This document shows, piece by piece, positions 1 through 28,700 of a stretch of 28,700 bases of DNA (positions are counted from its first letter, which is position 1; every line of letters begins with the position of its first letter). The notes beneath the pieces were generated by a model. The model was not told where the DNA came from, searched no databases, and saw only the letters and a list, made by a program, of their open reading frames with translations. The DNA is from a virus. A program made the translations under genes and the position numbers. The stretch is from IMG/VR virus record IMGVR_UViG_3300009431_000652, positions 1 to 28,700 of that record, one strand, 5' to 3'.

Positions 1-833
1 GTCTGGGGAAGGTTATACTCTTCCACGTCGAAACCCACGTTGGGGTCCGCCCGTTTGCCTTGGATAATCTCAACTTGTTCCTTCAATTCCTCATAGGTCT
101 TGAGTTCGTCGGCACGTTCGGCCTCCAAGTCATGCAGATTCTCCAGCCAAGTATCGATTTGTGCATCATCCCCCAGCACGGACTCTTCCTCAAAACGTGA
201 AGCGTCGTAACGAGGATATTTCCTGTTACCATCCCTCACGATCTCTTTGATGATCTTAAAGTCACGTCCTGTCACCGGGTGAGCAACATTACCAAGCGGT
301 GCTTCCTTGAACTTCGCATCGCCAAGGAAAGCCCTCAGAACTTTGCCCTGCAAACTCTTACCAAGAGCGATAATGAGTGGACCTACGTTCTGATGCGTCT
401 GGTTTGTGTCTGGGTCGACACTTTCTCGGATGATGACGTTGAAATAATACCGCTCAATAGGCTTAAACTGCTTGGCGATATCTTTGATCTCATCAGCTTC
501 TTCAATCGTCTTCGCCGCATCGGCTTTGCGGTACAAAGCGTTGTAGTAAGTGCAGATCGGACAATCACCTCTCCAATAGCCATCGCCTTCAAGTTCTCGA
601 AGACAGTGATAGGCACGCCCGTTGACATAGTGCAGGCGAGTTGAGGCGTAAGGTAGCTTATTTCCGCCTTTGTTAAGTGAAGGAAGGATTCTTACCGTGG
701 TGGCGCATTCGCCATCTGGAAAGCGGAAATACTTGTTTGATTTTCTTCCTTGGCCGGGCTTCTGGTCCACCCGATCCAAGTCACGTTGCATTGCTTCAGT
801 ATCGAAAGTGAAATCGAACTTATCAAAAGACAT
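1..833 (-). CDS. gp32-like single-stranded DNA-binding protein (partial, C-terminus off window)
   Basis: Coats ssDNA during replication, recombination and repair, as T4 gp32 does. The frame is open from ATG at 833 to the window edge (277 residues seen). Order of features matches gp32: a basic N-terminus, TVRILPS at about 46-52, a zinc-type cluster with His68/His76, Cys77 and C91-P-I-C94 (T4 gp32 uses His-Cys-Cys-x2-Cys at the same place), an ERYYFNVI strand like gp32 SYWANILVV, and YPRYDASRF near residue 210, the counterpart of gp32 FSNYDESKF. A strong AGGAGG lies 5 nt before the ATG. The acidic tail expected of gp32 would lie past the edge. The leader has 10-nt repeats that may be an autogenous operator. 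Family call is by recalled motif order; the protein is larger than T4 gp32 in its N-terminal half. Confidence 0.8.
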   Translation of the reverse strand, partial: MSFDKFDFTFDTEAMQRDLDRVDQKPGQGRKSNKYFRFPDGECATTVRILPSLNKGGNKLPYASTRLHYVNGRAYHCLRELEGDGYWRGDCPICTYYNALYRKADAAKTIEEADEIKDIAKQFKPIERYYFNVIIRESVDPDTNQTHQNVGPLIIALGKSLQGKVLRAFLGDAKFKEAPLGNVAHPVTGRDFKIIKEIVRDGNRKYPRYDASRFEEESVLGDDAQIDTWLENLHDLEAERADELKTYEELKEQVEIIQGKRADPNVGFDVEEYNLPQ

Positions 834-948
834 TTTGCCTCCTGTGGTTGAAAGTAAATGAAAGTAACTGTTAGTAAGTATCGGTTTACGAAAGTATCAA
901 ACTTGAATCTATTTATGCATTATCAGAGTACTTCTACGTAAGTTTTTC
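834..948 (-). promoter_or_regulatory. Leader of the gp32-like gene with 10-nt repeats
   Basis: Read on the minus strand, the 40 nt before the Shine-Dalgarno sequence are built of 10-nt units (plus coordinates 847-856, 857-866, 867-876) of the type TACTTTCAAC / TACTTTCATT / TACTAACAGT. They are pyrimidine-rich and look unstructured. T4 gp32 represses its own translation by binding cooperatively to an unstructured repeated leader, so this is a good candidate for the same control. Further upstream lie CCGATACTTA (plus 875-884), shared with the DnaB-like gene leader, and CATAAATAG (near 909-917), which resembles the T4 late promoter element TATAAATA. Promoter assignment is inference. Confidence 0.45.
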
Positions 949-1551
949 CTACGTCTTCTTGCGTACTTTACATGCTTTCTTGCCAGCGTTTGTTATCATA
1001 CAAGCCTTCGATTTAGGCTTGAGCTTCATACCACGCTTAGCATCTTTTTTCGGCAACTTCTCTTCCAGGTTCGCCACCCTTTCTAACTCGGCCTGGGCCA
1101 CTTTGGCTTCCGCTTCGGTCCCCATCAAATCCATCTTGTCTCGGAAGGACTTAGCGCCCTTTTCCTCCAACGACTTATGCACCTCTTGTCGCTCTTGTTC
1201 CTCTTTCTCCATCTCCTCTTCAATTGCCTCAAGTATCTTCATGTTGTGTTCTAACTTCTGCTTGACCCAGGCAACCTTACGTGGGTCATCTACTTGAGTC
1301 TGAGCAGTTACCTTTGGCTCAGAAGACAACTCTTCACTCGCACCTTTTAACTCATCAGAAACCGGGGACAATTCCTCACGGTGCTTTCGATACGGCGATT
1401 GCTTCACTCGAAAATGTTCCTGTTCTTTTTCAACCTGACGAAGTTTCTTGGCCTCCTCACGAAGTTTCTCACGCCGACGCAAGACACGCTCTTTGGCCTT
1501 TTCTTTCCTCTTCTTTTCCTTCTTCTCTTCTCGCCTTCGTCTTCCTGTCAC
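949..1551 (-). CDS. Highly charged coiled-coil protein, unknown function
   Basis: No family recognised. The 200-residue product is almost wholly helical by composition: residues 1-45 are very rich in Arg, Lys and Glu, residues 90-165 form a Glu/Lys/Gln heptad-like stretch, and the C-terminus is basic (Lys/Arg with two Cys). The start is GTG at 1551, overlapping the TGA of the preceding gene (GTGA), with GGGAG about 8 nt before, so translation is probably coupled to the Pro/Gln-rich protein. The Lys/Glu codons make a 36-nt pure pyrimidine run on the plus strand at 1497-1532. A scaffold-like or nucleic-acid-binding role is possible but unsupported. Confidence 0.7.
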   Translation of the reverse strand: MTGRRRREEKKEKKRKEKAKERVLRRREKLREEAKKLRQVEKEQEHFRVKQSPYRKHREELSPVSDELKGASEELSSEPKVTAQTQVDDPRKVAWVKQKLEHNMKILEAIEEEMEKEEQERQEVHKSLEEKGAKSFRDKMDLMGTEAEAKVAQAELERVANLEEKLPKKDAKRGMKLKPKSKACMITNAGKKACKVRKKT

Positions 1552-2762
1552 CTCACACCTCCCGTTCTGCGTCTCACCGCTGCGTCCATTCGAGACATGA
1601 TATTATCCATCGGACCTACTCCGCCTCCTCCGTAGTCACTGGCGTTTTGGTAGAGGAGTCGAGGTTGATGCTGATAGTTTTGGCTCTCAACACCGTGGTC
1701 AACATACGAAGCAGCAGTACGCAACATGCCCGTATGAGGATCGTAATAAGACTGTTCCTGTCGGACGGCTTGAGGTTGTCGAAAGTAATGACAGGAAAGC
1801 AACACCTCCCGTCCTTCATCGTTCTGGACTCGGTACATCACATCCGTTCCGCCAACAGCCGATGGGTTATTAGTCGTCGTCTCATCCAGAATCTGATACT
1901 GTCTGCCAGGCGTAAGACTAAATCGCCCAATATCTTGGCGTAATGCAGCCGGGGGATCACAAACCTCAACACGCTGGGCATATTGCAAACCAGCCATCGA
2001 TTTCTCCTGCTTGAGCCGCATCTTGGGTTGTCGCTCTTGGCCAGGGTAAGCCTCATTGCGATCCGTCGTGTACGTCCCCTGTGCCGCTGCTTGTCGTATG
2101 TCGCCCCCAACCTGTTGACTTAAACTCTCATGCGGCCAAACCTTCCTTTGTGCTTCGCTTGCCTCGTTAATTGGACCACGGCCGCTCTGGTCGATCTGAT
2201 AAGCATCCTGCGGCAAAGCGGCCTGCGTAGGCATCTGCTGCGGCTGCTGATAGAGGGACTGCGGCATACGCTGTGCCTGCTGCTGCGTCTCATCCAAATA
2301 CTGCAAAGGCTGTTGCTGACCAGGCAAAACCAATTGCGGCGGAGGCTGGCTAATTGGCTGAGGCGATGCTACCTGCTGAGGCGCTGCCATTTGCTGTTGC
2401 TGTTGCGGTGGAGGTACAACAACTTGCTGCGGTGGAAGTGGTGGCAGCGTATCAGACACCGCCCACTTCATAATCTCGTTGAGACCGAGATTGTAAGACT
2501 TGGCTCCAATCCTCACGCCGTTTTTCGTCTGGGTGCATTTGAGCGACTTCTTCACCCACTCATTAACTTCAACATTCTCCACCCAGATGTTCTGCTTCGT
2601 GTATTCCCTGATGATCGTGGCGGCAACACGCTCGACAGGCACCTCTTCGTCGGCCCTGCCTATTGTGATGCTTCTGGTCTTCAACTTCTCTTCGTCTTCC
2701 CGGTTGAAGTCCTCGTCGCCTTCTTCTTTCTCAAAATAATGAAACGAGATTTCGTATCCCAC
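1548..2762 (-). CDS. Three-part protein with a Pro/Gln-rich linker, unknown function
   Basis: 404 residues, function not recognised. Residues 1-105 form a mixed alpha/beta N-terminal domain, residues 106-185 are a low-complexity Pro/Gln linker with runs of PP and QQ, and residues about 278-328 look like a small beta-barrel (GRQYQILDE, MYRVQNDEGRE, LLSCHYF), a layout often seen in phage-encoded accessory proteins. The tail is rich in Tyr and Gly. The start is GTG at 2762 with GAGGA just before; it begins 6 nt after the methyltransferase gene and overlaps the next gene by 4 nt. The plus strand across it is open for long stretches, which is a composition artefact of the CAG/CCG-rich linker. Confidence 0.75.
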   Translation of the reverse strand: MGYEISFHYFEKEEGDEDFNREDEEKLKTRSITIGRADEEVPVERVAATIIREYTKQNIWVENVEVNEWVKKSLKCTQTKNGVRIGAKSYNLGLNEIMKWAVSDTLPPLPPQQVVVPPPQQQQQMAAPQQVASPQPISQPPPQLVLPGQQQPLQYLDETQQQAQRMPQSLYQQPQQMPTQAALPQDAYQIDQSGRGPINEASEAQRKVWPHESLSQQVGGDIRQAAAQGTYTTDRNEAYPGQERQPKMRLKQEKSMAGLQYAQRVEVCDPPAALRQDIGRFSLTPGRQYQILDETTTNNPSAVGGTDVMYRVQNDEGREVLLSCHYFRQPQAVRQEQSYYDPHTGMLRTAASYVDHGVESQNYQHQPRLLYQNASDYGGGGVGPMDNIMSRMDAAVRRRTGGVR

Positions 2763-2768
2763 AGTTCC

Positions 2769-3380
2769 TCACTTACAAACTAAGCCAACACCATACTTAC
2801 TCTTGATGACCGGCAAGTACTTGTTGTATGTCTTACAAAAATCACGCAAGGCCCTCCCCGCTGGTTTATGATAGTAAATGCGATCCATTACTAACCAACC
2901 GCCCTGCGAAACCTCCGGCCATACCAATCGCAGATAAGCAAGGTAATCGTCATACGGCACTTCTTTGTCCAACAAAACCAAATCCCAATGATTGGCCAAG
3001 AATCGACGCTGAAACGCCTCGTCGAAAGGAGAACCAATATGTATGTCCAGCTTCTTGCGATAAACAGATCGAATGTTGTGCTTGGGCATACGGGATGAAT
3101 AATCATCCTCAGTCGACTCGAAAGCGAAAATCTGCTTTACCGTCTTGCAACCCAAAAGAAAACATCCCAAAGAAACACCGCTGCCCAACGACAAACACAA
3201 GACGCTCTCAGGCTCCAGTCGTCGGCCTAAATGAAAGTAACACGGGTAGTACAATGGGTCGGAATAGAAGCCACGGGTCCGCAGAGTCCCGTACGGGAGC
3301 CGAGCCAAGAGATTGCGAGGCGTAATCAACCCCGCCGACAAGTCAGAGTTCACAGCTTTCGCAAGGCTTGAAGGGTCCAT
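2769..3380 (-). CDS. SAM-dependent methyltransferase-like protein
   Basis: 203 residues with a class I Rossmann methyltransferase pattern: VLCLSLGSGVSLG at about 60-72 as motif I, FAFES near 86-90 as the acidic end of strand 2, DLVLLDKE at about 133-140 and GGWLVMDRIYY after strand 5. The closing part resembles small-molecule or sugar-type O-methyltransferases where the strand 5 Asp binds metal, but the substrate cannot be told. Motif I has Ser where Asp/Glu-x-G is usual, so SAM binding should be confirmed. The gene leads a minus-strand run ending in the gp32-like SSB. A weak AAGG precedes the ATG; the upstream region is a divergent intergenic space with a hairpin. Confidence 0.6.
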   Translation of the reverse strand: MDPSSLAKAVNSDLSAGLITPRNLLARLPYGTLRTRGFYSDPLYYPCYFHLGRRLEPESVLCLSLGSGVSLGCFLLGCKTVKQIFAFESTEDDYSSRMPKHNIRSVYRKKLDIHIGSPFDEAFQRRFLANHWDLVLLDKEVPYDDYLAYLRLVWPEVSQGGWLVMDRIYYHKPAGRALRDFCKTYNKYLPVIKSKYGVGLVCK

Positions 3381-3599
3381 GCCTTAAATGAGGTTCAATA
3401 CAAGAAATCTTCTACAAACAGAAAGTTATTTGCGGTTTCCGTAACAAACGTTACGCTCCTCCCAAACGCCTCCAGCCCCCTCTTTCCGCCACAAACCCTT
3501 GCTACGCAAGGGTTTGTGGCTTCTGCGGAACGTTTGGCACAGGGATTGCGATTACTGGGGTTCGTCAATCAACAACCCCTTTTTCCCGGAGGCTCTGCC
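3381..3599. other. Divergent intergenic region
   Basis: About 220 bp between the minus-strand methyltransferase and the plus-strand gene at 3600. I see no good small gene. It holds a 15-bp perfect hairpin (3488-3520) and a shorter dyad CGTAAC-aaac-GTTACG at 3440-3455. A GTG at 3516, inside the hairpin arm, opens a longer version of the downstream reading frame, but it lacks a ribosome site. Confidence 0.5.
3488..3520. repeat. Perfect inverted repeat, 15-bp arms, 3-nt loop
   Basis: Arms 3488-3502 and 3506-3520 (GCCACAAACCCTTGC and its exact complement) around TAC. No U-tract follows on either strand and it lies between divergent genes, so it is not a standard terminator. It could be an operator, a transcript-leader hairpin, or a copy of the hairpin class also found inside genes at 8411, 17360 and 23206. 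Confidence 0.85.
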
Positions 3600-3923
3600 A
3601 TGTTCGTCAAATGGGAATGCGGCTGCAAAGGTCTGATCGCAGACGGCCGCAACATCGTGATCTATTGCTGCGACGGTGAAGGCGGCTTGTGCTTCATCGA
3701 GCGAGACATGACCGATCAACGAGGAATGATCGTTCGTCCTGCGGAATACAAGCAACTTACCGATGAGCAGAAATGCGAATCGGTACCCAAGTCCTACTCG
3801 CCGCTCCCGGCCGAGGAAGCGGCCAAGTTCATCGAGCAGATCGGTCAACTGGTCTGTGATGGTTACGCTCTGCGTCGTTTACAGAGCATCATAGAATTCA
3901 AATGGGAGGAGTCAGATGCCTAG
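3600..3923 (+). CDS. Small hypothetical protein (Cys-rich N-terminus)
   Basis: 107 residues from ATG at 3600; no family recognised. CGC near the start, then CC and further Cys within the first 40 residues suggest possible metal binding, followed by an acidic helical C-terminus. I chose this start because GGAGG lies 7 nt before it. The frame stays open upstream to a GTG at 3516, which would add 28 residues but overlaps a perfect hairpin and has no ribosome site. It overlaps the next gene by 8 nt, so the two are probably co-translated. Confidence 0.65.
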   Translation: MFVKWECGCKGLIADGRNIVIYCCDGEGGLCFIERDMTDQRGMIVRPAEYKQLTDEQKCESVPKSYSPLPAEEAAKFIEQIGQLVCDGYALRRLQSIIEFKWEESDA

Positions 3924-4209
3924 AACCTTTGGCATGATCTTCTTCGAACCCCAGACTGGTCTTGTCAAAGACCACACCTGGGAATCGAACTTCTACCAAC
4001 ACCGCCTGCGCCGGTCGCTGGAAAGCTGGGTGTTCGACAACATCGGCCGAGCGACGGTCGGCTCTGGTGGGCTAGAATACCCGCCAGGGTTCTTAGAAGA
4101 GATCGGCAAGGCGGAAGCCGAAGCCGATCAAATCATCCGCAGCGCCTGTCAGAGGTTCGATGACTTCATAGATGCTGTGCCACGCAAGCAAGGTGGCATC
4201 TTATTCTAG
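3916..4209 (+). CDS. Small hypothetical protein
   Basis: 97 residues, no family recognised. The first third is beta/aromatic (GMIFFEPQTG, WESNFYQ), the remainder helical and charged. GGAGG stands 7 nt before the ATG, which lies inside the end of the preceding gene. Its stop codon overlaps the stop of the convergent ADP-ribosyltransferase-like gene by 4 nt, with no terminator between them. Confidence 0.65.
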   Translation: MPRTFGMIFFEPQTGLVKDHTWESNFYQHRLRRSLESWVFDNIGRATVGSGGLEYPPGFLEEIGKAEAEADQIIRSACQRFDDFIDAVPRKQGGILF

Positions 4210-4982
4210 GGATAGTACTCGCCAAACTTGGTGATGGACCTGGTTTTCCAGATACAGCACTGGGCGATGGAGATCATACCCAGCTTAGCGAAGGCTCCAT
4301 CGAACCCTTTTTGTTTCATTGCCTGTATCATGTCGTGGTCGCTCTCGTGTTTGCTTAGATCAACAAATTTACCCTTAGCACGAACTTCAACTTGCTCTGG
4401 CTGTGAACCAGGTCGGATTCCCAACGGTTCAAGAAACTCTGGCTCCCAAAACCTTATATTGTAAGGCTGTGCCGCCAGACCAACGATATGGTGTATCGCC
4501 TCTGGCGTATCATTTGCCAAGAAAGCCTCTACATCTCTTTGCACGTAACCTTTCTCGAAAGACGTAAGATATCCGCCCTCCATATTCGGATGCCTAAGAA
4601 TTGCATCGCCCAACCTCTTTTTCTGATCTGGGGTCAGACGCTTAGCAAAGTCGTACTTGCCAGGAGAACGACCCATCCACAACTGCGGCGTAGCAGACAT
4701 GTAAAGCCCAGGGCCTAGCTCTTCCATTCGCTGCTCGCCTTCTCCGTAACTATACCCAATGTCTTTACCACTCTTCAACACCTCGGCTACTTTGTGTGGG
4801 TCGTCTGTAACGTGAATACCGACCAACTCGTTGCCCTCAATCCATCCCGCTCTACCTAACCTATCATTGTCATCTTCCCGTGGCATATGAGTATCCACTA
4901 CATTTAAGTCATCTTCCTTATGCGGACTAGGGAATGGTAACTCTAGCTGTTGTTTTTTCTCCAACCATAATCGAAACTTCAC
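4206..4982 (-). CDS. ADP-ribosyltransferase-like protein with capsid-targeting-like N-terminus
   Basis: 258 residues. The N-terminus MKFRLWLE matches a tag shared by four other proteins here and resembles the T4 capsid-targeting sequence. After an acidic linker (9-45), the segment with LVGIHVTDD, a helix ending in SGKDIGYSY, then LGPGLYMSA resembles the His / Tyr / Gly-rich blocks of the ART fold, and KQKGFDGAF near the C-terminus is the KGYDG block of toxin-like and phage ART proteins. By analogy with T4 Alt it may modify host proteins from NAD+. The catalytic Glu is not clear to me, so activity is inference. The start is GTG at 4982 with GAGG before it; the GTGA overlaps the stop of an ART-tail fragment upstream. 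Confidence 0.55.
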   Translation of the reverse strand: MKFRLWLEKKQQLELPFPSPHKEDDLNVVDTHMPREDDNDRLGRAGWIEGNELVGIHVTDDPHKVAEVLKSGKDIGYSYGEGEQRMEELGPGLYMSATPQLWMGRSPGKYDFAKRLTPDQKKRLGDAILRHPNMEGGYLTSFEKGYVQRDVEAFLANDTPEAIHHIVGLAAQPYNIRFWEPEFLEPLGIRPGSQPEQVEVRAKGKFVDLSKHESDHDMIQAMKQKGFDGAFAKLGMISIAQCCIWKTRSITKFGEYYP

Positions 4983-5086
4983 ATCAACCTCACATTACTA
5001 GGATCAAAGATCACCAATTCAGGCGAACCATTCTTTTGAATCGTATTGGGAATCCAAGCACCATCATACCCCCGCTTCTTCAACAT
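4979..5086 (-). pseudogene. C-terminal fragment of an ADP-ribosyltransferase-like gene
   Basis: A 35-residue frame that starts at an ATG without a ribosome site and reads LKKRGYDGAWIPN, then PELVIFDPSNVRLM before TGA. The GYDG block and the 'VIFDPS' strand are the usual C-terminal end of ART-like proteins; compare YGYDSVLYE and MLDPSKITVLN in the ART-like gene at 18410. No N-terminal part exists upstream: the frame is closed at 5102 and the sequence is occupied by another gene. The TGA overlaps the GTG of the intact ART gene. I read it as the remnant of a second, tandem ART gene. Confidence 0.55.
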
Positions 5087-5330
5087 AATGCAGTTTAACC
5101 GTCAACACTCCCGTTACCGTTGCGCCGTTGTCTGCATTACTTTCAGATACCAGCGTCATCTGCTCTCCTGCACCTGCTGGTGTTGGAATTTGCACATCAG
5201 AAGTGGGAGCAGGCGAAAGCTCATTGCCCCTCCAAACATCTTCGCCCGTCGCAGTTGTGCCCATTGATTCTCGCTCGCCCAATCCCCACATAACATCGTT
5301 GTTTGACATATAACGATAATTAACGTTCAT
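5064..5330 (-). CDS. Short virion-like protein, probably 3'-truncated
   Basis: 88 residues with strong GGAGG before ATG 5330. The sequence has a Thr/Pro-rich middle followed by MTLVSESNADNGATVTGVL and VKLHYVEEAG, which resembles the beginning of a family of phage structural proteins (VVS-S-x-D...GTG...V-I-Y-LD). In that family the chain continues well past this point; here it stops after EEAGV, and the DNA continues in another frame as an ART C-terminus. It therefore looks like the 5' part of a virion gene fused by deletion to a foreign 3' end. Whether the 88-residue product works is unknown. Confidence 0.55.
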   Translation of the reverse strand: MNVNYRYMSNNDVMWGLGERESMGTTATGEDVWRGNELSPAPTSDVQIPTPAGAGEQMTLVSESNADNGATVTGVLTVKLHYVEEAGV

Positions 5331-5370
5331 CCTAAACCTCCCATACCTATATTTAAGCCGCAGGGTGTAT

Positions 5371-5412
5371 AAAAAAACGCCACTTCAAGATCACGTCTCT
5401 TGAAGTGGCGTT
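5371..5412 (-). terminator. Rho-independent terminator after the Hsp20 gene
   Basis: Arms 5376-5389 and 5399-5412 form a perfect 14-bp stem (AACGCCACTTCAAG with its complement) with a 9-nt loop. On the minus strand it is followed by seven T residues (5377-5371). It lies 35 nt downstream of the Hsp20 stop codon and isolates that gene from the next one. Confidence 0.9.
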
Positions 5413-5447
5413 GCTGGTTCATTCGGCCGTAGGTTTTAACTTAGGCT

Positions 5448-5939
5448 TTACGCCTTCTTAGTGATGGGAATCTGCTTAGCCTGTGGCTTCGCCTCTTCCT
5501 CGGGCTTGGTCCACTTCAACCTGAGTATCCCTCGTTCATACGCAGCTTCTGGGTCGTTGTCGATATGCGCAGGAAGCAATAACTCCCTCACAAATTGCGA
5601 ACGACGAACTTCCTTCATATGCCACGTCGTCCCATCAGGATACTGGTAGTCGTAGTCCTTCTTTCCACTAAGTCTGAGAACCTTTCTGTCTAATCGCTTG
5701 GCACCATCCTCATAAGGAGCAATCTCAACTTGGAGATCGTCTGGGTTGATACCAGGCACTTCGACTTCTACCACGTACTCCTTATCCGTTTCAATAACGT
5801 CAAGTTTCGGGTAGCCGGAGCGGCCTCGACTCCGAACTGAATGAAGACTATCAGGACCGAAAAATCGGTCGAACAACCTGTTAAACTCATCCTGAACAGG
5901 TGCAAATAAAGCATCCCTGTACGGCGAAAGTGATGTCAT
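5448..5939 (-). CDS. Hsp20 / alpha-crystallin small heat shock protein
   Basis: ATP-independent holdase that binds unfolding proteins. 163 residues, normal length. The alpha-crystallin domain spans about 43-142: PKLDVIETDKEY, VVEVEVPGINPDDLQV, the core VLRLSGKK, and the signature AYERGILRLKW. The C-terminal tail has the IPI motif (I-x-I) used for oligomer contacts. GGAGG precedes ATG 5939. It has its own terminator and an upstream gap of about 80 bp, so it is probably transcribed alone. Small heat shock proteins are known in T4-like cyanophages, where they are thought to help virion assembly; that role here is inference. Confidence 0.93.
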   Translation of the reverse strand: MTSLSPYRDALFAPVQDEFNRLFDRFFGPDSLHSVRSRGRSGYPKLDVIETDKEYVVEVEVPGINPDDLQVEIAPYEDGAKRLDRKVLRLSGKKDYDYQYPDGTTWHMKEVRRSQFVRELLLPAHIDNDPEAAYERGILRLKWTKPEEEAKPQAKQIPITKKA

Positions 5940-6021
5940 AATCTACCTCCGTCTACACTACGGGCTGGGATACACCTACAATACCCATACCCTGGTCATC
6001 CGAGGTCCGAAATCCCCAGTG

Positions 6022-6228
6022 TTAATATATAGTAACTTCGTCCCAACTTTCATTTTTGACGAATGTCTTACCATTCCCCTCCGCATCTACTGCGTAGCGG
6101 AAATCCTTATTGCAGGTAGGGCAATAGTAATCCATCGACTCTTTATAGCGCAGAAACCCACCAGCAATAGCTCCTAAACTCTTTCCGCCGTAGTAACAGT
6201 AAGGGCAATGCAAATCCACCAAACACAT
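6022..6228 (-). CDS. Small zinc-ribbon protein
   Basis: 68 residues with two Cys pairs, C8-P-Y-C11 and C36-P-T-C39, spaced as a zinc ribbon, and an acidic C-terminus. The start is ATG 6228, one nt after the TAA of the preceding membrane protein, with AGGTAAG before it; a longer frame to 6453 is only the shadow of the upstream gene's Gly-rich repeat. It is the last gene of the coupled TolQ/TolR-like cassette. No specific function recognised. Confidence 0.72.
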   Translation of the reverse strand: MCLVDLHCPYCYYGGKSLGAIAGGFLRYKESMDYYCPTCNKDFRYAVDAEGNGKTFVKNESWDEVTIY

Positions 6229-6229
6229 C

Positions 6230-6937
6230 TTACCTAGGCACTGCTGCTGGCATCGCACGTTGCGGATTCCCTCCATGTTTAGGTGGATAGTTCGGCGGGG
6301 GAAGAACATAGAATACGAAGTCACCCATGTTCTGGTTGTCTCCTCCGTGGCCTCTTCCTTTCCCCTCCTTGCCATCTCCCTTCTTGCCTTTGCCCTCGCC
6401 AGGTTCACCTTCACCGGCTTCGCCGTCTCCCTTCTCGCCCGCTGGGCCTCCAAACTTACCCTGCTTGAACTCGCCTATTACAGGCAAGCCTCGCATACAC
6501 ATCTGCTTTACCTTGCAAGCTGCACGATGTAACGGCCGTGAATAAGGACGTTGGTAGAGTTTAGGGTTCGTATCATCCCCTGTGTATCCAAGAACCCCCA
6601 ACGTCCGATCCTGCCAAGTTACACGTTTAGCGTCATCATCATGTGGCAACTTCGTGACAAGAAAGAAAATAGCGCCTTCATCATCACCGGTTTTTGAAGG
6701 CTCATCTACAACAACCCAATGCACCAAAAACTTCCGAGGAGGATCAGAGGGCGTTGCCCATCCCAAATAAGACCCAACGGAATACCAGACAGCTAAACCA
6801 AAATAAACTGTACCCAACATGATCGGGGCCTTAACCCACCACCAACCACGTGAACCAATAATGGCCCACAACAAAAGGCAGGTGCAAATGAGAAAGGAGA
6901 TAGGTAGTGCCATTACAGATAGCGCTATATCATTCAT
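6230..6937 (-). CDS. Membrane protein with a collagen-like Gly/Glu/Lys-rich segment
   Basis: 235 residues. Two hydrophobic helices at about 5-28 and 36-60 are followed by a soluble domain (65-160) with four Cys near 141-147 and upstream. Residues about 163-200 are a Gly-rich repeat of GEKGDGEAGEGEPGEGKGKKGD type, partly in Gly-x-x register, then FVFYVLPPPNYPP and a short tail. No family recognised. It starts at ATG 6937, overlapping the TolR-like gene by 4 nt (ATGA), so it is probably made in step with it. The extramembrane repeat could reach across the periplasm or be a flexible linker; topology is not decided by sequence alone. Confidence 0.7.
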   Translation of the reverse strand: MNDIALSVMALPISFLICTCLLLWAIIGSRGWWWVKAPIMLGTVYFGLAVWYSVGSYLGWATPSDPPRKFLVHWVVVDEPSKTGDDEGAIFFLVTKLPHDDDAKRVTWQDRTLGVLGYTGDDTNPKLYQRPYSRPLHRAACKVKQMCMRGLPVIGEFKQGKFGGPAGEKGDGEAGEGEPGEGKGKKGDGKEGKGRGHGGDNQNMGDFVFYVLPPPNYPPKHGGNPQRAMPAAVPR

Positions 6938-7629
6938 GGTGTTCCCTCCTCTCCAGTTGGTCCGCCAGGGTACATTCCGTCATGGTACTCCTCACCTTCC
7001 ATACCTCCCATTTCTCCCGGCCCCAACTTGTTCTTCACTATCTGCTTAGGAAGCTCATTGATGTCAATGATCTCGCCCTTCTTGTTAACCGTGAACCGAA
7101 AGACTGTCACCTCATCGGCCGTTTTGTGTAACGTCACCGTCTTAGCAGCACACAAAGTCAAACTCGGATTGAGTTTCTCGACAAGAATGTTCACTTCTGT
7201 CGGCCCCTGCGCACGCTTTGAGTACATGTGAACATTGACAACATACTCACCAGGAATCATTCCACGAATCGTGACAATCTCCCTGTTCTCTTTATACTCG
7301 AACTTCTGTCCATTCACGATAACAACATCATTCTGATGCCCCAAATCATCACGATCCAAGTGCATCAAGTTCTCTTCCTTGTCCCGGAAGTAAACAATGC
7401 CACCACCTGGGTCTTCAACATAGGTGTCAACATCATCCATCTGTGTCTTTTCCCACGTCACCGTGATAATCATATCCGCTTTTGCTTCGACATTCTTCTC
7501 GTGCTTGACCTTCGGATTGATGAACATAAAGGTAAGCATGAAGAAAACGGCAAAGGCCAACAGGGTGTTGAAGAGCAAATCAAGAAAAGCGGTATTCGAG
7601 TGATATCTCCTGAATCTAAGTTTGCTCAT
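6934..7629 (-). CDS. TolR/ExbD-like single-pass membrane subunit with beta-rich C-terminal domain
   Basis: 231 residues. An N-terminal basic stretch is followed by one membrane helix (about 15-38) that carries Asp17 in FLDLLFN, the position of the proton-carrying Asp in TolR and ExbD. The outer part is not a standard TolR periplasmic domain: residues 50-95 read WEKTQMDDVDTYVEDPGGG, then a strand and LDRDDLG, like the DUF2135-type beta-sandwich, followed by IRGMIPGEYVVNVHMY. The C-terminus is Gly/Glu-rich. It overlaps the TolQ-like gene by 14 nt and is preceded by a G-rich ribosome site. With the partner it should make a proton-driven stator. Family call comes from helix, Asp and neighbour rather than full similarity. 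Confidence 0.65.
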   Translation of the reverse strand: MSKLRFRRYHSNTAFLDLLFNTLLAFAVFFMLTFMFINPKVKHEKNVEAKADMIITVTWEKTQMDDVDTYVEDPGGGIVYFRDKEENLMHLDRDDLGHQNDVVIVNGQKFEYKENREIVTIRGMIPGEYVVNVHMYSKRAQGPTEVNILVEKLNPSLTLCAAKTVTLHKTADEVTVFRFTVNKKGEIIDINELPKQIVKNKLGPGEMGGMEGEEYHDGMYPGGPTGEEGTP

Positions 7630-8140
7630 TCACCCCCCTGAACTTGTCGATTCCCTGAGTGAGATTGAAACACTGCAATTTCAACAACACACTACCGATC
7701 AAACCGGTAAGCGTGGTGTAAAGAGCAGTAGCCATCCCCCCACTCATCTTCGACAACACCGCCTGGAGCGTTGCTGGGTTCGATGGGTCAATCTCGCTGA
7801 AACCGCCCATCAACATGATAATAAAACCGGAAACGGTACCAATCATACCAACTGTTAACAAGACATCACTAACAAACCACCCAGCGCTCTCTGTATACTC
7901 TAGTTGATCTAGTGTGTCTTCTTCGACCCCTCCTAGACTAAGTACCTTGCTAGTCTTCCAGCTTGCTATGCCACAGCAAACGCTCATGGCGGCAAAGACG
8001 GCCATAATCACGAAACTGAGCTTCGTCATGTCTTGCGCCCATACGTCGTGGAATATGCCAAAATAGAACGAGATAGTCGCTCCCAGGGCCATCAAAACGG
8101 CCATTAGCCACCATCTAAGAAATAGCCTGTGCCTTATCAT
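7616..8140 (-). CDS. MotA/TolQ/ExbB-family proton channel subunit
   Basis: 174 residues, short for the family. Four hydrophobic helices at about 9-30, 41-60, 90-113 and 134-157. The third contains VGMIGTVSGF (97-106), the LGLxGTVxG signature of TolQ/ExbB/MotA, and the fourth MATALYTTLTGLIGS (136-150), matching the ALxTTaxGL signature. The loop between (GGFSEIDPSNPATL) fits the usual cytoplasmic link. Together with the next gene it should form a channel that uses the proton gradient. AAAGG precedes ATG 8140. It is first in a four-gene coupled cassette ending at 6022. Family membership is good; its purpose in a phage is unknown. Confidence 0.75.
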   Translation of the reverse strand: MIRHRLFLRWWLMAVLMALGATISFYFGIFHDVWAQDMTKLSFVIMAVFAAMSVCCGIASWKTSKVLSLGGVEEDTLDQLEYTESAGWFVSDVLLTVGMIGTVSGFIIMLMGGFSEIDPSNPATLQAVLSKMSGGMATALYTTLTGLIGSVLLKLQCFNLTQGIDKFRGVNEQT

Positions 8141-8199
8141 CCTGGTACCTTTCCGTTAATAACACGAATTAGGTAATATAGTGGAGATAAAGCTAATTC

Positions 8200-8991
8200 T
8201 TAACAAGCTAAAAAGTATGAAGTGTCGTCGTCGTAGTCAATTTCCCAATACCAGCGATCCATAAGTTGGGGCAGGAAGTTGTCGTCACGATGTTCTGGAG
8301 GCATCTTGATCGCTATTTTCAACGTATCGGGATGAGCCACCAACTCCTCACAGACTTCTGACTTGAGAGATGTCCCCTTGCCGTATCCACCAGAAGTCTT
8401 GAGGGGCTTTAACTCAATGTCGTCGCATTTTGCGACGACATTGAGTTGTGCCTCCTTAGTGATGTAGTAAATGCCCTCGTCGCTAGAGTTCCACTTCAGA
8501 CGACATAAAAGCAAGTCATATTCCGGCAACCAGTTCTTCTCCAACTCATCAGCCATGCTCTTATCTTCGACCCAACTAATCTTCAGTTGGTTGAAACCAT
8601 TGCCGCTATAGCTAATCGTCTTGATAGACACGTCCCGGCCGAACAAAATAACATCCTTGCCTTTCTCAACAACGTCCATGTCATAATCGTTCAGAGGACA
8701 CATCTCCGCATCTTCACCGAGATACCGGGCAAACAAGTACCGCAGAAACGCTTCCCGCATCTTCCCACACTCCTGTCCCAACTTCCCGTTCTGCAAACAC
8801 AAGTTGTTGGCGATCTGGGCGAAGGTGGGCCAAAATTTTTGCAAGTAGTCGTGGAACTCCTGGTCTGCAAAAAGTTCCTGTGCAGAATCATGCGATGGCT
8901 TGGGGCAAACGTCGACCGGTTGCCCATTCTCAACCTCTGATGCTACTCTCTCTAAGACTTCCGCAAAATCAAAATACAAATTGTCATCCAT
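8200..8991 (-). CDS. Type II restriction endonuclease, ThaI-like PD-(D/E)xK fold
   Basis: 263 residues. A helical N-terminal part with KLGQECGKMREAFLRYLF (70-87) leads to the nuclease core: DVVEKGKDVILFGRDVSIKT (106-125), giving the metal-binding Asp and the catalytic S-I-K, then LKISWVED, PEYDLLLCRLKW and EGIYYIT, the same block order I recall from ThaI-type enzymes. It should cut double-stranded DNA at a short palindrome; the site cannot be predicted. ATG directly follows the stop of a helicase fragment (TAGATG) with AGGGGA before it, and the methyltransferase lies just upstream, as in a restriction-modification operon. A 17-bp perfect hairpin sits inside its coding region. Confidence 0.68.
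   Translation of the reverse strand: MDDNLYFDFAEVLERVASEVENGQPVDVCPKPSHDSAQELFADQEFHDYLQKFWPTFAQIANNLCLQNGKLGQECGKMREAFLRYLFARYLGEDAEMCPLNDYDMDVVEKGKDVILFGRDVSIKTISYSGNGFNQLKISWVEDKSMADELEKNWLPEYDLLLCRLKWNSSDEGIYYITKEAQLNVVAKCDDIELKPLKTSGGYGKGTSLKSEVCEELVAHPDTLKIAIKMPPEHRDDNFLPQLMDRWYWEIDYDDDTSYFLAC
8411..8447. repeat. Perfect inverted repeat in the endonuclease gene, 17-bp arms, 3-nt loop
   Basis: Arms 8411-8427 (AACTCAATGTCGTCGCA) and 8431-8447 are exact complements around TTT. It is fully inside coding sequence, so the mRNA would form a strong hairpin about three quarters of the way through the gene. Confidence 0.95.
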
Positions 8992-9252
8992 CTATCTTCC
9001 CCTCATAATAGCTTCCAAAATACAGATACGAATCACATCGCTTTTCCCATAGCGAGTGGGTAATTCAAGCGCAGTTGTGGGGTATTTCGGAAACGACAAT
9101 GCTTCATTCACTGTCGACGTAATGCGTTCAATAAAGCAATTGATCGCTCCTTTTTGGCCAATTCGAGCTTGGGACAAATCAGCGACCTTACAAAGATCGA
9201 GTGATTCATAATATTCTGCATCTTTCGCCGCACAATTATCCATCATTTTCAT
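8992..9252 (-). CDS. Helicase/ATPase N-terminal fragment with Walker A-like motif
   Basis: 86 residues. The C-terminal half reads ALELPTRYGKSDVIR (61-75), which looks like motif I of superfamily 2 helicases (xLPTGxGKT-type, here with R and S substitutions), preceded by a helix typical of the segment before motif I. All later helicase motifs are absent: the frame ends 11 residues on and the endonuclease ATG follows at once. It starts 1 nt after the methyltransferase stop. It may be the remnant of an R-M-associated helicase, or a short protein that has kept only a nucleotide-binding loop. Intact ribosome spacing suggests it is still translated. Confidence 0.5.
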   Translation of the reverse strand: MKMMDNCAAKDAEYYESLDLCKVADLSQARIGQKGAINCFIERITSTVNEALSFPKYPTTALELPTRYGKSDVIRICILEAIMRGR

Positions 9253-9253
9253 C

Positions 9254-10057
9254 TCACTCTCTAACTTTCAATCTCGATATAGCAATCTGGGTGTATTCCT
9301 CAGATATATCAAACCCCAAGAAGTTACGCTCTAACTGCTGGGCAGCAACAAGAGTTGTGCCAGACCCGCACAATGGATCAAACACCAAGTCTCCAAGATT
9401 ACTCCATGTAGAGATGTGATCCTTTGCTAAGTCCAAGTTCATCTTAGCTGGATGATACCACTGGACCTTACCATCCTTTTTTTCTTGAGACGTGTTTCTC
9501 CCCACCCAGTACGTCCAAACATTGCCCCTCACCTTTTGAGAAGCAATTCTCTTCTCTTTGCCCTTCTCCGCTGATTGCCGAAATGGCACTACAGTATCCT
9601 GTGTCTCAAAATACTTGCCAGTGGATTTTACCCCCGCATACTTACAAGGCTCCATGATAGGGTTAAACGTTGTCAAGTCATTCTTGACAAAAACAAACAT
9701 ATATTCAAATTGCGGAGTATATCGCTTCTGACGCCTTGGTATGGGGTTTTGTTTACAATATATCATGGTATCATGTAGCTTGAACCCCACCTCCATGAAA
9801 TAGAGTGCTTGTCGAAACGAACTACCTGTCTCACTACCGCCGACTAACGCATCTGCGACAACCCACACTACAACCCCACCATCCATTGTGACTCGATAAA
9901 GTTGTTTGGCTATCACCTTGAAATCAAAGTTGCCCTTGTATGATCTGAGGCTATCATAAGGCGGGCTGGTTACGGTCAACTTCACCAGCCCGTCAGACAT
10001 ATCCTTCATCAACTTTGCAGAGTCACCGCAATAGACTTCTCCTGGTTTGATTACCAT
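9254..10057 (-). CDS. DNA methyltransferase (N4-cytosine or N6-adenine, beta class)
   Basis: Transfers methyl from SAM to an exocyclic amino group in DNA. 267 residues with motif order IV then I, the beta-class layout: TSPPYD at 30-35 as catalytic motif IV, a target-recognition stretch in the middle (about 95-200), then HPAKMNLDLAKDHI and VFDPLCGSGTT (225-235) as the SAM-binding motif I, followed by LGFDISEEY. SPPY occurs in both N4mC and N6mA enzymes, so the modified base is open. GGGGAG lies 3 nt before ATG. It is followed by the helicase fragment and the endonuclease with no gaps, so it probably protects phage DNA against that enzyme. Confidence 0.88.
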   Translation of the reverse strand: MVIKPGEVYCGDSAKLMKDMSDGLVKLTVTSPPYDSLRSYKGNFDFKVIAKQLYRVTMDGGVVVWVVADALVGGSETGSSFRQALYFMEVGFKLHDTMIYCKQNPIPRRQKRYTPQFEYMFVFVKNDLTTFNPIMEPCKYAGVKSTGKYFETQDTVVPFRQSAEKGKEKRIASQKVRGNVWTYWVGRNTSQEKKDGKVQWYHPAKMNLDLAKDHISTWSNLGDLVFDPLCGSGTTLVAAQQLERNFLGFDISEEYTQIAISRLKVRE

Positions 10058-10089
10058 ATACTCCCCACCGCATATGACATAGCCATCGA

Positions 10090-10593
10090 CTATTCAGCAG
10101 GCTTTTCTTTAGGCTCTTCCTCGAAGAACTTAGCGATTTCAGCATCAATCTCAGCAGTTCGCATTGGCCCACGAACTTCTTGTGGGAACAAGTGTCCTAT
10201 TTCCTTACGTATGTTGTATCCCAAATTAAGTGCATTTTCGTGAGCTTTGTCCAAGGCCCGTATATACGAATTAAGTAGTTGCATAACATACTTTGCATCA
10301 CGGGCGGACTTCTTGGCTTGAACGACATGTTCGCTAATACGAGCTTTAGCTTCTGCGAGCTTGTCGCTTCCGCCTTCGTTTTCCTTATACCACTGATATC
10401 GTTCAGCGAGAAGAACATCATGCCGGTCCTCTAGCTTATAATGAAGGTACTGAGCCTTGGACCACATCATATGGTAGTAATTGTAGATGCCAGCGAAGTT
10501 CTTGAGAAAGTCATTCATCTCCTCTTCGCTGATTTCCAAATGCTTTGGGTCAAGAACAACTTCATGTTCGCCTACTTTAATTTTCATCATCAT
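10090..10593 (-). CDS. Helical protein, possible UvsY-like recombination mediator
   Basis: About 167 residues, nearly all helical. The middle and C-terminal blocks (RYQWYKENEGGSDKLAEAK, then VVQAKKSARDAKYVMQLLNSY and ALDKAHENALNLGYNIRKEI) follow the T4 UvsY pattern of a YY-G-type loop, a helix with repeated small residues, and a closing ALD...GF-I helix, but identity is low. UvsY loads the UvsX recombinase onto gp32-coated DNA, which would fit next to the replicative helicase and in a genome with a gp32-like SSB. Three in-frame ATGs (10593, 10590, 10587) overlap the TGA of the helicase gene. The acidic tail is Glu/Lys/Pro-rich. Treat the function as a lead only. Confidence 0.38.
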   Translation of the reverse strand: MMMKIKVGEHEVVLDPKHLEISEEEMNDFLKNFAGIYNYYHMMWSKAQYLHYKLEDRHDVLLAERYQWYKENEGGSDKLAEAKARISEHVVQAKKSARDAKYVMQLLNSYIRALDKAHENALNLGYNIRKEIGHLFPQEVRGPMRTAEIDAEIAKFFEEEPKEKPAE

Positions 10594-12068
10594 CCCCTAT
10601 TTGCTATCCATTCAGTGACTTCCTTAGCGTAGTCTTCCATGACAACTTCTTCCTTTGCTTTATCTGCAACGCCGCTGCATCGTAGTTTCCATGTATCTTC
10701 AGCGATTTCATCCCATTCCAAAGTATCGGGGTTACGGCTTAATTTGATAGTGAATCGGCCTTTACCGTCTCGATGCTTTGATGCAAACAACGTACCCACG
10801 CCAGCCGTGTTTTCTACCGGCGTTTGGCTAATCGTCCATAGTGCATCCATTGGTCTAATTTGACCTGCGCTATCTGCGAGCACGTCGTCATCGAGATATC
10901 CTTTATGTTCCAAAGCATCACGACCACCTCTATTAACTTGCATAGCTGTGAACACAACGATTTGCAGTTCAACAGCCATACCACGCAAATCACGTACTAG
11001 CCGTTCACGACTCTCGTAAGTCTTAATACCTGGGAAATCTCTCATCTCCCCGATGTAATCAACAATGACCACGTCGGGATAAAAACCATACATATGCAAC
11101 TGGCTAATGTAGGCCCGACATGTGGTGACATCGGCGGCACCGGCTGGAAATTGCTTAATCCGCAAATCACCCCAACCTGATTCTTTGCGTTCCACTTCCA
11201 GGTAATCCTTCACCCGCTGCAAACTATCGACCTTGAATAAAGATCGGATAGATGTATCCGTCAGCATTGAGTCGAATCGTTTAGCAACCTGATCTTCATT
11301 CATCTCCAATGAGATGTAGAGTACATTCCTTCCCTTCATCAAATTGGTTTTGGCCACCTTCACTAGAGCCAGACTCTTTCCAGAACCAGACATTCCAGCA
11401 AAACCGCCTATTTCCCCTCTGATAAGACCGCCCCCCAAAGCGGTATCGATAGAACAAAATCCAGTCGGGAAAAAATCCTGCTCCTCCTTGGCCTTCATCA
11501 TTCGGTTGTAACGTTCTTCAACCGTGTCGAAGTAAGCAAGACCTAGATCGACGTTACGATCAACCAGAAGAGCGCCTTGAAGAATGTCTCGAATTTGATC
11601 CCACTTGTCTTGTCGTCGAGACTTGAAGATGTTGAGAGTGGAGGTGTAGGCTAGGCGAAGTGCTTGCGTTTTAGCAAACTCTGTGATCTTATCCAAGAAG
11701 TACTCACGCTTCTCTACACCCGGCTCGAACGCATCACATACAGCGTCTAGTGCAGCGAAATAGTACGCCCTGTTTGGGAAGTCGCTGACACGCTCTTCGA
11801 TCTCGGCCCGAAGAATGGTTTTGTCTGGCCGGTCGTTGTACTCCTTGTAGTGATCTAAGATGATCTTGCAAATCATCCGATGTGCATCACTACGAAAGTA
11901 CTCAGGATGTATCAAGTTCACCGATTGCAGAAGAAAGTAGCTATCGCTAATCAGTGAACCTAAGATGCGCTGGAGAAAGTCGTCGGACCAATCGTAGTTG
12001 TGTTCTTTTTCTTGGTCTGGATTTTCAAGATGCAATTCATCTAGTACAGCATAATCATGTTCGTCCAT
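10590..12068 (-). CDS. DnaB/gp41-type replicative DNA helicase
   Basis: Ring helicase that unwinds the fork. 492 residues, normal length. Residues 25-130 form the helical N-terminal domain, followed by a linker; the RecA-like C-terminal domain starts with FPTGFCSIDTALGGGL (200-215), Walker A GMSGSGKS (225-232), LYISLEM, Walker B VVIVDYIGEM (about 333-342) and a motif H4-like block with QVNRGG. GQIRPMDALWTI and ASKHRDGKGRF supply the arginine-finger region. It heads a tight run with the UvsY-like gene (ATGA overlap). The 117-bp leader has an inverted repeat shared in part with the SSB leader. No clear primase domain is seen. Confidence 0.93.
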   Translation of the reverse strand: MDEHDYAVLDELHLENPDQEKEHNYDWSDDFLQRILGSLISDSYFLLQSVNLIHPEYFRSDAHRMICKIILDHYKEYNDRPDKTILRAEIEERVSDFPNRAYYFAALDAVCDAFEPGVEKREYFLDKITEFAKTQALRLAYTSTLNIFKSRRQDKWDQIRDILQGALLVDRNVDLGLAYFDTVEERYNRMMKAKEEQDFFPTGFCSIDTALGGGLIRGEIGGFAGMSGSGKSLALVKVAKTNLMKGRNVLYISLEMNEDQVAKRFDSMLTDTSIRSLFKVDSLQRVKDYLEVERKESGWGDLRIKQFPAGAADVTTCRAYISQLHMYGFYPDVVIVDYIGEMRDFPGIKTYESRERLVRDLRGMAVELQIVVFTAMQVNRGGRDALEHKGYLDDDVLADSAGQIRPMDALWTISQTPVENTAGVGTLFASKHRDGKGRFTIKLSRNPDTLEWDEIAEDTWKLRCSGVADKAKEEVVMEDYAKEVTEWIANRG

Positions 12069-12088
12069 CTTGGCCTATACCCGTTTTT

Positions 12089-12109
12089 GATACTTACAAA
12101 TTAAGTATC
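12089..12109. promoter_or_regulatory. Inverted repeat in the DnaB-like gene leader
   Basis: GATACTTA (12089-12096) and TAAGTATC (12102-12109) flank a 5-nt spacer. The minus-strand 10-mer CCGATACTTA here (12111-12102) also occurs in the SSB leader at 884-875. There is no U-tract in the useful direction, so I favour a binding site or promoter element over a terminator. The rest of the 117-bp gap holds nothing I can name. Confidence 0.45.
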
Positions 12110-12185
12110 GGCAAGAAGGCCAGAAGAACATGATATTAAATGGAGACGGGCACTAATAATTCGTTGCCGCTCTAGCAAAGATTTC

Positions 12186-12701
12186 TCAGATCAAAAAATC
12201 GGCTGCAATCGCTCTGGCTAGTTCGTCTTTGCGTTTTTGCTCCTCGGGGTCTACCTTGGGGCCTACCGGTACATAAGGCTTGCCAGAACCCTGCGTTGAG
12301 GTCTCATTGTAACCTGGCGCAAAGCTGGATGTAGTAAATCCAACACCCCAATCCGATGAAGTAGCGGTAGTGGGAAGACTAGCATAAGCCGTAACCCAAC
12401 TATTGCTTGTCGTCGCAGGCATACTCTCCCAGTCTACCCCAAAAGAATGCTCTGCCAGCGAGCGCTGAGCCGGTTTCTTCTTCACCTTCTTCCGTGGCTT
12501 CTTAGCAATCACCTCTTTGAAACTAGGGTTCTGATCTCCGTTATTGTAATACGCCGCTTCACTGTCATATCCGTTTGTTGGCCCTGGCATGTCTTTCTCC
12601 TTCTTCTTGACGTATTTCTCACGTAGGTAAAAAATCAAACTATTCGGTCCCGAAAGCGGTTGTATGGGAAACAACTTCTCTGCTATCTTTGTCAAATTCA
12701 T
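12186..12701 (-). CDS. Hypothetical protein, low-complexity Ser/Thr middle
   Basis: About 171 residues, not recognised. N-terminus MNLTKIAEKLFPIQP, then a basic stretch with KKPRKKVKKK at about 70-80, a Ser/Thr/Ala-rich middle, and a short helical C-terminus. I chose ATG 12701 because it overlaps the stop of the methyltransferase gene (ATGA); an in-frame ATG at 12713 would add four residues and lacks a ribosome site. Followed by the 117-bp DnaB leader. Confidence 0.62.
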   Translation of the reverse strand: MNLTKIAEKLFPIQPLSGPNSLIFYLREKYVKKKEKDMPGPTNGYDSEAAYYNNGDQNPSFKEVIAKKPRKKVKKKPAQRSLAEHSFGVDWESMPATTSNSWVTAYASLPTTATSSDWGVGFTTSSFAPGYNETSTQGSGKPYVPVGPKVDPEEQKRKDELARAIAADFLI

Positions 12702-13135
12702 CTCCCCATCCAATATATCACGTGGCTACTCGTACGCTGTAAGATCGGTAATTGCATTTTCACCAGCGTCTGATAGGTACTGCTCTTCGTCCAGCCATTC
12801 AACTCTTTCTTGTCGTTACGTACTGTAAAGAAAGCGTTACCGTTACGACGCAAGAGATCATACACTTCCGCAACGATGCTCAAACGCTCTTCCCTAGTAG
12901 GGAGAACGTTTAACACGAAGTGACATAAGATCGTATCATACTTACCAACAGGACGATCCGGCTGATAGTACGGATCGTACCCGTCGCAATTCAAATGGTT
13001 ACAATCAAATCCCCGGCCGCAACCGAAATCCAAGACCCGGCCTTGGATCATATCCAGAGACAACAAGTGACGAGTTGGAACAGAAATGCTTTTACGAGCA
13101 GTAGCCGTCCTGTGGCTTTGGTTAACACGCTTCAT
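12698..13135 (-). CDS. Small SAM-dependent methyltransferase
   Basis: 145 residues, a compact class I enzyme. VLDFGCGRGFD (about 34-44) is motif I, GYDPYYQP holds the strand-2 acidic residue, KYDTILCHFVLNVLP is the strand-4 motif, and LRRNGNAFFTVRND is strand 5. This short form, with a basic N-terminus, is common among phage-encoded methyltransferases, but its substrate (nucleic acid, protein or small molecule) is not known to me. It overlaps the sigma-like gene upstream by 4 nt and the unknown downstream by 4 nt, so all three are probably co-translated. Confidence 0.8.
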   Translation of the reverse strand: MKRVNQSHRTATARKSISVPTRHLLSLDMIQGRVLDFGCGRGFDCNHLNCDGYDPYYQPDRPVGKYDTILCHFVLNVLPTREERLSIVAEVYDLLRRNGNAFFTVRNDKKELNGWTKSSTYQTLVKMQLPILQRTSSHVIYWMGR

Positions 13136-13719
13136 TTCTTCTTGATGGCGGATATCTTGCCAGAAGATGATACCAAATAATCATACTCAGACAAAGAAAC
13201 AACTCCTGATCGAATTGTCTTCTCTCTGGTAATCTTCTTCCCTAAACTCTTCTGACGATTCCAAATAATCGCTTTGCAATACGTAATGAACTTCCGGTTG
13301 AATTGCAATGGCTCAGTCTTCTTAGGGCGATCTGGATCAGGAACATACCTGTCTACAATATCGTCCAAAAGCTGCTCCTGATGTTCGCCAAACTTTTGCT
13401 TATTCGCCCCATGCTTGGTGCGGTTCTTCCAAAGGTATTCAAGCTCATCCAAAACCGTCAAAACAACCGGGTCAGTGACATATTCTCTGGCCGTCCTCAT
13501 ACAATTTTCCAAATAGACTTGCCGCTTAAAATACGACGCTGCCTTGATACTAGCCCAACGAATCTCCTGAACAATGTCCTCTTGATCGTCGGTGTGGTTG
13601 TTCTTGACGTTCTTCTGAATAAGCTGCCAGGCAGCATAGTGTGCCAAGTCGCCGAACAACTCATCTAACTTGTTGTACTCATCATCTGTAACTTGAAATG
13701 AGTTTAAGATGTAGTCCAT
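13132..13719 (-). CDS. Putative sigma-like factor (T4 gp55-type late sigma)
   Basis: 195 residues. LFGDLAHYAAWQLIQKN and DDQEDIVQEIRWASIKAASYFKRQVY (about 20-70) match the region 2 pattern of small phage sigma factors: a helix, an acidic DxED-type turn, then Q-E and a helix ending in Y-x-KRQ. The second half has a basic helix (FITYCKAIIWNRQKSLGKK) like the DNA-facing part of gp55. T4 gp55 directs host RNA polymerase to TATAAATA late promoters. AAGGAG precedes ATG 13719. Region 4 is absent, as in gp55. Identity is low, so this rests on pattern and length; a profile comparison would settle it. Confidence 0.45.
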   Translation of the reverse strand: MDYILNSFQVTDDEYNKLDELFGDLAHYAAWQLIQKNVKNNHTDDQEDIVQEIRWASIKAASYFKRQVYLENCMRTAREYVTDPVVLTVLDELEYLWKNRTKHGANKQKFGEHQEQLLDDIVDRYVPDPDRPKKTEPLQFNRKFITYCKAIIWNRQKSLGKKITREKTIRSGVVSLSEYDYLVSSSGKISAIKKK

Positions 13720-13762
13720 ACTACTCCTTAGTCAGTTAAGAAACCGACTTCTTATCGACTGG

Positions 13763-14155
13763 CTAGTTCCTATCGTCTTCAATCTCTATTTGCACTCCTG
13801 TTGCAGATTTGAGTTCCTCAAGCCAATCAGTGTCCAGCGGCGGTTCAGCCGGATCATCATCCTCTGGTAGGGGTCCAACGAATTTCACAGGATGGCATCC
13901 AGGATACTCTTCATCAAAATCAAGGCACTCAAATCGAGTTGCACAATTAGGACGAACAGGTACCCATATCACGGCAATTCCTTGCAACTGCAACTGCTCC
14001 ACCACTGATCTGTAACTCATACCATCTTTTAATTCGTCTATGTACGCTTTAGCTGCCGAGGGCGCAAGCTGCCCGATATCAACATAGTGAATCAAGACTT
14101 TACGAATCCTTTGCCCAAGCGGCCATTGTGGCTGATTGATAGTGTGGTCGCTCAC
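13763..14155 (-). CDS. Hypothetical acidic protein
   Basis: About 130 residues, no family recognised. A helical first half (QRIRKVLIHYVDIG, AAKAYIDELKDG) is followed by a strand GIAVIWVPVR and an acidic, Pro-rich C-terminus. I chose GTG 14155 because GGAGG lies 5 nt before it; a longer frame from TTG 14167 would place that GGAGG inside the coding region. First gene of the minus-strand run leading to the sigma-like gene; the region upstream is a divergent promoter space. Confidence 0.6.
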   Translation of the reverse strand: MSDHTINQPQWPLGQRIRKVLIHYVDIGQLAPSAAKAYIDELKDGMSYRSVVEQLQLQGIAVIWVPVRPNCATRFECLDFDEEYPGCHPVKFVGPLPEDDDPAEPPLDTDWLEELKSATGVQIEIEDDRN

Positions 14156-14412
14156 ATGTACCTCCAATAGAATGATGGTCTATTACTATTAACGACCATA
14201 TCTATGCAGTTACTTTAATAAATTACACGAAATTGATAGCGAATTCCTGAAGTAGAGCCAGTAAACAGAAAGTCGATTAGTGGAAAAGGTGGGTCAAAAA
14301 TGTGTTTGATAGGTCAAACACATGCGACCTATCTATTCGGCTATCCTGAGAAATCTGCGACATTCCAGAACTAAATACAACAGCAAATCACAACTAGCTC
14401 TGGAGGGTACTG
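14156..14412. promoter_or_regulatory. Divergent intergenic region with palindrome
   Basis: 257 bp between the minus-strand unknown and the plus-strand lipoprotein pair. It contains a perfect 10-bp inverted repeat with a 4-nt spacer at 14300-14323 (ATGTGTTTGA-tagg-TCAAACACAT), about 90 nt before the CAP lipoprotein start, a plausible operator or leader hairpin. An A/T-rich stretch at 14205-14230 could hold a promoter but I cannot define one. No small gene seen. Confidence 0.5.
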
Positions 14413-14922
14413 ATGAAGCGATTTATTCTAGGTATGTTGTTGGCCGTCTGTCTCATCGTACCAGCAACTCTTATCGGCTGCCGAAATTGGTTTGGGGAAA
14501 GCCACAGATATCCCCACCAATACGACTTATCAAGGATGATGTGCGAACTAGTCCAAGAACATAACCGTGTCCGCAAGTCATTCGACAACAAACAAATGAC
14601 ACTATACCAAAATGCAATGCTCAACAGGGCCGCTCAGCGACATGCAGAGTACATGGCCGAGAAAGATAACCTCAGTCACTTTGGCGAATGGTTTAACAAA
14701 CCTTCCGACCGTGTCAAAAAAGAAGGATACAAGTTCTGGGCTATCGCAGAAAACATCGCCTTCGGGCAAACTAGCGTTGCGGAAGTAATGAAAGAATGGA
14801 TGGAAAGCGATGGCCACCAATGCAATATCCTAGGAAACTACCGACATATCGGCGTCGGTATGGCGTGCAACAAAAAAGGGCGTCTGTATTGGTGTGTCCT
14901 CTTCGGAAAACCTAAACTCTAA
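14413..14922 (+). CDS. CAP/SCP-domain lipoprotein
   Basis: 169 residues. A lipoprotein signal (basic MKR, hydrophobic core, lipobox L-I-G-C23) should anchor it in the envelope. Residues 42-167 form a CAP domain with the four usual metal/active-site residues visible: H50 in EHNRVR, H89 in LSHFG, E113 in AENIAFGQ and H135 in SDGHQCNIL, plus the closing YWCVLFG. Bacterial CAP proteins are secreted and some act on cell wall or lipids; the activity here is unknown. GGAGG is 6 nt before ATG. It is 20 nt upstream of a second lipoprotein gene, and both end at a shared terminator. Confidence 0.88.
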   Translation: MKRFILGMLLAVCLIVPATLIGCRNWFGESHRYPHQYDLSRMMCELVQEHNRVRKSFDNKQMTLYQNAMLNRAAQRHAEYMAEKDNLSHFGEWFNKPSDRVKKEGYKFWAIAENIAFGQTSVAEVMKEWMESDGHQCNILGNYRHIGVGMACNKKGRLYWCVLFGKPKL

Positions 14923-14942
14923 ATCTTACACAAGGAGGAATA

Positions 14943-15185
14943 TTGCACCGATCATACATCGTAGCGATCCTCGGAATCGCTTTAGTAAGCACAATGGTAC
15001 TCGTGGGATGTACCAAAAGCGCACCAGCGCCGTATCCGTACCCATACACATGGGAACAACCGCCTTCACAACCGCCTTCACCACCGCCAGAACCAATACC
15101 AGATAAACCACCCGAAGTAATACCCGACGATAACGATTGGCCCCCCATCATACCACCAGATCGTATCCGACCGCCTCACGGATGA
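14943..15185 (+). CDS. Small proline-rich lipoprotein
   Basis: 80 residues. Start is TTG 14943, supported by AGGAGG 6 nt before it. Signal peptide with lipobox L-V-G-C23; the mature part is short, Pro-rich (runs of PP with Ser, Glu, Asp) and probably extended. It could be a spacer or wall-facing anchor. It directly follows the CAP lipoprotein and precedes a strong terminator. No family recognised. Confidence 0.75.
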   Translation: MHRSYIVAILGIALVSTMVLVGCTKSAPAPYPYPYTWEQPPSQPPSPPPEPIPDKPPEVIPDDNDWPPIIPPDRIRPPHG

Positions 15186-15223
15186 CCGGGGAATCAACAG
15201 TGGCCAGGTTGGTCGCACTAATA

Positions 15224-15257
15224 CAAAACGCCCCGCCGATTTCGGCGGGGCGTTTTG
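15224..15257. terminator. Bidirectional rho-independent terminator
   Basis: Perfect 16-bp stem, arms 15224-15239 and 15242-15257 (CAAAACGCCCCGCCGA with its complement), 2-nt loop. Four T residues end the stem on each strand. It serves the plus-strand lipoprotein pair and the convergent minus-strand thioredoxin gene. Confidence 0.9.
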
Positions 15258-15282
15258 CGTAGCTAACAACTTCCTGTCAAGG

Positions 15283-15765
15283 TCACGAATCGTCTTCGGT
15301 CAACCAAGTGACAAACTCCTCAACGTTGCGACCGCCCGAAGCAATTCGCAACGGCTTCACCTTCCCTGACAAAACCTCGAAAATACCGTAAGCAGGAATC
15401 GTCTTGACTCTCATCCTATCTGCCACGGCACGCTCTCGATCCACATCCACAACATAGACAACGTACTCCTTTAGCAATCCTTGCACACGTTCGTCTGGCC
15501 AAACTTCCGCTTTCATCTTCTTACAAGGTCCACACCAGGACGCTGTGAAGATGAAGAAAAGCTCCTTGTCATACTGCTGGGCAATGTCTAGCGCCTCATT
15601 GTACGTTGCCGGTTTCGGAATACGTTGAGGAATTTCTTGCCCAGGAGGATAACCAGGTGGGTAGGCGTAGCCTGGTGCCGGTTGTCCTTGGTTACATCCG
15701 ACTGCAAAGCTGATGATTATCGCTAGGCCCGTTGCTACCGCTACGTAGATTAGAAATCTCCGCAT
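15283..15765 (-). CDS. Thioredoxin-fold lipoprotein
   Basis: 160 residues. Signal with lipobox A-V-G-C24, a Pro/Gly/Tyr-rich spacer (28-52), then a thioredoxin domain with the active site W77-C-G-P-C81, VYVVDVDRE and the cis-Pro segment VKTIPAYGIF. It should exchange thiols or disulfides outside the inner membrane; direction of the reaction depends on a reductant not seen here. AGGAGG before ATG 15765. It lies 12 nt from the exported coiled-coil gene upstream, probably one operon, ending at the shared terminator. Confidence 0.9.
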   Translation of the reverse strand: MRRFLIYVAVATGLAIIISFAVGCNQGQPAPGYAYPPGYPPGQEIPQRIPKPATYNEALDIAQQYDKELFFIFTASWCGPCKKMKAEVWPDERVQGLLKEYVVYVVDVDRERAVADRMRVKTIPAYGIFEVLSGKVKPLRIASGGRNVEEFVTWLTEDDS

Positions 15766-15777
15766 CTTGTCCTCCTT

Positions 15778-16599
15778 CTATCTTATCTTCTTGTTACCGT
15801 GCGTAGCGATAAATCGCTCCACGACTTGTTGTTGCCTACGAACCTTATCCAAGACATTGAAATTGGCCGTTATGCCGATTTCAATGTCAGAGAATTCTAC
15901 ATGTGGCGGCCGAGGTGGTTCCCAACCCATCAGCAACGCTGCGTCTCTTCGGGTGGTATAACGGTGTTGCCCGACAATACCAAGTCGGTTCCACCACCTT
16001 TGAAACGCTATTGATTCTCGGTATCGCCTGTCTTCTTGTAGCTTGGAGACCTCTCCAACCAGGCGCTTCTCTTCCATTTCTAGCTCATGCAAGTAATGGT
16101 CAGCGGTGCCTTTCCACTCCGCAACAGAGTTGTACGTTCTGCCACGAATCGTGGTCGATGGCTTTTTCTTCGTGGGAAGCACCCCAGCATCAATCAATGA
16201 TTGTTCCCGCTGGGCGAGAGCGTCCCTTCGCTCGGCCGTGTCAAGTCGCCTCTCTTGCCAGTCCAAGTAATTCTCAGTTTTGTTCCTGGACTTATACTCG
16301 TCTTGCAACGACCACCACTCCCGAACACCCCTCTGGTAATTGTCAATCGCCCTCTCACGAGCTATTTCCCGATCTAGGAGGTAATCACCTATGCGGTCCC
16401 AATAAGAACCAAGCCCCCACAGAAACCTCGCCCAGCCATTCAACCATGCTTCTTCAAACGTTCGAGCATTAGTTGGAGGAGGGTAACTTGCATCAAGAGG
16501 GTTATAAATCTCCGGGTAAACAGGCCGAGTGTTGCCGTTCTGCGCCAAACATGGAGTAGTGAGCAAGAGCACTATGCCACCAAACAGTAGACCTCTCAT
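15778..16599 (-). CDS. Exported coiled-coil protein, unknown function
   Basis: 273 residues with a clear cleavable signal (MRGLLFGGIVLLL, cleavage likely after CLA-Q at about 19). The mature chain is rich in Trp, Arg and Glu, with a long helix at about 95-145 (Arg/Glu/Asp/Gln heptads), a short domain at 148-165, a second helix at 165-195, and a segment SDIEIGITANFNVL near the C-terminus. No enzyme motif seen. Its ATG overlaps the stop of a 53-residue gene by 4 nt. Location next to three lipoproteins suggests an envelope function. Confidence 0.72.
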   Translation of the reverse strand: MRGLLFGGIVLLLTTPCLAQNGNTRPVYPEIYNPLDASYPPPTNARTFEEAWLNGWARFLWGLGSYWDRIGDYLLDREIARERAIDNYQRGVREWWSLQDEYKSRNKTENYLDWQERRLDTAERRDALAQREQSLIDAGVLPTKKKPSTTIRGRTYNSVAEWKGTADHYLHELEMEEKRLVGEVSKLQEDRRYRESIAFQRWWNRLGIVGQHRYTTRRDAALLMGWEPPRPPHVEFSDIEIGITANFNVLDKVRRQQQVVERFIATHGNKKIR

Positions 16600-16757
16600 T
16601 TCCTTTTCTCCTTCATCGCTTCTAGTTCTTCGGTTGTCAATTCGCTCCTAAGAAGTCGATATCCCCACTTCAACTTCTCGGGAGGAATCGCAGGGCACTT
16701 CTTCCTAGCGAGCCGACGTAAACACACCTTCGCTCGCTGGTACTCTCGTAACTTCAT
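16596..16757 (-). CDS. Small basic protein (53 residues)
   Basis: Starts at ATG 16757, overlapping the TGA of the upstream gene (ATGA), and ends in a TGA that overlaps the ATG of the downstream exported protein (ATGA). The product is Arg/Lys-rich with two Cys (VCLRRLARKKCPAIPP) and a helical end with TTEELEAMKEK. Two coupled junctions argue that it is a real gene despite its size. Function unknown. Confidence 0.62.
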   Translation of the reverse strand: MKLREYQRAKVCLRRLARKKCPAIPPEKLKWGYRLLRSELTTEELEAMKEKRK

Positions 16758-17050
16758 TTCGTCCACTCCATCATGTAAACGATGCAGTGTTCGCCACAGG
16801 CATACATGTAGTCGATGCGGCTGGGGTGCAATCGACCCACGATCACGACCAATGCGGCCAAATCGGACAGAGCAGGCGATCTCATTTCAAACACAACAGT
16901 GTCTTCTTTGTTCAGCCATTGTCGGCCATCGGAACTGCCTCTCGTCACAAGATCGACGAAGCGATAACGAAGGCCGTCCATCATCTCCTCGAAGAACTCG
17001 GGAGAAGGATTATCTTTTATCTCTAATGAAGCGGGTCTGAGTTCTACCAT
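16754..17050 (-). CDS. Hypothetical protein
   Basis: 98 residues, not recognised. An N-terminal helix (PEFFEEMMDGLRYRF), two central strands (TVVFEMRSP, LAALVVIVGR) and a Cys/His-containing end (YACGEHCIVYMMEW). GAGG is 8 nt before ATG 17050, which lies 9 nt downstream of the DNA polymerase stop, so it is probably part of the polymerase operon. Confidence 0.62.
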   Translation of the reverse strand: MVELRPASLEIKDNPSPEFFEEMMDGLRYRFVDLVTRGSSDGRQWLNKEDTVVFEMRSPALSDLAALVVIVGRLHPSRIDYMYACGEHCIVYMMEWTK

Positions 17051-17059
17051 TTTGTTACC

Positions 17060-18424
17060 TCAATTGCGTGGAAAGTGAATGTTCTGTAGCTGATCCAACC
17101 GTTGCCCGACCTGGCACGCCGTCTTTAACGACAACCCAGGAGACAAAGAAGATTCCGATTCGAGAATATCACGAGCAATATGAATAACATCCACGCAAGT
17201 GCGTAGTGGGGCTACTAAGACGTAGCCATCGTGAATATGGATAAGAAGATTCTCAGACAAAGCCTCGTGGAGAGCACAAAGGCGCTCCAAACATATCAAA
17301 GATGCTGGCGACTGAACCTCGAAATTGCGCCTCTTGTACGGTGGTTCGTTTGAAAAATCCCGTTGGCGTCCGAAATAGTCGGACGCCAACGGTGTCTCTT
17401 TCAGTTCCGCTTCCTTCGCTTCAATCCATTGAAAGGACTGGGGGAACCGGCCCTTTAGCGAAGTAATAATGGTATCGGCCGCAGATGAGGGAATCTTGAG
17501 TTTTTCTGCCAAATTCCGAGACTGCAATCCGTATAGCACTGGTAGGAAAATCAGCTTTCCCAGTTTCCGGGGTGGCCAACCAGGAACATCTACGGGAATC
17601 AACGAAGTATAGAAGTCGCCTTCGCTGCTTAGTGCAGCCTGGAGGTTTTTATCCTTTGCCAGCCAAGCCAGAGTCGAGACCTCCATGTTCTCAAAATCCA
17701 GGACAACAAATCGCCACTGTCCGCCTTCCAAGTAACATCGAGGTTGCAAGGCGGCCTTCTGAGTTGGCGACATAGAATGAACTGTCAGGAACTTACTAGA
17801 AGGTTGTTTTACTTTGAGGCGGCCATTCTTTTGACCCTCGATCTCATATGATGTGTAAAGAACTTCCTTGCGAGAAGCATCAATAACGCCCTGAGTCTCC
17901 AAGTCTGGCAACACCCGCCAGGCAAGTGGATCGAACACACAGGACTGCGCCAGCTTCCAATGATTTTTTGTAGTAAAACCCTTCGCCGTCGAGAGGGCCT
18001 CTCTAATCGTTTCTGGTGGCCTCTCTTTTCGGTCGCCCTGATATGCCAACCCGTACTTCAAATCAATTACACGGGCTCCTGGGGGCTCTGAGGGGCCTTC
18101 TAGGCGATACTTGAGGAAACTGTTGAGCTTCTTGATATCCCAGGTCAATACGATATGATCTTTGGCGAAAATGGTATGTTGGAGAATATGGTAAAAGTCG
18201 AGAGGGTGAATGTCCAGACCAACCTCAGACGCCAGAAAGGTCGCCGAACGAGTCGGGGTCAGTATAATGAACTTACCATCGTATTTCTGGGTGAAATCGG
18301 TGATCGGCGGATCGCACCGAAAGTAGCAAACCTGCTCGGTAGCCAACCCAGCGATAGTCTGAAAAACGTCCATATCAGATTCATCGGCAAAGAAGCTAGA
18401 TAGACTGAAATGAATTTCCAACAC
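17060..18424 (-). CDS. Family A DNA polymerase, short form without a recognisable exonuclease
   Basis: Replicative or repair polymerase. 454 residues, shorter than usual phage PolA enzymes. Polymerase motifs are all present: GQKNGRL (197-203), motif A VLDFENMEVSTLAWLA with Asp243, motif B R286...K290...Y298-G299, the RNFEVQSPAS block (366-375), and motif C H398-D399-G400. Residue 400 is Gly where HDE is usual. Residues 1-150 keep the outline of a 3'-5' exonuclease domain but lack the DxE metal site, so proofreading is probably lost or supplied elsewhere. GTG 18424 is the first start and overlaps the divergent gene by 15 nt; ATG 18373 would avoid that. Neither has a clear ribosome site. Confidence 0.85.
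   Translation of the reverse strand: MLEIHFSLSSFFADESDMDVFQTIAGLATEQVCYFRCDPPITDFTQKYDGKFIILTPTRSATFLASEVGLDIHPLDFYHILQHTIFAKDHIVLTWDIKKLNSFLKYRLEGPSEPPGARVIDLKYGLAYQGDRKERPPETIREALSTAKGFTTKNHWKLAQSCVFDPLAWRVLPDLETQGVIDASRKEVLYTSYEIEGQKNGRLKVKQPSSKFLTVHSMSPTQKAALQPRCYLEGGQWRFVVLDFENMEVSTLAWLAKDKNLQAALSSEGDFYTSLIPVDVPGWPPRKLGKLIFLPVLYGLQSRNLAEKLKIPSSAADTIITSLKGRFPQSFQWIEAKEAELKETPLASDYFGRQRDFSNEPPYKRRNFEVQSPASLICLERLCALHEALSENLLIHIHDGYVLVAPLRTCVDVIHIARDILESESSLSPGLSLKTACQVGQRLDQLQNIHFPRN
17360..17392. repeat. Perfect inverted repeat in the DNA polymerase gene, 14-bp arms, 5-nt loop
   Basis: Arms 17360-17373 (CCGTTGGCGTCCGA) and 17379-17392 are exact complements around AATAG. It lies between motif B and the RNFEVQSPAS block and encodes about residues 345-355. 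Confidence 0.95.
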
Positions 18425-18925
18425 TGGCTACGAGAAGCCGAACAAAGCGACGTGTGGTATCACGGCAGCCCCGACAAGTTTGAGAGCTTCCAGGCAGGCA
18501 AGTATCATGCTGACGTGCAACTTGGCTTTGGCATCCACTTCGCTCAGAACAGAGAGTTTGCCGAACTGTATGGACCATACATCTACGAGTGCCAACTATC
18601 TCCCACGAAGACGCTAGACCAAACAGCCATCCACTCCGTAGATGACCAAGAGGTGTACCAGTTCGCACAAGAGCTTTACAAGAGAACAAGATTCAGTCTC
18701 TACGTGTCTGGTGGGCAGTTTGCCTTGTCGTTAGATGTCACGAGTCCCAAGAGGGCCGAACGACTGTTAAGGCAATACGGCTACGACTCCGTCCTGTACG
18801 AGGCCAAATACGGCTCTATTGCCGGAGCGGGTGGGGGGATGTACGTAAACCAGAAGACAATAGCGATGACAATGCTCGACCCATCCAAGATCACCGTCCT
18901 CAATGTAACTCAGTCGGAATCGTGA
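18410..18925 (+). CDS. ADP-ribosyltransferase-like protein with capsid-targeting-like N-terminus
   Basis: 171 residues. It begins MNFQHWLREA, where L-R-E-A fits the cleavage rule of T4 prohead protease gp21 (I/L-x-E before a small residue), so the tag may be removed in the capsid. The rest is a small ART fold: VWYHGSPDKFESF (15-27), LGFGIHFAQNREFAELYG (about 38-55), YIYECQLSPTKTLD, then YGYDSVLYE and MLDPSKITVLN at the C-terminus. By analogy to T4 Alt it may transfer ADP-ribose to host proteins at the start of infection. The catalytic Glu is uncertain. No good ribosome site; the start is supported by the tag. Confidence 0.65.
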   Translation: MNFQHWLREAEQSDVWYHGSPDKFESFQAGKYHADVQLGFGIHFAQNREFAELYGPYIYECQLSPTKTLDQTAIHSVDDQEVYQFAQELYKRTRFSLYVSGGQFALSLDVTSPKRAERLLRQYGYDSVLYEAKYGSIAGAGGGMYVNQKTIAMTMLDPSKITVLNVTQSES

Positions 18926-19000
18926 ATGTGCGCAAAACGGGGGCTTCCCCCGGCATAAGTATAGAATAGGACTACATTACCGGCTCTTTTATTCTTTAGT

Positions 19001-19027
19001 TTGACTTAACACTTGTTTGGTTATGAT
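19001..19027 (+). promoter_or_regulatory. Candidate sigma70-type promoter
   Basis: TTGACT (19001-19006) and TATGAT (19022-19027), each one base off consensus, with a 15-nt spacer, which is one or two shorter than ideal. It points toward the plus-strand genes at 19474-20940 but lies more than 440 nt before them, implying a long leader or a separate transcript. Confidence 0.35.
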
Positions 19028-19340
19028 TTCAGTTCTTCCTGTTCTCTATCGTTGCTTCTCTTCTATGAAGTCTTATGCCATTGGACCAGTACATACCCCC
19101 GTATGATAAGATCAACTACTTAAACGTTTACTGGGTTTACGATAGAGTACATTATGCTTCCCGGTCAGAGCTAAGAAGAACACTCGTAGAGGTTCCAATA
19201 CGATTGACCTGGTCTTACGACCTCCTGTCTCCTTTCTTCTTCTCTCTCTCGATTGAAGAACTTTTTGCTTACTATTCGGTAAGGAGTAGTAGCCCGTGCA
19301 AGGTTCAGGAAAACACAACGGTGTTGAGTTCATTCCTCTG

Positions 19341-19380
19341 TTTGGTAGTAGTTGAAAGTGGTTGGAAGTAGTTGAAAGTA
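19341..19380. repeat. Four 10-bp tandem repeats of GTTGAAAGTA type
   Basis: Units 19341-19350 TTTGGTAGTA, 19351-19360 GTTGAAAGTG, 19361-19370 GTTGGAAGTA, 19371-19380 GTTGAAAGTA. The same unit with the same 10-bp period occurs at 847-876 before the gp32-like gene. One turn of helix per unit suits side-by-side protein binding. Confidence 0.8.
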
Positions 19381-19473
19381 TTTTTGTATTAGGTAACTCA
19401 GTAAGTCATGTCGAAAGTCTTCTAGCTATATCGGCAGATTCATTGGTGATAGCTTAACTAAATTTCCGATATT

Positions 19474-19815
19474 GTGAATAGAGTGTATACGAAAGAGCAG
19501 CTAATCGAGAGTCTGAAGGCAACATCATCTCGCAACAAGAAGATGTTCATCAATAAATGCATGAAGGCTGCTGTTCATCTTGCAGACGAACAGTTCTTGG
19601 TAGCAGAGGGAGCGCCCGTTAATGTCATCGTCAAGGAGCTACGTAGGATAGCTCACTTCTTCTCGAACAACGGCATCATCACTTTTTTTCAGAGTCAGGA
19701 GACGCCATTATCGGCAGACAAGGAACAAGTACGTTTAGCTTATTCTGTCAGCGAGGGTGGCGGCAACAGGGAAGTGTACTCTGTGGTAGTAAATAAAGTA
19801 TTGTGGTATCAATGA
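19474..19815 (+). CDS. Hypothetical protein
   Basis: 113 residues from GTG 19474 (or 110 from GTG 19483); neither has a clear ribosome site. Mostly helical and basic N-terminal half (EQLIESLKATSSRNKKM), then strands ending in VYSVVVNKVLWYQ. No family recognised. Its TGA overlaps the ATG of the next gene, so the two are coupled. TAGCTATAT about 45 nt upstream resembles the TATATA elements seen before other genes. Confidence 0.6.
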   Translation: MNRVYTKEQLIESLKATSSRNKKMFINKCMKAAVHLADEQFLVAEGAPVNVIVKELRRIAHFFSNNGIITFFQSQETPLSADKEQVRLAYSVSEGGGNREVYSVVVNKVLWYQ

Positions 19816-20531
19816 ACGACATACGATGCCTCGAAACTATTTTGCGGTACAGTCTGTCCTCACAAGAGGCAAGAGCATTCAAGATACAGTGTGTCTTCGT
19901 CGAGCAGGTACACAAAGTGTTTCCCGAGGTAGTCGGATTTCGTTATCCCAAGCATGATCCACGTAAGACTTACTCGTTCAAATTCTGCTACAAGTTGCTG
20001 CGAGAAACGCAGCACAAGATGCAAGACGTTGATTATCCACTCTATGTGCGGGCGCAACTTGATATCATCAAAATCCATACGAAGAGAACCGGGAAGGAGC
20101 CAACCGTCTCAATCTCATGCTTGGTGGGCGAGCAAGCGTGGGACCGATGGCTTGTGTGGAAAAAGATGTACGATGATAGACTTCGTAAACGAGTCGAAAC
20201 GGCAAAAGAAGTGGGGGTGGATGCGAACGAATTTGAGCGAGTGGCGACGGAATTAACTCGTGACAAACGATTTCTTGCCAAGCGACTGAAATCCTTCACT
20301 AAAGAGACAATCCAAAAAGCCGTGTCAGACCGCCTTGTATTACGATGGATTGCCACGAAACAGCTTAGTCCTTATTACGCTCTCCTTTCACCGATATTGC
20401 ACATCTGGCTTGCAGAACGTAATCTAACGATTGAGGACGTGTTCTGTATCGACTTTGGGTTCTATCGACCCGGAATTACGAATGAAATCCAAATCCACTT
20501 CTCCCATGAATTTGCGCATGAAACCGGATGA
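19812..20531 (+). CDS. Hypothetical protein
   Basis: 239 residues from ATG 19812, which overlaps the previous stop (ATGA); a GTG at 19803 is less likely. Helical and basic in the middle (WKKMYDDRLRKRVETAKEVG), with RFLAKRLKSFTKETIQKA and a C-terminus containing IHFSHEFAHETG. No family recognised, no catalytic motif clear enough to name; the HEFAH stretch is not HExxH. Overlaps the next gene by 14 nt. Confidence 0.65.
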   Translation: MNDIRCLETILRYSLSSQEARAFKIQCVFVEQVHKVFPEVVGFRYPKHDPRKTYSFKFCYKLLRETQHKMQDVDYPLYVRAQLDIIKIHTKRTGKEPTVSISCLVGEQAWDRWLVWKKMYDDRLRKRVETAKEVGVDANEFERVATELTRDKRFLAKRLKSFTKETIQKAVSDRLVLRWIATKQLSPYYALLSPILHIWLAERNLTIEDVFCIDFGFYRPGITNEIQIHFSHEFAHETG

Positions 20532-20940
20532 TCTCGGTAATCCCGAGATATCCTACGAGTGCCGCTACTGCCCCGAGTGCAATGTGGTCAATTGGTGCAT
20601 GGGCAGAACTGAATACTACGAAGACATACACGCTGTTAGGTGTTGGAAATGCGGGGCCTGCTTCTACATCGATGGCTATGATAGCAGGCTATGGGAAGAG
20701 TCGGATGCTGATGCTGTGATATGCGAAGGTGTGATCGATCCAAATTTTCCAGCCGATACATTGCAGACACTAGTTGACGCTGCGGTGGAGCAAATGGAAG
20801 ACTTGAAAAGGAAGGTACGAACAGCAGACGATGACCCAGACATCGTAGACATGATTTACGAGATTGAGAGTGCAATTGCCGGTGTTAAGGCCCTTCTAGC
20901 AGAGGGAATGCCACCGGAATACATTGCTCCACGTTTCTAA
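20518..20940 (+). CDS. Hypothetical protein with paired-Cys zinc-ribbon-like N-terminus
   Basis: About 140 residues. CRYCPECNVVNWC and VRCWKCGACFYID in the first 50 residues give paired Cys clusters of zinc-ribbon type, followed by an acidic region and a helical tail (MEDLKRKVRTADDD). I chose ATG 20518; an in-frame ATG at 20506 and further upstream starts lie deeper inside the preceding gene. Its stop overlaps that of the convergent gene by 3 nt of a 4-nt shared sequence. Function unknown. Confidence 0.65.
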   Translation: MKPDDLGNPEISYECRYCPECNVVNWCMGRTEYYEDIHAVRCWKCGACFYIDGYDSRLWEESDADAVICEGVIDPNFPADTLQTLVDAAVEQMEDLKRKVRTADDDPDIVDMIYEIESAIAGVKALLAEGMPPEYIAPRF

Positions 20941-21182
20941 GCAGCTATGCCCATACTTCGTGCTTCCTCATAGTCAAGGTACATGTCCGTCTTTCTATTG
21001 TACCACTTACCTTCTTTCGGATCATAGAAGATATGATAAAGGTCATGTTTTCCACACCACTCTAAACCTTCCCGATCTGCGTATGCCTGTGCTTGTTCTC
21101 CTTGCTCAATTTCCTCGGGGGTCAGAGTTCGTTGAGTAAACCCCTCTCTCTGTAAAAGCCAATCTTCCCAGCGTTGTATCAT
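20937..21182 (-). CDS. Small hypothetical protein
   Basis: 81 residues, not recognised. Acidic helical first half (LTPEEIEQGEQAQAYAD) then GLEWCGKHDLYHIFYDPKEGKWYN, a Trp/His/Cys-rich beta segment. GGAG stands before ATG 21182. It begins 8 nt after the tagged protein gene and its stop overlaps the convergent zinc-ribbon-like gene. Confidence 0.6.
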   Translation of the reverse strand: MIQRWEDWLLQREGFTQRTLTPEEIEQGEQAQAYADREGLEWCGKHDLYHIFYDPKEGKWYNRKTDMYLDYEEARSMGIAA

Positions 21183-21190
21183 AGTTTCTC

Positions 21191-21997
21191 CTAGAAATAC
21201 TTCATAATTGTTGATAGCGAGTTGGTGATCTCATCCTGTGGCTGAGATGGCATAAAGATCAACTCAAAGTCACTTGGCATGATAAACCAATCGTGCCGGG
21301 CGAGCGTGGATTCGATGTTGGTTTCGATGACTTGAATAGTGCCTTTGTTCTGGTGGTACTTCATGTGTAACTGAACTTGCTCAATACGTTGCTGGTCCGG
21401 CGCTTGGACCCCGTGGCCACGACATCCAAATTTGATAATGTATTCGTCGTCATTGAGCTTCCTTAATTCTTCAAAGAACAATGGATCATTGACAACCTTG
21501 CCGGTACGATGGGCGACAATCTTAACCAATTTCTCGAAGTCCTCAAAATCACGTTTCGGCCCGTCTATTGGCCCATCGTTCGCTTCCTCTAGTGCTTTGA
21601 TTAACTCATAGACTACTGTATCTTCACGGCCAGCAAAGTACTCTCTGTTGAGATTGAATATCTTCTTTGTCACCCACACTGGGTCGCCACGAAGATCATA
21701 ACTTTGTCGTTCAATGATAACATCAAATTTGGTTCCAAACCGTAACTGTACTGTGCCGACGCCTTCTCCCCATTGTATCTTGTCGAAGAATATTCGTTTG
21801 GCGGTTTTCTGACCCAGCGGATGTTGACTCACCATCTGAGTTGTGTAATCAAGATTGAAGCGGTGCATTGGCAGGTCACGGTCTCTATCGGGAGTCTCAA
21901 AGTTGGGACTACGTTCTTTGGCGTCTTTGCGAGTTTCGTTATCGAAGCCGAAAATCTCGTAGCCTTCTTTTTGTAGATACCGCTTGAAGTCCATCAT
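21191..21997 (-). CDS. Hypothetical protein with capsid-targeting-like N-terminus
   Basis: 268 residues, family not recognised. It begins M-MDFKRYLQKEGYEIFGFD, where MDFKRYLxxE follows the tag shared by four other proteins here. The body is mixed alpha/beta: VGTVQLRFGTKFDVIIERQ, a charged middle with DGPKRDFEDFEKLVKIV, and a late beta segment ending in SDFELIFMPS. A TATATA element lies 27 nt before the ATG, the same spacing as at 26180. I infer a virion-associated role from the tag only. Confidence 0.68.
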   Translation of the reverse strand: MMDFKRYLQKEGYEIFGFDNETRKDAKERSPNFETPDRDRDLPMHRFNLDYTTQMVSQHPLGQKTAKRIFFDKIQWGEGVGTVQLRFGTKFDVIIERQSYDLRGDPVWVTKKIFNLNREYFAGREDTVVYELIKALEEANDGPIDGPKRDFEDFEKLVKIVAHRTGKVVNDPLFFEELRKLNDDEYIIKFGCRGHGVQAPDQQRIEQVQLHMKYHQNKGTIQVIETNIESTLARHDWFIMPSDFELIFMPSQPQDEITNSLSTIMKYF

Positions 21998-22024
21998 GCA
22001 TTCCGTTTCTTGTTAGTCACTAGC

Positions 22025-22030
22025 TATATA
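22025..22030. promoter_or_regulatory. TATATA element between divergent tagged genes
   Basis: Palindromic TATATA, 27 nt before the minus-strand ATG 21997 and 19 nt before the plus-strand ATG 22050. Same element and same 27-nt spacing as 26208-26213. A candidate -10 box for a phage late sigma factor, usable in either direction. Confidence 0.3.
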
Positions 22031-22049
22031 ACCTTCGAGGAAGAGAAAA

Positions 22050-22427
22050 ATGCATTTCAGAGTTTGGTTTGAGGCTACACTTAGTCACGACACGGCAAAA
22101 ACATTCGTACTCGACGCTATCGGCGCTGGCGACAGCGATGCCGAAGAACAAAGTGATTTGTTGGGTTCGGTGATCGGCCGTTATCAGGATTTGGCCGACA
22201 AGTTAACAAAATACAGTGAATTGGAACCATACGCTTCAGAGATTGCCGGTTTCATTCACGCCAGCGGCAAGAAGACACTACAACAACTCATCGATTTCAT
22301 TGCCGGGCTAGACAACCCAGAGACCGTTCGCCCAAAACAAGCTCCCAGTGTAGGTCCAGGTGGCCTACCCACTGCTTCTAGCGATACCCAGCCGCAAGAA
22401 CCAGAACTTACAGGAGGGGCAGTATAG
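22050..22427 (+). CDS. Small helical protein with capsid-targeting-like N-terminus
   Basis: 125 residues, not recognised. MHFRVWFEA at the start matches the shared tag, with F-E-A a possible processing site. Residues 10-88 are helical (DAEEQSDLLGSVIGRY, KKTLQQLIDFIAGL), and the tail is Pro/Gly/Gln-rich. GAGGAAG is before the ATG. Size and tag recall T4 internal proteins IPI-IPIII. It touches the next gene by one nucleotide. Confidence 0.68.
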   Translation: MHFRVWFEATLSHDTAKTFVLDAIGAGDSDAEEQSDLLGSVIGRYQDLADKLTKYSELEPYASEIAGFIHASGKKTLQQLIDFIAGLDNPETVRPKQAPSVGPGGLPTASSDTQPQEPELTGGAV

Positions 22428-22636
22428 TGAAGAGACCACTCTTGAAGAAGAACGTAGACACAAGCAGTTTAGAGCCAGGTGGTGGTCATTCCACAATAGT
22501 AGCTGGAAACGACGTGCTCACTCACCGCAGCGCCGGATTGAAATGCCTGAGACAGTCAACAGGGCGATACGAAGCCACTCGATCAGCGTTAGAGCGCCGT
22601 ATTGAAACAGGAATTCAATTCTTGGTCGACGATTAG
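22427..22636 (+). CDS. Small basic protein
   Basis: 69 residues from GTG 22427, supported by GGAGGGG about 8 nt before it. Basic N-terminus (MKRPLLKKN), a Gly/Ser middle and an Arg-rich helix (RYEATRSALERRIETG). Small and basic, as expected of DNA-binding or internal virion proteins, but no family recognised. Its TAG overlaps the stop of the convergent acetyltransferase gene. Confidence 0.58.
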   Translation: MKRPLLKKNVDTSSLEPGGGHSTIVAGNDVLTHRSAGLKCLRQSTGRYEATRSALERRIETGIQFLVDD

Positions 22637-23568
22637 CTTTTTTGTGGAGGTGCAGCTTGTGGTGCCGGGGCTTGTGGAGGCGGAGCGTCTTGAGCAGATT
22701 TGCCCCCTCCTCCTGGACGAAGAGCCTTTTGGTTTCTTGTACGAGCGGCTTGTAAACGGCTGTTTGTTGTTTGCCATTTATTCGATTGTACTTGCCAGAG
22801 GGATTGCTGGCTAACCTCTCCGATGTTCGGTGTGGTCATGCCGCCACGTGAACGGTCATAGATCAAATTCACAGAAGACCATTCTCGCCTAAGCGCAAAA
22901 GCATCTTGGAGTGTGCCATCTATGCGAAACCCCTTCTTCCAGAACAATTCGACACTAGCATCATTACTGCATTGAGCGCCGATAGTGCCACTTAAAGTGG
23001 CCAGCATTTTGTCTATTAGACGGGACGCAATACCCTGTCGCCTGTAATCAGGGTCTGTAAGCGTTTCAACTACACTCCAATCCGTGGGAGCGTATTTGTT
23101 TTTGGCTGCCTTTAGAACGCCAGTATCCCCAATGCGAAACTCGATTTCATCATCAAAAGAAGCGTTTCGCTGTTCCGGTCTACGAACCTCAACATCATCC
23201 GCTTGGTTGGCTTCGCCTATTGGCGAAGCCAACATTCGACTACGTAATCTTTCGCTTTGTTCTCCACGGCGACTAATTGGCGACCTTAGATCAAAGTCGC
23301 CTCGGTTGAGCCTTCGGCCCAACCTCGCCTCCAAACAACCTACACACAACTTCTCCGCTGGCTTCTCTTGCACAGTTTGTTGCCAAACATCGTCTTGGAG
23401 CATAAACTGGTACTCACCTAACCTGGCAACATTTTCTCCACAATCTGTGCAATTGAATAGTGGTAGCTGCTTGGCGATCTCTCGGCGTTCAGCGGCCGAG
23501 TAGGCAAGGCCATTGGCGGGCGCAAGGGGAGCGAACTCATTTCGTTCGTACCAATGCGCAAACTTCAT
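22633..23568 (-). CDS. Zinc-finger plus GNAT acetyltransferase protein with capsid-targeting-like N-terminus
   Basis: 311 residues. MKFAHWYE matches the shared tag; I use ATG 23568 for that reason (ATG 23577 adds three residues). Residues 38-92 hold a zinc module, C40-T-D-C43 and C75-V-G-C78, ending in EARLGRRLNRGDF. Residues about 140-235 are a GNAT domain with WSVVETLTDPDYRRQGIASRLIDKML, where RRQGIA is the acetyl-CoA loop. The tail is Ala/Pro/Gln-rich. It probably transfers acetyl groups to an unknown host or phage target. The zinc module resembles a known small bacterial domain of uncertain role. A 12-bp hairpin lies in the linker between the domains. Confidence 0.75.
   Translation of the reverse strand: MKFAHWYERNEFAPLAPANGLAYSAAERREIAKQLPLFNCTDCGENVARLGEYQFMLQDDVWQQTVQEKPAEKLCVGCLEARLGRRLNRGDFDLRSPISRRGEQSERLRSRMLASPIGEANQADDVEVRRPEQRNASFDDEIEFRIGDTGVLKAAKNKYAPTDWSVVETLTDPDYRRQGIASRLIDKMLATLSGTIGAQCSNDASVELFWKKGFRIDGTLQDAFALRREWSSVNLIYDRSRGGMTTPNIGEVSQQSLWQVQSNKWQTTNSRLQAARTRNQKALRPGGGGKSAQDAPPPQAPAPQAAPPQKS
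23206..23233. repeat. Perfect inverted repeat in the acetyltransferase gene, 12-bp arms, 4-nt loop
   Basis: Arms 23206-23217 (GTTGGCTTCGCC) and 23222-23233 are exact complements around TATT. It encodes about residues 112-122, the linker between the zinc and GNAT domains. As expected of a palindrome, both strands encode the same LASPIGEA peptide in one frame. Confidence 0.93.
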
Positions 23569-23611
23569 CTCTACCATGAAGGTATGTAGCAGAGACGCCC
23601 AGAATTAACCT

Positions 23612-23695
23612 TCATTCATAGGGTGGGCGTGAGAGCATGTTCAGGGCGATAACAAGCCAGAACACTATGATCGCTACAAGGATTATGTAAATCAT
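23612..23695 (-). CDS. Tiny single-pass membrane protein (27 residues)
   Basis: ATG 23695 overlaps the TGA of the upstream gene (ATGA) and has GGAGGGT 5 nt before it. The product MIYIILVAIIVFWLVIALNM plus a short RPPYE-type tail is one membrane helix. Ribosome site, coupling and clean hydrophobicity argue for a real small gene. Phages encode such proteins for lysis control or host membrane effects; which applies here is unknown. Confidence 0.6.
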   Translation of the reverse strand: MIYIILVAIIVFWLVIALNMLSRPPYE

Positions 23696-23907
23696 CGAAC
23701 ACCCTCCACTTGATGCAACCAGTACCAGCCGCCGAATTTGTCTCGTTTTGACACCAAGCCCATACGATAGGCATGATTATGTAATCTGTTGTGGGTGTAC
23801 TGATAGTGCGATTCCGTCGCTAAGTTCTGATTGGAATAAAGAGTCTTGCTTGCTGTCCTAGACTCATGGACTAAACTTAACAAACGCTTCCTATCTGCTT
23901 CCGACAT
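23692..23907 (-). CDS. Small hypothetical basic protein
   Basis: 71 residues, not recognised. Helical with many His, Arg and Tyr (SHYQYTHNRLHNHAYRMG), then a strand GGWYWLHQV, a layout like a small winged DNA-binding fold. AGGAAG is before ATG 23907. It lies 8 nt after the UvsW-like helicase stop and is coupled to the tiny membrane protein. Confidence 0.6.
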   Translation of the reverse strand: MSEADRKRLLSLVHESRTASKTLYSNQNLATESHYQYTHNRLHNHAYRMGLVSKRDKFGGWYWLHQVEGVR

Positions 23908-23915
23908 GCTTCCTC

Positions 23916-25337
23916 CTAGAACTCCTCCCTGACAGTCACCGAATGACCCTCATTGCGCAGAATTCGCATCCGTTCTTCTGAGTGCTTGGTCAGGTAGGGA
24001 TTGATTTTGTAATAAAAGTCGTAGTAATTCAAGCCGAGTTTATCATCGGCGGTGCGCAATCCTCGACCCATTCGCTGAATCACCATATGCTCGGCCCGGC
24101 CGCCAGCGCAATTGACCAGGTTGTGGATGAAGACGTTGACTCCCTTGTTGACGATTCTATCAATAGCGATGCCCACGAAGTCTCCTTCGTGGTGTCTCAA
24201 GTGCTCAACCGTCATCCTACGGATCGTCTTCTTCTGACTTCCGTGTAGCCAAAAAGCTCCTGGGATCATCTCCATCAATCGTTCGCCGTGTTCAATGCGG
24301 TCGACTACCAACAAGGTACGACCCTTGAGCTTGGTATTGACGAGCTTGGCCACTGCCTTGTTAAGAAACTCATTCTGAGCGATTCCGAAAGTAACAGCAT
24401 CTTGGTAGATGTCGTACTGTCTATGTGGCTCATTGATGACGTAGAAGACACACTCAGAAGAAGAGAGAATATCTCTGCCTTGCAATTCGGCGGTAGTAAG
24501 TTTTCCGCTTTCTACGGTACTGGTGCGAAGCACACCGCCGATATGACCTTTTACTCGGTACTTCTGCACCTTGTCTTTGCCGCCATATTTGAAAGGCGTA
24601 GCGGAGAAACCAATCCGAACATCGGCTTTGTTTAGTTGCTTGTAAAGTTGGATACACCTCGGTGACATCATATCGTGTATTTCATCAACAATGAGTGCTC
24701 GTATTTTCGGATAGATTGCTTGCAGCTTAGGGGCGCTGTTGATAAGACAGACCGTGATATAGTTAGGTTCTTTCACATCACCAAAAAACATACCTACATC
24801 ATCAAAGCCAAACTTCCGTATTTCTTCATAATTCTGGTAGACCAGTTCTTTTGTGTCCACGATCACCAATGCTGGTGTTTTAGGTGGCAGGCACTTCAAC
24901 ACATTCAGCATGATAAACGTCTTGCCAGCAGATGTTGGCGCATGAATGATGCCACGCTTGTATTTGAGGGCTTGATTAGTTAAGTCAATTTGGTAATCTC
25001 GTAGTACCACTGGCTTTTCGTGATCTCGACACCACAAGAAGTCTTCACCAACAGACCCTCTCAGGAAATTGAGTGGCTGTCTGTTGTCGGCAATGGAATA
25101 TTCTACCTCAAGCAACTTGAGAGCAAGCTGGACCTCTGGAAGTAGCCCTGTTAAGAACTGGCCAACTTTTCGTGTGAAGAAGTCCCTGAATCCATCCCAC
25201 TTCTTTTGTTGAAACAATGGATTGTGGTAGTAACCTTTTTCCCTAAACCGAAACGCCTTCCAGAGCTTATCCTTTAACCACTCATTGTCCGTTTGTAACC
25301 GGGAGTAAACTGTCCCGATCTTGAGTACCGTGCGCAT
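23916..25337 (-). CDS. UvsW-type superfamily 2 DNA helicase
   Basis: Branch-migration helicase used in recombination-dependent replication and repair. 473 residues, like T4 UvsW. An N-terminal domain (1-105) with WDGFRDFF and FLTGLLPEV is followed by the Q-like RDYQ (113-116), motif I APTSAGKT (133-140), VIVDTKELV, motif II DEIH (218-221), motif III SATP (245-248), a short Rec2 domain with LVVDRIEHGERLM and VNKGVNV, and motif VI QRMGRGLR. All core motifs are intact. It fits with the gp32-like SSB and UvsY-like candidate as a T4-style recombination set. No clear ribosome site before ATG 25337. Confidence 0.88.
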   Translation of the reverse strand: MRTVLKIGTVYSRLQTDNEWLKDKLWKAFRFREKGYYHNPLFQQKKWDGFRDFFTRKVGQFLTGLLPEVQLALKLLEVEYSIADNRQPLNFLRGSVGEDFLWCRDHEKPVVLRDYQIDLTNQALKYKRGIIHAPTSAGKTFIMLNVLKCLPPKTPALVIVDTKELVYQNYEEIRKFGFDDVGMFFGDVKEPNYITVCLINSAPKLQAIYPKIRALIVDEIHDMMSPRCIQLYKQLNKADVRIGFSATPFKYGGKDKVQKYRVKGHIGGVLRTSTVESGKLTTAELQGRDILSSSECVFYVINEPHRQYDIYQDAVTFGIAQNEFLNKAVAKLVNTKLKGRTLLVVDRIEHGERLMEMIPGAFWLHGSQKKTIRRMTVEHLRHHEGDFVGIAIDRIVNKGVNVFIHNLVNCAGGRAEHMVIQRMGRGLRTADDKLGLNYYDFYYKINPYLTKHSEERMRILRNEGHSVTVREEF

Positions 25338-25395
25338 ATTATGTCTATCGACAAATTCCCCTGTTTTCTTGATGTTTTCCTAGTAGGCAGGCGTA

Positions 25396-25755
25396 TTAAG
25401 TACACAATTCTAGGAGTTCTTTTTGTGCGGCTATGCGCTCTTCATATGCAGCGATAAGAGTGAGAGCTTCAGCCTCCGTGATAAGTTCACTTTGCATCCA
25501 AAGACCGTTGTAGGTGTCACGGTAATTAACATATAATCTAGCTGTCACCCTAAGTCCCTGAACAACCGAATCTTCAGGATTGACGAGAAGAACGTCCTTA
25601 ATACCAACTCGCTCAATCCCGCCATTGGTCGCTTTACGTTTGTTATATGCGATATCACCAGCTACGAACGTAGTAGGAAAGGCGTACGTAACTTCTTCCG
25701 TGACACAACCACCAACCTCCGCACCGCCTGATGGCGTTTCCTGATACACGGTCAT
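25396..25755 (-). CDS. Probable phage structural protein
   Basis: 119 residues. GGCVTEEVTYAFPTTF, VAGDIAYNKRKATNGGIERVGIKDV and a late YVNYRDTYNGLWMQSELI, then a helical tail (AEALTLIAAYEERIAAQ). The Tyr/aromatic beta blocks and Y-RDTYN-LW motif look like small conserved phage virion proteins I have seen next to tail or capsid decorations, but I cannot name the family. Overlaps the gene upstream by one nt (TAATG), so the pair is coupled. Confidence 0.6.
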   Translation of the reverse strand: MTVYQETPSGGAEVGGCVTEEVTYAFPTTFVAGDIAYNKRKATNGGIERVGIKDVLLVNPEDSVVQGLRVTARLYVNYRDTYNGLWMQSELITEAEALTLIAAYEERIAAQKELLELCT

Positions 25756-26180
25756 TAGTTCTCCCGTCTACTACGCAAAGTGAATGTAGGAGTGAAAGCA
25801 AGTTCGTCCCCTACCAAAAGCGACCGACTCTGCTCAAATCTCTCACACCAGAGAATCTTGCCAGATGTTGCGCCGACGACATAGTAGCCATACACGTCAC
25901 CGCCTGTTGCCCCGCAGGTCCAGCTTTGCTCTGCACTGTACTCTGCCTCTGCTTCGTTAGAGGCATTGAGCGCCGCCGCTTTCCAACCCGCACGGGTTAG
26001 CGTCTTTCGAGCATAGCTTGTGAAATCGGCCTCTGTGAAATCTGTCAGTGTTGTGGTGTTGATCGGCGTGTAATCATTCTGGAATAGCCGCAACGAGAAA
26101 GATTCATCAGTTGACAAGGCGTCCTTCAACGCCTTATCCAGAAGTTCCAACTCGCCTTCGTTTGTAACAACAATTGCCAT
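25755..26180 (-). CDS. Probable phage structural protein
   Basis: 141 residues. MAIVVTNEGELELLDKAL, LRLFQNDYTP, a Thr-rich block with DFTEADFTSYA, then QSWTCG, YGYYVVGATSGKILWCERFEQ and a final FTPTFTLR strand. This order recurs in a group of small phage virion proteins (N-terminal NEGE helix, ND-TP turn, GYYV strand with E-RF). Function within the particle unknown. A TATATA element lies 27 nt before ATG 26180, suggesting late expression. Confidence 0.65.
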   Translation of the reverse strand: MAIVVTNEGELELLDKALKDALSTDESFSLRLFQNDYTPINTTTLTDFTEADFTSYARKTLTRAGWKAAALNASNEAEAEYSAEQSWTCGATGGDVYGYYVVGATSGKILWCERFEQSRSLLVGDELAFTPTFTLRSRREN

Positions 26181-26207
26181 AACGTCCCCTCAATTCATCG
26201 TCTGTGA

Positions 26208-26213
26208 TATATA
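26208..26213. promoter_or_regulatory. TATATA element upstream of the virion-like genes
   Basis: Palindromic TATATA within a divergent 95-bp gap, 27 nt before minus-strand ATG 26180 and 62 nt before plus-strand ATG 26276. Same spacing as at 22025-22030. Candidate late promoter -10 element. Confidence 0.3.
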
Positions 26214-26275
26214 GACGAGAAAGAGTAAAGAGTTGAGCCCGACAAGCCGATACTACAGACTAGGAGGCATTACCT

Positions 26276-26767
26276 ATGGCAAAAGAGGCCAAGAAGGATA
26301 AGAAAACACAGAGTTGTAGCACCAAGGTGGGAGCGGGAGAGGAATACCGTATTCTAGCCCATGATCGCAAGCAAGACGTTTACCGCCTCATTCCTATGAC
26401 AAAACGGGACGAATCCTTCTCTTCAAACCTACGAGGCGAATCACTCGTCCTTCCCCGTTATGCGTGCTGCCGAGCGTTCGTGTTCCCCGTCACTACAGAA
26501 TACCCGACTTTCATCACCGAGAATGAACTAATTGCATTTGAGTGGGCGGAAGAAAATTGTATCGAGGAACGCAATTTGCCGAAATGGTGGCAACCGGAGT
26601 TCGCCGACAAAGTCGGGTACTCTGCCTATACTAGCTATGACGGTAAGAGACACGAAAACCCATATGATTGCGGCGGATACTATGACCCTGACTACTATAT
26701 GTACATGACAAGAGAAGCGCTACGACGTATGCGTGACGAAGACCAAGAATTGGAATATTACATCTAG
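26276..26767 (+). CDS. Hypothetical protein
   Basis: 163 residues, not recognised. A Lys-rich start (AKEAKKDKKTQ), a beta middle (EEYRILAHDRKQDVYRLIPM), CCRAFVFPV, then an acidic helix and a Tyr/Asp-rich C-terminus (GYYDPDYYMYM). GGAGG stands about 9 nt before ATG. Followed 8 nt later by a small membrane protein gene. Confidence 0.65.
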   Translation: MAKEAKKDKKTQSCSTKVGAGEEYRILAHDRKQDVYRLIPMTKRDESFSSNLRGESLVLPRYACCRAFVFPVTTEYPTFITENELIAFEWAEENCIEERNLPKWWQPEFADKVGYSAYTSYDGKRHENPYDCGGYYDPDYYMYMTREALRRMRDEDQELEYYI

Positions 26768-26775
26768 TAGGTCAT

Positions 26776-26922
26776 ATGAATGTTCTGAAACAGTCGTGGT
26801 TCTGGGCCGTACTCATTGGCCTTGTGCTCGGCTTTTACGCTGGATACCATGTAGGATTGGTAACTGGCTACGACCGTGTTCTGGAAACACTCCACGGAGT
26901 GACTCATCCGACAAATACTTAA
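26776..26922 (+). CDS. Small single-pass membrane protein (48 residues)
   Basis: ATG 26776 with TAGG 5 nt before. One membrane helix, SWFWAVLIGLVLGFYAGYHVG, with Gly spaced for helix packing, and a short polar C-terminus (YDRVLETLHGVTHPT). Likely co-transcribed with the preceding gene. Function unknown. Confidence 0.62.
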   Translation: MNVLKQSWFWAVLIGLVLGFYAGYHVGLVTGYDRVLETLHGVTHPTNT

Positions 26923-26999
26923 CGGAATTTTCCGCATAAAACAAATCAGCAAAGACAGGGCATAGCGTTCCCTGTCACAGTCGTCGCAAGCCTCAAATT

Positions 27000-27072
27000 G
27001 GTTGCGTGAGTGTACTGGGTGCAACACCAGGCTTTGAACCTGGCCGTGCGGGTTCGATTCCCGCCGCTGCCG
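27000..27072 (+). tRNA. tRNA-Gln (anticodon TTG), atypical D arm
   Basis: Anticodon arm 27027-27043 is a perfect 5-bp stem with loop CTTTGAA, giving TTG, which reads CAA. T arm 27048-27064 is perfect (GCGGG-TTCGATT-CCCGC). A variable loop of four joins them. The acceptor arm GGTTGCG (27000-27006) with CGCTGCC (27065-27071) has one G-T wobble and one T-T mismatch. The D arm does not make a standard 4-bp stem in register. No CCA is encoded. It is either a functional but divergent phage tRNA or a decaying one. Confidence 0.6.
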
Positions 27073-27124
27073 ATTTCTCTGTATGGAACCCCTTGTGTCG
27101 TGTTAAGATGGGTTCGAGGTAAAC

Positions 27125-27165
27125 AAAAACCCTCCTCAGACCGTGTCGATCTGGGGAGGGTTTTT
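27125..27165 (+). terminator. Rho-independent terminator after the tRNA
   Basis: Arms 27125-27140 and 27150-27165 pair over 16 bp with one wobble (AAAAACCCTCC / GGAGGGTTTTT at the base), 9-nt loop, ending in five T. The A/T ends make it possible in both directions. It separates the tRNA and upstream genes from the two-component pair. Confidence 0.88.
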
Positions 27166-27202
27166 CATAAATAGGAGGAATATCTATAACGGGTAATCCT
27201 CT

Positions 27203-27619
27203 ATGGCGAACTACACCTTTCTGCTAGTTGAAGATGACGAAGTTGACATCATGGCCGTTCAGCGTGCCTTCAAGATGGCAAATATCCTTAATCCGTTGTT
27301 CATTGCTAACAACGGATTGGAGGCACTGGATTATCTACGAGGAGAGAATGGTAGAAAGCAAGTCACCTGGCCATACATTGTCTTGCTCGATTTGAACATG
27401 CCGCAGATGGATGGCTTGGAGTTCTTAACCGAAATCCGAAAAGACCATGAGCTACGACGATCACCGATTGTTGTTCTCACCTCTTCAAAAGACGATACAG
27501 ACGTAGCCGGAGCGTATGACAAACAAGTTGCTGGCTACCTATGCAAGCCAGTTACAGTAGCGAAAATGGTCGAGTGTATGGCCGCCTTGGGGCATTACTG
27601 GGCGCTGTGCGAGATGTAA
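27203..27619 (+). CDS. Single-domain response regulator (Rcp1/CheY-like)
   Basis: 138 residues, one receiver domain and no output domain. Phosphorylation site Asp63 in LLDLNMP; acidic pocket D11-D12; Thr93/Ser94 in VLTSS; Lys115 in CKP. The sequence is closest in style to the Rcp1-type regulators that accept phosphate from phytochrome-like kinases. The kinase gene follows after one nucleotide, so they are surely a pair. AGGAGG is 24 nt before the ATG, too far for normal use; a 5-bp hairpin (27175-27179 with 27197-27201) covers it. The phosphorylated regulator probably acts by protein contact. Confidence 0.9.
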   Translation: MANYTFLLVEDDEVDIMAVQRAFKMANILNPLFIANNGLEALDYLRGENGRKQVTWPYIVLLDLNMPQMDGLEFLTEIRKDHELRRSPIVVLTSSKDDTDVAGAYDKQVAGYLCKPVTVAKMVECMAALGHYWALCEM

Positions 27620-27620
27620 G

Positions 27621-28700
27621 ATGAACTACAAGAATCAACATGTCAGAATTCTCGACGCCATCAACAAACTTTCCCAGGAAACGTTGCGGCAAGGGACAAT
27701 CGAAGATGTAGGCAAAATTTGTATCGATGTGGCTGCCGAGCTTACCAACAGCCCATATGGCTACATAGGATTGATAGACAAGGCTCATTTATTCAGCGTC
27801 GTTGCTGTGACTGACGCCGTTTGGCAAGATTGCAACGTAGTGGAGGCGACCCGCAACTTCTCAAGACTCCCTGTGAGAGGTATTTGGGGAGAGTGCATGG
27901 CTTGTAAGAAAACCGTCATCATCGACGATATGGAGAACTACAGACATAACTGTACGTTCTGCGTCAAACGACCAGACGGTCATATCGGATTAAAAGCCTT
28001 CTTGGGTGTCCCGTTTTTCCACGAAGGCGAATCACTAGGCATGATCGCTGTTGCTAACAAACCAGATGGCTACAGAAGGCAAGAGCGGGAATATCTTGAA
28101 GCTATAACTCCGGTCGTCAGCGTCTGTTTACAAAACAAACTGTGGAACGCCGAGTTGCAAAGATCGAATGAAGAGCTTGCCCAGTTCGCTTATATCGCAT
28201 CCCATGATCTCAAAGCGCCGCTGCGGGCGGTTAACAATTTGGCGACATGGATCGAAGAAGACATGAGAAATGGCAAGGACATCTCGCAATACCTCGCCCT
28301 CATGCAAAACCGTGTTACTAGAATGGATAATTTGATCGATGGGCTGTTGGAGTATTCTCGAATCGGCCGCATGGAAACCAACAGGCGATCTATTGAACTA
28401 GAGCTACTCATCAAAGACATTGAAGAAGACCTAGAGATATCACTCACAAAAAACCTTCAGTGCAAACAAATTATAGCAAACCCAGTACGTATACGACAGT
28501 TGCTCACGAACCTACTGGAAAACGCTGTCAAACACCATAACAATCTTGACAACATACAAATCAAAGTCGAATCCAACCGCAGAGAGGAAATGGTTGAGTT
28601 TAGCATATCCGACAATGGCCCAGGGATCGCCCCAGAACATCACGAGAGAATCTTCCGCATCTTTCAAACACTGAAACCAAAAGACGAGACGGGAACGACA
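27621..28700 (+). CDS. GAF-domain sensor histidine kinase (partial, C-terminus off window)
   Basis: 360 residues seen, open at the edge. Residues 8-175 form a GAF sensor domain, with RPDGHIGLKAFLGVPFF and LGMIAVANKPDGY as its core; Cys92, Cys95, Cys111 and Cys114 make two CxxC pairs in this domain that could hold metal or act as a redox switch. Residues 185-250 are the HisKA dimer with phospho-acceptor H195 in ASHDLKAPLRAV; residues about 285-360 are the ATPase, N-box N301 in LLENAVKHH and G1 box DNGPGIAP, F-box RIFRIFQTL. No membrane helix, so it is cytosolic. It phosphorylates the adjacent regulator. Start ATG 27621 lies one nt after its stop. Confidence 0.9.
   Translation, partial: MNYKNQHVRILDAINKLSQETLRQGTIEDVGKICIDVAAELTNSPYGYIGLIDKAHLFSVVAVTDAVWQDCNVVEATRNFSRLPVRGIWGECMACKKTVIIDDMENYRHNCTFCVKRPDGHIGLKAFLGVPFFHEGESLGMIAVANKPDGYRRQEREYLEAITPVVSVCLQNKLWNAELQRSNEELAQFAYIASHDLKAPLRAVNNLATWIEEDMRNGKDISQYLALMQNRVTRMDNLIDGLLEYSRIGRMETNRRSIELELLIKDIEEDLEISLTKNLQCKQIIANPVRIRQLLTNLLENAVKHHNNLDNIQIKVESNRREEMVEFSISDNGPGIAPEHHERIFRIFQTLKPKDETGTT

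Follow-up and report, generated by a model that had tools for sequence, protein, structure and literature searches.

A three-gene membrane module of phages and Proteobacteria as a candidate proton-driven motor of the MotA/TolQ/ExbB superfamily

The DNA analysed here (the window) is a complete virus record of 28,700 bases, on the minus strand of which lie three consecutive genes that we call Q, R, and G, in that order (Table 1). The open reading frames proposed for this locus in an earlier note, made from the sequence alone, were verified in position and strand. Q and R overlap by 14 nt and R and G by 4 nt, and a purine-rich, Shine-Dalgarno-like stretch precedes each of the three. An ATG at position 6228, directly behind the G stop codon, opens a 68-aa frame with CPYC and CPTC motifs, a small zinc-ribbon ORF that a naive reading would start at a TTG inside G; judged from the sequence, 6228 is probably the true start. 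The earlier note counted this ORF as the fourth member of the set, a membership that we reject, because none of the other loci contains a relative and the module consists of three genes.

Table 1. Features of the Q-R-G locus and its immediate surroundings in the window.
Feature	Coordinates	Strand	Basis
Q, MotA/TolQ/ExbB-family channel subunit, 174 aa	7616..8140	-	Pfam PF01618, PDB profiles, hhalign
Q Thr102, equivalent to TolQ Thr145, in GxxGTVxG	7835..7837	-	TolQ alignment; T in 70/71
Q Thr143, equivalent to TolQ Thr178, in GMxTALYTTLxG	7712..7714	-	TolQ alignment; T in 70/71
R, TolR/ExbD-like partner, 231 aa	6934..7629	-	tblastn, AlphaFold2, hhalign to YfaP
R predicted transmembrane helix, residues 11-37	7519..7599	-	AlphaFold2
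R Asp17, same register as ExbD membrane Asp	7579..7581	-	73/73 rows; weak helix alignment
R predicted periplasmic beta-sandwich, residues 53-191	7057..7473	-	AlphaFold2, invariant residues
G, third subunit, 235 aa	6230..6937	-	homologues downstream of R, AlphaFold2, loop charges
Gly-rich low-complexity insert of G, lineage-specific	6329..6460	-	clade distribution; low pLDDT
Small zinc-ribbon ORF, 68 aa from ATG 6228, outside the module	6022..6228	-	relatives sought in other loci
Hsp20 gene, directly downstream	5939-5448	-	

The phage carries T4-like replication genes (a gp32-like SSB, a DnaB helicase, a weak UvsY and helicases), and the trio is situated amid the SSB, DnaB, UvsY-like and polymerase genes. 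A 175-aa ORF in the same replication region (12713-12186, minus strand) matches the T4 major capsid Gp23 model over positions 18-74 alone, at 26.2 bits, and looks from its sequence like a fragment or look-alike. Upstream of Q lies a gene for a ThaI-type restriction endonuclease (PF15514, E 3e-24; 8991-8200) and before that a DNA methyltransferase-like ORF (10057-9254), both on the minus strand; in the nearest relative phage, L015, a ThaI-type gene likewise lies just upstream of Q. Downstream of G the zinc-ribbon ORF is followed by Hsp20, a family that is among the commonest module neighbours in viral loci (5 of the 132 neighbour proteins scanned). In Rhizobium phages the module adjoins gyrase, late sigma factor and recombination nuclease genes, and Hsp20, ClpS, Hsp70 and SbmA/BacA each neighbour it in a few phages, which hints at stress or envelope upkeep and at nothing beyond that. 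The SbmA/BacA-like transporter family was matched by four neighbour proteins of viral loci, located upstream of Q and, as a guess from gene length, probably belonging to L029, L031, L034, and L066. Module neighbours vary between phages and provide no functional anchor.

These surroundings bear on the question of lysis. As a holin- or spanin-like device, the module would, as infection ends, either collapse the membrane potential or disrupt the outer membrane, a role to which membrane proteins with periplasmic domains would be suited and with which the spanin family, matched by 2 of the 132 viral neighbour proteins, would agree. No endolysin, holin or spanin is found among the 25 listed of the 45 families matched in the window. 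Instead, both the window and the Rhizobium phages examined have replication, sigma-factor and recombination genes as neighbours of the module, and the trio itself also resides in bacterial chromosomes. We therefore give a lysis device hardly any credence, and lysis timing, one of the functions the earlier note had raised, is disfavoured because the module sits among replication genes.

A search of viral contigs and phage records with the single Q sequence returned no relatives because Q alone is too divergent, and R proved to be the useful probe. By tblastn, R finds relatives in Rhizobium phages (5e-31), Sinorhizobium phages and more distant phages. The order Q-R-G is present in RHph_I1_9, RHph_I1_18, RHph_N3_13, RL2RES, 16-3, NV1.1.1, and RHph_TM3_3_14B, and in all seven the annotation calls the three genes hypothetical or leaves them without a name. 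When viral sequences were scanned with R, 139 relatives came up, from which 80 loci were kept, and a scan of cellular genomes with a four-row alignment of R gave 160 relatives, from which a further 80 loci were kept. Q was present in 80/80 of the viral and 80/80 of the cellular loci, and G in 77/80 and 78/80, respectively. Over loci picked by R alone, Q thus accompanies R in 160/160 and G does so in 155/160. The order is Q-R-G with few exceptions, and the recurrence of Q and G across R-fetched loci excludes chance. The earlier note had proposed searching viral data for the gene order, and that order indeed recurs. Start and stop codons of module genes overlap in most viral loci, and the genes are occasionally separated: in NV1.1.1 and RHph_TM3_3_14B homing endonuclease genes interrupt the Q-R junction, and in L015 an unrelated ORF sits in the R-G interval. 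This ORF of L015 (5657-6434) has a CxxxCxxC motif and, by eye, resembles radical-SAM proteins. The homing-endonuclease-like inserts between Q and R occupy 3264-4001 in L009 and 3279-4037 in L013, two 16-3-like phages.

In cells the trio is a stand-alone operon. Its neighbours there are unrelated housekeeping, metabolic and transport genes, and a comparison of 29 diverse cellular loci shows no conserved fourth neighbour beside Q, R, and G; the remaining recurrent families there correspond to reading frames antisense to one of the three genes. Of 289 genomes sampled from the class to which Azospirillum belongs, 37 carry R, as do 14 of 299 sampled across the phylum of a Thiobacillus genome; Azospirillum brasilense has two copies of the trio. 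The module is therefore a set of three genes common to many phages and many Proteobacteria, and not, as the earlier note had it, a cassette special to phages. Distances for Q, R, and G are correlated (rho 0.79 for Q versus R), as would be expected of co-inherited genes, a correlation that does not by itself show a complex.

Q belongs, on sequence evidence, to the MotA/TolQ/ExbB family. The window protein scores 30.3 bits against Pfam MotA_ExbB (PF01618; cut-off 22.9, E 3.9e-7), and of the other phage Q proteins two lie above the cut-off (26.8 and 26.2) and one just under it (22.6). A Q profile of 71 rows matches solved structures of MotA (2e-9) and TolQ (6e-5), as well as PomA and ZorA, and hhalign aligns Q with Escherichia coli TolQ across both pore helices (E 1.5e-5). 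Both pore-helix motifs are present (GxxGTVxG and GxxxALxxTxxG) with a threonine in each, and the equivalence of these residues to TolQ Thr145 and Thr178 was read off the numbering of the hhalign alignment; at Thr102 the exception is an alanine in Innesvirus-type Q. Most viral and cellular Q proteins have four hydrophobic helices, and the window protein scores three by hydropathy. Q is predicted to have four transmembrane helices with both termini in the cytoplasm, and its loop charges agree with an N-in orientation, with negative periplasmic loops and with a cytoplasmic loop before the pore helices. Phage Q proteins lack a large cytoplasmic domain: Q measures 174 aa in the window, where the C-terminus ends about 19 residues past the last helix, and the median is 156 aa in viral versus 250 aa in cellular loci.

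R follows the design of TolR and ExbD in its membrane part and departs from it in the periplasm. The AlphaFold2 model (pLDDT 87) has a single N-terminal helix and an 11-strand beta-sandwich, and the placement of the latter in the periplasm, like its fold, is predicted. As in ExbD and TolR, the helix carries an Asp near its cytoplasmic end; the charge asymmetry around this helix is weak. Asp17 is invariant in the 73 R rows along with W59, D66, D68, D94, D95, G97, and E117; such an acidic set is suggestive of a bound metal, and the sandwich may be a metal-binding domain. By hhalign the sandwich aligns with YfaP DUF2135 (E 2.4e-4, probability 43), and Pfam DUF2135 gives no match at E<=1, so the periplasmic domain appears DUF2135-like at a distance, as the earlier note had suspected. 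That note had also assigned Q and R to their families from motifs. Profiles bear this out for Q, whose MotA_ExbB match lies above the cut-off, and not for R, which matches no Pfam ExbD/TolR profile, aligns with ExbD over the Asp helix only (in register, weak and not significant at E 0.027) and has no significant alignment to TolR. The broader description of R as a helix-plus-Asp partner with a different periplasmic domain nevertheless stands on the invariant Asp17, the model and the YfaP alignment.

Structure searches place the R sandwich no more precisely. Foldseek matches to leucocidins and spike proteins are artefacts (TM about 0.14), and a match to DUF4425 (probability 0.91) says only that the domain is a beta-sandwich, leaving R without a confident fold match. 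No OmpA-like peptidoglycan-binding domain was matched in R by Pfam, and the model is a beta-sandwich. Phage proteins of the phrog_1735 family contain an internal domain with which the sandwich likewise aligns; like YfaP, the phrog_1735 proteins examined differ from R in lacking its Asp helix and an adjacent channel partner. Proteins of this family from phiCbK, Pokken, KpS8, and Slickus01 were considered as a fused form of the module and rejected, for they occur without Q or G, their partner is phrog_2018 and the homology is limited to the beta domain. The phrog_1735 protein (about 670 aa, with an internal R-like beta domain) and phrog_2018 form a conserved pair in L006, L007, L008, and L010, carried by phiCbK, an N4-like phage, a Vequintavirinae phage and an Alishewanella phage.

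The R domain invites a reading in which the fold is reused in a sensor or scaffold and not in a motor, its beta-sandwich reading calcium or another ligand in the periplasm. The invariant acidic cluster would serve such a role, and the related domain of the 676-aa phrog_1735 proteins occurs in another gene context. A mere scaffold, however, would not need the membrane Asp and both pore threonines that are kept here, and we judge this reading improbable.

G is modelled as a transmembrane hairpin (residues 2-28 and 33-57) followed by a small alpha/beta domain (69-158; AlphaFold2 pLDDT 78.5), and it also has a Gly/Lys/Glu-rich insert and a conserved FYxLP-type tail. The loop between the two helices has a net positive charge in 97% of 66 rows, suggesting that the alpha/beta domain lies in the periplasm, where we predict it to be. 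Foldseek gave no fold match for G, and no family scored above its curated cut-off. The two-helix description given in the earlier note survives in the predicted hairpin, whereas its collagen label does not: window G is without any run of five Gly-X-Y triplets, and Gly-rich tails are confined to the window clade (the window, L015-L018, and L020).

Comparison with known systems places Q-R-G in the MotA/TolQ/ExbB superfamily and outside Tol, Ton, Mot, and Zorya, because the defining periplasmic-side feature of each fails despite the common proton path. First, Tol-Pal shares with the module the pore-helix motifs and threonines of Q, the membrane Asp of R and the arrangement of three adjacent membrane genes, but R lacks the TolR periplasmic domain, Q is predicted to have four helices and G is a helix hairpin in place of the single-helix TolA; no TolA, TolB or Pal gene is conserved beside the module among the 29 diverse cellular loci. 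Second, ExbB-ExbD-TonB shares the pore logic and an Asp helix in register with that of R, and differs in that the periplasmic domain of R is a beta-sandwich and no TonB-like gene is conserved alongside. Third, a MotA is the best solved-structure match of Q and has four helices as predicted for Q, but, in contrast to MotA-MotB and PomA-PomB, R has no OmpA-like peptidoglycan domain, the cytoplasmic loop of Q is small and there is an extra subunit, G. Finally, Q weakly matches the pore part of ZorA models, and the module lacks the long ZorA cytoplasmic tail, the ZorB peptidoglycan domain and ZorC/D/E.

Resemblance to TolQ and ZorA raises the possibility of a decoy, in which Q or R would poison host Tol, Ton or Zorya complexes by inserting into them. 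The Q core is indeed like that of ZorA and TolQ, yet these matches are confined to the pore helices, PADLOC gives no ZorB match for R, the full three-gene set comes with its own R and G, and no defence genes were found among the neighbours of the cellular copies. The stand-alone cellular copies argue against the anti-Zorya and Tol-interference roles raised in the earlier note, for which we found no positive evidence, and we regard a decoy as highly improbable.

The nearest described grouping, as far as the available text of its source goes, is a heterogeneous class termed generic ion transporters (GIT), non-flagellar MotA/Exb-like pairs with unusual domains (PMC12505986). In that text, domains such as DUF3450 and DUF2341 are added to the A subunits (PMC12505986), whereas here a DUF2135-like domain appears to be on the B subunit, a third gene is present and the carriers include phages. 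On phage-encoded ExbB our literature search turned up one report, in which ExbB is counted among the auxiliary genes that Lentisphaerae phages carry (PMC11361711); the available portion of that report mentions no partner resembling R or G. A paper on a 16-3 relative leaves the trio genes unmentioned. The view in the earlier note that the set is undescribed agrees with the literature searched, in which we found no description of the trio and which left most subscription papers and preprints outside its scope.

We consider it likely that the three proteins assemble in the inner membrane as a single complex of the MotA/TolQ/ExbB superfamily, a proton-driven Q5R2 motor in which G acts as coupler. 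By comparison with superfamily members whose structures are solved, five Q subunits would surround two R helices, giving a 5:2 stoichiometry. Protons would pass by way of Q Thr102 and Thr143 to R Asp17, upon which the R dimer would turn or shift. We read the path in this way because the three residues (70/71, 70/71, and 73/73 rows, respectively) match TolQ T145 and T178 and TolR D23. In the TolAQR structure the essential TolR Asp23 is close to TolQ Thr145 and Thr178 (PMC12215075), and the matching of residues that lie together there supports the reading of Q and R as a channel through which protons would flow. Movement of the R dimer would displace its apparently metal-binding beta-sandwich domains in the periplasm, and the periplasmic alpha/beta domain of G would couple that movement to a target or anchor it. 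G would thereby hold the place of TolA in Tol and of TonB in Ton, and its part as a coupler is proposed on that footing.

The main rival to a motor is a proton leak that excludes superinfection, an open or triggerable channel that would lower the membrane potential and so stop DNA entry by other phages or weaken energy-dependent defences. The complete set of pore residues, the short phage Q without a large cytoplasmic domain and the placement of the module amid early/middle-type replication genes would all be in keeping with it. A plain leak, however, has no need of the constrained periplasmic domain of R or of a whole constrained G, and Proteobacteria keep the trio as a stand-alone chromosomal operon; we think a leak unlikely. 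Under the motor reading, the trio would be a self-contained envelope system of Proteobacteria that phages also carry. What it does for a phage can be suggested only tentatively: the likeliest role, which we nevertheless hold at well below even odds, would be proton-powered envelope work in the infected cell from the early/middle phase, in maintenance or in closing the cell to other phages.

A single branch of the R tree (SH-aLRT 95) divides the viral from the cellular rows, and the viral group nearest to the cellular rows is the temperate 16-3 group. The tree is unrooted and so does not show the direction of transfer. A cellular origin of the trio is the simpler reading because cells keep it as a stand-alone operon, and we propose that phages have carried it for a long time.

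To our knowledge, few kinds of proton-driven 5:2 machine exist, namely flagellar stators, Ton, Tol, gliding motors and Zorya, and we know of no motor of this kind that has the periplasmic part of the trio. We put at about even the chances that Q-R-G is an ion-driven 5:2 motor of a new class, possessing its own third subunit and a DUF2135-like periplasmic head, that powers an envelope process of many Proteobacteria and has been taken over by unrelated phages for work on the envelope of the cells they infect. Isolated carriers include the Rhizobium and Sinorhizobium phages 16-3, RL38J1, P10VF and the RHph series, as well as culturable Azospirillum, which makes deletion tests feasible. If true, the trio would add a further 5:2 kind, set apart by its periplasmic head and by a third gene, to the machines of Proteobacteria and of unrelated phages; it would mean that membrane energy is put to a new use and that phages have a new route by which to act on the host envelope.
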